A stretch of 64,000 nucleotides of DNA from Thermoguttaceae bacterium (lineage in GTDB: Bacteria; Planctomycetota; Planctomycetia; Pirellulales; Thermoguttaceae), in contig JAFQXE010000045.1 in NCBI GenBank assembly GCA_017407125.1, positions 248,001 through 312,000 of the forward strand, read 5' to 3'. Numbering within the stretch: the first letter of the stretch is position 1; every line of letters starts with the position of its first letter. The notes below the pieces were generated by a model, which saw only the letters and a program-made list of their open reading frames with translations, made no database searches and had not been told where the DNA came from. Positions 1 through 64,000 of this stretch are shown here, piece after piece. Position numbers and translations under genes: made by a program.

Positions 1-309
1 CACCGGTGTTCGAATTTCCGAAGCGGTCAAATCTTCTTTTTCCGCGCTGATTGGGAACGGATGGGTCATGCCGGGGTTAATGCCCCCGCTTGTTGATATG
101 CGGAAATGGAGGACGGCATTGGTTTCCGTTAGGTTGATGCTGGACAGGTAATCAAGGAATTCGTCGAGATTCATGAATCCTTTTTTGATTTGAACGGCAT
201 CGCCATCCATAAAAGCGATCCCGGCGCCGTGTGGGTTTTTTGCCCAGCATTTTCTGATGGTGTCAATGGAGATTTGAACTCCTGCAGGTTTAACAACGAT
301 TACGCACAT
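1..309 (-). CDS. class II glutamine-amidotransferase-like protein, partial (C-terminus outside window)
   Basis: An open minus-strand frame starts at 309 and runs off the left edge, giving 103 residues. It begins MCVIVVKPAG, so a cysteine sits at position 2 where the N-terminal nucleophile of class II glutamine amidotransferases (Ntn hydrolases) lies after Met removal. The following KNPHGAGIAFMD and VLHFRISTSGG segments fit the fold: the NP-GAG turn and the LxHxRxxTxG strand that binds glutamine. Phage and plasmid proteins of this type are common. A ribosome binding site AAGGA lies just upstream of the ATG. The gene shares its strand with an amidoligase at 1136-1999, and the two could work together as ammonia donor and ligase; this pairing is inferred. 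The catalytic role cannot be tested on a partial protein. Confidence 0.68.
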   Translation of the reverse strand, partial: MCVIVVKPAGVQISIDTIRKCWAKNPHGAGIAFMDGDAVQIKKGFMNLDEFLDYLSSINLTETNAVLHFRISTSGGINPGMTHPFPISAEKEDLTASEIRTPV

Positions 310-413
310 TTTCGATTTCCTTTCTGATTTTGGTTGAGTTTGGTTTGGTTTCTATTGGTTGATGGTGGGGCGTTTGTCAAGCTGACCGCCGCCCCGTCGT
401 TTCGGAGTTTGGT

Positions 414-650
414 TTATCCGAGATTGATGTCTCCCTCTTTTCGAATCATTCGGAAACGCATAGTTTTTCCGTCGTCGCTGATTTTTTGAAGAACGGCGCC
501 TCCAAGTGCGCCATCTTTCATTGCACGGTCGATGATGCGATTTGCTTGTTCTTCGGTTTCGCACTCGAATCCATAATGGTCGGGTTTGAATTTGCCTTCG
601 CTAAATTCCTGCGTTGGCTTGGCGTGAATGAATGCGGTGTAGGGTTTCAT
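414..650 (-). CDS. small hypothetical protein (78 aa)
   Basis: A 78-residue protein starting MKPYTAFIHAKP and ending KEGDINLG. I recognise no family. It is mixed alpha/beta in character, with a helix-like EEQANRIIDRAMKDG segment followed by a strand-turn-strand (GAVLQKISDDGKTMRFRMI). No signal peptide, membrane segment or cysteine pair is seen apart from one Cys. It lies between the amidotransferase-like gene and the amidoligase on the same strand. Its start codon is preceded by a leader of about 120 nt that is repeated in front of the amidoligase, which supports it being a real gene of the same element. The start lacks a clear Shine-Dalgarno; the sequence before it is AAAGAAAGAAAACCAAC. Confidence 0.55.
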   Translation of the reverse strand: MKPYTAFIHAKPTQEFSEGKFKPDHYGFECETEEQANRIIDRAMKDGALGGAVLQKISDDGKTMRFRMIRKEGDINLG

Positions 651-652
651 GT

Positions 653-785
653 TGGTTTTCTTTCTTTGCCACGAAAGGGCGGTTAAGGTTTTGTTTTCGA
701 TTGGCGCTTGTTTTCCCCGACGCCTGTGCTTATAATTACGATTTAGAATCGCTTTCTGCCACTCTTTTTTGCAAAGTGAAGGGAA
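653..785 (-). promoter_or_regulatory. conserved leader, copy A
   Basis: Read on the minus strand this segment holds AAAAGAGTGGC, then ATCGTAATTATAAGCAC, then AAAACAAAACCTTAACCGCC, and ends at the start codon of the 78-residue gene. The same ordered blocks occur at 1999-2130 before the amidoligase. TAATTATAAG may be a -10 region. What the leader does is unknown; a shared promoter plus untranslated leader is the simplest reading. Confidence 0.5.
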
Positions 786-1135
786 AAATCAAATAATTTT
801 TTGTTTGCTCCGTTTGGCGTGACGTTGCCGTCGTTCCACCAGCGAAACGACACCAATATATAGGTTTACCCCATTTCCAATCGCGTCAACAAACGGCAAT
901 GTTGGCGTTACATGCGCCGTTGGTTGGCTTTTTACCCCCGCTTGACAGAGAGGTTCTTTCTTTTATAATCAGGCTGTTCTGATTTTGGAACAACCGCCCA
1001 CCCCTGCTTTTCGATTTTTTCGGGGTGGGTTTTTATTTGGTTTTTCTGACCCGCAACGTTCGCACACGTTGCCCTGCGTGGCACAGGAAGGGCGTCCCCT
1101 AGGGGAAACCCTCCCGCCTCGTTCACGCCCGTTTA
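786..1135. other. non-coding stretch after the amidoligase gene
   Basis: No convincing gene is seen. A G/C hairpin (arms CCCACCCC and GGGGTGGG near 1008-1032, followed by TTTTT on the plus strand) looks terminator-like. A TATAGGTTT motif lies at about 861, one of four in this element. A 64-residue minus-strand frame at 932-1126 is judged spurious. Confidence 0.4.
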
Positions 1136-1999
1136 TCAGGCGTTTTCGCCTTCGTATTTGTTAATCAGTCTCGTGAACTCGTGAATAATCTCCTCGCGCG
1201 GGATTGGGGAACCGTCGATTAAGCCGTTGCTCTTGCCCTTCTTAATCTGGAAAGGATACCAGCCGAGGTATCGGCGAAGTGTGAAAAGCGCGTAGGTCGA
1301 TTCTTGGTTTTGAAACGCCCGTGCCGTGAATTCGGGATTCTTCTTCCTGTCCCACTTTGCTCGGCGAACGCCATTCTTGGCTTTTTGAACCAGCCCCACG
1401 CAGACCTGAATCCAGCCGATGATTTTGACCGGGTTAAGGGAGCCGGAAAAAGCTCGGAATTCGACCCGGTCTTCGCCGCTCGACAAATTTGTCAGGTTGA
1501 GGAGATGGTATCGGCATCCGAACAGACCGTTGCGAGCGTTTGAAACGTTCTGGTATTGTTTGACCGAATTGCACCAGCGTCCAGTCTCCCGGTTGTGCGT
1601 CCCGGTAATTGCATAAATGGCGTCTTCGATGTAGGAAACTCCCGTAATCAGGCGAGCCATCGCTTCGCTGGAGGTTTGCCGTCCCCAATCGACGCTGACG
1701 TGAACGCCGGTGGATTCGTTGACCTTGAAGCCCTTCGCTTGGAGCGTTTTGCAAACCTGATAAACTTGGTTCAGACCATCGGCACCCTTGAGGATGGGGC
1801 TGACAATCTCGCACGCTCTGTATCCCCGGCGCGTTTCGATGCTACCGTCGTGTCCTGCTTTCCATCCGGCTGGCAGGAAGTCAACCGCTATTGGACAATG
1901 GTAGGAACCGATGTTCATGTGCAGTGTGTTGGGGGCGATGGTTTCGATTTCAACTCCGAATCGAATGTCGTTGGCGGTCAATGTTCTTTGTTGTGTCAT
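1136..1999 (-). CDS. amidoligase-family protein (glutamine-synthetase-like fold)
   Basis: A 287-residue protein. The N-terminal FGVEIET strand-acid motif, the central STGVHVSVDWG segment (the GxHxH-like metal/ATP strand) and the later RVEFRAFSGSLNP segment are the ordered motifs of the Amidoligase_2 type (GCS2/glutamine-synthetase fold). That family is predicted to form amide or peptide bonds with ATP. No signal peptide is present, so it should be cytosolic. It lies on the same strand as the amidotransferase-like gene at 1-309, with a small unknown gene between them. The start is ATG at 1999, directly behind the conserved leader copy B and without a clear Shine-Dalgarno. The substrate cannot be told from the sequence. 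The location beside an integration footprint suggests it came with a mobile element. Confidence 0.72.
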   Translation of the reverse strand: MTQQRTLTANDIRFGVEIETIAPNTLHMNIGSYHCPIAVDFLPAGWKAGHDGSIETRRGYRACEIVSPILKGADGLNQVYQVCKTLQAKGFKVNESTGVHVSVDWGRQTSSEAMARLITGVSYIEDAIYAITGTHNRETGRWCNSVKQYQNVSNARNGLFGCRYHLLNLTNLSSGEDRVEFRAFSGSLNPVKIIGWIQVCVGLVQKAKNGVRRAKWDRKKNPEFTARAFQNQESTYALFTLRRYLGWYPFQIKKGKSNGLIDGSPIPREEIIHEFTRLINKYEGENA

Positions 2000-2130
2000 G
2001 GTTTTCTTTCGTTTGCCCTTTGGGCGGTTAAGGTTTTGTTTGGTACTGTTTTGCGCTTGGCTTTGCCTTGCGCTTGTGCTTATAATTACGATTTTGTTGG
2101 CGTTTGCGCCACTCTTTTTTTGCCTTTTTT
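2000..2130 (-). promoter_or_regulatory. conserved leader, copy B, plus a partial copy C to about 2250
   Basis: This repeats the blocks of copy A (GAGTGGCG, AATCGTAATTATAAGCAC, AAAACAAAACCTTAACCGCC, GAAAGAAAACC) and ends at the amidoligase ATG. A weaker third copy (AAAAGAGCGTCAGC, AACCGTAATAATAGACGCC) lies at about 2160-2220 directly upstream, with no gene between B and C. Confidence 0.5.
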
Positions 2131-2229
2131 TAAGGTTTTTTTAAAGTTTTTTTGCTTCGGGTTTTCCTCCCGAAGGCGTCTATTATTACGGTTTTCTGCC
2201 CCGTGCTGACGCTCTTTTTTTCGTTTTAT

Positions 2230-3287
2230 TTTCGTTTTTTTCAAAGGTCATTTGCGGTTTGTTTTCCGCTTTTGTTTACATTACTAATAACGGACAAACC
2301 GCGAGAATAGTTACCTAAAAATCTCGATATTTTGAAAAAAAGTTGAAAATTTATTTTTATCTAAGTCGTTTGATAGAAACTGGTTAGAAAAAAATTCAAT
2401 GTCGTCCTGCGTGACGCGACACGTTGCACAGCATTCGCGAGAAGGGCATGGTTTAAAGCTATAGGTTTGATGCAGAAATAAAGCGGACAGAGGGCGATGT
2501 GCGCGATATTTTTATATTCATTAAAGCAAATTAAAATGTTACATCAGCTTTCATTGCTAAATCAAGTCAACTTAATAAATTTGAAAACCTGATGAATTAA
2601 TAGAATTTGATCCATTTAATTTTTCTGATAAAAAAAGAGAAGAACATTATCAGCTAATGATGATGAATCAGAATATCCCGACAGTGTTCTCAACATACCG
2701 TTAAGGAACTTTTTGGGGCTTTATTGAACCTGTCAAAAAAGAAGAATTTATTTTAATCACTGGAAGCGGATTAATCATGTTTATGTGATTCATTAGATTA
2801 AATTGATTAATCAAAGAGAGCTGATTTATTAGAGTTTTCTGATTTATCAAATGAGGTTGATTAAAAGAAAATCACGTCTTCCAAAGAATCGGACATGCCC
2901 CCGACAAGCCCCAACGTTATAGGTTGCCTGCCACCGGTGGCGCCCCACACTTGCGAACGTTCGCACGGTTTTCGCCTCAACGAACTATAGGTTTCCTCGC
3001 CACCGGGAAGTCGGAAAAGAAAACGTGTGCAAACGACGACAACAGTTAGAAGAGAACTTTGATAAAAAAGAGACTACCCCCAAGAATTCTGGAATTTTGG
3101 AATTCTGGAATTACGGCAAACATATCATTATAGATTTTTCGTTCACATTGGTTCACAAACCAGCATAAAAATGCCCCCTTTTTGAACAACTTTTGGTCTT
3201 GACCTAAAATCCAGAATTTGCTAAATATCCCTTGTTTTTAAGGGTAAATGTCCCAATTATTATTCTGTCATACCGAGAGCGCCTTCA
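2230..3287. other. gene-free AT-rich end of the integrated element
   Basis: No gene is seen. The region contains many TGATTAAT/CTGATTTAT-like words between 2560 and 2880, including the 12-bp palindrome TTGATTAATCAA at 2803-2814. It also contains two near-identical 20-bp words (TATAGGTTGCCTGCCACCGG at 2918-2937 and a variant at 2986-3005) and the palindrome CGAACGTTCG near 2954. Such clusters near an attachment site could be recombinase or replication protein binding sites; this is inference. Confidence 0.4.
2918..3005 (+). repeat. pair of 20-bp direct repeats near the attachment site
   Basis: TATAGGTTGCCTGCCACCGG at 2918-2937 and TATAGGTTTCCTCGCCACCGG-like at 2986-3006. The TATAGGTTT core also occurs near 861 and 2461. 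It may be an arm-type recombinase site. Confidence 0.4.
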
Positions 3288-3329
3288 TTCCTAAACCGAA
3301 GGTCGTCGGTTCGAATCCGACCTCGGATA
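3288..3329 (+). other. 3' half of tRNA-Arg(CCU): probable attachment site of the element to the left
   Basis: Folding from the anticodon loop gives loop TTCCTAA (anticodon CCT), 3' anticodon arm ACCGA, variable loop AGGTC, T stem GTCGG/CCGAC closing loop TTCGAAT, 3' acceptor strand CTCGGAT and discriminator A at 3329. No matching 5' half (anticodon arm TCGGT, D arm, acceptor ATCCGAG) is found upstream. Elements that integrate into tRNA genes typically duplicate the segment from the anticodon loop to the 3' end. The plus orientation puts the element on the left side (1-3287) and the intact tRNA gene outside the window. Confidence 0.65.
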
Positions 3330-3333
3330 GTTT

Positions 3334-3421
3334 TAAAGTGGTAAGTTGTAAGTAGTTAGTGGTAAGGACGCAAAGCGCTCATCTTACTTACCACTTACCA
3401 CTAACCACTCTCTCACTACCC
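3334..3421. repeat. short word array (GTGGTAAG/GTTAGTG type), inverted
   Basis: Iterated words GTGGTAAGTTGTAAG and GTTAGTGGTAAG face their complements CTTACCACTTACCACTAAC across a 30-bp spacer, so the array can fold into a long hairpin. It begins 8 bp past the stop codon of the large minus-strand gene at 3429. Confidence 0.6.
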
Positions 3422-3428
3422 ATTATAC

Positions 3429-6400
3429 TCATTTCTCCAGTTCTTTCCAGTACCGGTTGATTTTCTCTTGATAGCCCGGCAGAGGAATCGGTTTTGTATC
3501 TATCGGGAACGCCTGTTGGATTTCCGGTGGAAGCTCGCCCCAGATGCGTCGCTTTAACGCCTCAGCTTGAGCGTCTGAAAGTTGCTGAGACTCTCCGTCA
3601 GACGTTTTCTCGCCCGCGCCCGGCGCTGAGGCGTCTAATGTCTTTTCGTCGTCGGCGTTCTCGTTCTTGTTTTGTGCGTCCTGATTCTCCTTGCCCGACT
3701 CAGGCGTTTTGCTGTTGTCGTCCTTCTGTTTGCTTCGGGAAAACGACAGCTGATTGATAAACGAAATAAAATGATCGCAAATCTGTTCCTGCAGTCCCTG
3801 ATTGATTTCGCCGGCGTCGCGGAGCTTGAACAGTTCGTACGTCTGCCGCATGAGCCGGACGATTTCCAGCAGCGGCGCGTCCTCCTCCGAAACGGCGGCG
3901 GTTCCCAACTCGTTCCAAACCGTATCGAGGAACTCCTGTTCTTTTCGCTTTTGTTCCCGTTCCGCTTTTTGAGCGTCGGTAAGATTCTCCTCAACCTCGG
4001 CGGTCAGGTCGCCCAGCAAGGCGTCGTCAAGTTCGTCGGGAGAATCGGCGTCTTTCGGACGCTCGCCGCGAAGCAGTTCCGGCGAAACAGTAACAGTCGT
4101 TAAAAACCACGTCAACGACGCCAGTCGCTGCTGTCTGTCCGCCAGGACTGCGGCAGACTCTTCCGAAAGCGTCATCGACCCGGCGTCCAGAGCGTCGGCG
4201 TACGCCTGACGCGTCAGCTCCAAAACCTGACGCTGCTGCAATTCCAGCAGTTTCAAGTCCTCAATAGAAACCTTGCTCTGCGGTTTGCCCTCGTCTGGAT
4301 TGTCGGCAGAATCCAGCTGAGCGTCTTCCGATTCATTAGCTCTGTTCATCGCCAGAATTGCCAGCTGTTCCGCTTCGTTGAGCGTAGCGAGAATCTGCTC
4401 TAACCGCTCTGTCGCCTCGTTTTGACAGACGGCAACGTTTTCTGCGCTTTGTCCTTGCTGAATGAACTCGGCGGCTTGAACCATATACGCTCGAGCTTGT
4501 AACAGAGTATCTGTTACAACGGTCATGTTGGGAGCGTCCAGCGTCCCGACCCTGTCAGCCAATTCCTGCTGACGGCTTGCCAGCGTCGCCGTTTCGTTGT
4601 TGTCGGTTTCCTTTTGAATGGACTTGACCGCCTCGTTGAGCGTTACCTGCTGATCGTAAATCTGTTCGACTTCCGCCTTGAGTTCCAGCCGCTTTTGCGC
4701 GGCATCGTCTCCGGAGGCTGAGAGAATCGCCCAGGCTCGGTCATAGATTTCCCGTAAATGGACGATAGCCGCGCTGGCGCTGACCGCGTTGTTCGTCTCC
4801 AGAGCCTGAGCGTAGACCGGACGCAGCAGCGGGGCGTCAAGAACTTTCACCGTTTGCTGTAACGCCGCTGACCATTTTGCCGCCTGCGGCTGGGATTCCG
4901 TTTGCTCGTATGCCGCCGCGGATTCCGACGCCTGAACCAGCCACGCCTGCGTCTGAACAGCCGTCTGCGGAACGACGGTCGCGACAGACTCAATCGTCTC
5001 CGGCGTCATTCCGTTTCTGATTTGCTTTTCAAGGGACAAAACTGTGTGACGAATCTCCCGGAACGACTCGCACAGTTCCCGATACTGGCGCCATTGACCA
5101 AACGAGTCCGCCGCCAGCGTCAGTTCGTCAGACAGCTTTTGGATGAGTTCTTTCAGACGGCTTTGTGCGTTCCGGTCGGACGCGTCCAAAGTGAGAATCG
5201 AGAAAAGCCGGGCGATTTCGTCGTGGTACTGCGACTGCAGTTTTTCCAGCCGCCGCCCCGCCGACTCGAGGTCGACAAGCGTTCTGCCCCACGGCGCATG
5301 GTTCATCTTGACCCGTTCGACCAGCGCCGCCAGCTGACCGCGAACGCCGTCTTTCTCGCCCCACGTCTGCCGGGCGAACTCGTCGTACAGCCCCGCCGCC
5401 GCTGCCGGGTTCGATTCGTTTTGCGCCTTGGAAAGCGTGTCGAGCGCCCGCCGCAGCTCCGAACCGATTCGGATTCGGGCGGCAACGAGAATCTGGTTGA
5501 GTTCGTCCGCTGTTACAACTTTCAGGCGAAGCAAAGCGCTGTCGCCTTCTTCCATGCGGGTGTCAACCGCCTGCGCCATCACGTCCAGCTGAGCGCCCGG
5601 CTGAAGCTCCATGGTCGACAAATTCAGAGCGGTCGTTTCCGTTCGTTCCTTCGGCGGACGCTTAATCGACTCGTCCTGAAACGCGTCCCAAACCGGCTGG
5701 CGCTGATACACAATTTTCGCCGGCTTGACTCCCGTCTGGATTTCCTCCGGCTTGAGAATTCGCCATCGCACCGACGTTGACACGACCCCGTAATCGTCCG
5801 ACGAACGGATTTCCAGCGGTATCAGGGCGTCCGCCACGACTTCCATATCCGGCATTTGACACGCGATCAGTTCCGCTTTCGGCGCTTCGTCCGGCGTAAC
5901 GTCGATTGTACGCCATATCGTCTCACAGGTCGAGGATAGTTCTTTTTCTTTATCTTCGGACGAAATAAACGCTCTGTATTGAGCGGACGAGTTCCAGCGT
6001 CGTTCCGCTTTATAGACATTTCCGACGATGTTCGGATTTTCCAGAGGAATTGTTTCCTGCGAGTTATCGTCGTTATTAATTATCTGTATTGACGCCTGCA
6101 TATTGTCAACAGCGTTCTCAATTGTTACAGTAAATCGAACTGTCGAACCGGCAGGGACAACAGCGTCCTCGTTAGAGGGAACGTCGAACGCGCCGGTCAT
6201 CGTCGCCGCTGGCGGGATTACTCGAATGGTTACGGATTCCAGACTCGGGAAATTCCGTTCCTGTTGCGATTTAACGTATCGCGGATCAAGCAGACGCGGC
6301 TCTATAATCAACGCCGAAAAGATGACTGTCAGGAACACGGTTGCCGCAATCAATTCTATTATCCAACGAAGCAGGGGAAGCTGACTCATCAGCCATTTAT

Positions 6401-6860
6401 CAAGCCGCCCGGCTTTAAGCGATTGGTCTGCGTTGGCAACGGCTGCCTGCGTAAGCTCAATGCTTTCAGAGTTAGAAAAGAGTTGCGAGTTGCGAGTTGC
6501 GAGTTGCGAGGAAGATTTTTCTGCTTCCAACTCCTTATTCCTAACTCTTAACTTTTCACTAAATTCCAACGCCGCTGTCAGTTCGCCGGGGCGCATTCCA
6601 AGATACTGTTCCATCGAGGACGCAGCATTTTGAATCTTCTTTCTTGCTCGTAACAGCAAAGCAGTCAAAAAAGCGGCGCTTAGAACGATTTCCAAAATCA
6701 GAATATCGGCGCTGGTTTGAATTGAGAATTTATAGTAGTAATCGGCGACGCCGGCAATAAACCCTAACGTCAGGAAAAAGACAAACGTCTCCCAAATCGC
6801 GCCGAGAATCGTCACGGCGGTCAACGCATTTCGCCAGGAATAAAATCGGGATAACGGCAT
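3429..6860 (-). CDS. large membrane-anchored coiled-coil protein of the MoxR/VWA cluster (DUF4175-like)
   Basis: An 1143-residue protein. Hydrophobic segments at about 13-36, 48-68 and 157-185 anchor it, and a beta-rich part follows (about 200-370). The rest is long helical, coiled-coil, acidic sequence, ending in a conserved-looking tail (WGELPPEIQQAF, LPGYQEKINRYW). Membrane helices followed by a very large periplasmic helical region next to BatA/VWA and MoxR genes resemble DUF4175-type proteins; I give this as a resemblance only. It is the last gene of the MoxR-DUF58-BatA run, 155 bp after the BatA gene. Residues about 101-135 are encoded by intergenic-type word repeats (GCGAGTT units giving SSQLATRNSQL), so a repeat array seems to have entered the frame without breaking it. 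Confidence 0.7.
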   Translation of the reverse strand: MPLSRFYSWRNALTAVTILGAIWETFVFFLTLGFIAGVADYYYKFSIQTSADILILEIVLSAAFLTALLLRARKKIQNAASSMEQYLGMRPGELTAALEFSEKLRVRNKELEAEKSSSQLATRNSQLFSNSESIELTQAAVANADQSLKAGRLDKWLMSQLPLLRWIIELIAATVFLTVIFSALIIEPRLLDPRYVKSQQERNFPSLESVTIRVIPPAATMTGAFDVPSNEDAVVPAGSTVRFTVTIENAVDNMQASIQIINNDDNSQETIPLENPNIVGNVYKAERRWNSSAQYRAFISSEDKEKELSSTCETIWRTIDVTPDEAPKAELIACQMPDMEVVADALIPLEIRSSDDYGVVSTSVRWRILKPEEIQTGVKPAKIVYQRQPVWDAFQDESIKRPPKERTETTALNLSTMELQPGAQLDVMAQAVDTRMEEGDSALLRLKVVTADELNQILVAARIRIGSELRRALDTLSKAQNESNPAAAAGLYDEFARQTWGEKDGVRGQLAALVERVKMNHAPWGRTLVDLESAGRRLEKLQSQYHDEIARLFSILTLDASDRNAQSRLKELIQKLSDELTLAADSFGQWRQYRELCESFREIRHTVLSLEKQIRNGMTPETIESVATVVPQTAVQTQAWLVQASESAAAYEQTESQPQAAKWSAALQQTVKVLDAPLLRPVYAQALETNNAVSASAAIVHLREIYDRAWAILSASGDDAAQKRLELKAEVEQIYDQQVTLNEAVKSIQKETDNNETATLASRQQELADRVGTLDAPNMTVVTDTLLQARAYMVQAAEFIQQGQSAENVAVCQNEATERLEQILATLNEAEQLAILAMNRANESEDAQLDSADNPDEGKPQSKVSIEDLKLLELQQRQVLELTRQAYADALDAGSMTLSEESAAVLADRQQRLASLTWFLTTVTVSPELLRGERPKDADSPDELDDALLGDLTAEVEENLTDAQKAEREQKRKEQEFLDTVWNELGTAAVSEEDAPLLEIVRLMRQTYELFKLRDAGEINQGLQEQICDHFISFINQLSFSRSKQKDDNSKTPESGKENQDAQNKNENADDEKTLDASAPGAGEKTSDGESQQLSDAQAEALKRRIWGELPPEIQQAFPIDTKPIPLPGYQEKINRYWKELEK
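6478..6560. repeat. word array inside a coding region (GCGAGTT and TAACTCT types)
   Basis: Four GAGTTGC units are followed by AACTCCTTATTCCTAACTCT words. The same words occur between genes at about 7741, 23030, 39390 and 45140. The reading frame stays open through the array. Confidence 0.7.
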
Positions 6861-6894
6861 TTATATTATGTTGTTAAAAATCCTATGTTGCTGG

Positions 6895-7015
6895 ATAGCT
6901 TCTAGCCTCTAGCCTTTAGCTTCTAGCTTTTGTTGTTAGTTTCCAGCTTAAATACTATCAACAAAGGGTTGCGAAAGTACGAGCTATCAGCTAGCGGCTA
7001 ATAGCTAGCAGCTTC
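6895..7015. repeat. word array (AGCTTCTAGC/TAGCTAGCAGC type)
   Basis: Repeated CTAGCCTCTAGCCTTTAGC and, 60 bp on, GCTATCAGCTAGCGGCTAAT words. The right block starts directly after the stop codon of the BatA/VWA gene at 7016. The same type occurs at 38310-38405. Confidence 0.65.
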
Positions 7016-9934
7016 TCATTTCAAGTACAGTCTCGACCAGTCAAACAGGAGGACGGCGAGTAAAAGCGCCAGGAGCCAAAATTGATTCCATATCGCAACG
7101 GGCGGGCGGACGACGCGAACCCGGGGCGCGTCTGGACGTACGGCGTCGAGGATGGATTGGCTGTCTGCTGGGCGGAACGCGAACCCGCCGGTCGGCTTGC
7201 ACATTTCCGACAACGCAGCGGAATTGGCGCTGGTGTTACGCCATTCTTCCGGAACGACAGCGTCCTCGACCGGCTTTTCAACGCGGCTGTCGGCAGACGG
7301 CTTGACCATCGCTCGAACGAGGTTGATTTGGAACTGGGTGTAAATCGCCTCGCCGGCTCCCTGACGCCAACGCCACAGGGAATCCGTCAAAACGGTTGCG
7401 ACGCGAACGTTTCCAACGTCGTGAACCGTCAGCAGCGGCGAGGCGTTATCCGCTGTCGTTAGCAGGGTTTGGACGTTCGCTTTAAGCTGTTTGACCGAAA
7501 CGACGGCTCCCAGCGGCGGCAGGGTTGACCAGTCAAATTTGTCTTTTGACGACAACTGAAGCCAGGCGGTTGTCTGTCCCAGCGGGGAAATCGCCGCAGC
7601 GCTGCGAATCTTCCCGGACGGGGCGGATGCCGCGCTGACGTCAAACGGAATCAAGCGGCCGTCCAGCGCCGCAACAGGCGCAAAGTCCGTCTGAGCGTTC
7701 CAAAAACATATAATCGCCTTTCTGGTTGAATTCTCTCGCAACTCGCTGCTCGCAACTCGCAACTCGGGAGAGAAATACTCCCGCAGCGAGTCTCTCTGCT
7801 GAGCGCTCAGCCAGTCCAAAACGGGATTGATAAAAATCAGGGCGTCGAATTCGTTGAGGCTTTCCGCCGAGGTCGGGAACGATTCCAAAGCGCAGGAATC
7901 CTCTTTGACGTATTCCTTGGACGCGTTTTGTAACACAACGGACAGCTTGACCATGCCCGTCCTCGCCAAGAGATTTCGCAAATACCGGAACTCCCAGCAG
8001 GGCGACCCGGAAACGAGCAGAACCCGAATCTGCCGTTCTTCCGCTTCCGCCTGACGCGTAACCGCGTTATCCGCCTGAATAAACTCGTCGTCCCGGTTGA
8101 CGATTTGCAGCTTGTACTCGTACGCGCCCGGCTCCGGAGGAACCACCTTAAACGACTGCTCCGCAACGAATTGCGGCGACGGAATTTTGATTTCTTTCGA
8201 ACCTGTAACCCTCGGTTCCGAAGACCGGCGCTCTTTTTCTGTCAATTCAACCTTAACGGTTTTTCCCTGCAAGCCGTCGGCGCGAAGCTGGAATTCCAGC
8301 TCGTTTTCGTGTCCGGCAAAGAGAACGGAGTCCAGCTTGACGTTTTCTATTGCTGCGTTGGGAATCGGGTTGTCCTGTCCCAGCGCCAAGGCGAAAACCT
8401 TCGGATTGACGCCGGACTGTCGCTGACGGACAAGGATTTGTTCTGAATCCGGCGCTGGCTGACCGACCGTTACGCCGTCGGAAAGGATAAACGCGGCGGA
8501 AAGCGTCTGACGGTCAATTTGAGAACTCAACGTCTCGACGCCATGCGCCAGCGCGCCTGCGGGGTCGGACGTTGGGGCGTCCGCCGATCGTTTCTCTAAC
8601 GTCGTTTTCCAGTCCGCAGCGTTTGTAATTTCCGTAACCGCGTCCGGGGAGCTGAACGAACTCTCAAAGAGACGATAATTCTGTAACAGCTTTTCCAGAG
8701 CGTCTGTATTCTTATCCACCCATTGAACCATCGCCTGATTTCGGGTCTGAGCGTCGCCGGGCAGCTGCGGCAAGTTCATGCTTTGCGAATCGTCATCCAG
8801 AAAGAGGATCGACGGCTTGACCCACACGACAGGCTTAAACGTCGCCTGAATCGCCATGATGAACAAAATCGCGCCCGCCGCAATAAAGCAAACCCAGCCC
8901 CACCGCCGTTCCCGCTGCGAATATCGGCTCGGCTTCCGCCCGAATCGCCAAAAGAGCGTTACAAGGATAACGAGACCCGCAATAGCTAATACTCTTGATA
9001 ACCAAGTCGTTCCGGGTTTGTATTCAATTGTCGAACTTGTCGACGGAGCGGAAAGAGAAATCGTTACAATTCTGTCCAGCAGCGGCACCCATAAATCGCT
9101 CATGGACCAGGCGGACTGCGTTCCATCTACGGAGGACGAAAAGACCCAGACGCCGTCGCGGGAAAGGATTGTCGAGCTGTCGGAAAAAGCCGCTGACCAG
9201 CCGGCGGTCGATTCGTAAACGCTGTTAATCAGCGACGGGAACGGAACTGGCTTTCCCGCAAGCGGTTCAAAGTCCGGCGTCTGCCACAGCAGACTGCGGG
9301 GATTGAGCGTTTCATACGGTTGCGCCGTTTTAGACGGTTCCCCTGCCAGCGGCGGCAATGCGTCTTTTAACAGTTGGCGTGACGAATCGTCCAAATTATG
9401 CGGGGCGAAAATCCAGACTGGGCGGCGTTCCGTTCCCCGATTTTCCACGACTTTCGCCAGCCATTGCGGGACGCTGCGAACCCTGTGCAGAATCAGGACG
9501 TCTGCGTTTTGAGCTGTTGTCGGGTTGGCAGCGTCAGGCGTCAAAACGTCAAAGCGGACGTCTTTTCCGAGTTGTTCAAATCCCGCCTTGAAATACGCTG
9601 GGGCGTTGGTCGAGGCGTCGTCTACAATCAGGTAAACGCTGTGCAGTTCCGCCGGGGCGTTGGTTTGCGAGTTGGGAACCTCGGTCTGCTGGGAGACGTA
9701 AAACACGGGTTGAGCCACCAGAACGACAGCCAGCAGAATCAGCGCGGTTTGCAGAATCAGCTGAACGACGTCGGACTGTTTTTGCTTGGGCGCCGCCGTC
9801 TTGTACGCCTGTAACAAAATGTCCATAGCCGCCCAGTCGCGGCGTTCCGTCCAGCGGCGTCGAAGCCAGTACAGAACCAACGGCGCCAGCGCAAGCGGGA
9901 GAGTCAGCAGAATCCAGGGCTGTAACAGCGTCAT
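7016..9934 (-). CDS. BatA/VWA-type membrane protein with glutamine-amidotransferase-like domain
   Basis: A 972-residue protein. The start is placed at 9934 because this ATG overlaps the stop of the DUF58 gene as ATGA; the longer frame from 10015 would run inside that gene. An N-terminal BatA-like part (LLQPWILLTLPLALAPLVLYWLRRR) is followed by further membrane segments near 55-78, 315-335 and 345-365. A metal-ion-dependent adhesion site DDSQS lies near 378. Next comes a beta-rich stalk and a segment VSGSPCWEFRYLRNLLAR typical of the amidotransferase-like domain in planctomycete VWA proteins. A C-terminal helix (FWLLALLLAVLLFDW) closes the protein. It should sit in the inner membrane with the VWA part outside. 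GCGAGTT-type words code for ELRVASSELREN near residue 725. Confidence 0.8.
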   Translation of the reverse strand: MTLLQPWILLTLPLALAPLVLYWLRRRWTERRDWAAMDILLQAYKTAAPKQKQSDVVQLILQTALILLAVVLVAQPVFYVSQQTEVPNSQTNAPAELHSVYLIVDDASTNAPAYFKAGFEQLGKDVRFDVLTPDAANPTTAQNADVLILHRVRSVPQWLAKVVENRGTERRPVWIFAPHNLDDSSRQLLKDALPPLAGEPSKTAQPYETLNPRSLLWQTPDFEPLAGKPVPFPSLINSVYESTAGWSAAFSDSSTILSRDGVWVFSSSVDGTQSAWSMSDLWVPLLDRIVTISLSAPSTSSTIEYKPGTTWLSRVLAIAGLVILVTLFWRFGRKPSRYSQRERRWGWVCFIAAGAILFIMAIQATFKPVVWVKPSILFLDDDSQSMNLPQLPGDAQTRNQAMVQWVDKNTDALEKLLQNYRLFESSFSSPDAVTEITNAADWKTTLEKRSADAPTSDPAGALAHGVETLSSQIDRQTLSAAFILSDGVTVGQPAPDSEQILVRQRQSGVNPKVFALALGQDNPIPNAAIENVKLDSVLFAGHENELEFQLRADGLQGKTVKVELTEKERRSSEPRVTGSKEIKIPSPQFVAEQSFKVVPPEPGAYEYKLQIVNRDDEFIQADNAVTRQAEAEERQIRVLLVSGSPCWEFRYLRNLLARTGMVKLSVVLQNASKEYVKEDSCALESFPTSAESLNEFDALIFINPVLDWLSAQQRDSLREYFSPELRVASSELRENSTRKAIICFWNAQTDFAPVAALDGRLIPFDVSAASAPSGKIRSAAAISPLGQTTAWLQLSSKDKFDWSTLPPLGAVVSVKQLKANVQTLLTTADNASPLLTVHDVGNVRVATVLTDSLWRWRQGAGEAIYTQFQINLVRAMVKPSADSRVEKPVEDAVVPEEWRNTSANSAALSEMCKPTGGFAFRPADSQSILDAVRPDAPRVRVVRPPVAIWNQFWLLALLLAVLLFDWSRLYLK
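7738..7772. repeat. word array inside a coding region (GCGAGTT type)
   Basis: The words CTCGCTGCTCGCAACTCGC lie in frame in the BatA/VWA gene. They match the intergenic arrays at 23030 and 45140. Confidence 0.65.
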
Positions 9935-10857
9935 GGCGTCCCCCCTCCGCGAAGAATCTGCTCGACTGGAACGTCGGTTGGCGCCAGACGGTACTCGATT
10001 TCCAACGCGCTGCAAATTGACCGGATTGCGCTCAGATGACGTTCCAGCGCTTCCAGATACGCTGTTTTAATCTGTGACGGTTCCGCGTCCAGACCGCGCG
10101 CGTCCAATTCCAAATCGACAAAACGGGTTCTGTTATTAAACGGAAACGTCAACTCGTCCCGGTCGAGGACTTGATAAACGCGGCAGTCGTGTCCCATCGC
10201 GCGAAGCCGTTTCAAGGCGGATTCCACCGATTCCGGCGCGTCGAAGAAGTCGCTGAAAACCAGAACCAGCCCCTTTCTATGCCAGCGCGTTAAGACGTGA
10301 GAAAGCGCAGCGCTAATCGAGGCGTTTCCGTTGGGAAGGCGATTTGTTACAGACGTTTCGTCCAGCGAGTCGAGAAAGGTCATCCATTGATTCAGACCGC
10401 GAAACGGCGCGCTGACGTCGACGTCTTTTCCGGACGCCGCCCAACAGGCGGAATCGTTTTGACGCAGAGCCAAATAGGCGTTGACGCCCGAGAGAATCTG
10501 GGCGTATTCAAACTTGCTCAGCGGGGACGCCGACCTCTTGTACCCCATTCCTGCTGAGGCGTCGAGCAAAATATAGACGCATAAATCGACGTCCTCCTCG
10601 TACTGCCGCACATGCAGTTTGTCGGTTCGAGCGTACACTTTCCAATCGACTCTGCGCAGTTCGTCTCCCGGCGAGTAGGGTCGAAGCTGAGCGAACTCAA
10701 CCGCCAAGCCCTGTCCCGCCCCGCGATGCTCTCCTGCCAGCAAGCCCTCAACAACGCGCCGGCTGCGGAGTTTCAACCCCGACAGCTGAGCCAGCGTCGC
10801 AAGGCTCAAATTGAGCGGAGAGAATTCGTCAGGAAGACGCGCTGCGTTATTATCCAT
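9931..10857 (-). CDS. DUF58 domain protein
   Basis: A 308-residue protein. The hallmark DUF58 stretch lies at about 60-90: RPYSPGDELRRVDWKVYART followed by LHVRQYEEDVD. A VWA-like strand LLDASAGMG comes next near 98; its metal site reads DxSxG in place of DxSxS. DUF58 proteins are regularly encoded beside MoxR ATPases and VWA proteins and are thought to act with them in assembly or maturation of envelope complexes. No signal peptide or membrane helix is seen. The start overlaps the MoxR gene by 8 bp and the stop overlaps the BatA gene by 4 bp, so the three genes are almost certainly co-transcribed and translationally coupled. Confidence 0.88.
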   Translation of the reverse strand: MDNNAARLPDEFSPLNLSLATLAQLSGLKLRSRRVVEGLLAGEHRGAGQGLAVEFAQLRPYSPGDELRRVDWKVYARTDKLHVRQYEEDVDLCVYILLDASAGMGYKRSASPLSKFEYAQILSGVNAYLALRQNDSACWAASGKDVDVSAPFRGLNQWMTFLDSLDETSVTNRLPNGNASISAALSHVLTRWHRKGLVLVFSDFFDAPESVESALKRLRAMGHDCRVYQVLDRDELTFPFNNRTRFVDLELDARGLDAEPSQIKTAYLEALERHLSAIRSICSALEIEYRLAPTDVPVEQILRGGGTP

Positions 10858-11824
10858 TGTCGATTATCTGCTTAACCACTTCGTCTGCGTTGACGTTTTC
10901 CGCCTCCGCATGGAAATTGAGAACGATTCTGTGACGCATTACCAGTGGGGCGACTTTTTTCACGTCTTCCAGCAGCGGATTGACGCGCCCGTCCATCGCC
11001 GCCGCCGCGCGAGCCGCCAGGACAAGATACTGTCCCGCTCGCGGACCCGCTCCCCAGCGAACGTACTGTCGAACGGCGTCACAAGACGTTTCCTCCGGAC
11101 GCGACTGCCGAACGATACTCAGCGCCCGCCGCGCCGTCTGCTCGTCAACCGGCATCGACCTGACCAGCTTTTGGAATTGCCGAATCAGCTCGCCCGACGC
11201 CTGCGCTTTAAGCGGCGCCGATTCCCCCGGCTGACAGCGCAGAATCACTTCCAGCTCGTCCTGTTCGTTGGGATACGTCAGCGGAACGTTGAACATGAAC
11301 CGGTCCAGCTGCGCCTCCGGAAGCGGGTACGTGCCGCCCTGTTCGATGGGGTTTTGCGTGGCGAGAACGAAAAACGGCTTCGGCAGCGCGTACGTCTGCC
11401 CGCCGACGGTCGCCTGACCTTCCTGCATCGCTTCCAGAAGAGCCGCCTGAGTTTTGGGCGGCGTCCGGTTGATCTCGTCCGCCAAAACCAGATTGGCGAA
11501 CAGCGGCCCCTGCTGGAATTTCAAACTCCGGCTGCGGGTCGTTTTGTCTTCCTGAAGGATTTCCGTCCCGATAATATCCGACGGCATCAAATCCGGGGTG
11601 AACTGGATTCGGCTAAACGACAAATTGAGCGTCTGCGCCAGCGAACGAACCAGCAGCGTCTTCGCCAGTCCCGGAACCCCGGTCAGCAAACAGTTCCCGC
11701 CGCACAGCAGGCAGCTAATCAAGGCGTCGATCGTCTGCTCCTGCCCGACAATCGCCCTGGACAGTTCCAATTTAATCGCGCCGCACGTTTCTTTGAGCTT
11801 TTTGAGCGTCTCTACATCCGACAT
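10850..11824 (-). CDS. MoxR-family AAA+ ATPase
   Basis: A 324-residue protein. The start is taken at 11824 (MSDVETLKK) with AAAGGGA upstream. The longer frame adds 66 residues that look like non-coding leader and would be unusual for the family. Walker A GVPGLAKT lies near 45-52 and Walker B LVLADEINRTPP near 108-118. A sensor-1 type ATQNP, the LPEAQLDRF stretch and a C-terminal lid (arginine-rich, AARAAAAMDGR) follow in the usual MoxR order. It is predicted to hydrolyse ATP as a cytosolic ring that remodels client proteins together with the DUF58 and VWA partners encoded directly downstream. Length matches the family. Confidence 0.93.
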   Translation of the reverse strand: MSDVETLKKLKETCGAIKLELSRAIVGQEQTIDALISCLLCGGNCLLTGVPGLAKTLLVRSLAQTLNLSFSRIQFTPDLMPSDIIGTEILQEDKTTRSRSLKFQQGPLFANLVLADEINRTPPKTQAALLEAMQEGQATVGGQTYALPKPFFVLATQNPIEQGGTYPLPEAQLDRFMFNVPLTYPNEQDELEVILRCQPGESAPLKAQASGELIRQFQKLVRSMPVDEQTARRALSIVRQSRPEETSCDAVRQYVRWGAGPRAGQYLVLAARAAAAMDGRVNPLLEDVKKVAPLVMRHRIVLNFHAEAENVNADEVVKQIIDNG

Positions 11825-12141
11825 GGCAATATTCCCTTTAACAGTATTTATTGTCAAAAACAGCTTATATTTTTCCTCGTCTACGACAATATAGCTTATA
11901 TTTCTATATATTAGGACGAAAAAGCAGGAAAATATATAGAAAATGGGGGAGAATGAGGGCTGGAAACCTGGTTTTATAAAGATTTTTAACTCAGGAATTA
12001 ACAAATAAGGGGGAAGCGGCAAGGCACATTTGCTCGAGTACTTACCCTCGAGCGTCTGACAGAATCGTTTCTGCTGGATGCCAGTGCGAAGAGAGCTTTC
12101 TCAACTTCTCTCACTTCCCCTTTTTCAATTTTAACGAATAA

Positions 12142-14205
12142 TTACGGAACTATAACGCAGCGGAAGCCCAAGATTGAGGCGCGGTCTTTAGGATCGCGAG
12201 AAATGCGAGCGGCAGAACGACAGAATTCCGAAATTCCAAGCCAACAACAGCTTCGCACAACGCGTCCGGAACCATTCGAAGGTCCTAATGGATTCTTCAC
12301 ACTCTTTCCTGGATATGCTCCATAATAGTCTATGCACCATTCAGAAACATTTCCATGCATATCAATTATTCCCCATGCATTGGGCGCTTTTGTTCCGACA
12401 GGGTGAATTTTTCTTTCACTGTTAGAATCGTACCATGCCATCTCATCCAGATTGCCTGCATACGGTCCAGTCGTTCCTGCACGGCAGGCGTATTCCCACT
12501 GCGATTCAGTCGGGATCAAAACCTTCTTCCCTGTCTTTTTACTCAGCCATGTACAAAAAGCAGCCGTATCAAACCAGCTAACGCATGTTACCGGATAATT
12601 ATCTTCTGGAGTATATCCTGGATTCATCCATGAACAATTAGGATTATCTTCTATAATAATGAATGAAAGAACCTCAGGAACATTCCCGATGGACTGGTAA
12701 CCGGTTTCTTGTACAAACGCCTTAAACATGCCAAATGTAACTTCTGTTTCCATTATCCAGAAACCTTTGGTAAATGTAACTCTATGTTGTTTCTCATCTT
12801 TTTTATGTCCATATTCGCCTGGTGGCGATCCCATCAAAAATGTACCAGGAGGACAGTAGCGGAAGGCAAAATCTACTCCATTAATCGTTATCACGATCCG
12901 TTTACCTGGGTAATCGCCAGTTCTTTTATCTGCGTTATCATTTCTATTGGGAACGTCATCTTCGGAATCCGCAATTTCGTCATCTATCTGCTCCGACGAT
13001 TTATTATTCGCCTTTAACTTGACAGAATGGAGATATTTTTTAAGCTCAAGAGGAACTTCATCTTCTGGAAGAAACGCTATGAGCTGTTCAAGCGTTTCCA
13101 CGGCTTCTGCTTTTATCTCTTTCGATACATCCGCCTTATCGATTGTTTTCCTTAGGGAGGCAATAAATGGTTCAGTCTTCTTTTTGAGCCCTTTTGACGA
13201 GTTCGCCGATGCCTTAAATTTATTAATCGCAGAAATGATTTTAGCTAACTCGGCGATATTTTTATCTTCCTGAATTTGTGTTAATGCATTATTGACCATT
13301 TCTTCTCCCGGCATTCCTTTTATCGATTTGCTGAGCAAAACGAGTTTTTCAAGGTTTGTCGCTGGAAGCGTTTGGGCGCTTTCGCAGATTTCCGGAATTG
13401 TTTTTGATATGTAACTGTCAATAGACGTCTTAACTTTTTCCATCAATTCTTTTCTTGAATTATCGGACATTTTAGCAATTGCGTTTTCAAGCTTTTTATA
13501 TGATTCCAGCCAAGGTTTTCCTGGTTCAAACGCAACCAGCAGATCAATCTCATTAAACGATAAATTCAAACTGTCTAACGGGTGTTGAACAGGTAAACTT
13601 TTTATTCGTTTCAAGTCTTCTACTGCAGAGAGATAATGCTTAAGCCCCTGAAGACATTGATTCCCATCTTTATAACTGGCAATAAAATTACCCGATGAAT
13701 CTACGAGAAAAAAGTCGTTGCTATCGATCCCTTCAAATTCAATATCGCTAATACGTTTTAAAATAACCGTTTCATAAACCGGAAATTGTGCAACTTTTTT
13801 AAGAAAATTCAGTTCGTTTACTTCATTATTGTCTGAAACGAAGCCAAATGCAATTACCACAAATTGACCAGAGGAAAGTCCTAGTTTTTGCAGTTTATTA
13901 AGAGATTGGATATCTTGCAACGTTTTCTGCGTTTTATATTGATCTTCTTGTGTGTTAGCAACAATCTTGCCGTTAACAATATCAGGAATCACCAAATTAT
14001 TATACAGGACGATCAATTTATCTTTGAAAAAAGTGGAATTCAATTTTTTCGCCGGGTAGATTTGCTCATTTGGCAACTCTGCAATGTTAATCTTACAATA
14101 GGAATCCAACTCTGACGATTCGACAGGTTTTATTACTTGTGCGCTTGCAAATGGCATAGCAAGGAGCAATCCCCAGGCAAAAAACAATAAGGAAAGTTGT
14201 TTCAT
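12142..14205 (-). CDS. secreted protein with C-terminal FGE/sulfatase-modifying-factor fold, catalytic Cys incomplete
   Basis: A 687-residue protein. A signal peptide (MKQLSLLFFAWGLLLAMPFASA) is followed by about 400 residues of unknown, largely helical and charged sequence. A formylglycine-generating-enzyme-like domain follows from about 445: PPGTFLMGSPPGE, ETEVTFGMF, YPVTCVSWFDTAAFC, IPTESQWEYACRAGTTGPY, GNVSEWC and a C-terminal GFRCV. In true FGE the RGGSY stretch carries one cysteine, with a second five residues on. Here the stretch reads RSCCWLGISEFCRSAAR, with Gly at the first site and Cys at the second, so formylglycine formation is doubtful. Base composition is more AT-rich than the flanking operon genes. 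It interrupts an otherwise continuous minus-strand cluster, which may mean a late insertion. Confidence 0.8.
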   Translation of the reverse strand: MKQLSLLFFAWGLLLAMPFASAQVIKPVESSELDSYCKINIAELPNEQIYPAKKLNSTFFKDKLIVLYNNLVIPDIVNGKIVANTQEDQYKTQKTLQDIQSLNKLQKLGLSSGQFVVIAFGFVSDNNEVNELNFLKKVAQFPVYETVILKRISDIEFEGIDSNDFFLVDSSGNFIASYKDGNQCLQGLKHYLSAVEDLKRIKSLPVQHPLDSLNLSFNEIDLLVAFEPGKPWLESYKKLENAIAKMSDNSRKELMEKVKTSIDSYISKTIPEICESAQTLPATNLEKLVLLSKSIKGMPGEEMVNNALTQIQEDKNIAELAKIISAINKFKASANSSKGLKKKTEPFIASLRKTIDKADVSKEIKAEAVETLEQLIAFLPEDEVPLELKKYLHSVKLKANNKSSEQIDDEIADSEDDVPNRNDNADKRTGDYPGKRIVITINGVDFAFRYCPPGTFLMGSPPGEYGHKKDEKQHRVTFTKGFWIMETEVTFGMFKAFVQETGYQSIGNVPEVLSFIIIEDNPNCSWMNPGYTPEDNYPVTCVSWFDTAAFCTWLSKKTGKKVLIPTESQWEYACRAGTTGPYAGNLDEMAWYDSNSERKIHPVGTKAPNAWGIIDMHGNVSEWCIDYYGAYPGKSVKNPLGPSNGSGRVVRSCCWLGISEFCRSAARISRDPKDRASILGFRCVIVP

Positions 14206-14682
14206 GGTCGGTGTAACGATATAAGGTTAATGGTTGATATATGAACAATGATTTTAGAAATGGCGCTAACAAAAAGCAAAACTCTGAAACAATTAAGGAA
14301 AATAAACAAAGCTGTAGGAAATACCATTATTGCATTTTTGTAATAAAATTTTAACATTTTTGATATTTAAGTCAATAGGGAGCTTTTATAATTGGGAAGG
14401 CAGGGGTATGCTCAAATTTTTCTTGCGAAGAAAGACAAGATGAGAAGCTGAACCGCGTCCTGAATGGACGCAACCCATGCAACCGTGGGCTGAAGCCCAC
14501 GGAATAAACGCGATATACTCCCCTTATCGCTTTATCTGCATTTCCTCCCGTGACTCCAACGGAGGCGAGGGAAGAAATGGATGGATTAGCAGTAATACTA
14601 TCTGATTTTGCTGACATGTCCGCGTCAGCAATGGTTAAAGAGCAGGGCAGGGGACGGAGAAAGAAAGGAGGTTCGTTCTAAC
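14206..14682. repeat. intergenic palindromes
   Basis: No gene is seen. The right half holds small palindromes: CGTCCTGAATGGACG, CCGTGGGCTGAAGCCCACGG and a CATTTCCTCCCG-type stem opposite GAGGGAAGAAATG. Similar ones occur at 48780-48920 and 53690-53910. The left half is AT-rich and may hold the promoter of the FGE-fold gene. Confidence 0.5.
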
Positions 14683-15117
14683 TTATTGCTTTTTGTTATT
14701 TTTGTTTAGCCAGACGAGCAGAGCGCCCCAGACGACGCTTAGGACGGTTCCCGCTCCGATGGAGTACAGCGCCCAGAGCGTAAAGTTCTCGTTAGCCATG
14801 GGGAATACCACCATGGATGCTATGAGCCAGAAAAACCCGGTAAGCGCTTCGATTATCGGGTACATGGGCGAAATCGGTTCGTGACAATCCTTGCATTTGC
14901 CCCGGAGAATCATCCAGCCCAAAACAGGGATATTATGCCATGGTCGGATTTTCGCCCCGCATTTGGGACAGTGCGACGCTGGAAACGCGATGTTCATGCC
15001 GCGCGGGATTCGGTACGCCAAAACGTTGAGAAAACTTCCCACGATCGACCCGATGCATCCGATCCAGAACAGAAAGAATACGTACAGTTCAAACGGAATA
15101 ATATTATCAAACGGCAT
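14683..15117 (-). CDS. half-length prepilin-peptidase-like protein (N-terminal methylase domain only)
   Basis: A 144-residue membrane protein matching the N-terminal part of PilD/GspO. It has a first helix with GSFLNVLAYRIPRG, two zinc-type cysteine pairs (CPKC near 49, CKDC near 74) and the flanking NIPVLGW and CHEPISPMYPIIEALTG stretches. Full-length prepilin peptidases then carry the aspartate protease part with an LPD motif and GxGDxK. Both are absent, and the protein ends after two more hydrophobic segments. It is either a natural stand-alone domain or a remnant. It lies 71 bp after the VWA gene on the same strand; the gap is filled with GGGAATA/GGGAGTA words. Confidence 0.75.
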   Translation of the reverse strand: MPFDNIIPFELYVFFLFWIGCIGSIVGSFLNVLAYRIPRGMNIAFPASHCPKCGAKIRPWHNIPVLGWMILRGKCKDCHEPISPMYPIIEALTGFFWLIASMVVFPMANENFTLWALYSIGAGTVLSVVWGALLVWLNKNNKKQ

Positions 15118-15121
15118 GGGA

Positions 15122-15160
15122 TTTTAGGGAATAGGGAGTAGGGAATAGGGAGTAGTAAGT
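15122..15160. repeat. word array (GGGAATA/GGGAGTA type)
   Basis: Four GGGAATA or GGGAGTA units stand directly before the start codon of the prepilin-peptidase-like gene. The same words are at 42535-42565 and 45100-45130. Confidence 0.7.
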
Positions 15161-15188
15161 TCGAACGGGATTAATACTGATTCCTCTA

Positions 15189-18137
15189 TTATTGACTTCT
15201 GCGCTTATAGCGATTTTTGGCTTTCGACAAGGCGGAGGACAGCTCTTTCGCTTCGTCGTCTTTGGATGGCTGCGGCTGCGCTGGCTGTTTGCTCTCGGTC
15301 TGTTTCTCCGGGATGTTGTCGGTCTTGAACGACTTCTCTTTTCCCGTCGTCGGGACGTCAGCGCCTTGGTCAGACGTTGCATCTGGTTTGTTTGCGTCCG
15401 GCGCGGAGGCTACAGGTTTGCCGGATTTGATTCTGGAAACGAGTCTGTAAACCATAGCCGCAGCGCCGTGACACGCAGAGCCGATGAACCCGGTTCGTCG
15501 TTCCAGCGTTTCGAGCAAAAAGAACAGAACCGCGCCTGCCAGCAGGAACGGGAAAATGGGCGTCAGCTGGCGCGTTGGCGGAATGTCTTTCCAGAACGTC
15601 GCCATGTCAAGCCGCTCCGTCCCGCCGGTTAACGCCGCCAGTCGACGAAGCGTCGATTCCCCGTTTCGAGCGTCGCCGCCGCCGGAGAAGTTGTATTCCG
15701 GAGAGTACATTCGACACGCTGGCGAAAGCGTAACAGTTCTGTTGGGGACGTCGGTTGGCTTTTCGTCTTTGCTGCCAGCAGACAGTGCAGACGGGTCAAA
15801 CGAAACCGATGCCAGAATGCGTTCCTCGCCCTGAATTGGAACGTCAACGCCCAGCGTCGAGCCGTCGAGACGCTTCATCTCGACAGGCTCGTCTTCCTGA
15901 ACGATTCCCGACCCCGGAACGGAACGGACAATCGAAACAGACGGTTTGTGATTGAGAAAAGCGTCCGACCACGAAGCAGCCGCGTCGTCGCCAGAATCTT
16001 CCGGCATGTACAGCCGAATCTGACAAACTCCGTTGACGACATTTTGAGTTAGCAACAGTTCCGGCGGCAAGACGGAATCCGCCCCTGCTGCCCAGCGAAC
16101 CAGCGACGTCATAAAGGCGTTGTAGTTTTCCCACGCGCCGAAATCGCCGGTGTATTTGCCGTCTGCCTGACCGGTAAAGCACGCGCTTCGCCCCAAGCCA
16201 ACGTAACGGGTCGCGACGATGGGGGCTTTGTAATCGTCTTTTGAAATCGCTTCCTGCTGGGCTTCCGGACGAAGATACGTTAGGTTGTATCCTCCCACCG
16301 CAGGCGCAGCGCCGAACCGCTCTGCTGTAACAGTTTCCAGCAGCGGGGTAAAATCGACGTCAACCGGGTCGTCGAGGAACGAATTCCGGGTGAACGTGAA
16401 CGTATCCTGAGTAAACAGACGCGGGAGTTCTTCCGCCTTGTTGGTGAAGTAGCACGCGCCTTGTCCTCGTTTGGCAACGTCCTTGAGAAAATCGGCGTCA
16501 CAGTCCGCTTCTGTCCCCAGCGCGATAACGCTGCAGGTAATCCCGGACTTTGTGCATTTATCCAGCAGTTCCGTATATTTCCCTGGCTCTTCGGCATCGG
16601 CGGCGTCGGCAAAGAGAACGATGTGCTTTGTCTTCGCTTCCGCTTTGGAAAGCATTTTAACGGCGGCGAGAAGCCCTTGGTAGACGAAAATTCCGCCGCC
16701 CTCGGAACGGATCGTACGAATCTTTTTCTGGAGTTCAGCGCGATGTTCGACGCTTTGCAAATCGGCGACAACGTGCGGCGCGGTGTCAACCGCCAAGACG
16801 CCCAGCTGGTCTTGTCCGGACAGAATTTCCAGCGACTGCGCCACGCCCAGGTTGGCAAGATCCATTTTCGTTTTGCCGCCGCCGACTTCCATGGTCATAG
16901 ACCCGGATCTGTCCAGAACGGCGACCAGCGCCAACGACAATTTGCGGTGTTCTTTTCGCAGTTCCATGCTCACCGGCATAATCGGCTCGACAGGGGAACG
17001 GAAATAGCCGCCCAACCCAAACGACTTTTTACCGCCGGTCATGAACAGCCCGCCGCCGGAACGCTCCACCCAGGCGCGCATCGTTTCCAGCCCCTGTGAC
17101 GTTACGCTGGACGCCTCAACGTTTTCCAGAATTACAGCGCTGTACTGTCCCAGCGTTTCCAGATCGACGGTAATTTCAGACGGGTCTTTGGACTCGACTT
17201 GCAGTTTTCCCGCCTGGAGGGCTTTGCCCAATCCTGAATTCCCGCCGGCGCACAGATGCAGAATCGGCTTGGATTTCCGCACCCCGACAATGGTTTTGGC
17301 GGAATTGTTTTCTTTGATTGCGTCCGCCCCCGGCGTTGAAATTTCTACTGTGTAATTTATCGCCGCGGCATTGCCGATTTGGTCGGCGGTTGCCTTGTCG
17401 CGAAACGTCAGAGAGTTTCGCCCGGCGGTGCAGGTTTTCACGCCGGACGCAATGAGCGTCTGACCGCGATAGAGTTTATAGTTGACGTCTCCCGCTTTGG
17501 GGAGGTTTGCCCAGGCTGTTATCATAAACGCCTGACCCGGCTCAACGGAGTCGGGAACGTCCAGACGTTCAATCCATGCGTCTGCCAGCTTGGGACGTTC
17601 AATAATTCGATAATCAATCGGAACGGACGACGTCTGATTGGCGATTTCCAGAAGAGGGTCAACGCCGGTGTAACGCCCGTCCGTTAAAAGCAGAATTCGC
17701 CCGCCGGTTTGCGGGGGAATTAAAGACCGAGCTGCGGAAATCGCTTCCAAAAGTTCTGACCCGTCCTGCCCGACAGGGCGCGTCCATTCCTGAAACTGAA
17801 CCGTAGACGCCGGCTGCGGCGGCAACTCCACCGCTGCCTTCTGCCCAAAGGAAACGACCGCCAGTTTGTCTTTCGGACGCGCCGATCGGGCGAGCAAATC
17901 GATTATTTCCTTTTGACGAGCCGACGCGTCGGACGGCATCGAAAGGCTCCTGTCCGCGACGACGACCGTCGTTCCCCCTTCGTACTGACGATAAATCGCC
18001 AACTGCGCCAGCGACAAAATTACCAGCGTCAAAAACGCAGCGCGAAACAGCCCCGCCGTTCTGGACGAATACGGCGCCAGAACAAACAGCGCTATTGCTG
18101 GGATTGTCAGCAGAAGCCAAATGGGGGAAATGAACAT
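15189..18137 (-). CDS. double-VWA membrane protein with glutamine-amidotransferase-like domain
   Basis: A 982-residue protein. N-terminal hydrophobic segments (MFISPIWLLLTIPAIALFVL and a second near 33-50) lead into a first VWA-like domain with an intact metal site DRSLS near 58. An amidotransferase-like segment (GGLFMTGGKKSFGLGGY) precedes a second VWA domain with DRSGS near 407. A long beta-rich part, a membrane helix near 875 (IFPFLLAGAVLFFLLETL) and a charged Lys/Glu/Pro-rich tail complete it. The family is typical of planctomycete clusters with MoxR and GldG-type ABC genes. It begins 26 bp after the DUF4340 gene and should be in the same operon. It is predicted to be an envelope protein that binds metal and protein ligands. 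Confidence 0.82.
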   Translation of the reverse strand: MFISPIWLLLTIPAIALFVLAPYSSRTAGLFRAAFLTLVILSLAQLAIYRQYEGGTTVVVADRSLSMPSDASARQKEIIDLLARSARPKDKLAVVSFGQKAAVELPPQPASTVQFQEWTRPVGQDGSELLEAISAARSLIPPQTGGRILLLTDGRYTGVDPLLEIANQTSSVPIDYRIIERPKLADAWIERLDVPDSVEPGQAFMITAWANLPKAGDVNYKLYRGQTLIASGVKTCTAGRNSLTFRDKATADQIGNAAAINYTVEISTPGADAIKENNSAKTIVGVRKSKPILHLCAGGNSGLGKALQAGKLQVESKDPSEITVDLETLGQYSAVILENVEASSVTSQGLETMRAWVERSGGGLFMTGGKKSFGLGGYFRSPVEPIMPVSMELRKEHRKLSLALVAVLDRSGSMTMEVGGGKTKMDLANLGVAQSLEILSGQDQLGVLAVDTAPHVVADLQSVEHRAELQKKIRTIRSEGGGIFVYQGLLAAVKMLSKAEAKTKHIVLFADAADAEEPGKYTELLDKCTKSGITCSVIALGTEADCDADFLKDVAKRGQGACYFTNKAEELPRLFTQDTFTFTRNSFLDDPVDVDFTPLLETVTAERFGAAPAVGGYNLTYLRPEAQQEAISKDDYKAPIVATRYVGLGRSACFTGQADGKYTGDFGAWENYNAFMTSLVRWAAGADSVLPPELLLTQNVVNGVCQIRLYMPEDSGDDAAASWSDAFLNHKPSVSIVRSVPGSGIVQEDEPVEMKRLDGSTLGVDVPIQGEERILASVSFDPSALSAGSKDEKPTDVPNRTVTLSPACRMYSPEYNFSGGGDARNGESTLRRLAALTGGTERLDMATFWKDIPPTRQLTPIFPFLLAGAVLFFLLETLERRTGFIGSACHGAAAMVYRLVSRIKSGKPVASAPDANKPDATSDQGADVPTTGKEKSFKTDNIPEKQTESKQPAQPQPSKDDEAKELSSALSKAKNRYKRRSQ

Positions 18138-18163
18138 TTCAGGACGCGATGTTACGTAACAAA

Positions 18164-20164
18164 TTACTGTTTCTTTTCAGTCTGATCCTCCGGCTGCTTT
18201 TCCGGCTGAGGTTCTTCCGGAGCGGGCTGTTCTTCCGCCTGCGGAGCAGGAGCAGGTTCTTCTTGAGCCGGCGCGGGTTCTTCAGACGCCGGCTTTTCTT
18301 CTGCCTCCGGCGCAGGCGCTTGCTCAGCTTCAGGCGCGGGTTCAGACTTTTCTTCCGCTTGCGGAGCGGGAGCCTGTTCTTCCGGAGCCGGAGCTTCTTC
18401 GATGTCCTCTAATACGATATCGTCAACAGCGGCTTTCGGTTCTTCCGGTTTCGGTTCCTCAGTCTTTGCTTCCTCCGCCTTCGGCTCCTCAACCTTTGGT
18501 TCTTCTGTCGCCGGCGTTTCTGCTTTCGGTTCCTCTTTCTCAATCTCCGGAAGATCTTCTAATTCCGGGCTTTCGTAGGCGTCCAAGTCGAGTTCCGGCG
18601 GATTGGGATTGTCTTCGGACGGCTGCTGCGTTTGTGCGTCGTGGTCGTGGTCATGGTCAGCGTCTTCCGCGGCGTGTTCGTGAGCGTGATCATGCTCGCC
18701 GACCTCGCCGCATTCGGGACATACCAGTTCAGACTTCTTCGCGATAACGTCTTTTCGGGAAATATGAATCTTTTTGTATTCCTCGTCGTCGATAATATAA
18801 TACCAGTCCGCAAAGCGTTTGTTGAGTTTCTCGACTCGCTTTTTAGCGGCGGCGACAGCGGCTTCGTACTGTTTGGTTTTCTTCTCGTTAGCCGCTTTGA
18901 CGTCTTCGATTTTTTGAGTCATCTCAGCAACGGCAGCGGCGTCGGGAGAGTTCTCGTTGGGAGCGTCTGGAAGCGATTCCAACTCCGGCTTTTTAATCCC
19001 GTCCGGGTTGAACTGAACCATGACAAACAGATATCGGTTGACTGCGGATTCGTCCTGATTGGATCGGACATTGTCGGCAATCGCGCCGAATCGCAGCACG
19101 TATTCGACGCCGTTACCCATGTTGACGGTAATGTCGCCGTCGGTCGACAGGAGCGTAATTTTCTGCTGTCCGTCCGGATCGGGAATCGGGAGCAGGCAAA
19201 AGCCCTTGGCGATCAAATCCGCCTGGGTTTCAACGTCAACTTTGACAGAGCCGGTTTGCTTGAGCGATTTGCTGAACGCGTCGGACTTCCGGCGGACGTC
19301 TACAATTTTCAGGTCGTCGAGAGCCTGCGCCAGCCGCCCAATCCGGGCGACGTCCAGCCCTTCGTCGTCGCGCATTTCCAAACGCTTAATCTTGCCGTTT
19401 TTATCGGAAATGGTCATCTCTTCCAGCGACCACGACGGGTCAGCCTGGTCGTCGAAGGCGAATTTCATCATGCCGTTGTCGCGAAGGTACGGCTCGCCGT
19501 TTTGAATCTTCAAAGCCAAATCGTTGACGGTAATCGATTTGATGTCCCAGACGTCAATCTGTAACAGGTCTTTTTCAATCCAGTCGCCGAAGTTGGTCGA
19601 GAACTTGTCCGTATAGACTTTCGTCGTGAAAATCGGGTTCTGCCCCACGCGGCGAACGTACCGCTGATCTTTGGTATTTTTGACTTTGTCGCCGATAATC
19701 AGCCCCAGCAGGACGTCTCCGTGAGCGTTGCGGAGAACGACTTTCGTTCCCACGCCGCGCGAGCCGGGCGGCAAGTCCTTTTCGTCCGGGTCGACCACGC
19801 CGTACGTTTCCTGATCCCCGCTGTCGGAAGACACCTGATTGAGAATTTCCAGCCCCATAACGTCGCTTGCCGCTTCGATCAACTGCGTTTGAGCGTCGGT
19901 GGGATAGTTGTCGTGTGACGGAATGCTCCATCGGTCGTTGACCTGTTTGACCTGAAACGAGCTTTTTTCAGACGTCTGGGAATTGTACTTGACGATTTCC
20001 AACGACGTGGCGTCGTTCGGGTTTTTGAAGTCCGGGAACAGCTGCGCTCCCAAGCCGCTGTCGGCGCTTTGAGCGGTCCGAATCGGACGATTGACATACC
20101 AGCTGGCGCCAGCCGCCGCGACAGCCAGAATAACGAACAGCAATGTTTTCTTGAATTCTTTCAT
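18164..20164 (-). CDS. DUF4340 domain membrane protein with Cys/His-rich insert and acidic repeat tail
   Basis: A 666-residue protein. One N-terminal membrane helix (TLLFVILAVAAAGASWYV) leads into two DUF4340-like beta-rich modules up to about 400. DUF4340 proteins accompany GldG-type ABC transporters, as here. Beyond residue 430 a coiled segment is followed by CPEC near 481 and a dense histidine/aspartate stretch (HDHAHEH, DHDHDHD) to about 507, which could bind zinc, nickel or copper. From about 535 the protein is a Glu/Pro/Ala repeat (EEPKAEEAK-like, then EEPAPAPQAEE-like) of low complexity. The gene lies 62 bp after the permease-GldG gene and 26 bp before the VWA gene. The metal-binding idea is inference. 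Confidence 0.8.
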   Translation of the reverse strand: MKEFKKTLLFVILAVAAAGASWYVNRPIRTAQSADSGLGAQLFPDFKNPNDATSLEIVKYNSQTSEKSSFQVKQVNDRWSIPSHDNYPTDAQTQLIEAASDVMGLEILNQVSSDSGDQETYGVVDPDEKDLPPGSRGVGTKVVLRNAHGDVLLGLIIGDKVKNTKDQRYVRRVGQNPIFTTKVYTDKFSTNFGDWIEKDLLQIDVWDIKSITVNDLALKIQNGEPYLRDNGMMKFAFDDQADPSWSLEEMTISDKNGKIKRLEMRDDEGLDVARIGRLAQALDDLKIVDVRRKSDAFSKSLKQTGSVKVDVETQADLIAKGFCLLPIPDPDGQQKITLLSTDGDITVNMGNGVEYVLRFGAIADNVRSNQDESAVNRYLFVMVQFNPDGIKKPELESLPDAPNENSPDAAAVAEMTQKIEDVKAANEKKTKQYEAAVAAAKKRVEKLNKRFADWYYIIDDEEYKKIHISRKDVIAKKSELVCPECGEVGEHDHAHEHAAEDADHDHDHDAQTQQPSEDNPNPPELDLDAYESPELEDLPEIEKEEPKAETPATEEPKVEEPKAEEAKTEEPKPEEPKAAVDDIVLEDIEEAPAPEEQAPAPQAEEKSEPAPEAEQAPAPEAEEKPASEEPAPAQEEPAPAPQAEEQPAPEEPQPEKQPEDQTEKKQ

Positions 20165-20226
20165 TTTAATATCTTATCTGATTATTTGATTTGGCAACGT
20201 TGATTACGACTTGAAACGAGCGAGCG

Positions 20227-23022
20227 TCAGTTCTTTGTAACAGACGTTTTGCGGCGCCGCTTTTTGCTGACGCCCTCGTATTCGTCCAGACGCCGTTTGA
20301 TATAAACTCCGATCGCGATAATCAGCGGCAGAATCGGCGGCAGAATCACCGCCAGCAGCTTGCACTTGTCCTGCGCCCGGTTGATTTCCGTTCGCAGTTC
20401 CGTTTCCAGACGCTGAGTCTGCTGTTCCTTGTCGCGTTCAAATTGTTGCTTTTGCGCTTCAAATCGTTTGTTCAAATCGGCGGAGAAGAGTTCCACTCGC
20501 TGCAAAACCTCCTGCTGATCCAAACCCTGTTCCCGAATCTGTCGGTTGAGTTTTTGCGTTTCCTCCTCAATGCGCTTTTTCTGGTTCTCGACGTTTTTGT
20601 CGTACTGCGCCTGCAACGCCGCGACGTCTTTTTCTTTCTTTTCCCGCGCCTGACGAGTGAGCTTGTTAATCAGCGTCAGCGTTCGATGTTCCGGTCGATG
20701 AGAGCGAATCCGGCAGAACGACTCGTCGCCGGCGACAAGGTCAATCACGTTGAGCACAAACGCGACGTTGTCGAACTTGAAATCCTCGTCCAGAACCTCG
20801 TTGCGGAGGCTGAAAAAGGCGTCGTGAATCAGGTCGAGGTCTGCCGTCAAAATCACGTTGACGTTGTCCCGGACAGCCGGCTTTTTCTCTGCGGGTTTGT
20901 CGGCAGCGTCTTTGTCTGACTTGTCAGCCGCAGCGGCTTCAGCGACGGGGCGTTTCCAGTTCTTCCCTTTAATCCAGGCGGAGACGATCAAATCGCCGTG
21001 TGACGGGTTGGGCTTTGCGTTGAGATCGATGCCCGCGCGAGATCCCATGCGGTTAATCTTGAACAGCTTTTCTCCGGGCACGAATCCCGCTTTCGGACCG
21101 GTGCGGAGCAGAAAACTCTGTTCCAGATTGCGCCCGGTTTCGCCGGCGTTCTTTTTGACGTTGTCCATCAGGGCAATCGAGCCGGGGAACGGCAGAAGAA
21201 CTCTCTGCAGCCATTGCGTCGCCGCCGTAGAGCCGTTAAACGGCTGCGGTTCGCCTGCGCCCTGATCGATGAAAATAAAGTAGGCGGGAATCTCCGAGAA
21301 TCGCGGAATGGGATTGTACGCCTGATAGACGCACCCGTTGCCGTCAAACTCAACGCCGAGCAAATCCCACAGCTGAGTTATATCTCCCTTGGGCGGCGCC
21401 TGCTGCTGCATCATCATCGCCAGCATCGGGTTGCCCTGCGGGAACCGCGGTTCGGACGTGCCGGGAATCGTATCGGCGGCGAAGTACGAAAGCGGGTCTT
21501 CAAAAATCGCCGTTGGCGTCCCCGCTTCAACCGCTTCGATGAAATTCTTCATTTCGTCCGGTCCCAGCGACGACGGCTGAACGCACAGCAGAGCGTCCCA
21601 GTCTGCCGGATTGATTTTCTCTTTGGGGTCGACGGACTCGACGTTATACGTCAGTTTTAATTCCTCAATGATTTTCCAGTCGGGAGACGGGCGCATGGCT
21701 GCGAAATCAATTCCGCTGAAAAGCTGAACGTCCGTCTGAACGACGCCGATTCGCTTGCGCTGTTTTTTCGACACCGTCGCCAGCGCGCGTGACAGCTCGT
21801 AGTCAACCGACATGCCAGGATCAATATACGGAATAATCACCTGTTCTACGCCGGAAGAAAAGACCGCCGCCAAATAGATGTCCTCAGTCGTCATAATAGA
21901 CCGCGAGATTTCCGCCACCCGTTTGGGGCGAATTCCGTACTGCTTTTCCGCTAGGAGCGCCTCGTCGGTCAGCGGCTTGATGTAATGAATATTGACGTCG
22001 AACCGCTTGCCGCCGCGGGAGCTGATTTCATGAAGCAGACGCTCCATCTGTCCTTTGGACTGCACGTACCGCTGTGGGACGTCTGGCGAAATGTACGCGT
22101 CGATTTTAACCGGACGCGTCGGCTCGATGGAATCGATGAGCCGTTTGGTTTCCGGCGCCATCGAATTGAGCCGTTCTTCCGTCAAGTCCAGCTGAAGGTC
22201 GTAACTCTTGAACAGCCCCGCCATCCCAACGACAATAACAAACAGACAGACGGCGCGGACGATGTAATGAATCCAACGTTCCCGGGCGTTGGCGCCGTCA
22301 GCCCAATGGCGACGGGAAATGAGAATCATGCAGACATACAGCGCCGCGGCAGCGCAGCCGACGAAAAATATCGTCGAGGACAGGGAGAACAGCCCGCGTC
22401 CAAACGGCGCGAATTGACCCGAATAGCTCCAGTCGGCAAACAGACGCCCCCAGTTCTGGGAAAACAGGTTTGAACTCCAAACGGCAAACGTCAGCGGCGC
22501 GTTAAACGCCACGCCGAAAATATACGCCATGGTCAGGTTGGATGTAACAAACGAAGCCGCCATCCCGATAGCGCACATCGTTACGCCCAAAAGCCAGTAC
22601 CCGATAAACGTCGCGATAAACAGCCCCAAGTCCGGATTGCCCAGCCATTCCAATTCGCACAGCAGGCAAATCGCCGCGAACAGCAGCGAGACGGAATAAA
22701 TCCCAATCGCCGCCAAAAACTTCCCGACGGTGATGTCGAAGTCCCGCGCCGGAAGCGTCAGGAGCAGCTCGTCCGTTCCCCGCTGACGTTCTTCCGCCCA
22801 AACGCTCATCGTAATAGCGGGAATGAACAGGAGCATAATAAACGGATAAATCTTGTTGAGCTGTCCCAGGTTGGCGAGGTTCATATTGAAAAACTCCGCC
22901 GGCCAGAACGCGGAAAACGCGCATAAAAGCACGAATACGCAAATAAACACGTATCCGGTTGGACTGGAAAAGTAAGCGAAAAAGTTTCGCTTGAATACGG
23001 CTTGAGCTGCGTGGAAATTCAT
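20227..23022 (-). CDS. ABC-2 permease fused to GldG-type auxiliary domain
   Basis: A 931-residue protein. The start is placed at 23022 (MNFHAAQAVFKRNF); an earlier frame start at 23091 would translate a tandem CACGAAATA array. Residues 1-250 are an ABC-2 type permease with six hydrophobic segments, including the EERQRGTDELLLTLP loop typical of GldF-like permeases. From about 275 the GldG-type (ABC_transp_aux) domain follows, containing RVKI-like DAYIS and SVDYELSRALA stretches. Residues about 787-864 form a coiled coil and a last helix lies near 890-910 (LLAVILPPILPLIIAIGVYI). Such permease-GldG fusions work with a GldA-type ATPase, which is encoded directly upstream. The substrate is not known; the Gld name comes from gliding Bacteroidetes and does not imply motility here. 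Confidence 0.88.
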   Translation of the reverse strand: MNFHAAQAVFKRNFFAYFSSPTGYVFICVFVLLCAFSAFWPAEFFNMNLANLGQLNKIYPFIMLLFIPAITMSVWAEERQRGTDELLLTLPARDFDITVGKFLAAIGIYSVSLLFAAICLLCELEWLGNPDLGLFIATFIGYWLLGVTMCAIGMAASFVTSNLTMAYIFGVAFNAPLTFAVWSSNLFSQNWGRLFADWSYSGQFAPFGRGLFSLSSTIFFVGCAAAALYVCMILISRRHWADGANARERWIHYIVRAVCLFVIVVGMAGLFKSYDLQLDLTEERLNSMAPETKRLIDSIEPTRPVKIDAYISPDVPQRYVQSKGQMERLLHEISSRGGKRFDVNIHYIKPLTDEALLAEKQYGIRPKRVAEISRSIMTTEDIYLAAVFSSGVEQVIIPYIDPGMSVDYELSRALATVSKKQRKRIGVVQTDVQLFSGIDFAAMRPSPDWKIIEELKLTYNVESVDPKEKINPADWDALLCVQPSSLGPDEMKNFIEAVEAGTPTAIFEDPLSYFAADTIPGTSEPRFPQGNPMLAMMMQQQAPPKGDITQLWDLLGVEFDGNGCVYQAYNPIPRFSEIPAYFIFIDQGAGEPQPFNGSTAATQWLQRVLLPFPGSIALMDNVKKNAGETGRNLEQSFLLRTGPKAGFVPGEKLFKINRMGSRAGIDLNAKPNPSHGDLIVSAWIKGKNWKRPVAEAAAADKSDKDAADKPAEKKPAVRDNVNVILTADLDLIHDAFFSLRNEVLDEDFKFDNVAFVLNVIDLVAGDESFCRIRSHRPEHRTLTLINKLTRQAREKKEKDVAALQAQYDKNVENQKKRIEEETQKLNRQIREQGLDQQEVLQRVELFSADLNKRFEAQKQQFERDKEQQTQRLETELRTEINRAQDKCKLLAVILPPILPLIIAIGVYIKRRLDEYEGVSKKRRRKTSVTKN

Positions 23023-23030
23023 GGTTATAT

Positions 23031-23105
23031 AAGTTGCGAGTTGCGAGTGGGATATTTTTAACACGAAATACACGAAATACACGAAATACACGAAATAAGC
23101 GAAAG
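23031..23105. repeat. word arrays (GCGAGTT and CACGAAATA types)
   Basis: GTTGCGAGTTGCGAGT is followed by four CACGAAATA units, just upstream of the permease-GldG start. Partly complementary TTCGTGTTTTTCGTG words lie at 23163-23200. Confidence 0.7.
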
Positions 23106-23222
23106 TTACGAAAAATTTTTAGAATAAAAAATAATCGTAATTAAAAAAACTTTTAATAATTCTTTCGTGTTTTTTCGTTCTATTCGTGTTTTTCGTGTTT
23201 AAAAAAACTGCTTTCTAAATGT

Positions 23223-23939
23223 CTACATCGTTAGTCTGCTGAACTGTTCTTCCAGCGTCTTTCCGTCTTTGGTCAGTTCGTCGACGGAGCCGTCGAAAAC
23301 GAGGCGTCCTTCGTTGATAAACAAGACCCGGTTTGCCATGGCGGTTACTTCCTGCAAAATGTGAGTTGACAGCAGAATCGTCTTGGTTTCGCCTAAAAGT
23401 TTGATGGTTTCGCGGACGTCGTGAATCTGGTTCGGGTCAAGCCCGGCGGTCGGCTCGTCCATGATCAGAACGTCCGGCTCGTGCAGCAGAGTCTGCGCCA
23501 TGCCGACGCGCTGTCGATACCCGCGGGAGAGTTTCCCGATCGGCTTTCCGATAACCTCGCCCAGCTTGCACAGTTCGATTACCTTTTCCATCTGACGCTT
23601 TAGGACTTTGGCGTCCATGCCGCGGGCGCGCCCGAAAAACGTCAGCAAAGATCGCGGGGTCATGTCGTAGTACAGCGGCCCGTTTTCCGGGAGATAGCCC
23701 AATCGCTTCGCCCCTTCAACGCGCTGCGCAGACATGTCAAAACCGGCGATTTTCGCCGTCCCGGACGACGGGGAGACGTACCCGGTCAGCATTTTCATAG
23801 TCGTGCTTTTTCCCGCCCCGTTTGGACCGAGAAAGGCGACGACTTCGCCTCGGCGTATGGAAAAACTCACGTCAGCCGCCGCCGCGAAATCTCCGTAGTA
23901 TTTCGACAGCTTATCGGCTTGAATCATTAAGTCGGACAT
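23223..23939 (-). CDS. ABC transporter ATP-binding protein (GldA/NatA type)
   Basis: A 238-residue protein with all ATPase motifs: Walker A GPNGAGKST near 38-46, Q-loop region LGYLPENGPLYYDMT, signature LSRGYRQRV, Walker B VLIMDEPTAGLD and the switch histidine in LLSTHIL. The LPEN/GPLY Q-loop and the length match the GldA-like branch that pairs with ABC-2 permeases. It is the first gene of the minus-strand cluster, 200 bp ahead of the permease-GldG fusion. The intervening DNA holds CACGAAATA/TTCGTG words, so co-transcription is likely but not proven. It should act at the inner face of the cytoplasmic membrane. Confidence 0.93.
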   Translation of the reverse strand: MSDLMIQADKLSKYYGDFAAAADVSFSIRRGEVVAFLGPNGAGKSTTMKMLTGYVSPSSGTAKIAGFDMSAQRVEGAKRLGYLPENGPLYYDMTPRSLLTFFGRARGMDAKVLKRQMEKVIELCKLGEVIGKPIGKLSRGYRQRVGMAQTLLHEPDVLIMDEPTAGLDPNQIHDVRETIKLLGETKTILLSTHILQEVTAMANRVLFINEGRLVFDGSVDELTKDGKTLEEQFSRLTM

Positions 23940-23947
23940 GGCTTATT

Positions 23948-23985
23948 TAGTTAGGAATTAGGAGTGAGGAGTGAGGAGTTAAGAG
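23948..23985. repeat. word array (TTAGGAATTAGGAGTGAGGAGT type)
   Basis: Short GGAGTGAGGAGT and TTAGGA words upstream of the ABC ATPase gene. The same words are at 31256, 32691 and 39390. Confidence 0.65.
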
Positions 23986-24049
23986 GAATAATACGTATTC
24001 CTGTTCCTCATTTATTATATATTATACTCATTCAAAAGATTCTTGCAAG

Positions 24050-24333
24050 GGCGCTTAGCCGAGCGCTTTGCGTCGTGGAGTGCGGCGGCTTGACGCCGCC
24101 TTGTCCAACGACCCGAAAACAATCTTGGTTCAGCCCGGATCGCGGCAGTCCTCTGCCGCCGAAGAAAATTTAACCACAAAGAAACAATCGGCGAACGCTT
24201 TGCGGCGGAAGCCTCCATAAATCACTATAACGCGGCAACACAACTGACCCTCTGGATCGCGGCTGTGTCAGCCGCCAATGAATTAAATCACAAAGAAAAA
24301 TTGCGTCCATTTCATAATTTTCTCCGCCCGCTC
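24050..24333. repeat. cluster of constant-flank palindromes
   Basis: No gene is seen. GGAGTGCGGCGGCTTGACG with its complement, ending TTGTCC, lies at 24077-24106. GGATCGCGGCAGTCC with its partner, ending GAAGAAAA, lies at 24137-24168. GGATCGCGGCTGTGTCAGCC lies at about 24253-24275. Each can fold on itself, and each recurs elsewhere with a different centre. Confidence 0.65.
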
Positions 24334-24362
24334 TTGAATCAAACTAACTTATACGCTATAAT
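24334..24362 (+). promoter_or_regulatory. promoter of the ankyrin gene
   Basis: TTGAAT and TATAAT are separated by 17 bp, about 40 bp before the ATG. Nearly the same string (TTGAATTAAACTAACTAATA then TATAAT) lies at 38683-38710 in front of another gene. Confidence 0.6.
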
Positions 24363-24399
24363 TCAAATCGTTCAATTATTACCCCTCAGATAAGAAACC

Positions 24400-25566
24400 A
24401 TGGATTTCAATAAACAAGACGTAGAACGTTTTGAAAAGATGTTCCAAGACGGGAAATTTGATTTTTCCGATTATCCAAAATCGAAATTTTTTTGCGGCGC
24501 CAATATTCTCCATTACGCCGCTAAGAAAGGCGATTTGGATCGCGTTAAAACGTTGCTGGAACACGGCGCAGACGTCAACGAAACTGATGATAATGGAGTT
24601 CCTGTCATGCATTACGCCGCCCAAAGCGGGAATCTGGAACTGGTTAAATGGTTGATAGATTTGGGACTTGACGTCAACGTCAAAGACCAATGGGGAACAA
24701 CGGTTTTGCATTGCGCCGCTCAAAGCGGGAATCTGGAACTGGTTAAATGGTTGATTCAACAGGGATTAGACATTCACGCAAAGGATACTAACGGGATTAC
24801 AATTCTTCATACAGCCGCTGAAAGCGATTCTTTAGAACTGGTTAGATGGCTGGTTGAACAGGGGGCAGACGTTAACGCCAAAGACTTGGATGGGAGGTCT
24901 GCATTGATTTATGCCGCCTGGCTCGGCAATTTGAAAATCGTTCAATTTCTGATTGAACGCGGCGCGGATCTTTTCGCAAAAAACGGGAAGGTCTTTTTTT
25001 ATGCAGTCAGCAGCGGCAATCTGGAGCTGGTTGAACAGCTGATTCAACAGGGCTTGGACGTTAATGCAAAAAATGAATATGGGGCTACTGCCTTGTATGA
25101 CGCTGTTAATGTCGGCTGCAATTCTTTTGAAATGACGCGTTTTCTGGTAGAGCAAGGCGCGGATGTCAATATCAAAGACAATGACGGGCGGACTCCCCTT
25201 CACATTGCAGCATGTAACAATTCTTTTAAACCGATTCAATACCTTGTTGAACAGGGATTGGACGTCAATGCAAAAACCAAAGACGGAAGAACCGTTTTAC
25301 ATGCATCTATCGGCAGTTGCGATCTGGAAGTAGTTCAATGGCTGGCTGCTCATGGCGCGGACGTTAAAGCAAAAGACAATGACGGTTGGACAGCCCTTCA
25401 TATTGCCGCTCAATGGGGGGCTGCAGAACAAGTTAAATGGCTGGTAGAACAGGGATTGGACATCAATGCAAAAACTAATGATTTTAAATTGAGCGTTCTG
25501 GATTGCGCCAAAAAAAGCGGCAATAGGGAACTGATTCAGTGGCTCGAAGAACAGAGAGCTAAGTAA
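24400..25566 (+). CDS. ankyrin-repeat protein
   Basis: A 388-residue protein made almost wholly of about eleven 33-residue ankyrin repeats. The consensus DxxGxTxLHxAAxxGNLELVKWLIEQGxDVNAK is seen many times, for example GWTALHIAAQWGAAEQVKWL. No signal peptide or membrane segment is seen, so a cytosolic protein-binding role is likely. The short N-terminal cap (MDFNKQDVERFEKMFQDG) is a helix. The neighbours are two copies of a small membrane protein and a SUKH-domain protein. Ankyrin and SUKH proteins are both known as immunity proteins in polymorphic-toxin systems, but no toxin is seen here. A clear promoter lies at 24334-24362. Confidence 0.92.
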   Translation: MDFNKQDVERFEKMFQDGKFDFSDYPKSKFFCGANILHYAAKKGDLDRVKTLLEHGADVNETDDNGVPVMHYAAQSGNLELVKWLIDLGLDVNVKDQWGTTVLHCAAQSGNLELVKWLIQQGLDIHAKDTNGITILHTAAESDSLELVRWLVEQGADVNAKDLDGRSALIYAAWLGNLKIVQFLIERGADLFAKNGKVFFYAVSSGNLELVEQLIQQGLDVNAKNEYGATALYDAVNVGCNSFEMTRFLVEQGADVNIKDNDGRTPLHIAACNNSFKPIQYLVEQGLDVNAKTKDGRTVLHASIGSCDLEVVQWLAAHGADVKAKDNDGWTALHIAAQWGAAEQVKWLVEQGLDINAKTNDFKLSVLDCAKKSGNRELIQWLEEQRAK

Positions 25567-25788
25567 TGTGAAATTGTGTGTGACGCTTTCTTAAGCGAAC
25601 GATAGCTCGCGATTTTTTTCTTCGGCGGCTGATACAGCCGCGATCCAGCAGGTCAGAGGGGCTGTTCTGCGAAAAAGGTTTTTGGAGGCTTCCGCCGCAA
25701 GCGCTCATACGCACAACGTTTCCGTCCTATTTCAACGTATAGCTTGTCTACTATTGACTTTTATTCTAATTCGGGTTTAATAACTAAT
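25567..25788. repeat. intergenic palindromes and duplicated upstream region, copy 1
   Basis: CTTCGGCGGCTGATACAG with CCGCGATCC at 25619-25647 is one copy of the constant-flank palindrome. From about 25685 (TTCCGCCGCAAGCG) to 25788 the sequence is nearly repeated at 27954-28051, so the whole upstream region was duplicated together with the following gene. Confidence 0.65.
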
Positions 25789-26481
25789 ATGGAAACAGAA
25801 AACAACAAACCAACAGCCGAAAATGACAAAGCTAATAACGAAAGCAGACCGTCCGTCTGGAAACGGTTTATGACAATATACACGTGTCTGTTGCCGATTG
25901 TTGTCTTGATTGTTATAGTCTGTTATTTTCTTAGCAACGCTTGTGTAACATTTGAGTCTATTGATGCTTTGGCGGTTGTATTGTATTTGTTATCTGTTTT
26001 TGTCAGCGTTTTTTTAATTCCATTTATTCTTATTATTCTTATTGGAATTTTAATATATGATCACTTTAAACAAAAAAGCGCCGTCAATAAAAGTATTGTA
26101 AATTCCAGAAAGTATTCTCAGAAATCAACGCTTAGTCGCGTTTGCAATCAATTCCATGATAGTTTTATTGGTGAGTTTGTTCATATTTATCTTTATTTTG
26201 TAATGATAGGAATAATTCCCCAAGTAAATATAATATTATTGAATTTACAAGGAATTGACATACACAGCAGCTTTTTAGTGAAAGGATATGCTTGTTTACT
26301 TATTTATCCTTGGATTGTTACCTATGTCATTCTAGCTATTGTCATTTATGTTCTAATACATCGGCTTGTACTTCAAAACAGAAAATATAAACGTCAAAAA
26401 GACAGAAGAAAGGAAGCGCTGGAAAGAATAAGAAAAAATCGTCAAGATAACCCGCCGGTTCCACCGAAAAAAACCTGCTAA
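25789..26481 (+). CDS. hypothetical multi-pass membrane protein, copy 1
   Basis: A 230-residue protein starting METENNKPTAEN. About four hydrophobic segments (near 25-50, 60-90, 125-155, 165-195) alternate with basic stretches, and the C-terminus is strongly charged (KRQKDRRKEALERIRKN, then PPVPPKK). I recognise no family. It is a paralogue of the protein at 28052-28783: the first 45 residues, the VNSRKYSQKSTLSRVCNQF stretch and the tail are nearly the same, while the segments between have diverged. An in-frame TTG at 25744 would give 15 more residues (MSTIDFYSN); the ATG is preferred although no good Shine-Dalgarno is seen before either. Confidence 0.65.
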   Translation: METENNKPTAENDKANNESRPSVWKRFMTIYTCLLPIVVLIVIVCYFLSNACVTFESIDALAVVLYLLSVFVSVFLIPFILIILIGILIYDHFKQKSAVNKSIVNSRKYSQKSTLSRVCNQFHDSFIGEFVHIYLYFVMIGIIPQVNIILLNLQGIDIHSSFLVKGYACLLIYPWIVTYVILAIVIYVLIHRLVLQNRKYKRQKDRRKEALERIRKNRQDNPPVPPKKTC

Positions 26482-26630
26482 AACCTTTTGCGTAGCCGAA
26501 AACGTCTCCGGATCGCGAGCGATAGCTCGCCTTTTTCTTTTGCGGACTTACGTCCGCGATCCGGAAGGGTTTCTGGCTGCGAAAGAGGGGGAACGGCGGG
26601 GCAGAGAGGCTTCCGACTCGCTCTGTCGAG
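26482..26630. repeat. constant-flank palindrome and variants
   Basis: GCGAGCGATAGCTCGC and TTTTGCGGACTTACGTCCGC followed by GATCC. It is closely related to 27811-27870. Confidence 0.6.
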
Positions 26631-27662
26631 TTATCTTCCAGACATTTCAGGCGTTTGATTATTCAATAACAGAGTTATCAGATGAGGCAGCGAGATTACA
26701 TTCTGTTCATTAAATTCGCAGTCGTCCATGGAAACGATATAGACGACCGCATTCTCCTGATTGGGCTTGTCCGAAAGTTTCATCAGATATTTTACATAGC
26801 CGAAATCATAATCGCCGTCTGAAATCTGCCAGTACTTGTCGCCGTTTTCCGGGTCAATGAGATAGTTATTCTGAATATCGAAAAAGTAACTCGCCCCCTG
26901 CGTTTCGGTTTTGTTTGGAATGCCGTTGAGTACCGTATACGTTCCAGAAAACGTTCGCGAGTCGTCGTGAAAGACAAGCAGCCCGTTGGTCAGCGAGAGG
27001 AACTTTTTGTAATCTTCCGGAAAGAAGACGCCCTCTTGCCGCTCGAATTGTTCAATCGTCTCTTCGTCCAGCGGCTTGAACGATTTAATGCGGGTTATAT
27101 CCGTCGGCTGAAATTGAATGGAGAAAACGTCGGCGAAAGCCTGCGCCAGATTCCGGTTATCCGCTTGAAAACGATGGCTGGTAAGCTCGTTGACAGAGCA
27201 AACGAGCGACTGTCGAACCGAGTCCTTGTCTGCGGCTTGCCATACAGAGAGTTTCATGTAATCGCTGGACGGTTTATCAAACATGAACGCCAGAAAAGCG
27301 ACCAGTCCAAAAGAATCAATTCCAAAAGAAAACCGCATTTCCTCGCCGTCTGACGTTGTAAAAGAAAACTCTGGAGCGATAAAATTGCCGTCTAATTCCG
27401 AGTCCAAAGATATCGGAGGTCCGATTTGCAAAACGTAACCGGTAAACGTTTTCATTTCCTTGGCAGAAATCCGCCTGTTTTCCCCTAACGCGATTCGCTG
27501 ATACTGTTTCCCGTCCAGATTGAAATTAGCGCCGGGAAACTCGTATCCGAGAACAGAAAACAGCTCGTCTATTATCTGACGTTCGCCGGGAAACAGCGCG
27601 GGCGTTACTTTCCATTGGAACGTTAACCGGTTGTACAAAGAGCGAAAGAATCGGGAAAACAT
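26631..27662 (-). CDS. SUKH (SMI1/KNR4-type) domain protein
   Basis: A 343-residue protein. The start is placed at 27662 (MFSRFFRSLYNRL), because the frame beyond it runs through repeat DNA. Residues 1-185 are an unknown alpha/beta domain. From about 191 a SUKH-like domain appears: LDEETIEQFERQEGVFFPED, YKKFLSLTNGLLVFHDD, then GDKYWQISDGDYDFGYVKYL and the aspartate-rich strand VYIVSMDDCEF. SUKH proteins are intracellular; bacterial members are often immunity proteins against toxins. The gene is convergent with the copy-1 membrane protein and divergent from copy 2, and repeats lie on both sides. Immunity function is inferred from family and neighbours only. Confidence 0.72.
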   Translation of the reverse strand: MFSRFFRSLYNRLTFQWKVTPALFPGERQIIDELFSVLGYEFPGANFNLDGKQYQRIALGENRRISAKEMKTFTGYVLQIGPPISLDSELDGNFIAPEFSFTTSDGEEMRFSFGIDSFGLVAFLAFMFDKPSSDYMKLSVWQAADKDSVRQSLVCSVNELTSHRFQADNRNLAQAFADVFSIQFQPTDITRIKSFKPLDEETIEQFERQEGVFFPEDYKKFLSLTNGLLVFHDDSRTFSGTYTVLNGIPNKTETQGASYFFDIQNNYLIDPENGDKYWQISDGDYDFGYVKYLMKLSDKPNQENAVVYIVSMDDCEFNEQNVISLPHLITLLLNNQTPEMSGR

Positions 27663-28051
27663 AATCGGTTGGAATGCAAAAGGGGGAATGTAACAAACGC
27701 TGGCAAACAACAGCCAGTTTTTCGTTATTATACCCAACTCAAAACGAATTGTCAAGGAAAAAGTCCAATAATCAGAGAAAATTTTCCTTGACGGATTTGC
27801 CGTTGATGTTTTTTGCGGACTTACGTCCGCGATCCGGAAGCGTTTTCGGCTGCGAAATAGATTTTTAGCGGGACAGAGAGGCTTCGGCGGGCGAAGACGC
27901 CCGCGAACCAGCGGGTCAAGCGGGCTTTCCGCGTTCAGGAGATCTTTGGATGCTTCCGCCGCAAGCGTCTCTACGCACAACGTTTCCCCGTCTTTCAACG
28001 TATAACTTGTCTACTATTGACTTTTATTCTAATTCGGGTTTAATAACTAAT
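27663..28051. repeat. palindromes and duplicated upstream region, copy 2
   Basis: TTTTGCGGACTTACGTCCGC with GATCC at 27811-27838, a GCGGGCGAAGACGCCCGC palindrome at about 27887, then 27954-28051 matching 25685-25788. Confidence 0.65.
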
Positions 28052-28783
28052 ATGGAAACTGAAAACAACAAACCTACAGCCGAAAACGACAACATCGCGA
28101 GCAGCCCGTCCGTCTGGGAACGGTTTATGACAATATACACGTGTCTGTTGCCGATTGTTGTATTGGTATTTGAGGTCTGCCATTTAATTACTCATTATCG
28201 TAACCTTCATCGCATATGTCTTTGTTATGGAGTAGAAATAAACTGGTCTCTGAGTTATATGCCATGTTCTTTATATACAATATCTGTTTTAATCAGTATT
28301 TATTTAATTCCACTCATTCTAATTGGAATTTTAATTTATGAGTACTTTGAACAAAAAAGAACCAAAAACAAAAGTATAGTAAATTCCAGAGAAAATTCTC
28401 GGAAAATAACGCTTAGTCGCGTTTGCAATCAATTTCATGACAGTTTTATTGGTGAGTTTGTTCATATTTATCTTTATTTTGTAATGTTAGGAATATTCCC
28501 TCTGATATACGATATATGGATAGAGGGTCTTCAAGGATTTCCTTTTTTAGGCTTCTTTATTACTGAATGTTGTATTTTGTATTGTGTTTTGTTTTTCTTT
28601 ATTCCTTGTATTGATCCCTATGTAATCCTTTTAATCTTCCTTTATGTTCTAATTCGTCGGCTTAGTATATATTATGCGCGTCGAATCAGAATATATAAAC
28701 GTCAAAAAGACAAGAGAAAAGAGACGCTGGAAAGAATAAGAAAAAATCGCCAAGATAACCCGCCGCTTCCGCCGGAAGAGTAG
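28052..28783 (+). CDS. hypothetical multi-pass membrane protein, copy 2
   Basis: A 243-residue paralogue of the 25789-26481 protein. The N-terminus (METENNKPTAEND, then PSVWERFMTIYTCLLPIVVL), the loop NSRENSRKITLSRVCNQFHD and the basic tail RQKDKRKETLERIRKNRQDN are shared, and the membrane segments between them differ. Four or five hydrophobic segments are expected. No family is recognised. Strong conservation of the cytosolic ends with divergent membrane parts suggests that the loop and tail bind something common. The ATG at 28052 lies 98 bp into the duplicated upstream block. Confidence 0.65.
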   Translation: METENNKPTAENDNIASSPSVWERFMTIYTCLLPIVVLVFEVCHLITHYRNLHRICLCYGVEINWSLSYMPCSLYTISVLISIYLIPLILIGILIYEYFEQKRTKNKSIVNSRENSRKITLSRVCNQFHDSFIGEFVHIYLYFVMLGIFPLIYDIWIEGLQGFPFLGFFITECCILYCVLFFFIPCIDPYVILLIFLYVLIRRLSIYYARRIRIYKRQKDKRKETLERIRKNRQDNPPLPPEE

Positions 28784-29192
28784 ACGAGCCGGGGGAGAGC
28801 CGCAGAAAAAACGTATTATCGCCGATTGATTCTTTGTGTTCTTTGTGGTTAAAAATTATCTTCGGCGGCTGACACAGCCGCGATCCAGCGGGTCGGAGCG
28901 GCTGCCGCGTTCTCGAGGTTTTTGGAGGCTTCCGCCGCAAAGCGCAGGCGAGCCGGGGGGGAATAGCCGCAGGAAAAATAAAGCTGGGAGATAGCTGGGA
29001 ACTTCTGGGATAGCCCTGGGAAAGGATTATATCTTCCCAGAAAAATCCCAGAATCTTCCCGGAAAACTCCCAGAATTCTCCCAGCTTTTGTGCAGGTCTT
29101 TGGACAAGGCGGCGCCTATGGGCGCCGCACTCCCCGCGCAAGCGCTCACCATAGACGAACGCTTGCGCCAATTGCTAATTACTCATTACTAA
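28784..29192. repeat. repeat-rich intergenic region after the membrane protein
   Basis: CTTCGGCGGCTGACACAG with CCGCGATCC at about 28860-28887. TCCCAG/CTGGGA words repeat at 28983-29092 (for example AGAATCTTCCCGG, AAATCCCAG). A GGACAAGGCGGCGCCTATGG palindrome lies at 29102-29133. An AATTACTCATTACT word array lies at 29170-29200. No gene is seen. Confidence 0.6.
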
Positions 29193-31154
29193 TTACTCAT
29201 TAGCCTTGACGATCGTCTTTTCTTCGACTTCTTTCTTCGCCTGGGCGACGAATTCGTCGAAGGTCATGGCGCCCAGGTCGCCGCGGACTCGGCAGCGGAC
29301 GGACAGGTTGTTGGCGTCCGCCTCTTTCTGACCGATAATGAGCATGTACGGAATCTTTTCCATCTGGGCTTTGCGAATCTTCGCGCCGATCTTTTCCGGG
29401 TCGTAGTCGCCTGTTACACGAAGTCCCGCCTGACGCAGATTCTCTTCCAGCTGTTTGCCGTACTCTTCAAACTTCTGGCTGACGACCAGAATTCGAACCT
29501 GTTCCGGAGCCAGCCACAGCGGGAACGCGCCGGCGAAATGCTCGATCAGGATTCCGAAGAACCGTTCAAACGAGCCGAACGGGGCCCGGTGAATCATAAC
29601 CGGACGGTGCGGCTGGTTATCGGCGCCGATGTATTCCAGATTGAATCGCTGTTCCGACGGCAGGTTGTAGTCCAGCTGAACCGTGCCCAGCTGCCACTGA
29701 CGACCGATGCAGTCTGTTACAATAAAGTCCGCTTTGGGACCGTAGAACGCGGCTTCGCCCTGAGCGATTGACAAGTCCGGCAGGTTCATCGACTCGCAGA
29801 CTTTCTTCAGCGCCGCTTCCGCCTTGTCCCAGTTTGCCGGGTCGCCAACGTACTTGTCCGACGCCGGGTCGCGGAACGACAGACGAACTTTGTAATCGGT
29901 AAATCCCATCGTCTTGAGAACGAACACGGTCATTTCCAGACATCGGCGGAATTCGTCTTCCACCTGATCTTCCGTGCAGAAAATATGAGCGTCGTCCTGA
30001 GTAAACCCACGAACGCGGGTCAAGCCGGAAAGCTCGCCGGACTGCTCGTATCGATGTACGTTCCCGAACTCTGCCAACCGCAGCGGCAGTTCTTTATAAG
30101 ACCGCGGACGGTTCTGATAAACCATAATGTGGTGCGGGCAGTTCATCGGACGAAGCAGATACAGGTCGTCTTCGTCTACCGCGATGGGCGGGAACTGGCT
30201 GTCGGCGTAATAGGGATAATGCCCGGAAGTCTTGTACAGACCGACTCGCCCGACAACCGGGGTGTTGACCAGCTGATACCCGCGCTTTTCCAGTTCGCCA
30301 ACGAGGAAGTTTTCCAGAATTCGGCGGACTTTCGCGCCCTTGGGCAGCCAGAGAATCAGACCGGGGCCGACGTTCTGGTCGATGGTAAACAGTTCAAGCT
30401 GTTTGCCCAGTACGCGGTGATCGCGCTTTTTCGCCTCTTCCAGACGGGTGATGTACTCGGCGAGTTCTTTCTTGTCGAAAAACGCCGTGCCGTACAGACG
30501 GGTCAGCTGCTGATTGTTGGCATCGCCTTTCCAGTACGCGCCGGCAACCGACATGAGCTTGAACGACGCGCAGAACCCGGCGCTGGGAACGTGCGGGCCG
30601 CGGCACAGGTCGACGAATTCTCCCTGACGATAGAACGAAACGACGTCCTTGTCGGACAGCGTCGTTTGCAGATGTTCCACCTTGAGTTTCTGTCCCATGC
30701 CTTCGAGAAGTTTAATCGCTTCGTCGCGGGACATTTCAATGCGCTCAAACGGCTCGTCTTCCTTGACGATTTTCGCCATTTCCTTTTCGATAGCCTCGAA
30801 ATCCGCCTCGGAAATCGGCTTCGGCATGGCGAAATCATAATAGAACCCGTTTTCGACCGTCGGACCGAACGCCAGCTCAACGTCTTTGTACAGACGCATG
30901 ACCGCGCGCGCCATAATATGAGCGCAGGAATGGCGCATAATCGCCAACGCTTCCGGGTCTTTTTTAGTAATCAGACGAATTGACGTTTCGCCGTCCTCCG
31001 GGAGAACAAAGTCCGTACCGACGAGCATGTCGTCAACGTAAGCCGCCACTGTCGCTTTAGCCAAACCGGGACCAATTTTCAAAGCAACGTCCTTGACCTG
31101 GACAGGGGTGGAAAACTCCAGTTTATCGCCGCTGGGGAGATTTACAGTAAGCAT
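29193..31154 (-). CDS. thrS: threonyl-tRNA synthetase
   Basis: A 653-residue protein of usual length. An N-terminal TGS domain ([19 protein letters not shown]) is followed by the editing domain with [11 protein letters not shown] and the second histidine/cysteine site. The class II catalytic core has the motif-2 zinc cysteine in [15 protein letters not shown], the [20 protein letters not shown] stretch and [11 protein letters not shown]-terminal anticodon-binding domain ends the protein. It charges tRNA-Thr with threonine in the cytosol. The last codons and stop (AATGAGTAA) are part of an intergenic AATTACTCATT-type word array. It appears to be transcribed alone; a TATAAT-like string lies about 65 bp upstream. 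Confidence 0.97.
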
Positions 31155-31255
31155 AACAGCCTTTCATATAATAGAATGTAATAAAAACGTCCTGGGATAC
31201 AAAACCAGAACCGCAATATATATTATATCGGGATTGGAAAAATCTTAAAGGGGGA

Positions 31256-31378
31256 GTGAGTTAGGAGTTAGGAGTGAGGGCGGCGAGGCGCCGCTCCCAA
31301 TCCGCGCTGCCGCGCGTTTGCCAATACGTTGGTCGCTTGCGTCAATTACGCATTACGAATTACGCATTACGCATTTCA
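31256..31378. repeat. word arrays and G/C-rich palindrome between thrS and the DUF1207 gene
   Basis: GAGTTAGGAGTTAGGAGTG words, then GGCGGCGAGGCGCCGC followed by TCCCAATCCGCGCTGCC at 31278-31318, then ATTACGCATTACGAATTACG words. The middle element recurs at 48635-48672 and inverted at 42609-42655. Confidence 0.65.
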
Positions 31379-32500
31379 GAAATCATACCAGATTCCAAAC
31401 CCGATCTGTTTTTCGTAGATGTTGTAGAACTGGTAATGGTCGCTGTATCCGTTGAGATAAAACAGTCCCATTCGGAAAATGTGACTGTTGTCGTTTCGCC
31501 ACTGCCAGCCCGCTTCCAGAGTAAACGAGCCGCTGAAGTCGATTTCGTCTCTTAAGCGTCCGCACGCAGCAAAGAACGGCGCGCCTTCCGGTCCAGTGTA
31601 CATGGGGCTGTACTCTACCCCGAACATGAATTGCCACGGTTCGGAGATGTCGCGGCTAACGGCGTATTCCATGTGGAAATAGAATCGCCATGCCGGATTC
31701 GGACGGAACCCAACGCCAGCCATGAGGCAGTCGCGGGAATAATTGTACCGGTGAAGGGAATTGTGATTCACCATGTACTCGTCGCCCAGGTGCGAACTGA
31801 TATGATAGTATCCGAACATGTACTCCCAGCGGCCGCTTCGATATACCAGCGGGAAGGCGAATCGATAATCGCAGGAAAACAAGTCCCGCGCGCGGTTGAG
31901 TCCCAGGCGGGGAAACGCGCAGGCGTCCATTTCCAGTTCCAAACCTTCCGGATAAAGCGGATCCCGGGAGCCGAATCGAAGCAGGCTCACTCGCGCCCCG
32001 ATAGAGCAGTCCCAATAGCTCATGTCGTCCGGCTGCATGGAATCGACAAAATGAATCCCCAGCCGCGGCTCTCGCCCGCAAGCCATGTACGACTTATAAA
32101 TGATATTGCTCGGCAAGAGCTGAAGCGTCCATTCGTCCGGGCAGCTGTACCGCATATCGCAGCTTCGCACCGGAACGATGTCTTTCAAAACCTCGCCCCA
32201 GTATGGTCGGCAGTAGTTGGAACTGTACCGGACGTCATAGCCCTCTGTGGCGGGAATGACGCGCGAACGATTCGGACGCTGACCGTTCAAAAACTGATAG
32301 TATTCCTCCGGCGGATATTGATAGGCGTTTTGCCCGCGAAATTCCGTTTGAAAAATCGAGTCGTCAGCGCTGGCCGTATCTTGTTCGCCGCTGAGGCAAA
32401 ATGACGACAAGCAAATAACGTCCTTGTCCGCGTTCTCCGCCATCAAAACGGAGCAGGGCAGCAGTAATAATATAGTCGTAAATAGAGCGTATTTGGGCAT
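31376..32500 (-). CDS. DUF1207 protein (probable outer-membrane-like beta protein)
   Basis: A 374-residue protein. A signal peptide (LFTTILLLLPCSVLMAEN) is followed by about 90 variable residues and then the DUF1207-type region from about 130: LQLLPSNIIYKSYMACGREP, GARVSLLRFG, SCDYRFAFPLVYRSGRWEY, GYYHISSHLGDEYM and alternating aromatic strands up to the C-terminal FGIWYDF. The aromatic last residue and alternating hydrophobic strands are beta-barrel features. The function of DUF1207 is unknown; it is common in planctomycetes. A monocistronic unit is likely: a terminator of the neighbouring PEP-CTERM gene lies at 32626-32658 and no gene follows on this strand before thrS. Confidence 0.82.
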   Translation of the reverse strand: MPKYALFTTILLLLPCSVLMAENADKDVICLSSFCLSGEQDTASADDSIFQTEFRGQNAYQYPPEEYYQFLNGQRPNRSRVIPATEGYDVRYSSNYCRPYWGEVLKDIVPVRSCDMRYSCPDEWTLQLLPSNIIYKSYMACGREPRLGIHFVDSMQPDDMSYWDCSIGARVSLLRFGSRDPLYPEGLELEMDACAFPRLGLNRARDLFSCDYRFAFPLVYRSGRWEYMFGYYHISSHLGDEYMVNHNSLHRYNYSRDCLMAGVGFRPNPAWRFYFHMEYAVSRDISEPWQFMFGVEYSPMYTGPEGAPFFAACGRLRDEIDFSGSFTLEAGWQWRNDNSHIFRMGLFYLNGYSDHYQFYNIYEKQIGFGIWYDF

Positions 32501-32625
32501 ACGATCCTCCCTGATTTAATAACTGTTATGATTTCTCAATTATTTGAGTTTATAGAATATTAGCTTTTTTTAGATATTTTGTGAAGAGCAATTTGGAGAG
32601 AAATATAAAAAGTATCCTTCATAAC

Positions 32626-32658
32626 AAAAAGCGGGAACTCCACTCACGGAGTTCCCGC
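32626..32658 (-). terminator. terminator after the PEP-CTERM gene
   Basis: A perfect 11-bp stem (GCGGGAACTCC and its complement) with a 6-nt loop. On the minus strand it is followed by TTTTTGTT. Confidence 0.85.
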
Positions 32659-32690
32659 AATTCGATATTGAGAGGAGCGCGAAGCGCAAC

Positions 32691-32719
32691 TCCTCACTCC
32701 TCACTCCTAATTCCTAACT
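32691..32719. repeat. word array supplying the stop codon of the PEP-CTERM gene
   Basis: CTCCTCACTCCTCACTCC and TAATTCCTAACTCC words. On the minus strand the TAG stop of the upstream gene is formed by the first GAGTTAGG unit. Confidence 0.7.
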
Positions 32720-35656
32720 CCGCTTACGCAGATATAGCAAGATAACGCCAAGCGCCAGCAGCGCCCAAGTCGACGGTTCTGGAACGCCGGTTCCGGGATC
32801 CGCTCCAGCAGCGACGAGGTACAAGCCGTCGGCTCTGCCTTCCAGACCGAACAAGCCGCCGAAGTCGTCCTTCAGCCAGGAAGTGAAGTCGCCGGTCTGG
32901 AACCCTTCGTCGGATACCAGCTGATACGCGCTGTCGGGCGCTGCCCAGGCTTCGGCGTCGTTATTGAGGAACGACAGTTCAATCGTTCCATCGGCAGCGG
33001 TGAACGCGTTGTCGGCTCCGAGAACGAACAACTTGTCAAATGTACCATCGTCAAACGAATCGAATTCAAACAGAGCCGTACCGTCAACAGTTACGTTGCC
33101 AGTAACGCTGAGCGTTCCAACGGAGTTGCCGGGCGAAAGAACGCCTTCTGCGCCGATAATCATGTCGCCGGTATACTCGCCTTTGAAATCCAGCTCGCCG
33201 GCTTCGACGGTAAACAGAGACGTCGCAAACGAGTCAGCGTAACCTTCGTTATTGATCTTCAAAACGCCAGTGCCGGTTTTCAGAACGGAACCCGTTCCGG
33301 AAACCGCGTTGGCGGATGTAATCGCAACCGTCTTTTCAGCGCCGTCTGCAACGTTGTATTCCAGCGTTCCGTTTTCGCCAATTACAACCGCGCCTGTTCC
33401 CAGCGTACCTTTTCCAGAAAGAACGATTTTTCCGTCTTCGATGGTCGTTCCGCCAGCGTATATGTTAGCATTGGACAGCGTCAGCGTTCCGTCTGTATTT
33501 TTAATCAAACTAATTCTGGTATGAGCGGCGCCTGAACCTCCGATAACGCCGGCGAAGTCGCCCGCGCCTACGGTCAGCGTCGCGAATTTTCCGTTCGTAT
33601 TAACAGACCCGGAAGCGCGGACAACCGACCCTGCAACGCCGTTGAGCGTTCCAATTACGAGGTTGGAAACAACTGCGCTGCTGTTTTGATGAATCAGCCC
33701 TAAATTAGCTCCGTCCGCCAAACTGATCGTAGCGTTGGGAAGGTTGACGTCTGACGCGGAGTCGCCGGAAATCGTGTACCCAATATGCATCGACTGATTG
33801 GCGGCAACAGAAATCGTGCCGCTGTACGCCTGCGGTTCGCTGGACGCCAGGTCGAATCGGCTTGTTGCCGTTACGGAAATCGGTCCGGAGCCGGTCAGAT
33901 TATTGACGTAATGAAGCCCGTAGTTGGGTCCGTTGAGCGTCAGCTGAGACGTTTCGGGTATATCCAAATCGCCCGCGCCGATGCAGCCGTTGCCGGTCGT
34001 CAGTTTCAGGTTGACTTTATTGAGAATGAATTTTCCCGTGTATCCAGCATAACCTCTGGACAGTTCAACAACTGCGTTGGAGACGCCGTTGCCGAGGATG
34101 GTCAGATTTCCCGGGCCTGTTATAACGGAATTGATTTGCAGCGTTCGAGTACTGCCGTCGTCGATGTCAATTGTCGAATCGCTGGCGACGGTCAGATTTC
34201 CGGCAAGAGCAAAGGTCTTAGATCCTTCTCCATGATGGAGATAGCCGTTGTCGAGAATCAAATCGTTTACAGTCGCGTTGGATTTGAAAATCATACGAGA
34301 GCCGGACGCCATAACCAGCGTTCCGTCGAACGGAGTTGTTGTGGTTTCAAGCCAGTAACTGGTGTTCATGCCCGTTGGGTCGGGGCTTGTAACATAGCAG
34401 ATGTCGCCGGTCGTTGGGGTTCCAGCAGCGCCGGTTTTGTCAATCCATTTGCCGTCGGCTAACCATTGCGCTCGACCAGCAGCCCACGTATAGTCGGCGG
34501 TGTTGGGCGAGATTTCCTGCAGTTCCATCCCGTTGAACATGGTATATGGTTTAGACGTTCTCTCTGCCAGCATGGAAACCGACGTGGTCGCAGGCTTGAA
34601 GGTTTGTTCAAAAGACCAGGTGGACGACGTTCCGAACGTTAAATTGTGCGTATAGGAGAATATCTCGTCGCCGTTGGCGTCCGTCATTGTCCAAATGCCT
34701 CCGCACTGATCCTGAGTGGGGTCATACGAATAAACCTTCATGCGGTAAATCGCGTTTGCGGTTAAATTGTCAAGCGACACCGTAAAGGGAGTTTTACTTC
34801 CGGAGAAGACGAAGTCGTTGTACATGTCAATATCAACGGCGTTATTCGCGATTTTTCTCGTTCTGGAATTGAGGACGTTTTCGGAAGAAACCGTCAGCGT
34901 TATGCCGGACGGCGCAGTAACCGTGGCTGTAGTGGACGTGTTCGTGTTGTCAACAAAAAGCTCGGTCGAGCGCGGCGATGTAACTCGGCTTTCCGTCCCG
35001 TCTTTATGGTTAGAGTTGACGTCAAACTTTGTATATCCAGAACCCGCTTCGTACGCTTCGGAAAGATCAAAACCGTTAAGAACGACCAACCCGTTGGAAA
35101 TGCCGCCCGTCAGAACGACCGTGTCTGCCGTTGCAGTAAACGTGTACGTCAAATGCGTGTTGTCGTCTGTAATTTTGTGTCCGGATTGCGTGTTTGTAAC
35201 AGTTCCAATGTTAACCGCTTCGCCTTCGCCCTGCGTCAAAGACCACGTTGACGCGGCAGACGCTCCGCTGCCGGTGTCGTGAGAGTAAACGTTGAGCACA
35301 TACTCTTTGCCGACTGTCAAACCGGTAATCGTTGACGTAACCGTCTTTCCAGCGGCGTTTTCAAAGATGAAGTCGTTAGTCAGAGCGTCGCAAGAGCTGT
35401 TGCTGCGATTTCTGTTATTTTTGGTCGTTTCGCGAGTCGTTGTTACAGTAATCCCATTTTCCGGCGAAACGTAAACGGTGCTTGTCAGCGTGTCGTCGGC
35501 AAAATTGGATCCATTGTACCCGGTCATCGTTCCGGACCCCGCGGAGTTAAAATCTATGCTGACAAACGGAACGTAGTCTGCAAACGCGGAAACGGTCAAC
35601 GCTGTAACAACCAGCGCCGCAAAAAAGCGGGAAAGAAATACAACAGGTTTATTCAT
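32714..35656 (-). CDS. secreted PEP-CTERM protein with autotransporter-type beta repeats
   Basis: A 980-residue protein. A signal peptide (FFAALVVTALTVSAFA) leads into a Ser/Thr/Asn-rich surface. Two paralogous beta domains lie at about 30-210 and 215-385 (each with VLNVYSHD or MKVYSYD, and VLNGFDL or MFNGMEL). Beta-helix-type repeats follow, including autotransporter-associated strands (LIKNTDGTLTLSNANIYAGG, VLKTGTGVLKINNEG) and SPGNSVGTLSVTGNVTVDG. The C-terminus is a PEP-CTERM signal: VPEPSTWALLALG, a hydrophobic stretch and RKRS. Proteins with this signal are exported, recognised by an exosortase and attached to or released from the envelope. No exosortase gene is in the window. A sigma70-like promoter lies at 35723-35750. 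Confidence 0.88.
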   Translation of the reverse strand: MNKPVVFLSRFFAALVVTALTVSAFADYVPFVSIDFNSAGSGTMTGYNGSNFADDTLTSTVYVSPENGITVTTTRETTKNNRNRSNSSCDALTNDFIFENAAGKTVTSTITGLTVGKEYVLNVYSHDTGSGASAASTWSLTQGEGEAVNIGTVTNTQSGHKITDDNTHLTYTFTATADTVVLTGGISNGLVVLNGFDLSEAYEAGSGYTKFDVNSNHKDGTESRVTSPRSTELFVDNTNTSTTATVTAPSGITLTVSSENVLNSRTRKIANNAVDIDMYNDFVFSGSKTPFTVSLDNLTANAIYRMKVYSYDPTQDQCGGIWTMTDANGDEIFSYTHNLTFGTSSTWSFEQTFKPATTSVSMLAERTSKPYTMFNGMELQEISPNTADYTWAAGRAQWLADGKWIDKTGAAGTPTTGDICYVTSPDPTGMNTSYWLETTTTPFDGTLVMASGSRMIFKSNATVNDLILDNGYLHHGEGSKTFALAGNLTVASDSTIDIDDGSTRTLQINSVITGPGNLTILGNGVSNAVVELSRGYAGYTGKFILNKVNLKLTTGNGCIGAGDLDIPETSQLTLNGPNYGLHYVNNLTGSGPISVTATSRFDLASSEPQAYSGTISVAANQSMHIGYTISGDSASDVNLPNATISLADGANLGLIHQNSSAVVSNLVIGTLNGVAGSVVRASGSVNTNGKFATLTVGAGDFAGVIGGSGAAHTRISLIKNTDGTLTLSNANIYAGGTTIEDGKIVLSGKGTLGTGAVVIGENGTLEYNVADGAEKTVAITSANAVSGTGSVLKTGTGVLKINNEGYADSFATSLFTVEAGELDFKGEYTGDMIIGAEGVLSPGNSVGTLSVTGNVTVDGTALFEFDSFDDGTFDKLFVLGADNAFTAADGTIELSFLNNDAEAWAAPDSAYQLVSDEGFQTGDFTSWLKDDFGGLFGLEGRADGLYLVAAGADPGTGVPEPSTWALLALGVILLYLRKRS

Positions 35657-35722
35657 GATTTTGAATTTATGTATATAAAAATGGTGTTGAATCTATATAT
35701 TGTCTATTTTCACTCTTTCTAT

Positions 35723-35750
35723 ATTATAGCATAGAATTGCCCACTTTCAA
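35723..35750 (-). promoter_or_regulatory. promoter of the PEP-CTERM gene at 32714
   Basis: On the minus strand TTGAAA and TATAAT are separated by 16 bp, about 70 bp before the ATG. Confidence 0.65.
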
Positions 35751-35800
35751 TAAAAATTTTCCGTTTTGACCAAAAATTTACAAAAATAATCAAAAAAGAC

Positions 35801-36831
35801 AATTTTGGAGTGCGACGGCTTGACGTCGCTTTTACAAGATTTAAGCTGAGAACTACTGAAAATGTATTTCGTGCCAATAGCGTATGAACAACAATTAAAT
35901 TATAATTGTAATAAACGTTAATTCTACTGGACTGTTTTTAGAAATTTGCTATAATTATTGTTGTTTTATATAACTTCTTTGCATTATCCCATATCAACGC
36001 GAGTAGACTTTTTCGATATTCCCAGCGTTTTCGGTAATGTAAATGACGACTAGCTTTCGTACTACAAAGTACTTAGATTATGATTGCTGATAATAACGTT
36101 AATTGGCCTCACGCTCCATTACACAAGTTATCCAAACTTGGGACTTATTTTATTACTGCTGGAACTTATCAAAAGCAACATTTTTTTAAAGAACCTCATA
36201 GACTTGACGTCATGCAAAGAGGTTTGTTATCGTTAGCATTCAAATATGGTTGGCAACTTGAAGCATGGGCAATTTTTTCTAACCATTACCACTTTGTTGC
36301 ACATAGCACGAATAACAATTCTTCAATAGTCCAATTGATTAACGAATATCATACAAAACTTGCAATCTGGATTAATCAGCTGGACAATGCTCCTGGTCGG
36401 CAAGTATGGTGGAATTATTGGGATGTCAATCTAACCTATGAAAAATCATATTTCGCCCGTTTGAAGTATACACATACAAACCCTGTTCATCATAAAATTG
36501 TAGCCATCGCTAATCAGTATCCATGGTGTTCAGCTGCTTGGTTTGAACGCACCGCAACCCCTTCACAAGTTAAAACCATATATGGATTTAAAATCGACAA
36601 AGTAAACGTAATAGACGATTTTTAAAGATTAAACGAATAGCGACGGTTTGACGTCGCTTATAAAAGATTTAAGCTGAGCGCTACTGAAAATATATTTCGT
36701 GCAAATAGCTTATAAACTATGATAAAATTACTGTTAGTAGTATTCAAGACGTTATTGGCACGAATTAGCGTTTATCGAGTTTTACGGCGTTTTTGGTAAT
36801 GAAAGCGACGTCAAGCCGTCGCACTCCAAAT
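35801..36831 (+). mobile_element. RAYT unit bracketed by inverted REP-type palindromes
   Basis: The left end carries TTTTGGAGTGCGACGGC followed by TTGACGTCGC; the right end (36804-36831) is its reverse complement over about 28 bp. Inside, a direct repeat of about 80 bp (GCGACGGCTTGACGTCGC, then AAGATTTAAGCTGAG, CTACTGAAAAT and ATTTCGTGC) occurs at 35813-35890 and 36640-36718. The words GCGTTTTCGGTAATG and GCGTTTTTGGTAATG occur near 36025 and 36788. The unit abuts the stop codon of the GNAT gene at 36831. Confidence 0.75.
36080..36625 (+). CDS. REP-associated tyrosine transposase (RAYT, IS200-like)
   Basis: A 181-residue protein of the Y1/HUH transposase type. The histidine pair lies at H69-x-H71 in WAIFSNHYHFVAH. 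The catalytic tyrosine is Y130 in YTHTNPVHHKIV, the usual Y-x-H-x-NPV context of RAYTs. Such enzymes cut single-stranded hairpin DNA and are linked to spread of REP palindromes. The gene is flanked on both sides by palindromes whose core (GGAGTGCG, then CGGCTTGACG) also occurs near 24077 and 38527 with base-paired changes, so these are its probable substrates. The gene is more AT-rich than its neighbours. It looks intact. Confidence 0.87.
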   Translation: MIADNNVNWPHAPLHKLSKLGTYFITAGTYQKQHFFKEPHRLDVMQRGLLSLAFKYGWQLEAWAIFSNHYHFVAHSTNNNSSIVQLINEYHTKLAIWINQLDNAPGRQVWWNYWDVNLTYEKSYFARLKYTHTNPVHHKIVAIANQYPWCSAAWFERTATPSQVKTIYGFKIDKVNVIDDF

Positions 36832-37379
36832 TACGTCAAATCCGCAGTCATGCAGCAGTTGCCCGGCTGGGTGTGAGCGGGTTTGTCCCAGGCGTCTAAA
36901 ATGAACGCGATGTCGTTGTCCCAGCGCCAGCCCAAAAGAGAATAAAAGGCGTCGAGCGAGTGCGGAGCGTGCAGAATGGCTATTGGATACCCGGCGTCAA
37001 TCGCCTGCATCATAGCCGCGGTGAGAATTTCCATGCCGTATCGATGCCGGCGGTAGGATTCAGCAACGCTGACCCCCTGAATGCCGGCGCCGACTTGCGC
37101 CTGCGCCAGTACGGCGGGATCAGTGGGAAACCGCCCGTCGGGGCATTGTTCTTTGGTGAGATATCGACGTTTGACGATTGCGGTATGGGCGATAAGAAGC
37201 CCGTTTACCCGTCCGATAACGGTATATTCCGGCTTCTGACCGTACCATGTTCTGGTGCGGTCGTTAATCGCCTGTCGCCAGGAAAAGCAGTCGTACAGAT
37301 GCTGACCGATTTCCTGGCTCAATTCAGGCTCGATTGCCGATTCCTCGTAAACTTCGATTGCTAAGTCCGGTCTAGCCAT
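36831..37379 (-). CDS. GNAT-family acetyltransferase
   Basis: A 182-residue protein. An N-terminal strand-helix part (PDLAIEVYEESAIEPELSQ) leads into the GNAT core, with the cofactor loop VAESYRRHRYGMEILTAAM, where RRHRYG stands in the pyrophosphate-binding Q/RxxGxG/A site. The late strand-helix AILHAPHSLDAFYSLLGW is typical of motif B. The acceptor substrate is unknown. It overlaps the aminotransferase gene by 8 bp, so the two are probably translated together, perhaps in amino-acid metabolism. The start ATG at 37379 lies inside the end of the aminotransferase gene. The stop codon touches the right inverted repeat of the RAYT unit. Confidence 0.75.
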   Translation of the reverse strand: MARPDLAIEVYEESAIEPELSQEIGQHLYDCFSWRQAINDRTRTWYGQKPEYTVIGRVNGLLIAHTAIVKRRYLTKEQCPDGRFPTDPAVLAQAQVGAGIQGVSVAESYRRHRYGMEILTAAMMQAIDAGYPIAILHAPHSLDAFYSLLGWRWDNDIAFILDAWDKPAHTQPGNCCMTADLT

Positions 37380-38226
37380 TGACCAATTCTTTGAACAGTT
37401 TAATCAGCTTCCAGGTAACGTCGCCCGGCTTGCCGGTTCCGATCTGACGCATGTCCAGCTTGACAACCGGGATAAGTTCCGCGGCGGACCCGGTCAGGAA
37501 GCACTCGTCAGCCGAGTAGATGTCGTGTCGGGTAAACGCGGTTTCCTGAACTTCGATACCGGCTTTTTTCGCCAGTTCGATAACAGTTTGACGCGTAATT
37601 CCGCCCAAAATTCCCGCGACCAGCGGCGGGGTAATCAAAACGCCGTCTTTGACGATGAAGATGTTGTCGCCGGTGCATTCGGCAACTTCTCCGTTTTGAT
37701 TGAGCAGGAGCGCTTCGTCGCAGCCAGCCTGAATGCCCTCAATTTTCGCCATGATGTTGTTGAGGTAGTTGAGCGATTTGACGCGCGGGCTGAGCATGGC
37801 GGGAGAGGTGCGAATCGTCGCCGCCGTTACCATTTCCAGACCGTTCTGATACAGTTCGTCCGGATACAGAGCGATGGAGTCTGTAATGATGATAATGCTG
37901 GGGTTGGAGCACTTGCGGGGGTCAAGCCCAAGCGTTCCGCTGCCGCGGGTAACGACCAGGCGGATGTACCCGTTTTGAATCTGGTTGAGAGCGAGGGTGT
38001 CGTTGGTCGCCTTGCACATCTCTTCCTGAGTCATGGGAATTTCAATCCAGATGGATCGGGCGGACTCGTAAAGACGCTTGATGTGGTCTTCCAGCCGAAA
38101 CACTTTCCCGTTGTATGAGCGCATTCCTTCGAAAACGCCGTCGCCGTACAGCAAACCGTGATCGAACACGCTTACTACAGCTTTATCTTTGTCGTAAAAC
38201 TTTCCGTTGACGTAAACTTGTAACAT
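37372..38226 (-). CDS. ilvE: branched-chain-amino-acid aminotransferase-like (class IV PLP)
   Basis: A 284-residue protein. The start is placed at 38226 (MLQVYVNGKFYDK), which gives the normal family length; the longer frame adds 29 residues with no family counterpart. Class IV signs are GLLYGDGVFEGMRSY, the PLP lysine in SPRVKSLNYLNN near 149, DEALLLNQNGEVAECTGDNIF and LTGSAAELIPV. Enzymes of this kind transfer the amino group between branched-chain 2-oxo acids and glutamate using pyridoxal phosphate. A D-amino-acid aminotransferase or an ADC lyase has the same fold, but the EGMRSYNG and ECTGDNIF stretches favour IlvE. Confidence 0.87.
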   Translation of the reverse strand: MLQVYVNGKFYDKDKAVVSVFDHGLLYGDGVFEGMRSYNGKVFRLEDHIKRLYESARSIWIEIPMTQEEMCKATNDTLALNQIQNGYIRLVVTRGSGTLGLDPRKCSNPSIIIITDSIALYPDELYQNGLEMVTAATIRTSPAMLSPRVKSLNYLNNIMAKIEGIQAGCDEALLLNQNGEVAECTGDNIFIVKDGVLITPPLVAGILGGITRQTVIELAKKAGIEVQETAFTRHDIYSADECFLTGSAAELIPVVKLDMRQIGTGKPGDVTWKLIKLFKELVNG

Positions 38227-38299
38227 GGCTTTATCCTTCAATAAAAACAAACCGAAACTCGGATTTAACTTACGAAAAATGTTTTTTCTGGAAATCCAT

Positions 38300-38682
38300 A
38301 CCTGAGAAGCCATTAGCTATTAGCTGCTAGCTTGGCCATTCGAAGTTCTCAGCTTTTAACGATTAACGTTGGAAGCTATAAAAAGCTAGAAGCTAGGGGC
38401 TAGTAGCTATTTCAAACGTAAGGCGTGTATTTACCAGATATTTCTATTTTATTGTATCCATTTGAGGAGAAAAGAAAAGCCCCCCCGGGGGAACTGGCGG
38501 AAACTATTGATGAGCGCTTTGCGTCCGGGAGTGCGGCGCCCCCAGGCGCCGCCTTGTCCAATGACCTGCTAAAAAACTGCGACGCAGCCGAAAACGCCCC
38601 CGGGTCGCGGACGAAGTCCGCCGAAGAATATTAAGCCGCAAAGTCCGCAAAGTTCGCAAAGTAATATTTCTCGCGCCCTCCC
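38300..38682. repeat. repeat-rich intergenic region
   Basis: AGCTATTAGCTGCTAGC words at 38310-38405. GGAGTGCGGCGCCCCCAGG with its partner at 38527-38558. GGTCGCGGACGAAGTCCGCC with GAAGAA at 38612-38638. A 69-residue frame at 38425 runs only through these repeats and is not annotated. Confidence 0.6.
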
Positions 38683-38710
38683 TTGAATTAAACTAACTAA
38701 TACGTATAAT
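38683..38710 (+). promoter_or_regulatory. promoter of the 87-residue gene
   Basis: TTGAAT and TATAAT at 16 bp, in the same sequence context (AAACTAACT in the spacer) as the ankyrin-gene promoter at 24334. Confidence 0.6.
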
Positions 38711-38758
38711 GCGTTGTTCAAAAATTATGTTTGCAGTCATCTGCTGATGAGGAAAACT

Positions 38759-39022
38759 ATGAAAATTGGTAAAACATACAAAAAGAGTATTGAATCGAGG
38801 TTGCCGAACGCTAGAATTGATGATGCTTTGGATTCCTATTTGCATCCTCATTTTCTTTATTTTGCTGGTCATGCAGACATTCGAGATGAAATTCTGAAAC
38901 TGCTTCAGAAATCGTCCGTGAACGTCAGCTTGAAAGACTTTGCTCAAAGCGCCGCCTTGAGTTTGGCTTCCAAAATGCAAGAATCCAAAACGAGGACAAA
39001 AACTCGAAAAGCGTTTCGCTAA
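38759..39022 (+). CDS. small hypothetical protein (87 aa)
   Basis: An 87-residue basic protein (MKIGKTYKKSIESRLPN to KTRTKTRKAFR). The ATG at 38759 is preferred over one 45 bp upstream because TGAGGAAAACT gives it a ribosome binding site. A helical segment ADIRDEILKLLQKSSVNVSL and a basic tail are visible. No membrane segment or known domain is recognised. It stands alone between repeat regions with its own promoter. Confidence 0.5.
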   Translation: MKIGKTYKKSIESRLPNARIDDALDSYLHPHFLYFAGHADIRDEILKLLQKSSVNVSLKDFAQSAALSLASKMQESKTRTKTRKAFR

Positions 39023-39431
39023 CTAATTCGGAATGCGGAATGCGAAATTGACGCATAGCGGGACACTCTCGGAGTTCGAGAGCGGAAATCTCGCTTTTTT
39101 AAGCAAGCGACAACTCGCGTTTTTCTTCGGCGGCTGACACAGCCGCGATCCAGCGGGGCTGAGGAATTCTCCGCGTTCTCGTGTTTTTTGGAAGCTTCCG
39201 CCGCAAAGCGACCAACGAAAAAGTTTCTGGTAAATGGTAAAGCGGGATTTCCTCCCGCTTGAAGCGTAATTACGTTCGCTGCGCTCACTCCATTACCGCC
39301 TTCCATTAACCAATCGGCGAAAATCCGTCTAATCCGTAAAATCCGTGAACGGACTGACTTGGCAACAGCCAGCGGGGAGCGCTTGCGTCAACTCCTCACT
39401 CCTCACTCCTAATTCCTAACTCTTCAAGCCC
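39023..39431. repeat. repeat-rich intergenic region
   Basis: TTTTCTTCGGCGGCTGACAC with AGCCGCGATCC at 39120-39151. GGGATTTCCTCCCGC near 39243. ACTCCTCACTCCTCACTCC and TAATTCCTAACTC words at 39390-39422. No gene is seen. Confidence 0.6.
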
Positions 39432-39460
39432 TTGACGTATTAAGATATAAATGCTATACT
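39432..39460 (+). promoter_or_regulatory. promoter of the VWA gene, giving a near-leaderless mRNA
   Basis: TTGACG and TATACT are 17 bp apart. The -10 box ends only 10 bp before the ATG at 39471, so the transcript would start about 4 nt ahead of it. Confidence 0.6.
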
Positions 39461-39470
39461 AATCGCATCC

Positions 39471-41735
39471 ATGAATATTTATCCGCTGGGCGGTTCTCTG
39501 ACGTATCCGATTGTAATCGCGTCCGCATTGTTCGGACTGCTGATCTGGGGGACGCTTTGCGATAAAAAGCTGTCGGTGGCGAAAAAGTGGATTCTCTTCT
39601 CGCTCCGGGCGGTTACGATTCTGCTGTTGTTCTGGATTCTGCTGCGTCCGTCGGCTGTTACAACGACAATCGCGCGGGACGCGTCGTCCGTTATCGTGCT
39701 TCTGGACGAAACCCGTTCGATGAGCGTTCCAGACGCCAACGATGCAAAACAGTCTCGATTCGACGCGGCGAAAGCCGTCTTGACGTCCAATCAGGACGCG
39801 GTCAACAGCCTGAAAAAAGAGCTTGATTTGAAGTTCTACTCTTTCGATTCCGGAATCCGGCCTGTTACGTCGCCGGACGGGAAGACGCTGGCGTTTTCTG
39901 ACCAGCCGCTGGGCGAGCAGACCGCGCTGGGAAAAGTCCTCGACGACCTGATTCGTCAGGAGGCGGGAAAGCGAATTTTAGGCGTCTTTCTGCTCACCGA
40001 CGGCGCGCAGCGTCTGCCGGCGCAAAATGCCTCGCAGGAATTGGCGGCTCTCCCGCAGACGGCGGCGCAGACGTACAAGCGGCTGGGAATTCCGATTTTT
40101 CCGCTGTGTTTCGGTCAGCCGGTGGGAAATACTAAAATCAAAGACGTCTCGATTGTAAACCTGAACGTCCCGCCGCGCGTGTTCCTGAAAAGCGCAGCCC
40201 AGATTGAAGTGCAGATTCGCGTCGACGGGCTGACAAACGTCGATATTCCCGTTCGGCTTCTGTTTGAAACGTCGCCGGGCAAGATGGAAGAGATTGCTCA
40301 AACGGTTGTCCGCGCTGAGACGTCCGGGCAGGTCTTGCCGGTATCGTTCGTCTACGAGCCGAAATCAAACGGCGAGTTCAAAGTCGCTGTTGACGTTCCC
40401 GCTGTTACAGACGAACAGAGCAAAGCCAACAACTCCATGGACGGCTTTATTCAAGTCGTCGATGGGGGCTTGAAAATCCTGTACATTGAAGGCGCGATAC
40501 GACCGGAACAGAAGTTCATCTGCCGCGCGTTTGAGGATTCCCCCTACGCTCAAACGGACGTAATTCGCATCAACCGGCTGGGAACCAATGCGGATACGCT
40601 GCTGGAAACGCTCGAACAGGGCGAGTATGACGTTGTTATCCTGGGCGACGTTCACGCGTCGGTACTTCCGGAAGACGTCCAAAACAAAATCGTAGAGCTG
40701 GTTCGATCGGGAACGGGTCTGTTTTTAATGGGCGGGTTCAACGCCTACGGGCCGGGCGGATACGCCTTGGCGCCGCTCAACGCGGTTATTCCCGTTGTCA
40801 TGGACAAGTTTGAACGTCAAAACCCAACGGACGCGCCCGCCTCGGATTTGCATATCGATAAACCGATTCGCCTGACGCTGACAGGGCAGGGGAAAATCAG
40901 TCCGATTTTAGCGCTGCGCGATTCCAACCCGCTGGGCGTCTGGAAACAGCTTCCCGCTCTGGACGGCGCGAATAAATGGCTTGACGTCAAGCCGGGCGTC
41001 GACGTTTTGGCGACAAGCGACGGCAAAGACCCCGCCCCGATTCTCGTTTCGACGCAAGTCGGGAAAGGGCGCGTTCTGGCGTTCGCCGCCGATTCCACCT
41101 GGCGATGGCCGCTGGCGGGATTCGGCGCGGAACATCAGCGATTTTGGGTGCAGTCCGTCTTCTGGCTGGCGCAAAAAGACAAGGTCAAAGACGCCCGCGT
41201 TGAAATCAAAGTCGATAAACAGCGCGTTCCCTGCGGCGGGGAGTTCGTCTTTACCGCCAACGCGTTCGACTCCGACGGGAATCCGCTGGAAGCGTCGTGT
41301 TTTAAGATTCTGGTGAAAAAGCCGGACGGCAAAAAAGTCCCCGTTCCCGTTGTGAAAAACGGCGACCAAATCGAGGGGACGTTCAAAGACCTCGACCTGC
41401 CGGGCGACTACCAGTACGCCGCTGTCGCCGTTCAAAACGACGAAAATCTCGGCATGGTTCAGGGGCGCGTTCAGGCGTTCAAACAGGACGTCGAGCTGGA
41501 CGATCCCGCCGCCGACCCGGAAACGCTCAAACAGATAGCCGCTCTGACTGCTGGGGAACTGCTCGCTCCCGACCAGCTCCCGGACGAACTAAGCAAGATG
41601 GCGCAGATGGCGAAGACGCTGGAAATCCGGACGGAGTCGCCGCATTCCCTCTGGGATTCGTTCTGGATTCTGCTGCTGCTGATTCAATTCATGAGCATCG
41701 AATGGGGCTTGAGAAAGCTCTGGACGAACGTTTGA
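39471..41735 (+). CDS. VWA/glutamine-amidotransferase-like membrane protein
   Basis: A 754-residue protein. Two N-terminal membrane segments (PIVIASALFGLLIWG and ILFSLRAVTILLLFWILL) are followed by a VWA domain whose metal site reads DETRS (threonine in place of the first serine). A beta-rich part follows, then an amidotransferase-like segment: LKILYIEGAIRPEQKF, EYDVVILGD and GTGLFLMGGFNAYGPGGY. A further beta domain and a C-terminal helix (LWDSFWILLLLIQFMSIEW) close it. The layout matches the proteins at 7016 and 15189, so three members of this family lie within 35 kb. This one stands alone on the plus strand. It is expected to be an envelope protein that binds metal and protein ligands. Confidence 0.8.
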   Translation: MNIYPLGGSLTYPIVIASALFGLLIWGTLCDKKLSVAKKWILFSLRAVTILLLFWILLRPSAVTTTIARDASSVIVLLDETRSMSVPDANDAKQSRFDAAKAVLTSNQDAVNSLKKELDLKFYSFDSGIRPVTSPDGKTLAFSDQPLGEQTALGKVLDDLIRQEAGKRILGVFLLTDGAQRLPAQNASQELAALPQTAAQTYKRLGIPIFPLCFGQPVGNTKIKDVSIVNLNVPPRVFLKSAAQIEVQIRVDGLTNVDIPVRLLFETSPGKMEEIAQTVVRAETSGQVLPVSFVYEPKSNGEFKVAVDVPAVTDEQSKANNSMDGFIQVVDGGLKILYIEGAIRPEQKFICRAFEDSPYAQTDVIRINRLGTNADTLLETLEQGEYDVVILGDVHASVLPEDVQNKIVELVRSGTGLFLMGGFNAYGPGGYALAPLNAVIPVVMDKFERQNPTDAPASDLHIDKPIRLTLTGQGKISPILALRDSNPLGVWKQLPALDGANKWLDVKPGVDVLATSDGKDPAPILVSTQVGKGRVLAFAADSTWRWPLAGFGAEHQRFWVQSVFWLAQKDKVKDARVEIKVDKQRVPCGGEFVFTANAFDSDGNPLEASCFKILVKKPDGKKVPVPVVKNGDQIEGTFKDLDLPGDYQYAAVAVQNDENLGMVQGRVQAFKQDVELDDPAADPETLKQIAALTAGELLAPDQLPDELSKMAQMAKTLEIRTESPHSLWDSFWILLLLIQFMSIEWGLRKLWTNV

Positions 41736-42050
41736 ACAATGCGTAATTCGTAATGCGGAATTACGCAAGCGGCGGCGCTAAGGTTGTTAGCGGGTCAGTC
41801 CGCACACGGATTATACGGATTAAACGGATATTCACCGATTGGTTTACGATGTTCTTACTTTATTTTCTCCCATTACTAAAGTTTTTTGGAAAGGGGAGTT
41901 TGAGGGGAAGAACCTTTTTTTCAAAAAAGGTTTTCCCCTCTTAATTAAACTTGAAAAAACTTCTCTAAAAGGGAGCCAGCTTGCTGGCGACCGAAAGTTT
42001 TTTCAAGTTCGGCGGCAGGGGACTGCCGCGATCCGGGTTGCACGGGACAA
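41736..42050. repeat. intergenic words and palindrome
   Basis: AATGCGTAATTCGTAATGCGG words at 41739-41765. CTTTTTTTCAAAAAAGG at about 41909-41931. TTCGGCGGCAGGGGACTGCC with GCGATCC at 42009-42034. No gene is seen. Confidence 0.55.
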
Positions 42051-42083
42051 ATAAAAAACCTCGCGTGAAATCAGCGCGAGGTT
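42051..42083 (-). terminator. terminator of the 58-residue gene
   Basis: A 9-bp stem (AACCTCGCG and its complement). On the minus strand it is followed by TTTTTTATT. Confidence 0.8.
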
Positions 42084-42127
42084 ATGGGGTTATACGATAC
42101 GTAAATGCTCAAAAGGCAGGGGTTACT

Positions 42128-42304
42128 CTAGCAAGAGGCTTTGTCGTCTTTCTTTTCTGCACAGCAATTGCAGCCAGACTTTTGAACTTCAAAAGTGCGA
42201 CGTTCCTTGAATTCCTCTTTTTTACCTTTATTCCAACTGTGAACCGGGCGGAAATAACCAACAACCCGAGACCAGACTTCACATCTTTCACCACAAACCG
42301 ACAT
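42128..42304 (-). CDS. stand-alone NrdD C-terminus-like protein (58 aa), possible glycyl-radical domain
   Basis: A 58-residue protein: MSVCGERCEVWSRVVGY, then FRPVHSWNKGKKEEFKERR and a Cys-rich tail with GCNCC ending in C58. The stretch CEVWSRVVGYFRPVxxWNxGKxxEFxxR matches the C-terminal end of class III (anaerobic) ribonucleoside-triphosphate reductases. There RVxGY carries the glycyl radical; here the Gly is G16. The gene has AAGGAG 7 bp before its ATG, a consensus promoter at 42442-42470 and its own terminator at 42051-42083, so it is a real, separately transcribed gene. Short proteins of this kind are often annotated as anaerobic reductase. By analogy with GrcA and pyruvate formate-lyase it could supply or replace a damaged radical domain; that is inference. 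No nrdD or activase is in the window. Confidence 0.78.
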   Translation of the reverse strand: MSVCGERCEVWSRVVGYFRPVHSWNKGKKEEFKERRTFEVQKSGCNCCAEKKDDKASC

Positions 42305-42441
42305 TGCAATCTCCTTAAAAAATGGGAAAAATTTTATAGTTCAAACCCCGCTCTACCCTGGCTGACTTTGAACCTGAATTTGACCTCCAGAACGTCTGCC
42401 GCAGCTTTCGTTCTTTTGGAATCCGTTCCAATAACGATTTT

Positions 42442-42470
42442 ATTATACCACAATATTTCGTCATTGTCAA
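42442..42470 (-). promoter_or_regulatory. consensus sigma70 promoter of the 58-residue gene
   Basis: On the minus strand TTGACA, 17 bp, TATAAT: a perfect match to both hexamers. It leaves a 5' untranslated region of about 130 nt with a TTGGAACGGATTCCAA hairpin. Confidence 0.85.
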
Positions 42471-42534
42471 TCAAAAACTGTACAATATCTAGTATTTTTC
42501 TCGAAAAAAGTTCCGGTTTTTCTAATTAGATAAA

Positions 42535-42660
42535 ATAGAGGGAATAGGGAGTGGGGAGTAGGGAATAGATGAAAGGCGGTATCAGAGCGACCAACGGGAG
42601 CGGTTTTTGGCAAACGCGCGGAAGCGCGGATCGGGAGCGGCGCCTCGCCGCCTAATTGTC
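42535..42660. repeat. GGGAATA words and inverted G/C palindrome
   Basis: AGGGAATAGGGAGTGGGGAG words, then an inverted copy of the 31278 element (GCGCGGAAGCGCGGATCGGG, then AGCGGCGCCTCGCCGCC), flush against the stop codon of the YmdB-like gene. Confidence 0.6.
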
Positions 42661-43488
42661 TCAGCGGTACGTTGCCTGCGCGGCAAGGCGTTCCAATTCC
42701 GGCAAGTCGGATTCGGAAACGACAAGGCGTTCGATTGCAGTCGCTTTTCCGGTGATGTGGTCAAATTCGACAATCGCGCCGTGAATTTGAGGGTTCCCTA
42801 AGGCGATTTCATATTTGGTGGGCTTGAACGTGTAGACGGCTTCGCGGACGCAGTCGATTTTTCGCCCGATGACGCTTTCCATGGGACCGGTCATGCCGAC
42901 GTCGGTCTGGAACGCCGTCCCGCCGGGGAAAATCTGCTCGTCTGCCGTGGCGACATGGGTATGGGTCCCCAAAACGGCGGTAACGCGCCCGTCGAGGTAT
43001 CGGCCCATGAGCTGTTTGTCGCTGGTCGCCTCCGCATGGAAGTCAACGAGAATAATTTTGACATCCGGCGGCAAGAGCTTGAGAATTTTGTCTGCCGCAT
43101 GGAACGGGCAGTCGACCGGGCTCATAAACACGCGCCCCTGCAGGCTGATAACCGCAGCGCGGCGACCGAGCGGGAGGTCGACCAGAGCGTACGTCTTTCC
43201 CGGGGCTTCCGGCGGATAGTTAGCGGGCTTGACGATGTTGTCGTTTTGTTCCAGAATCGGGATGATTTCTTTCCGTTTATATATATGATCTCCCATCGTC
43301 AAGACGTCAGCGCCCGCCTGAACGATTTCTTTGTACGTTTCAGGCGTCAAACCGGTGCCAGCCGCAGCGTTTTCTGAATTGACAGAGATCAAATCCAGCT
43401 GGTATTTAATACGCAGCCCTTTCAGACTGCGCTGAAGCATGGTTCGTCCTGGTTTGCCGACAACGTCGCCGATATGGAGTAATTTCAT
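42661..43488 (-). CDS. YmdB-type metallophosphoesterase (2',3'-cyclic nucleotide phosphodiesterase family)
   Basis: A 275-residue protein of the YmdB/TIGR00282 family. Metal and active-site stretches are LHIGDVVGKPGR at the start, ISVNSENAAAGTGLTP, TMGDHIYKRKE, VDFHAEATSDK, LGTHTHVATADEQIFPGG and TDVGMTGP. Family members hydrolyse cyclic nucleotides with a two-iron centre and affect RNA turnover and biofilm genes in Bacillus, where the gene adjoins rny. Here rny lies 12 kb away on the other strand. The gene starts 23 bp after the ffh stop, on the same strand, so they are probably co-transcribed. Confidence 0.92.
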   Translation of the reverse strand: MKLLHIGDVVGKPGRTMLQRSLKGLRIKYQLDLISVNSENAAAGTGLTPETYKEIVQAGADVLTMGDHIYKRKEIIPILEQNDNIVKPANYPPEAPGKTYALVDLPLGRRAAVISLQGRVFMSPVDCPFHAADKILKLLPPDVKIILVDFHAEATSDKQLMGRYLDGRVTAVLGTHTHVATADEQIFPGGTAFQTDVGMTGPMESVIGRKIDCVREAVYTFKPTKYEIALGNPQIHGAIVEFDHITGKATAIERLVVSESDLPELERLAAQATYR

Positions 43489-43511
43489 AACAGAATCTTT
43501 CTAACTCGAAG

Positions 43512-44984
43512 TTATTTGTCCGCTCTTCTCTTTCGTTTGAGTTCTCGTTCGAGTTCTTTTCTTTGCTTAGCGCGTTCCGCCGGGGTGAGCCGTTTTCCGG
43601 TGCTGCCCTTTTGTTTGGAGAGACGCGCCTGCGGATTGGTTGTCATCTGACGCGTCAGTTCCTGCATCGCCTGCATCTTTCCGCCCATGCCCAAGCCAGA
43701 CATCTTTTTCATAATCGACGCCATCGCGCCGAACTGCTTGCAGATTTCGCTGACTTCGTTCACGCCCACGCCGGCGCCGGCGGCGATGCGCCGTTTGCGG
43801 CTGTTGTCAATCAAATCCGGATTGGAGCGTTCTTTTTTGGTCATGGAATCGATAATTCCGCCGAGCTTTTTCATCTCGCTTTCGGCAACGTCCATGTCCA
43901 TCATCTGCTTGAGGGCGCCCATGCCGGGAATCATGCCTAAAATCTTGCCCAGCGGACCGAGCCGGCGGGTTTGATTCATCATTCGGCGGAAGTCGTCGAA
44001 GGTAAACTCGCCCTTCTTCATGCGCTCTTCCTGCTGACGCAGTTCGTCCTGGTCGAATTCACGCTGAGCCGTTTCGACCAGGGTGAGGATGTCGCCCATG
44101 CCGAGAATTCGCCCTGCCATTCGGTCAGGATGGAATTCTTCCAGAGCGTCCATCTGCTCGCCGACGCCCATGAACTTAATCGGCGCGCCGGAAATGTGTT
44201 TCATCGACAGAGCCGCGCCGCCGCGGGCGTCGCCGTCCAACTTGGTAAGAATTACCCCGTTGAGAGCCAGCGCGTCGTTAAACGCCTTGGCGCTGACGAC
44301 CGCGTCTTGACCGGTCATGGAGTCCACGACGAGATAAACCTGATCCGGATTGCATTGCGATTCGATCTTTTTCAACTCGTCCATGAGCGCTTCGTCAATG
44401 TGAAGACGCCCGGCGGTGTCGAGGATAAGAACGTCGCAGTCGGACTTTTCCGCTTCCTTGACGGCGTCGTTGCAGACCTTAACCGGGTTCTTTTCTCCCT
44501 CTTCCGCATAGACCGGAATGCCGATCTGTTCGCCCAGAACCTGAAGCTGTCGAACGGCGGCGGGACGCTGAAGGTCGGCGGCAACCAGCATCGGCTTGCG
44601 GCCGCGGATTTTCAGCTTTCGCGCCAGCTTGCCGGTGGTCGTCGTTTTACCAGACCCCTGCAAACCGCACATCATAATAACGGACACGCCCGAACGCTTC
44701 AGATGGAGGTCGTTGTCGACCGGCCCCATAAACTGGATAAGTTCTTCGTGAACGATTTTTACCAGCTGGTCAGACGGACGCAGGCTTTTGAGGACCTTTT
44801 CGCCCAACGCCTTTTCCTGAACGCGAGCCATAAACGCCTTGACGGCTTCGTAACCGGCGTCCGCTTCCAGAAGCGCGTTCTGGATCATCGTCAGACCCTC
44901 TTTCATATTGGATTCGGTCAAAACCGCTTTGCCGGAAAGATGTCGAAACGCTTCGCCGAGTTTATTTTGCAGGGATTCAAACAT
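43512..44984 (-). CDS. ffh: signal recognition particle protein Ffh
   Basis: A 490-residue protein. The start is placed at 44984 (MFESLQNKLGEAFRHLSG), the normal beginning of the N domain. The frame is open for 65 more residues, but these are translated GCGAGTT words (MRVASCELRVVSCE) and AT-rich leader. GTPase motifs are G1 GLQGSGKTTTT near 105, the AADLQRPAAV stretch, DTAGRLHIDE near 190 and TKLDGDARGGAALS. The methionine-rich M domain follows (MGDILTLVE, MIPGMGALKQMM, MQAMQELTRQM), with a basic C-terminal tail. It binds 4.5S RNA and signal peptides and brings ribosomes to FtsY at the membrane. Confidence 0.96.
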   Translation of the reverse strand: MFESLQNKLGEAFRHLSGKAVLTESNMKEGLTMIQNALLEADAGYEAVKAFMARVQEKALGEKVLKSLRPSDQLVKIVHEELIQFMGPVDNDLHLKRSGVSVIMMCGLQGSGKTTTTGKLARKLKIRGRKPMLVAADLQRPAAVRQLQVLGEQIGIPVYAEEGEKNPVKVCNDAVKEAEKSDCDVLILDTAGRLHIDEALMDELKKIESQCNPDQVYLVVDSMTGQDAVVSAKAFNDALALNGVILTKLDGDARGGAALSMKHISGAPIKFMGVGEQMDALEEFHPDRMAGRILGMGDILTLVETAQREFDQDELRQQEERMKKGEFTFDDFRRMMNQTRRLGPLGKILGMIPGMGALKQMMDMDVAESEMKKLGGIIDSMTKKERSNPDLIDNSRKRRIAAGAGVGVNEVSEICKQFGAMASIMKKMSGLGMGGKMQAMQELTRQMTTNPQARLSKQKGSTGKRLTPAERAKQRKELERELKRKRRADK

Positions 44985-45084
44985 GGTTGTATCTGGTATG
45001 GTTATACAATTGTGAATACAAATAGCCCGATAGAATGCTACAGTATTATAATATAGGAATCTGTAATTTTGAAAAGGGGGAGGG

Positions 45085-45190
45085 AGGAAAGAGGCAGTAG
45101 GCAGTAGGGAGTAGGCAGTAGGGAATAGGGATATTTTCTCGCAACTCACAACTCGCAACTCGCAACTCGCAACTCGCAACTCGCAACTTC
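45085..45190. repeat. word arrays (GGCAGTA and CGCAACT types)
   Basis: GGCAGTAGGCAGTAGGGAGT words followed by seven or more CGCAACT units. An ORF runs through them ahead of the ffh start. Confidence 0.75.
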
Positions 45191-45267
45191 TGAAACGCTC
45201 TCGATGGGTATTTTTCGTAATTTTCCTATTTTTGGGGAAAATTTTTAAAAATTTTCTGTTTTGTTCG

Positions 45268-45295
45268 TTGACGTTGTCAATTTATAGGTTATAAT
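45268..45295 (+). promoter_or_regulatory. promoter of the PEP-CTERM gene at 45368
   Basis: TTGACG and TATAAT are 16 bp apart. The context AGGTTATAAT, then GTAGAATT, is shared with 49062-49085. Confidence 0.7.
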
Positions 45296-45367
45296 GTAAT
45301 CTAGGTAGAATTCTATAAATAGAATTACATAAAATCAATTTTAAATATTTTTACGGGAGACTTTACC

Positions 45368-48300
45368 ATGCCTAAACAATTAACGTTGCTTGGCGGACTT
45401 TTGGCGGCTGTATTGTTCAGCGTTGCGGCTGTTCAGGCAGAAGACATGGATTATTACTGGACTGGCGCTGCCAGCAACACCTATTGGGCAACAGGAAACT
45501 GGAACGTGGACTCTCCAATCGGTCCTGTTGCAACATCTGGATTGGACGATACATCCAATTCCATCACAGCTTATATCATCGACAGCAAAGGCGGAACAAT
45601 CAATTTGGACTTCTCCCGTCTTGGCAACGCGGTTAAGACCGTAAACGTCGGCGGAACTGAGACTCCCGCTTCGATTTCCCGAACCGGCGGATCTCTTGCG
45701 ATTGAGGCGAACAAAACCCTCAACGTTATGTCGAATGGAACGTTCAGCATTACTCAGGCTTTAACGATTGACGCCAACGGCGCGCTGACCGTCAACGGCG
45801 GAACGGTTTCTGACACCGGCTCCGGACTGTTCATCAACGGCGATTTGAATGTTGCCAGCGGAACGTTCACGTTCAACAACGGCAGCAATCAGATTCAAAC
45901 CAACGGCGCGATTAACGTTACCGGAGGAACGTTCAACGTTTCATCCGCCAATTCGATCCGAATCGGAAACGCTGCCGACGCATCGCTTAATGTTACAAAC
46001 GGCGAAGTTATCATAGACGCTCCTGCATATATTGGCGTTTCTGCCAATACCGGAACAATCAATCAGTCCGGCGGAAGCGTAACGTTCAACTGGCCTTTGG
46101 ATTTTGGCTGGGGCAACGGAGCCGTTGGAGAATACAATCTTACCGGCGGAACGCTCACAACCACGTCCGACGCTGGTTTGTGGACAGGCAACCCCTCTGG
46201 AATCAGCACGTTTACCGTCGATGGCGGAACCGCGAATTTCAATAAGTCTGGCGAATCCTTTACCGTCGGCTTGGGCGGAACCAACGAACTGGCGAACGTC
46301 TTTACGCTCAGTTCCGGAACGGTTAACGCAGCAGACGTATTTGCCGTTAAATACGGCGGCGTTCTCAACGTTGCCGGCGGCAATTTCAACGCTCAAACCG
46401 TTACGATTGACGGCAGAAGCTCGTTCAATATGACAGACGGAATTGCTACTGTTAAATCTTTCGATATGAACGGTGGAACGTTCATTCAGGAAGGCGGAAT
46501 CCTCAACGGAACCAACTCGCTTGTCGGTTCTTATACTCTCGGTTCAAACGCAACGCTTGTTCCAGAAGGAACGTTTGCCGTAAGCGGTACAGCAACTCTC
46601 AATGGAACAGTTGACCTGACCAATTACACTAACTATGTTGGAAAGTACGGCGAAACCCTCTATCTGGTTACAGCGACCACCGTTGCTGGTACGCCGAGCA
46701 TTGCCAACGCTCCGGCTGACTGGACTGTTGCCACGTCTGCAAACGCCCTTACTGCAACTTTTAACGGCGGCGAAGGAAACTACTACTGGACAGGCGCTAC
46801 CAACAACACGTATTACACTGGTACAAACTGGGAAGTCAACGGCGTTCCCTATACGGAAACGTATCTTGACAGCACTTCAAGCCCGTCGTTCACCAAAAAC
46901 GCTTATATTTTGACCACAGACGGAACCGTTACCATTGACTATAGCACCCTGGGCGTTGCGTCCTTGACAGTCGGCAACGGCGTTGGCGGTTCAACCGGAA
47001 CGGCAACCCTGAATCGCGGCGGCGGTCTGGACGTTTTAACCATCATGACGGTTAACAAAGGCGCTGATGTTACAGTCGGCGGAGCCGTTAACGTTTCTGG
47101 ACGCAACAACGTTCCCGGAAGCTTGACCATCAACGGCGGTACGTTCAACGCCAACAACACTACGACGATTTCCAGCGAACTTGCCATTCCAGCCGGCGTT
47201 TATAACGCGGCGGGCGCTGTTACCATCAATAACGGCGGAACCCTTTCCATCGACGGTGGAAAGTTCAACTACACAGCAGGCGGCAACTTTGTCAACAACG
47301 GTACGATTAACCTTGACAGCGGAGAATTTGTCGTCAATCCCGGCAGCGGCTCTTTCCGAGTCGGCGGCGCTAACAACGATGCTGTTATGAACATCACCGG
47401 CGGAGATGCGACATTTGGCTCTCCTGTCTATGTTGCCACGTCTTCCAACGGAACGATTGCCCAGTCAGGCGGAACCGCGACTTTTGACGACGTTTTGGAA
47501 TTAGGCTGGGGCAACTATAGTGGAACGTACAATCTGACTGGCGGAACGGTCGACACCAATGCAGCCGCCGGTTTATGGAACGCTAACGATAAAGGACCCA
47601 GCGAATTCATCGTCAACGGCGGTACCGCTAACTTCAATCAGTCTGGCGAATCCTTTACCATTGGCTTGGGCGGAACTAACGAACTGGCTAACGTCTTCAA
47701 CCTGATTTCCGGCGAAGTCAATGCGGCTGACACGTTCGCAGTGAAATACGGCGGAACCCTCAATGTCGACGGCGACGGCGTTCTCAACGCCAAGGCGATT
47801 ACTATCGACACCAATGGCGTTCTCGACCTGTCTTCCGGCACGATTAACATCGGAGCAGGCGGAATCACGTCCACCGACGACGCGTATTCCATCAACCTTT
47901 CCGGCGGTACGTTCGGAACCAACGGCGCGAGCTGGGCTTCCGCTTTGGACGCTGTCATTGAAGACGGCGCGACTGTTACATTCGCTCCGGAAGCAGGCGA
48001 AACGATTGAATGGGCTGGAAACCTGGACGGCGACGTCAGAGTAGCAGGCGAAGGTACGTTCAACCTGGTTGGAACCATTGACGGCGACGTCTACGTTGAA
48101 AGCGGCGCTCATCTTGCCGGCGACGCCGACCTCAACAACCTGTTTCTGAATGTCAATCTGGACGAACTGAATGAACCGATTGTTATCAACAACAATATTA
48201 ATGGTAACGTTGAAATTGAGTTCTTAACAGAAGATTTCACGCAATACCTCGACAATCCGGTTACATTCCTTCAAAGCGACTCTCCAGCATTTTCTTTGGC

Positions 48301-48478
48301 GGAATACACATTCCCTGCCATTGACGAAGGATACATGTGGACTACAGATTTCGATCCAACTAACAACATGTACTTGGTTGGCGTTACCGAAGCCCCTGCT
48401 GCAGGCGTTCCGGAACCGTCGACCTGGGCGCTGTTGATCATCGGCGCCGCTGGACTGCTTTACTGGCGAAAGAAATAA
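45368..48478 (+). CDS. giant secreted PEP-CTERM protein with internal duplication
   Basis: A 1036-residue protein. A signal peptide (LLGGLLAAVLFSVAAVQA) is followed by a module that begins DYYWTGAASNTYWATGNWNV and runs in beta-helix-like strands rich in Gly, Asn, Thr. The module is repeated from about 475 (YYWTGATNNTYYTGTNWEVN). In each copy a nearly identical block occurs: GGTANFNKSGESFTVGLGG then TNELANVFTLSSGTVNAAD near 285-325, and GGTANFNQSGESFTIGLGG then TNELANVFNL near 750-790. The C-terminus is a PEP-CTERM signal: VPEPSTWALLIIGAAGLLYW and RKK. It should be exported and processed by an exosortase. A strong promoter lies upstream and a terminator at 48532-48568, so it is monocistronic. 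The role is unknown; an envelope or matrix protein is likely. Confidence 0.88.
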   Translation: MPKQLTLLGGLLAAVLFSVAAVQAEDMDYYWTGAASNTYWATGNWNVDSPIGPVATSGLDDTSNSITAYIIDSKGGTINLDFSRLGNAVKTVNVGGTETPASISRTGGSLAIEANKTLNVMSNGTFSITQALTIDANGALTVNGGTVSDTGSGLFINGDLNVASGTFTFNNGSNQIQTNGAINVTGGTFNVSSANSIRIGNAADASLNVTNGEVIIDAPAYIGVSANTGTINQSGGSVTFNWPLDFGWGNGAVGEYNLTGGTLTTTSDAGLWTGNPSGISTFTVDGGTANFNKSGESFTVGLGGTNELANVFTLSSGTVNAADVFAVKYGGVLNVAGGNFNAQTVTIDGRSSFNMTDGIATVKSFDMNGGTFIQEGGILNGTNSLVGSYTLGSNATLVPEGTFAVSGTATLNGTVDLTNYTNYVGKYGETLYLVTATTVAGTPSIANAPADWTVATSANALTATFNGGEGNYYWTGATNNTYYTGTNWEVNGVPYTETYLDSTSSPSFTKNAYILTTDGTVTIDYSTLGVASLTVGNGVGGSTGTATLNRGGGLDVLTIMTVNKGADVTVGGAVNVSGRNNVPGSLTINGGTFNANNTTTISSELAIPAGVYNAAGAVTINNGGTLSIDGGKFNYTAGGNFVNNGTINLDSGEFVVNPGSGSFRVGGANNDAVMNITGGDATFGSPVYVATSSNGTIAQSGGTATFDDVLELGWGNYSGTYNLTGGTVDTNAAAGLWNANDKGPSEFIVNGGTANFNQSGESFTIGLGGTNELANVFNLISGEVNAADTFAVKYGGTLNVDGDGVLNAKAITIDTNGVLDLSSGTINIGAGGITSTDDAYSINLSGGTFGTNGASWASALDAVIEDGATVTFAPEAGETIEWAGNLDGDVRVAGEGTFNLVGTIDGDVYVESGAHLAGDADLNNLFLNVNLDELNEPIVINNNINGNVEIEFLTEDFTQYLDNPVTFLQSDSPAFSLAEYTFPAIDEGYMWTTDFDPTNNMYLVGVTEAPAAGVPEPSTWALLIIGAAGLLYWRKK

Positions 48479-48531
48479 TATAGGCGAGCCGGGGTGCGTA
48501 AGCCCCCGGGTGTGAGCGAAGCGAACATAAT

Positions 48532-48568
48532 GCGAGAGTGAAGCGTTAGCGAAACTCTCGCTTTTTTT
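48532..48568 (+). terminator. terminator after the PEP-CTERM gene
   Basis: An 8-bp stem GCGAGAGT/ACTCTCGC followed by TTTTTTT. The loop text GAAGCGTTAGCGA resembles that at 53577-53612. Confidence 0.85.
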
Positions 48569-49038
48569 ATGTAGAAACTAAATGTTAGTCGCTTGAAATA
48601 GTCCCGAAGGGACTAAACTCTTTGTAACCGGCGGGCGGCGAGGCGCCGCTCCCAATCCGCGCTGCCGCGCGAAACGTATTAGAATCGCTCCCGTTGGTCG
48701 CTAGAAATAGTCCCGAAGGGACTAAACTCTTTGTAACCGGCGGTTTCAACCGCCGGCTGGGGAAAAGATAAATAGGATATCGACAAATACACATTTCCTC
48801 CCGCGCCCCGTTGGGGCGCGGGAGGAAATGTGGCTAAAGCGATTAGGGAGGATATCGCGATTATTCCGGGGGCTAAAGCCACCCGGTTACAAGAGTTGCG
48901 TCCTTCCAGGACGCGTTTCATCTTCTCAACTTTATCTTTTCTCAAGAGAAATTTACATAGCGCTCCAATTTCCACAGCTTTTCCCCGCATAATCATTTTA
49001 TTTTTTCTTAAATTTTTTCAAATATTTTTCTAAAGTTC
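48569..49038. repeat. intergenic repeat block
   Basis: GTCCCGAAGGGACTAAACTC followed by TTTGTAACCGGCGG occurs at 48601-48634 and 48711-48744. GGCGGCGAGGCGCCGC with TCCCAATCCGCGCTGCC lies between them. CATTTCCTCCCGCGCCCCG with its partner is at 48793-48830, and GCGTCCTTCCAGGACGC at 48898-48914. No gene is seen. Confidence 0.65.
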
Positions 49039-49067
49039 TTCAAAAATACCAAATTACAGGTTATAAT
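49039..49067 (+). promoter_or_regulatory. promoter of the PEP-CTERM gene at 49138
   Basis: TTCAAA, 17 bp, TATAAT, with the same downstream GTAGAATT as the promoter at 45268. Confidence 0.65.
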
Positions 49068-49137
49068 ATATCATACGTAGAATTATTATTTGGTATTATA
49101 TACCTTTGTAGATATACATATTTGGAGATAACCCCCA

Positions 49138-52100
49138 ATGGCTAAACGAACGTTTGCAATCGTTGCTGTTTTCGCAGCCTTGCTTTCCGTCACACTTTCC
49201 GTTCAGGCGGAGAATTACGATTATTACTGGACGGGCGCAAGCGACAGTTATTACCTCACTACAGGAAACTGGAACGTTGGTTCTCCTAGTGGTCAACAGG
49301 CTACTGTCGGTCTTAACTCAACGGGAAACAACATTACCGCTTATATGTACAATACCAATGGCGTAATTACTTTGCACAACAACAATCTTGGTACATCCGT
49401 TTACAGCTTGAACATCGGTAAAGAAAGCGGAACAGAAATCGCATCTCTCTTTTATGATCATAATAGTACTACTTATGATTTCACCATTACTAATGGCAAA
49501 ACTCTTTCGATCTATGACGGTGGAACGTTTACGTTTGCTGGCGCCAAACGATTTGTGAATAACGGAACTGTTAATCTTAACCGTGGAGCTAGTTTTATTG
49601 TTACAGAAGCTGAGCTTGTAATAGTTGATGGGGCTAATAGCGTTCTTAATATTAAAGATGGCAGTACTTTAACGGTAACTCCAACTACATATATTGGAAC
49701 AGGTAATGATGGAGCTACCGTCAACCAGACCGGCGGCGAAGCTACGTATAATGGAAGATTAGCGTTAGGCTGGGGAGATCACTCGGGGTATTATAATCTT
49801 TCTGGCGGAACTTTAACTACTACAGGAGAAGCTGGTTTATGGGGAGGTAATGGATCTGGTATAAGCGAATTTACTGTAAGCGGCGGAACAGCTAACTTCA
49901 ATAAAACAGGTAATTCTTTTGAAATAGGTTTAGGTGGAAGCAATGCATTAGCAAACAAATTTACTCTTCAAGGTACTGGGATTGTTAATGTTGCAGATAC
50001 ATTTGCTGTTAAAAACTCAGGTATTCTCAGTATTGAAGGCGGAACTTTTAACGCGCCGACCATTACTGTCGATAACACAACAAGCTCAATCAATATGACA
50101 GGAGGCGCTCTCAATGCAACCTCCATTAATATGAACGGCAAAACGTTTACTCAAAGCGGCGGTACTCTAACGCCTAAAACCAACAGCGGCTTGACAATTT
50201 CCGGAGGTTATACCTTGGATTCCGGCGCAACGCTTAAGCCGAACGGACCTGTTACCGTTAACGGAACTGCTACGCTTAATGGAACGATTGACATGACAGG
50301 GATTTTTGCAGCGCCAAATCAAACGCTAACTTTATTGAGCGCTACAACTTTATCTGATCCTACCCCGTCAATTTCAACCAATTGGAAAGCCACTAATGCT
50401 AATAATACTCTTACAGCTACATTTACTGAAGCTACAGACGCCAAATATTATTTACAAGTAGCTCCAGTAGAAGGTGGCGTTTCCTATAATACGGCTTCAA
50501 ACTGGAAATATTATACTACTGATGGAACCACCATAACCCAACACTCAGTTGGCGGCTCTTATATTGCTATTGAGGGTTCTACTAAAGATTGTTATATTCT
50601 TCCGTACGTTGGAGATAATAATCAAGTTCAAGATATTGTTGTAAAAATCGACAATGGCATTTTAGGCGTTAAGTCTTTAACGGTTGGTAATGGAATTGGC
50701 GGATCTACAGGAACAGTTACGTTAAATCGCGGATCCACTGCAGGCTTGAAAATTGATACCGTTATGACCGTTAATAAAGGCGCAACTGTCAATACTACGA
50801 GCAGTACTCATCTTACTGTGACTAATAGCTTAACTCTAAATGGCGGAGAATTCAACGCTGCTGGCGCTACATCTGTCTATCAGAACAAAAACATTACTAT
50901 CAATAGTGGAACCTATAATGCGTCAGGAGAGACATTCATCTATTATAATGGAAATTTAACCATTGATGGCGGAACCTTTGCGTATAGCAGTTCAAGTAGA
51001 CTTCATGGTTATGGAACGATTACTTTGAATAGCGGTTCATTTACCGTTGGATCGTCGACAGAAGTTTTAATTGGAGAATGGGCCAATGATAACGCCGACG
51101 CTTTTACAAGTCGAACCACTGGAGAACTCAACATTAATGGAGGTACTTTGACTGTTGATTCTCCTATCTATATTTCTACGGGTTATGATGGCACGGTCAA
51201 TCAGACTGCCGGAACTGCCACATTCAACAACAAATTTTATATAGGTTGGGGTATTAACAAAGGAAAATACAATCTTTCCGGCGGAACGATGACAACAACT
51301 GGCGTAGCAGGTTTGTGGAATCAAAACGACAGCGGTGTTAGTACGTTTAATGTAACAGGCGGACAAGCGAATTTCAATACTTTCGTTATTGGTTTAACAA
51401 CAGATTCCACTAAGGATTATGAATTGGCAAACGTTTTCAATTTGAATTCTGGAGAAGTCAATACTACAGAAACGTTTACCATTAGAAAAACGGGCACTCT
51501 GAACGTTGCCAAAAACGGCGAGACCGGCGGCGACGGCGTATTCAACGCCAACTCCATTGAGATCAATAACAAAGGCAAACTTAATATGTCGTCTGGAACG
51601 ATCAACCTGGGATCAGGCGGAATTACGTCCTCTGGCGGCACATACACAATTACTCTTTCCGGTGGTACGTTCGGAACCTATAATGCCAACTGGCGTTCTG
51701 ATTTGGACGCGACTATTTCTTCCAACACTGTTACATTCGATCCGGATCCAGGAAGATCGATTACCTGGGGCGGAACGCTTTCCGGCGATGGAGGAATTAC
51801 AAAGACCGGCGAAGGTTCTTTGACGATTATTGCTGGAGCCAGCGGAAATACCTATACCGGCGGCACAACGGTTTCCGCTGGTACGCTGTACCTTCAGGGT
51901 ACTAACAATGGTAAGAGCTCTGTCGGAACAGGCGACCTGACCATTAACAGCGGCGCAATCGTCGAAGCCCAGTCGGCCAACGTTCTCGGACACACTTCCG
52001 CTGCCAATATCCCTCACGTCATTATCAATGGCGGTTCGTTGACTCCTAAACAATATTTACACATGAAATCCCTTGAGATTAATAGCGGAACTGTCAATAG

Positions 52101-53520
52101 TCATGGGAGTTCAGGAGACGGATTGGATTTTAGCGACCGAAATGGAACTATTACTTCTACAGGCGCTTCCTCAATCGCTTCTGCAATTACCAATAGTTCA
52201 ACATTAACTATTAATGTTACAAATGGCGAGCTTACTCTTTCCGGCTCCTCTATTAACAACAAAACGGAAACCAGCAAAACAATTATTCAGCAAGGAACGG
52301 TGAAACTAACCGGCTCATTTACCTCAGGCAAACGGTTTACCGGTACAATCACCATTGCTGAAAACGCGACATTGAATTGCGCGTATCATGATTCTCTTGG
52401 TTATGACAGCGATACTACCAAAATCAATATTTATGGTTTGATGGACAACTCTGTACAGAACGAAACGCTCAACAACACGGAGCTTCACATGTACGGCGGT
52501 ACGGCACAATCATCCAGCGGAGGAACTTTCGATATCTTGAATTCGGGCGTGAAGTTTTATTCGTACCCTAAAGACGAATTGCAAACAACTACCACCGTTT
52601 CAACAATCTCGTCTGATCTGCGTCTTCGTCATGGCAATACGCTTGCAATTGATACAGCCGCTAATTCGCATTTGAAATTGACTGGCGAAATTACGGGATT
52701 ATATAGTGGTACAGAAAACACTTGTTCTATTACCAAACTTGGCGCTGGTACGCTGACGCTTTCCGGCGCTAACACCTATAAAGGAGAAACGATTGTTAAC
52801 GTCGGCGTTCTCGAACTGACAGGCGACGCCGTTGTCGCTAACGGTCCGGTAACTGTAGATCCAACCGGAACTTTGGTATACGAAGTTGGCAAAGACATTG
52901 GAGGTCAACCGATTACGAAAAAGCTGTCAATATCCGAAACCAACAAGATTTACAGTACAGGAACTGTTAAGAAAACCGGCGACGGAATTCTGCAGCTTTA
53001 CTCTGCGGCGCAAGGTTTGATTGACATTGAAAGTCTGGTTGTTTCCTCCGGTCAGGTTGATTTGAAAGGATACATGACCGGCGGAATTACAGTTGACGCT
53101 AACGCGGTCTTCTCGCCGGGCAACTCGGTTGGCGAAGCCACCTTCGGCGGCGACTATATTCTCTATGAGGGCGCGACGCTGTTGATTGAAATGGACAATA
53201 CTGGCATCGACAAGCTTACCGCCAGTTCATTCGACTTGAGTGACGGTCTGATTCAGTTTGAGAATAACGGAATTCCTGGTGGTTCTCGGTATGATATTCT
53301 TCATGCTACAGGCAATACAGTATTTAGCTTAGATGATGATTATTTGCAAGATTTGAAGAATTCGCTTCCAGAGTTCATGACCCTGTCTGTTGAAGACAAC
53401 GGTAAAACCGTCAGACTGTTGATTGACCGCAATGCCGTTCCGGAACCGTCGACCTGGGCGCTGCTGGCGCTTGGCGCCGCTGGAATGCTGTACTGGCGAA
53501 AAAGAAAGAACAATAAATAA
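49138..53520 (+). CDS. giant secreted PEP-CTERM autotransporter-repeat protein
   Basis: A 1460-residue paralogue of the 45368 protein. A signal peptide (FAIVAVFAALLSVTLSVQA) is followed by DYYWTGASDSYYLTTGNWNV. The shared block is seen as GGTANFNKTGNSFEIGLGGS near 245 and less exactly near 740. Autotransporter-associated strands follow: GITKTGEGSLTIIAGASG and NTYTGGTTVSAGTLYLQG near 880-920, and SITKLGAGTLTLSGANTYKG near 1195-1215. SPGNSVGEATFGGDYILYEG is typical of the end of such repeats. It ends with VPEPSTWALLALGAAGMLYW and RKRKNNK. It is AT-richer in its first half than its C-terminal third, as if the two parts had different histories. Predicted exported and exosortase-processed; function unknown. 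Confidence 0.88.
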   Translation: MAKRTFAIVAVFAALLSVTLSVQAENYDYYWTGASDSYYLTTGNWNVGSPSGQQATVGLNSTGNNITAYMYNTNGVITLHNNNLGTSVYSLNIGKESGTEIASLFYDHNSTTYDFTITNGKTLSIYDGGTFTFAGAKRFVNNGTVNLNRGASFIVTEAELVIVDGANSVLNIKDGSTLTVTPTTYIGTGNDGATVNQTGGEATYNGRLALGWGDHSGYYNLSGGTLTTTGEAGLWGGNGSGISEFTVSGGTANFNKTGNSFEIGLGGSNALANKFTLQGTGIVNVADTFAVKNSGILSIEGGTFNAPTITVDNTTSSINMTGGALNATSINMNGKTFTQSGGTLTPKTNSGLTISGGYTLDSGATLKPNGPVTVNGTATLNGTIDMTGIFAAPNQTLTLLSATTLSDPTPSISTNWKATNANNTLTATFTEATDAKYYLQVAPVEGGVSYNTASNWKYYTTDGTTITQHSVGGSYIAIEGSTKDCYILPYVGDNNQVQDIVVKIDNGILGVKSLTVGNGIGGSTGTVTLNRGSTAGLKIDTVMTVNKGATVNTTSSTHLTVTNSLTLNGGEFNAAGATSVYQNKNITINSGTYNASGETFIYYNGNLTIDGGTFAYSSSSRLHGYGTITLNSGSFTVGSSTEVLIGEWANDNADAFTSRTTGELNINGGTLTVDSPIYISTGYDGTVNQTAGTATFNNKFYIGWGINKGKYNLSGGTMTTTGVAGLWNQNDSGVSTFNVTGGQANFNTFVIGLTTDSTKDYELANVFNLNSGEVNTTETFTIRKTGTLNVAKNGETGGDGVFNANSIEINNKGKLNMSSGTINLGSGGITSSGGTYTITLSGGTFGTYNANWRSDLDATISSNTVTFDPDPGRSITWGGTLSGDGGITKTGEGSLTIIAGASGNTYTGGTTVSAGTLYLQGTNNGKSSVGTGDLTINSGAIVEAQSANVLGHTSAANIPHVIINGGSLTPKQYLHMKSLEINSGTVNSHGSSGDGLDFSDRNGTITSTGASSIASAITNSSTLTINVTNGELTLSGSSINNKTETSKTIIQQGTVKLTGSFTSGKRFTGTITIAENATLNCAYHDSLGYDSDTTKINIYGLMDNSVQNETLNNTELHMYGGTAQSSSGGTFDILNSGVKFYSYPKDELQTTTTVSTISSDLRLRHGNTLAIDTAANSHLKLTGEITGLYSGTENTCSITKLGAGTLTLSGANTYKGETIVNVGVLELTGDAVVANGPVTVDPTGTLVYEVGKDIGGQPITKKLSISETNKIYSTGTVKKTGDGILQLYSAAQGLIDIESLVVSSGQVDLKGYMTGGITVDANAVFSPGNSVGEATFGGDYILYEGATLLIEMDNTGIDKLTASSFDLSDGLIQFENNGIPGGSRYDILHATGNTVFSLDDDYLQDLKNSLPEFMTLSVEDNGKTVRLLIDRNAVPEPSTWALLALGAAGMLYWRKRKNNK

Positions 53521-53560
53521 TTAGTAATTAGTAATGAGTAATTAGTAATTACGCAATCGA
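53521..53560. repeat. word array (AATTAGT/AATGAGT type)
   Basis: TTAGTAATTAGTAATGAGTA and ATTAGTAATTACG begin directly after the stop codon of the PEP-CTERM gene. Confidence 0.7.
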
Positions 53561-53576
53561 GATACAATATCGTATC

Positions 53577-53612
53577 GCGGGAGGGACGCATTAGCGGAAC
53601 TCCCGCTTTTTT
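53577..53612 (+). terminator. terminator after the PEP-CTERM gene
   Basis: A 7-bp stem GCGGGAG/CTCCCGC followed by TTTTTT, with loop text GACGCATTAGCGGAA. Confidence 0.85.
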
Positions 53613-54219
53613 CTTATCGTTTGGATGTACACGGATTATGTTCTTACGGGTACGCCCAATCTTGGGTTGCGAAAAGGGATAAAACTGAGACGATGCCCTG
53701 CGTCCTGAAAGGACGCCATTTCTATAACCGTCGACTTTAGTCTACGGATGGCGAAACTCTCTTTATCCCTCCTATCGAGTCAGTCACATTTCTTCCCCTT
53801 CCGGCTCCTACGGAGCCGGAAGGGGAAGAAATGGATATTTGTTGATTTTTTATTTTGCTATTCTTTAAGTCCGTGGGTTAAAACCCACGGCTATTAAAAG
53901 TGAACCGCTAAAGCGGTTCTAGCGGATGCGCTTCGCGCTAATTAATAATTATCCCTACTCTTAGCGCATTCCCTCTAACCCGTCTTCGATTTCAGAATTC
54001 TCGTTTCTTTTTTGTCAAAATAGAGAAACTTACTGGACAGTCTATCGTACTAAATACTAAAACAGTTTGGCATCCTTTTTGGGAAAAAGATCAGAAGAGA
54101 AAATGTTTTGCTCGTCTTTCTGACGTTTTGAACAGATAAATTGTCTTAACGGTTTTAGAGTCGCTGGCCTGTTTTCGTGAAAATTCTGAAAAAATTTCAA
54201 AAATTTTCAGAAAAACGGT
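53613..54219. repeat. intergenic palindromes
   Basis: GCGTCCTGAAAGGACGC near 53699. CTTCCCCTTCCGGCTCC with its partner near 53791-53830. CCGTGGGTTAAAACCCACGG near 53871. From about 53960 to 54219 the DNA is AT-rich and featureless. No gene is seen. Confidence 0.55.
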
Positions 54220-54247
54220 TGCAAAAACTCAATTATTTGGTATGATA
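54220..54247 (+). promoter_or_regulatory. candidate promoter upstream of the 160-residue frame and rny
   Basis: TTGCAA and TATGAT are 16 bp apart. It would give a leader of about 250 nt to 54500, or 800 nt to rny. Confidence 0.5.
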
Positions 54248-54499
54248 TAAATACAGCTTGAGATGTTTCTCAAGTCAGAAGCAAATTGACGGCGTCGACC
54301 AACGGACGGCTTGCCGGTTTGTTTCCTTTTAATTGTATTTAATTACTAGTTGGAATAGAGCTTTTGTTCTAATTGTGGAAAACCCGCAGACGCTTTTTCC
54401 CGGAGGATGTCGAATTCGTATTTGGGATTAATTTTCTGAGATTTTCGTCCTGAAATTAATTGTTGAATTGAATTTTTCCTCAAACCAATAACAGTCAAC

Positions 54500-54982
54500 A
54501 TGTTTTCATTTTCCCTTGCTGCAGTAACAGTTCTGACCGCTTTCGGCGCAATAGCCGTATTATGGGCGCAGACCTCGTACGCAGCCAGGCGACGCTCAGA
54601 AGGCGCTTGTCGAAAATTGTCTTCTGGCTCCTGGTTGAGTAAGATTACCTCTCAACCCGAAAAGAAACCGCCGCTGACTGTTCGAGAAAGGCTTCTTCGG
54701 TTGATGATGATTTTTGAACGCACTGTTGTTAATCGTTTCTCGTTTACAAAGCTGTCTTCTTTTATGCTGTACAGTCGCCATGACGCACAAAGCAGTACGC
54801 GAACAGGTCTTTTAACTGCTTACCTGTATTACTTTGGGGCTCGGTCTGGCGGTTCGCCGGTATTGAAAACAATTCTGGCGATGTTGTGTACTGCAAGGGG
54901 CGTTTTCTCCCCAGGAAAGAAGCTGCTTAATCTCGCTGTTGAACCCGTCCGGGTTCGAGACGAGCGCAACAGGCAAATATAA
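54500..54982 (+). CDS. hypothetical protein (160 aa), uncertain
   Basis: A 160-residue frame starting MFSFSLAAVTVLTAFGAIAV, which could be a membrane anchor or signal peptide, followed by a basic region rich in Arg, Ser and Leu. I recognise no domain. Composition of the later part (many Ser, Arg, Leu, few acidic residues) is not convincing for a folded protein, and the ribosome binding site is weak. It lies between a promoter-like site and rny. The stretch 54250-55060 could equally be a long untranslated leader of rny or hold an RNA gene that I do not recognise. Confidence 0.35.
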   Translation: MFSFSLAAVTVLTAFGAIAVLWAQTSYAARRRSEGACRKLSSGSWLSKITSQPEKKPPLTVRERLLRLMMIFERTVVNRFSFTKLSSFMLYSRHDAQSSTRTGLLTAYLYYFGARSGGSPVLKTILAMLCTARGVFSPGKKLLNLAVEPVRVRDERNRQI

Positions 54983-55061
54983 TATCGTCTTATATTTTGT
55001 CGTTTTCACAATAGGTTCAAAGTTCAATATTCCAGCGTAAATTTATTTTACGAGGATTATT

Positions 55062-56645
55062 TTGAATACTATACTGCTCTCAATGGCTGCAACGGAAATT
55101 GCCGTAACAGCATCCGTGGCGTTTATCGTCGGGGTTGTTTTGGCTGTCGTTGTAGTTCGAATTCTGGATAACGTCCGCAAGAAAGACGCTGCCACCGAGG
55201 CAAAGCGCATTGTTTCTGCGGCGGAAGAAGACGCTCAAAGACAAATCAAGGCGGCGGAGCTGGAAGCGAAGGAAATTCGTCTGACGGCTCAAGCCGAAAA
55301 GGAAGAAGAATTCCAGGCTCTCCGCGAGGACATCAAAGAGCGTGAACGAAGCGTTTTAAAACGGGAAAAGGTTCTCGATCAGACTGCTGAAAATCTGACC
55401 CAGCAGGAAAAACTTATCGAAAGCACGAAACGCAAGCTGACGGAAAAGATCGGAGACGTCCAGCTCAAACGAGACGAGTTGAACAAACTCATCGAAGTGG
55501 AACGTCAAACGCTGCACGAAGTCAGCGGGTTGAACAAACAGGAGGCGACAGACCGTCTGTTGTCGATTCTGGACAGACAGCTTCAAACGGAAACCGGGGC
55601 TTTGATTCTCAAGCACGAAAAGAAGCTCAAGGAAGAGTGCGAAGAAATGTCTCGAGAAATCCTGCTGACAAGTCTTCAGCGTTACGCGGCGGCTCATACG
55701 GCAGACGCCACCACCAGCACCGTCGACATCCCGTCAGACGAAATGAAGGGGCGCATTATCGGCCGCGAAGGCCGCAACATCCGCGCCTTTGAAAAGGCGA
55801 CAGGCGTAGACGTCATCATCGACGACACGCCGGGCGTCGTTATCGTCAGCGCGTTTGACAACTTCCGCCGTGAAGTCGCTCGTCTGGCGTTGGGCAAGCT
55901 CATCGCCGATGGAAGAATTCACCCGTCGCGAATTGAGGAAATTGTCGAATCGACCAAAATTCAGCTGGAAAAGTACATCCAAAAGCTGGGCGAACAGGCG
56001 GCGCAGGAATGCGACGTTCAGGGCTTGCACAGCCGACTGATTCAGCTTCTCGGGCGTCTTCATTTCAGAACGTCGTACAGCCAAAACCTTCTGCGGCATT
56101 CGGTTGAAGTCGCGTTCATTGCCGGCATGCTGGCAGAAGAACTCGGGTATGACGAACGCCTGGCGCGTCGATGCGGTTTGATGCACGACATCGGAAAAGC
56201 CGTCGACCACGAACAGGAAGGCGGACATCCCAAAATCGGCGCGGACCTGCTCAAACGATACGGCGAGCCGAAAGAAGTCATTCAGGCGGCGGCGGGACAT
56301 CACGACGACATCCACGTCAGCAACCCGTACACGGTTCTCGTTGCGGCGGCGGACGCTGCCAGCGCGTCGCGTCCTGGCGCTCGTCGAGACACCCCGGAAC
56401 GCTACTACAAGCGCATGGAAGAACTCGAGTCAATCGCCTGCGAATTCCCCGGCGTCGAACACGCGTTTGCTATTCAGGCGGGGCGAGAACTCCGCGCTAT
56501 GGTTTCTTCCAAAGACGTAACAGACGAAACCGCAGCGAAGATCTGCCGCGACATCGCTCACGCCTTTGAACAGCGTTTGACGTATCCCGGCGAAATCAAA
56601 ATTACCGTTATTCGAGAAACCCGCTTTACGGAAACGGCGAAATGA
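55062..56645 (+). CDS. rny: ribonuclease Y
   Basis: A 527-residue protein of usual length. One N-terminal membrane helix ([18 protein letters not shown]) is followed by a long coiled coil to about 200. A KH domain follows ([20 protein letters not shown], near 225), then an HD domain ([18 protein letters not shown] near 346, [10 protein letters not shown] near 375) and a conserved C-terminal region. RNase Y is a membrane-bound endoribonuclease that starts mRNA decay. The TTG at 55062 is taken as start because GAGG lies 8 bp upstream; an ATG at 55083 would drop seven residues and has no such site. The stop is followed at once by GGCAAGAGGCAGTAGG words. Confidence 0.95.
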
Positions 56646-56727
<82 letters not shown>

Positions 56728-57432
56728 ATGTTCAATCTGTTTTCTCCTAAAGACGACAGCCCGCCGCGAACGTTTGCCATTGGCGACGTTCACGGTTATT
56801 TTAAGCCGCTGAAAACGATATTCAAGGTTATCGCTCCGAAAAAACGCGATACCATCGTTATGCTGGGCGACTATATCGACCGCGGTCCGGATTCCAAAAA
56901 AGTTCTCAAGTTTCTTCAGAAACAGAGTTCGAAATGCAATCTGATTAAGCTGCTGGGCAACCACGAAGACATGCTCTATCAGATTCTCACCGACGACCTG
57001 GCGGCGCTGTGCAATACAGAAGACTGGCTTTCCTGGGGCGGTCAGCAGACGTTGGATTCCTTTGGCGTTCAGCGCCCGTACGAGCTGCCCAGGTGGGTTT
57101 TGGAATTCCTCAAGGAATGTCTGCCGTATTATGAAACCGCCGACAGCATTTTCGCTCACGCGGGATTCAAGCCGGACGTTCCCATGGAAGAACAGGAACA
57201 CGACGTTCTGATTTGGGACAAGGTGTTTTCCACCTTCGACTATCCGAAACACGTTTCCGGGAAAAAGGGTTTTGTCGGTCACACCGCTCAAAAGAACGGC
57301 AAACTGCTGATTAAAGACGCCTTTACGTGCATCGACACGTGCTGCTATTGCGGCAATTGGCTCACCGCCATCAACGTCGATACCGGCGAACTCATTCAGG
57401 CGAATCCGGACGGGTCAATTCATCAGAATTAG
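56728..57432 (+). CDS. PPP-type metallophosphatase (serine/threonine phosphatase or Ap4A hydrolase-like)
   Basis: A 234-residue protein with the PPP-family signature motifs in order: GDVHG near 17-21, GDYIDRG near 51-57, LGNHEDML near 81, a metal histidine in FAHAGF near 142, and VGHTAQ near 188. This subfamily includes bacterial phosphoprotein phosphatases and symmetrical diadenosine tetraphosphate hydrolases; the exact substrate cannot be set from motifs. It follows rny, separated only by a word array, so read-through from rny is likely. Its stop codon (AATTAGC) is part of the next word array. Confidence 0.87.
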   Translation: MFNLFSPKDDSPPRTFAIGDVHGYFKPLKTIFKVIAPKKRDTIVMLGDYIDRGPDSKKVLKFLQKQSSKCNLIKLLGNHEDMLYQILTDDLAALCNTEDWLSWGGQQTLDSFGVQRPYELPRWVLEFLKECLPYYETADSIFAHAGFKPDVPMEEQEHDVLIWDKVFSTFDYPKHVSGKKGFVGHTAQKNGKLLIKDAFTCIDTCCYCGNWLTAINVDTGELIQANPDGSIHQN

Positions 57433-57600
57433 CAATTATCAATGAGCAATTAGCAATTACACGAAGCGTTGCGCCGAGATTAATTTATTAAACTTACTTT
57501 GGTATCTCGTTCCGATTATTCGCCTATCGGCGAAGCGGGCGAGGACGCCCGCGGTCGGCGGGGACGCCGACCCTCCGAAGAACTATCCACCTACTCTAAG
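57427..57600. repeat. AATTAGC word array and palindromes
   Basis: AATTAGCAATTATCAATGAGC begins at the phosphatase stop codon. GCGGGCGAGGACGCCCGC and GGTCGGCGGGGACGCCGACC lie at 57536-57574. Confidence 0.65.
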
Positions 57601-58680
57601 ATGACGTCAAAAAAGAAAATCCTTGTCGCGCTTTCCGGCGGAGTCGATTCCAGCGTTGCAGTTGTTCTGCTGCAGCGTCAGGGATACGAAGTCGGCGCGG
57701 CGCATCTTCGTCACGGAGTAGAAAAGTATCTGCCGGATAATTTCAGTCAGACTAATTTCGATAAAGACGAAAACGACGCCCGGGAGATTGCGAAGATTCT
57801 GGGAATTCCATTTTATGTTTTGGACGTCTCCGAAGCGTTTAAGAGCATAACCGACAACTTCGTTTCGGAGTATCTTCGGTGCCGAACGCCCAACCCGTGT
57901 CTGCGGTGCAACCGTCTGATTAAATTTGGAGCTCTGTACGACTTCGCGATGGAAAAGGGTTACGACAAACTCGCGACGGGGCATTACGCCCGGATTCGCC
58001 CGGTCTCGCCGGAAGAAAACGGGATTTTCAAGGCGTCCGACCCCAACAAAGACCAGTCGTACGTTCTGTTCGACGTCAAACGCGATCGGCTGTCGAACAT
58101 CGTCTTCCCGTTGGGCGAGTACTCCAAGCCGCAAATTCGCGCGATGGCGGCGGAGTTTGGCTTGCCCAGCGCGACAAAGTCAGATTCGCAGGACATCTGC
58201 TTTTTGCCGGACGGCAACCACGCCCGATTTCTCGCGCCGTTCAAAATCGACTCTGCCGGGAACCCGCTGGACACGTCTGGAAACATTGTAACAGTCGAGG
58301 GCAAAGTCGTCGGGAAACACGATGGCTGGGAGAAGTACACAATCGGTCAGCGCAAAGGGCTGGGCGTTTCGATGAACGCTCGCTATTTTGTCGTGGCGTT
58401 GCGCCCGGAGACAAAAGAAGTCGTTCTGGGAACTCACGATCAGCTGGGAAGAAGAACGCTGACCGCGTCTGAATCCAATTGGCTTACAGACGTCCCGGAA
58501 TACTTCTGCTGCCAGGTTAAGATTCGCTATCGATTTACCGCCGTCAGCGCAACCGTCCATTTGCTGGACGGGAACCGGTTTGAAGTCCAGACGGACGCTC
58601 CCGTTTACGGCGTCGCGCCCGGTCAGGCGTGCGTCTGTTACGACGGCGAACGCCTGCTAGGCGGCGGCTGGATCGACTAG
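57601..58680 (+). CDS. mnmA: tRNA-specific 2-thiouridylase MnmA
   Basis: A 359-residue protein. The start is placed at 57601 (MTSKKKILVALSGGVDSS), because the upstream part of the open frame is palindromic repeat DNA. The PP-loop SGGVDSS lies at 12-18. The catalytic cysteines are in TPNPCLRCNRLIKFG and SQDICFLPDG. TGHYAR, KDQSYVLF and the C-terminal beta domain (IGQRKGLGVSM, QTDAPVYGVAPGQACVCYDG) fit the family. The enzyme uses ATP and persulfide sulfur to make 2-thiouridine at position 34 of tRNAs for Lys, Glu and Gln. Confidence 0.96.
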   Translation: MTSKKKILVALSGGVDSSVAVVLLQRQGYEVGAAHLRHGVEKYLPDNFSQTNFDKDENDAREIAKILGIPFYVLDVSEAFKSITDNFVSEYLRCRTPNPCLRCNRLIKFGALYDFAMEKGYDKLATGHYARIRPVSPEENGIFKASDPNKDQSYVLFDVKRDRLSNIVFPLGEYSKPQIRAMAAEFGLPSATKSDSQDICFLPDGNHARFLAPFKIDSAGNPLDTSGNIVTVEGKVVGKHDGWEKYTIGQRKGLGVSMNARYFVVALRPETKEVVLGTHDQLGRRTLTASESNWLTDVPEYFCCQVKIRYRFTAVSATVHLLDGNRFEVQTDAPVYGVAPGQACVCYDGERLLGGGWID

Positions 58681-58696
58681 CTGATTTTTTTTGTTA

Positions 58697-59572
58697 TCAA
58701 TCTTTGCCTTTGTAGAATTTCTTGACTCGTTTGAGACAGTCAATTCCGGACATGGACAGGACGTCGTTGAGGCATTTCATCGCCAGGTGGTCTTCTGGAA
58801 GAATTGCGTGGTTGCGTTTGACGGACGTAATGCACATATCCATTCCCAGCGGGATGGTAATCGTCAAAAAGGCGCTTTCCAACGCGCTTTTAATCGCCAT
58901 GCCGTCAGGTCGTTTGGACGGCAGCATAACGGTGAAGTTGCTCAAACCGCCGGAGAAATGTACGCCTTTGAGGGATTCGTCCGCCTGAATGAGCTTCATG
59001 GCGTCGACAAGGCGGCGGAAGTTGTCTTCCATGTCAGAACCGATCGGGGCGATGCCGGGGTCGATAATGCAGTCGTCTATGGTAGAGCCGGGGCAGGATT
59101 CCAGAAACTGCTCGACGAGTTTTTTCGCCGCGTTGTACGTCTCTTCCGCCGTATGGCACGGGGCGCCGGCGCCGTCAACGAGCTGTTCGCTGGAAAGCAG
59201 AATCGGACGGAACGGCTGAATCGAATACAGCTTGAACATTTCCGTTCGCATCGGGGAGACGGAATTGAGAATTGGCTTCAGTCCATTCGCCTTGGCCGGG
59301 TCGTAGGTTTTCAAGCCCGCTTCCGCCTGAGCGTAGTCTGGAGAATCGATAGACAGCGGTTTGCTGGAAACGGTTTGAATCTCAGCAATCATCTTCGCCA
59401 GCAGGTCGGCGGGACGCGGTCCAACGTTGACGTCCAAATACGCGGCGCCGGCGACGTCTTGCATCTTTGCCAGTTCGAGCAAACCGGCGATGTCGCCGTT
59501 GTCGTACATTTGTTGAGTGGAGGGAACGGAGTTGTTAATCGATTCTGCAATTACGGAAAATCCAGGTATCAT
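58697..59572 (-). CDS. pterin-binding methyltransferase-like protein (methyltetrahydrofolate:corrinoid methyltransferase/DHPS superfamily)
   Basis: A 291-residue TIM-barrel protein of the pterin-binding superfamily: FSVIAESINNSVPS, YLDVNVGPRPAD (the DxNxG strand), LSIDSPDYAQAEAGL, KPILNSVS, a late DDCIIDPGIAPIG strand and HFSGGLSNFTVMLP. The NSVS, DPGI and GLSN motifs match corrinoid-linked methyltransferases such as AcsE rather than dihydropteroate synthase, which has a different KxxR end. It may move a methyl group from methyltetrahydrofolate to a corrinoid protein, but no corrinoid protein, AcsC/D or MtbC partner is encoded nearby. It is convergent with mnmA (16-bp gap). Confidence 0.82.
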   Translation of the reverse strand: MIPGFSVIAESINNSVPSTQQMYDNGDIAGLLELAKMQDVAGAAYLDVNVGPRPADLLAKMIAEIQTVSSKPLSIDSPDYAQAEAGLKTYDPAKANGLKPILNSVSPMRTEMFKLYSIQPFRPILLSSEQLVDGAGAPCHTAEETYNAAKKLVEQFLESCPGSTIDDCIIDPGIAPIGSDMEDNFRRLVDAMKLIQADESLKGVHFSGGLSNFTVMLPSKRPDGMAIKSALESAFLTITIPLGMDMCITSVKRNHAILPEDHLAMKCLNDVLSMSGIDCLKRVKKFYKGKD

Positions 59573-59600
59573 AGATAATCAAATGGTTAGTATAAAAAGG

Positions 59601-59659
59601 AAAAACAGGTCAGAAAGACGACGCGGCGTTCCATGAAACGGGTATTCAAACCTGACCTG
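59601..59659 (-). terminator. terminator-like hairpin after the MarR gene
   Basis: CAGGTCAG/CTGACCTG arms about 38 bp apart; on the minus strand followed by TTTTTCC. The loop is long, so it is moderately likely. Confidence 0.5.
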
Positions 59660-59689
59660 CGGGAAACTTTGTACTGATAAAAACCAAAA

Positions 59690-60151
59690 CTACTGAAACA
59701 CTTCTTTATAGAATTTTTCAATAATGTTTTTGAACACGCTGCGCTCTTCCGGAGTAATGAGCGCAAGGAGTTTGTTGACCTGAACGGTCATTTCCTGATG
59801 AATGACGTCGAAAATCTGTTGACCGGTCGCTGAGATTCTGATGCATACGGCGCGGCGGTCGTTAGGATTGATTTCTCTTTCCAGAAAACCGCGCTGCACC
59901 ATGGATTCTACCAGCACCGACGCTGCGGGAACGGTTATTCCCATCCGCGCAGCCAAATCTTTCAGATTGACGCCGATTGGGTGAAGTTTTGTCATTGTGA
60001 TAACGGCAAAGAGCGTTTTTTGTTGTCTGACGGACAACGACTCTAAAAGCGCAACGTTCTTTTTGGCAGACGTTGCCAATCCCTTTTGGGACAGTTTGTC
60101 AACAATCTCAAAAAGGAGCATGAATGTTTCGTCAAGAGGTTCTTTTCCCAT
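59690..60151 (-). CDS. MarR-family transcriptional regulator
   Basis: A 153-residue protein with the winged-helix MarR core: LSVRQQKTLFAVITM, GVNLKDLAARMGITVPAASV (recognition helix), LVESMVQRGFLEREINPNDR (wing, with NPNDRRAV matching the DxRxxxxxLT region) and helical dimer ends. It binds palindromic DNA as a dimer, usually as a repressor that some small ligand releases. The target is likely its own promoter, because an inverted repeat TAATTTC/AAAATTA lies in its leader at 60183-60196. The neighbouring methyltransferase-like gene on the same strand may be a further target. Confidence 0.9.
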   Translation of the reverse strand: MGKEPLDETFMLLFEIVDKLSQKGLATSAKKNVALLESLSVRQQKTLFAVITMTKLHPIGVNLKDLAARMGITVPAASVLVESMVQRGFLEREINPNDRRAVCIRISATGQQIFDVIHQEMTVQVNKLLALITPEERSVFKNIIEKFYKEVFQ

Positions 60152-60182
60152 GGCGGCGATTCCTAAAGTAATAGACGATTAA

Positions 60183-60196
60183 TAATTTCAAAATTA
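60183..60196. promoter_or_regulatory. candidate MarR operator
   Basis: TAATTTCAAAATTA, a 14-bp near-perfect inverted repeat between the promoter and the MarR start codon. Confidence 0.4.
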
Positions 60197-60209
60197 AAAT
60201 ATATACGAT

Positions 60210-60238
60210 ATAATAACAGTTAATAGGGATTTTGTCAA
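60210..60238 (-). promoter_or_regulatory. promoter of the MarR gene
   Basis: On the minus strand TTGACA, 17 bp, TATTAT. Confidence 0.7.
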
Positions 60239-60523
60239 TGGATAAGGCGTCAAAAATCCTATTTATTTCGAAATTTATCGCCAATCTCTCTTTTCAAAAG
60301 ACGCTTTTTTTAATATAATAGCTAAAATATGACGATTATATAGACGAAAAGGATTATATCGTTTATTGGGTTTGTGTCGATTTTTGGGGCAAACTCAGAT
60401 GAACTAATCAATTCGAGTCGATTTTCCTGATTACATATAATGATAACGTCTGAAAATCAAGTCGAGTTTATTGATAGGATCGTCAAACCATTTTAGTCAT
60501 ATAGATTATTTTTACCAAACAGG
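60239..60523. other. AT-rich upstream region of the DUF1571 gene
   Basis: No gene is seen. A TATAAT string at 60436-60441 may be its -10 box, but no good -35 is found. There are no word arrays or palindromes here, unlike most gaps in the window. Confidence 0.35.
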
Positions 60524-61981
60524 ATGATGAGTATATTAAATTCTTTTATTCAACGGTTGTTTTTAATGACCGCGATTTTGTCAGCGCTTGTTATTATTGA
60601 ATCGGCTTGCTTTGCACAGGACGAACTTCCGCCTGTTCCGAGCTTTACGCCTCAAAGCGTTCCGTCGATGGATTCTACTTCGCGTTCGGATCTGGACAGC
60701 CCCCCGGTGCAGATTCCTGCGCCTAATTCGGTTTCCGTTCCAAGCGCTCCAAGCGATCTCAGCCCCCAGGCGTTGGCAAATCGCCATTTTCAGGAAAATT
60801 TGAAAAAACCGTTTGTCGGTCAGATTCGCGGACTGTGGCCGCCGTCCTTTGACGATTCACGACCTGCTAGCTCTCAGGTTGCGTATGCCGATAATCCAGC
60901 TCCCAACGTCGAGCCGTCTGATCCTGGCTTGCCGCCGCTGCCCAACGAGCCGGAAACGGCGTCTGTCAATCCACCGGTCGCTCAGATTATGCCTATCCGA
61001 GTTCCAGGACCTGGGCAAAATGTGCCGCGTCAGCCAATGAATTCCTATCCGCAGGTTCCTTCGGTTCCCAATCCGAATCCCAGTATTCCGCCGGTTCCGC
61101 CAGTTCCTCAGAATCAGCCGTATTCTTCCCCGGTAATCGCGCCAGTTCAGCCTCCTCAGGCTTCTGTGTCGTCGGTTCCTCCGCAGGCAGCTCCGGTTCA
61201 AGCTCAGAATCCGGGATACATGTTCAGAGGCGGAAGCATTTGCCCGTTGAATATTCGACCGACTCAGCCGGGAGAACATCCCATGGCTCCGCTTGTTCCA
61301 TGGGCAAACGAAGGACTTCAGGCGTTTAACGCTAAAATTAAAGACTATTCCTGCGTCATGATTAAACGCGAAAGAATTAACGGTCAGCTTCAGGATTCCA
61401 GCACGTTGTTTATGAAAATCCGGGAACAGCCGTTTAGTATTTATGTAAAATATCTCAAACCGGACAGAAGAGCCGGTGTTGAAGCTCTATATCGCAAGGG
61501 CTATCATAACGACCAGCTTTTAGGGCACGACGTCGGATTCAAGGCGATGGCTGGCTCTTTGTGGCTTGATCCGAACGGACGACTGGCGATGGCTGGTCAG
61601 AAGTATCCTATTACCGACGGCGGCATTCCGAACCTGGTTCGTAAAATGATTGAAACGGTTCAATTGGATATGAAGAACGACCCGCAGGGCAAAGAGACGT
61701 TTGTTAAATTCGTCGAAAACGGCGTGAGTATCGACGGTCGTCCGTGCATCCGCATAGACGTCATGCATCCTGTCCAGCGATCTTGCTATCGATTCCACCG
61801 GGCGGAAATTTACATCGATAAAGAATGGGGCGTCCCGGTTCGATACGCCGCCTGGATGTGGCCTGCCTATCAAGGTGGAAAACCCGTTCTGGACGAAGAA
61901 TTCACCTATACAAAACTGCAGTTCAATCGCGGCTTTACCGATTGGGACTTCAACGAAAAGAACAGAGAATACAAGTTTTAA
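60524..61981 (+). CDS. DUF1571 secreted protein with proline-rich linker
   Basis: A 485-residue protein. A signal peptide (FLMTAILSALVIIESACFA) is followed by about 210 residues rich in Pro, Val, Ser and Gln (PNPNPSIPPVPPVPQNQP) with no expected fold. The DUF1571 domain follows from about 263: LQAFNAKIKDYSCVMIKRER, LFMKIREQPFSIYVKYLKPD, RAGVEALYRKGYHNDQLLGH, then DGRPCIRIDVMHP and a final EFTYTKLQFNRGFTDWDFN. DUF1571 is largely limited to planctomycetes and its function is unknown; the fold may be LolA/lipoprotein-carrier-like, which is a guess. The stop codon (TAATTAGCAATT) begins a word array. Confidence 0.88.
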   Translation: MMSILNSFIQRLFLMTAILSALVIIESACFAQDELPPVPSFTPQSVPSMDSTSRSDLDSPPVQIPAPNSVSVPSAPSDLSPQALANRHFQENLKKPFVGQIRGLWPPSFDDSRPASSQVAYADNPAPNVEPSDPGLPPLPNEPETASVNPPVAQIMPIRVPGPGQNVPRQPMNSYPQVPSVPNPNPSIPPVPPVPQNQPYSSPVIAPVQPPQASVSSVPPQAAPVQAQNPGYMFRGGSICPLNIRPTQPGEHPMAPLVPWANEGLQAFNAKIKDYSCVMIKRERINGQLQDSSTLFMKIREQPFSIYVKYLKPDRRAGVEALYRKGYHNDQLLGHDVGFKAMAGSLWLDPNGRLAMAGQKYPITDGGIPNLVRKMIETVQLDMKNDPQGKETFVKFVENGVSIDGRPCIRIDVMHPVQRSCYRFHRAEIYIDKEWGVPVRYAAWMWPAYQGGKPVLDEEFTYTKLQFNRGFTDWDFNEKNREYKF

Positions 61982-62250
61982 TTAGCAATTGACAATTAGC
62001 AATTAGCAATTACAGCGAGTACGTCGCGCCGTCCTCGCTGTGTTGTTTTTCTTGTACGGGCGAAGCCATCGCGATCCAGCAGGACAAAGCGACTGACACG
62101 TTCTCAGAATTATTGGTTGTTCCTGTATCTATTGGCAGGCGAGGACGCCTGCGGTCGACGAGGACGTCGACCTTCCGAAAAGAATTCGCCGCCGCTTGCG
62201 TCAATTGCTAATTGCTCATTGATAATTGCTAATTCCTCCCTTCTCCCCCC
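61979..62250. repeat. AATTAGC word arrays and palindromes
   Basis: AATTAGCAATTGACAATTAGC after the DUF1571 gene. GGGCGAAGCCATCGCGATCC near 62057, GGCGAGGACGCCTGC and GGTCGACGAGGACGTCGACC near 62137-62172. Complementary AATTGCTCATTGATAATTGC words at 62207-62233. Confidence 0.65.
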
Positions 62251-62280
62251 TTGAACAATTTTTAGAATCGTGTATATTAT
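62251..62280 (+). promoter_or_regulatory. promoter of tRNA-Ala and probably rpmI-rplT
   Basis: TTGAAC, 18 bp, TATTAT, about 44 bp before the tRNA. Confidence 0.6.
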
Positions 62281-62323
62281 AGCGAAAATTATTTTCGGGG
62301 CGCAGGCGCCGGAAGTTCTTTTT

Positions 62324-62396
62324 GGGGCTATAGCTCAGTTGGGAGAGCATTGCCTTTGCAAGGCAGGGGTCGTCGGTTCGAGTCCGTCTAGCTCCA
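62324..62396 (+). tRNA. tRNA-Ala (anticodon TGC)
   Basis: A complete cloverleaf: acceptor GGGGCTA/TAGCTCC with one G-T pair, D arm GCTCAGTTGGGAGAGC, anticodon arm TTGCC-TTTGCAA-GGCAG with anticodon TGC, variable loop GGGTC-like, T arm GTCGG-TTCGAGT-CCGTC with one mismatch, discriminator A. CCA is not encoded. It lies 60 bp before rpmI and shares its promoter region. Confidence 0.93.
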
Positions 62397-62455
62397 TTTT
62401 AACGTTGTGTAGACGTTAAATTTTATTTGGTTTTAGCATGAATGAGGTAAATTCA

Positions 62456-62659
62456 ATGCCCAAAATGAAAACGCACAAGGGAACGAAGAAACGCTTCCGC
62501 CTGTCCGCTAACGGCAAGGCGATGCATCGTTTCGCTGGTACGAGCCACCTGGCAAGCCGCATGTCGAAAAAACGCCGTCGTCAGCTGCGCGGCACGACTC
62601 CGGTTGCCGACAACACCGCGAAGAAGATTCGCGCTCTGTTGGGCGACTACTCTGCCTAG
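62456..62659 (+). CDS. rpmI: 50S ribosomal protein bL35
   Basis: A 67-residue protein starting MPKMKTHKGTKKRF, as in bL35 generally. ATG 62456 is chosen over the earlier ATG at 62438 because it gives the family N-terminus and has GAGG 8 bp upstream. The protein is very basic, with SHLASRMSKKRRRQLRGTTP in the middle. It is part of the large ribosomal subunit. It is followed by rplT as in most bacteria, but infC, usually directly upstream, is absent and a tRNA-Ala stands in its place. Confidence 0.95.
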   Translation: MPKMKTHKGTKKRFRLSANGKAMHRFAGTSHLASRMSKKRRRQLRGTTPVADNTAKKIRALLGDYSA

Positions 62660-62823
62660 TTTTGTTTCCGTCTGGTTGTCCCTTCGCAGTCGGCGAATTA
62701 TTGCGAACGGACAAATTGTAAAGAACATTTTTTAACGGGTCGGGCAGGATAAACGTTTTATTCCGCCGCCGGGAGTAAAAGGCCTCGATTCGTAACCCTG
62801 TAACGCAACAGGAGATTTTAACC

Positions 62824-63165
62824 ATGAGAACTACCAAAGGTTCAGCTCGCAACCATGCAAAGCGCCGTTTGTTCCGTAAGGCAAAGGGTTTTGTAGGAGG
62901 TCGCAGAAAACTGCTCCGAACTGTCAAAGAGACCTTGATTCGCGCTGGCGTTTACGCCTTCCGCGATCGTAAAGTTCGGAAACGTACAATGCGCGCTCTG
63001 TGGATTGCCCGTATCAACGCCGCCGTTCGTGAAAACGGCATGACCTACAGCCGCTTTATCGAAGCCCTGAAGAAAGCCAACATCACTCTTAACCGCAAGA
63101 GTCTGGCTGAAATGGCTGTCAACGATCCCGCCGGGTTCACCGCCGTCGTCGAAGCCGTTAAATGA
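62824..63165 (+). CDS. rplT: 50S ribosomal protein bL20
   Basis: A 113-residue protein of normal length. The basic N-terminal extension ([20 protein letters not shown]) and the RNA-binding globular part ([40 protein letters not shown]) are those of bL20, which is needed early in 50S assembly and in some bacteria represses its own operon. The gap of 164 bp after rpmI is long and could hold an autoregulatory structure. GGAG lies 9 bp before the ATG. A strong terminator follows. Confidence 0.96.
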
Positions 63166-63198
63166 GATTTTAACTCTCTGACTAACAAAACATTACGC

Positions 63199-63232
63199 AA
63201 AGCCCTCCTAAAAAGAGGGCTTTGTTTTTTTT
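63199..63232 (+). terminator. terminator of the rpmI-rplT operon
   Basis: A 9-bp stem AAAGCCCTC/GAGGGCTTT, followed by G and eight T. Confidence 0.93.
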
Positions 63233-63668
63233 CGGAGTCGCCGCTTAATGGAAGGCGGTAATGGAGTTCGCCAACGGCGAACGGAATTACGCATTCGCCG
63301 GAACGGCGAAGTTTCTCTGTCCCGTGCACGTACTTGGTTGAGCCCGGTTCGCGGGCGTTCCGCCCGCCGAAGAAAAGCGAGCTTTGCTCGCGATCCGTGA
63401 TGATTTTCAGGCTGCGAAAAAGAGGTTTTCAGCAGGACTTTTTTCCTGATGCGGGCGAGACGCCCGCGAACCGGATGTTCCGGCTGGCTATCCACGTTCC
63501 ATGATTTCTGGTACATCGCAAGCGGCTGACTGCAAGCGGGTTTGTTTCGTACGCCCGGGAACTGACGTTCCCGGCTCGCCTTGTTTTTTAAAACTTCGCG
63601 AACATCCTCCGCTCCTCCGCAACTCCGCGTGAGATTTCCCCGGGGGCTTACGCACCCCGGCTCGCCGC
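63233..63668. repeat. palindrome-rich intergenic region
   Basis: CGGTTCGCGGGCGTTCCGCC with CGCCGAAGAAAA at about 63343-63376. GCGAGCTTTGCTCGCGATCC at 63377-63396. GCGGGCGAGACGCCCGC near 63453. ACGCCCGGGAACTGACGTTC with CCGG near 63550. GGGGGCTTACGCACCCCGG near 63641-63660. No gene is seen. Confidence 0.6.
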
Positions 63669-64000
63669 TTACATCGCGTCAAACTGCAGAACGCGAACTT
63701 CTCGGGGCGCCAGTTTGAACGTGATCGAGTCGCCCTGTTTGTACGTCTTGTTCAGACCGCTTTGAGAGCCGACGACTGCTTTGACGGAGTACGTCTTGCC
63801 GGCGTTGGGAATCATGCCAATCGAGCGGTCGAGGGTAACGACGATTTCTTTCTCTTCGCCGCGGTTGGGGTTGTGAACCGACAGGTATCCTTTCTTGCCG
63901 TCCCAGCCGGAATAGCCGTAAGGGACGCCCGATGCGGGTTTATCCCCGAACATACGCGCTCTCGCAAAGCAGGGATGAATCTCGTCCGCCCATTTCAAGC
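63669..64000 (-). CDS. C-terminal part of a larger protein, possibly a secreted glycoside hydrolase (partial)
   Basis: A minus-strand frame is open to the right edge of the window (110 codons seen) and ends at 63669. The apparent start near 63998 is a TTG that is more likely an internal leucine. The visible part reads as an all-beta C-terminal domain: YGYSGWDGKKGYLSVHNPN, KEIVVTLDRSIGMIP, DSITFKLAPREVRVLQFDAM. A final beta-sandwich ending in LAPREVRVLxF is common in alpha-galactosidase-like and other sugar hydrolases, where it follows the catalytic barrel. The family cannot be fixed without the rest of the gene. Confidence 0.6.
   Translation of the reverse strand, partial: LKWADEIHPCFARARMFGDKPASGVPYGYSGWDGKKGYLSVHNPNRGEEKEIVVTLDRSIGMIPNAGKTYSVKAVVGSQSGLNKTYKQGDSITFKLAPREVRVLQFDAM

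Follow-up and report, generated by a model that had tools for sequence, protein, structure and literature searches.

Positions 3288-3329 of the window (the whole 64,000-nucleotide stretch analysed here) almost certainly represent an attR site, in which the 3' half of a host tRNA-Arg(CCU) gene was displaced to the right end of a tailed-phage prophage of 89.7 kb when this was inserted by its own integrase. In contig coordinates the fragment is C54:251288-251329 (+). Read from the sequence, it runs TTCCTAA ACCGA AGGTC GTCGG TTCGAAT CCGAC CTCGGAT A and comprises the anticodon loop (CCT at 34-36), the 3' anticodon stem, the variable loop, the T arm, the 3' acceptor strand and the discriminator. The preceding five bases, CTTCA, fail to pair with ACCGA and so leave the anticodon stem incomplete, and no tRNA was found at this position by ARAGORN at its normal cut-off or by Rfam at the gathering score. 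An exact-match search with the 42-mer recovered exactly two copies genome-wide, and a reversed-pattern control gave 0 matches; the 42/42 match is far above chance level. The second copy forms the 3' part of an intact tRNA-Arg(CCU), G000:C54:161532-161604 (+), which shares contig and strand with the fragment and lies 89,725 bases to its left. The first-pass annotation had read these positions as a tRNA-Arg(CCU) 3' half without a 5' half, and both parts of that reading were borne out. To the left of the att core, at window 3276-3283, AGAGCGCC resembles the D-arm side of the tRNA (GATAGAGCGCC) with a one-base offset; it may be coincidence, or else what is left of an attP copy that took in more of the tRNA. 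The features of the locus, in window coordinates unless the contig is named, are given below.

C54:161605-251287, about 89.7 kb, no strand: whole prophage; phage genes between the two tRNA copies, absent in three same-genus relatives.
1..3287, no strand: right-hand 3.3 kb of the prophage, the remainder of which lies left of the window.
1..309 (C54:247749-248309), minus strand: prophage ORF, cut by the window edge and 186 aa in full, matching PHROG 25883 of unknown function.
1136..1999, minus strand: prophage amidoligase gene, 287 aa (Pfam Amidoligase_2, PF12224, E 1.7e-21; PHROG 2443, amidoligase, E 4.8e-27).
3150..3159, plus strand: GGTTCACAAA, which a comparison of the ends also placed at the opposite end of the prophage (C54:161688); it may be an arm site or a Xis site.
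3229..3244, plus strand: palindrome CCCTTGTTTTTAAGGG, candidate integrase arm-type site (P arm); other copy at C54:161614-161629.
3288..3329, plus strand: attR core, displaced 3' half of tRNA-Arg(CCU), from its 42/42 copy in the intact tRNA and the empty sites.
3330..3428, no strand: host flank directly right of attB; in relative G003, GTTTTAAAGTGG... comes straight after the complete tRNA.
3429..6860, minus strand: host gene of 1143 aa that opens the MoxR cluster and is conserved beside the empty site in G001, G002 and G003.
10850..12022, minus strand: host MoxR-type AAA ATPase (Pfam AAA_3, E 6.8e-63, and AAA_lid_2).

A leftward search for an intact tRNA-Arg(CCU) with an integrase, as the first-pass annotation had advised, found both on contig C54 with phage genes in between. 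The integrase ORF (C54:161686-162981, +) starts 81 bases beyond the 3' end of the intact tRNA, inside the interval, and is a tyrosine recombinase (Pfam Phage_integrase, PF00589, E 2.7e-12, above cut-off; PHROG 1, integrase, E 1.9e-18). It carries the family motif Arg...(H/Y)xxR...H...Tyr, the His of HxxR being Tyr in this protein, and R240, YQLR375-378 with H379, H400 and Y409, which we take to be the catalytic set, are invariant in three aligned integrases. The interval also encodes proteins with PHROG matches to TerL (E 7.6e-24), TerS (1.6e-7), portal (2.4e-12), head (5.7e-27) and tape measure (6.8e-9), a RecE-like exonuclease (E 1.1e-78) between integrase and fragment, a RuvC-like resolvase, a replisome organizer, a sigma factor, DNA methyltransferases, a dUTPase and DUF932. 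Judged by its terminase, portal, head and tail genes, the element is thus a tailed-phage (Caudoviricetes-type) prophage. Its GC content (46.4%) separates it weakly from the host (49.9% on the left, 54.6% on the right). The intact tDNA and its cognate downstream 3' fragment share one replicon and one orientation and stand 89.7 kb apart, within the 2-200 kb range used by Islander, a continuity that depends on the assembly of a 57-contig draft (87% complete, 3.4% contamination). Adjoining the integrase is a Panacea/SocA antitoxin-like gene, L004:3265-3918 (C54:163265-163918), with a small partner ORF at 163906-164349, possibly a prophage toxin-antitoxin pair; the amidoligase and the PHROG 25883 protein at the right end could be peptide-modification cargo.

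Three genomes of the same genus, G001, G002 and G003, supplied the uninterrupted site. In each, the left flank, a complete tRNA-Arg(CCU) identical to the G000 copy across all 73 nt, and the right-flank gene are contiguous, with neither fragment nor element DNA at the attB locus. When the flanks of our own locus were joined at the common 42-nt block, the alignment ran through the junction in G003, G001 and G002, and the bases after the tRNA in G003, GTTTTAAAGTGGTAAGTTGTAAGTAGTTAG, are those after the window fragment. Homologues of the 1143-aa gene are 90-91% identical in G001 and G003 and present as two pieces (93% and 81%) in G002; a scan of genome contigs with the host MoxR protein gave distant homologues only, from many phyla. 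A bare fragment in element-free relatives, which the first-pass annotation had named as evidence against its reading, did not occur, because all three have one complete tRNA and no fragment. Its proposals that the fragment marks the right end of a mobile element and separates phage-like genes from the host MoxR cluster were therefore upheld: the 42/42 intact copy, the integrase, the phage genes and three empty sites agree, and the last 3.3 kb of prophage is followed by the MoxR cluster. Hairpins formed by short word repeats in near-tandem array (AGTGGTAAGTTGTAAGTAG..., GAGTTGCGAGTTGCGAG...) were also observed at window 3337-3409, 6480-6510 and 7735-7765 and in the L081-L083 intergenic regions, between genes as well as in frame within two host proteins.

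In the mechanism that we propose, and hold to be almost certain, the prophage integrase (C54:161686-162981) recombined the phage attP with the host tRNA-Arg(CCU) gene. The attP brought with it a 42-nt block identical to the 3' half of the tRNA, and this block completed the tRNA at the left end, now attL (C54:161532-161604), so that the host still has an unbroken gene. The 3' half that the host had originally was displaced by 89.7 kb to its present place next to the MoxR cluster. The predicted attP of the prophage is …CGCCTTCA-TTCCTAA…GGATA-TTGCGATAG…, and the prophage may still be able to excise. That the fragment might instead be a tRNA pseudogene, produced by decay or duplication and with no tie to any element, has next to no probability: partial tRNA genes are common in prokaryotes and the short D-arm-like AGAGCGCC lies just upstream, but the 42/42 identity leaves no trace of decay, the two tRNA copies exactly bracket the integrase and the phage genes, and the empty sites in three relatives, each with one complete tRNA and no fragment, rule it out. 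The same layout could be left by a non-phage integrative island (an ICE or genomic island), as tDNA islands of every kind leave such a signature and many genes of the element are unassigned. Against this, TerL, TerS, portal, head and tape measure genes lie in one module and a close relative is classed as viral in IMG/VR; with these phage genes present we rejected such an island as very improbable, and we retain the prophage inserted by its integrase.

Single-sequence integrase scans of genome contigs and viral contigs gave no confirmed relative, and integrase relatives were reached instead by a TerL scan followed by integrase alignment. IMGVR_UViG_3300031760_000040, a 72-kb viral contig, encodes TerL, portal and integrase proteins 84%, 82% and 55% identical to those of the prophage. 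Its integrase lies mid-contig beside CTCATAATCCCTTGGTTGGGGGTTCGAATCCCTCTGCCCCTA, a 42-base tRNA-Met(CAU) 3' half without a 5' half and therefore an attP; as this attP is in the middle of the contig, the phage is not integrated. The half matches that tRNA in G000, G001 and G002 at 42/42 positions, from the first anticodon-loop base, tRNA position 32, as for Arg(CCU). The contig thus resembles the prophage in the 42-nt tRNA 3' half beside the integrase and in a similar palindrome 3' of the core, and differs in its target, tRNA-Met(CAU), and in not being integrated. A third phage, IMGVR_UViG_3300032030_000166 (integrase 29% identical), has a tRNA-Arg(UCU)-like half that starts at or about the anticodon loop and is a candidate attP. 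An Rfam scan of the attP region of G060 gave chance matches only. At G003:C93, in the same host genus, the integrase (33% identical to that of the prophage) similarly follows the 3' end of an intact tRNA closely, and AAGCCCTTGATTTTCAAGGGCTT occupies the place corresponding to CCCTTGTTTTTAAGGG; the target, however, is another tRNA-Met(CAU).

Where strand exchange took place can be narrowed by these comparisons. Because attL and attR are identical throughout 3288-3329, the crossover can be confined to that interval and no further, whereas the first-pass annotation had placed it in the anticodon loop. The bounds stop short of that claim, but exchange within the seven anticodon-loop bases (TTCCTAA) is well supported on comparative evidence, because identity in the Met(CAU) attP starts at the same tRNA position and the half in the third phage is similar. 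The 42-nt blocks of both Arg(CCU) and Met(CAU) begin at position 32, which corresponds to the anticodon-loop (A) class of att sublocation. The same element could have crossed over further along, within the T arm or else at the 3' terminus, the longer identity merely preserving tRNA function; any point within the 42-nt identity is permitted, and T-arm and junction subsites are common (PMC4383910). A downstream crossover, however, would not need an attP copy of the tRNA from loop position 32 on, and both attPs of known target match from precisely that base, while the third phage half starts at about the loop. We thus regard a downstream crossover as unlikely and favour exchange in the anticodon loop; of the two common Islander classes, one is that of att sites centred on the anticodon (2083 of 3919 islands; PMC4383910).

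The element contains just two copies of the palindrome CCCTTGTTTTTAAGGG: one lies 9 bases beyond the intact tRNA, the other 43 bases short of the displaced half. A word of this length was common to only 1 of 1960 random pairs of 350-nt element segments. Variants of the palindrome, GCCCTTATTTTCAAGGC and AAGCCCTTGATTTTCAAGGGCTT, are similarly spaced next to two related integrases. The simplest reading is that CCCTTGTTTTTAAGGG is likely an arm-type site bound by the integrase, with GGTTCACA as a further candidate; alternatively, it could be a hairpin ending transcription between tRNA and integrase, although no T-run follows it. The integrases of order-level relatives (about 26-30% identical; L038, L039, L040, L042, L044, L045, L047 and L048) also lie mostly just 3' of an intact tRNA, with another conserved block, about GACTTA.GTTACCTGCCGA.GGTCGGCAG, between the two, a candidate for another arm-site family. 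It could be envisaged, though we consider it doubtful, that the phage lineage keeps one integrase design and a conserved palindromic arm site and shifts among host tRNAs by swapping only a 42-nt attP cassette. In this tentative scheme the cassette would extend from anticodon loop to discriminator and the targets would be Arg-CCU, Met-CAU and probably Arg-UCU; if true, the lineage offers a natural series in which to test how the target of an integrase changes.

Pieces of tRNA-Arg were also observed inside a host BatA-like gene (window 7016-10015), with an in-frame internal piece at 8197-8235 (-) and, in the relatives, at L083 8435-8481, L081 6565-6596 and L082 4238-4276. At one common site, the piece is 35/39 identical to tRNA-Arg(UCG) here, with the same form in G001, 47/47 to tRNA-Arg(CCU) in G002, and 30/32 to tRNA-Arg(UCU) in G003. 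At this site, most BatA-like homologues from other genera are either shorter by four residues or gapped differently. An internal-tRNA-segment model run over four genomes and checked against the tRNA list found no other non-tRNA locus in G000. The G002 piece was considered as another att scar and rejected, since it lies within a protein gene and contains tRNA bases absent from attP. Our guess would be that sequence from tRNA-Arg genes was copied repeatedly into a tolerant loop of the protein, independently of the phage.

Exact boundaries are thus fixed for a prophage of 90 kb from a bacterial lineage that has been little sampled, and the case supplies a proven attL/attR/attB set together with the free-phage attP of a near relative, whose exact tRNA match ties an IMG/VR contig to the host genus. 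Its value lies in being clean and precisely bounded, with related integrases that differ in their tRNA targets. Islands and prophages integrated in tDNA at anticodon-type (A) att sites were reportedly treated by Williams in 2002. The mechanism of insertion is ordinary and its principle well known, and it is here well documented. An intact tRNA with a displaced fragment is the signature of tDNA islands in Islander (PMC4383910), and like these the prophage has a regenerated tRNA at one end and a displaced 3' fragment in the same orientation at the other, a tyrosine integrase adjoining the intact tRNA, and identity that begins in the anticodon loop. It differs from them only in host, phage lineage and its tRNA-Arg(CCU) target, the mechanism being unchanged.
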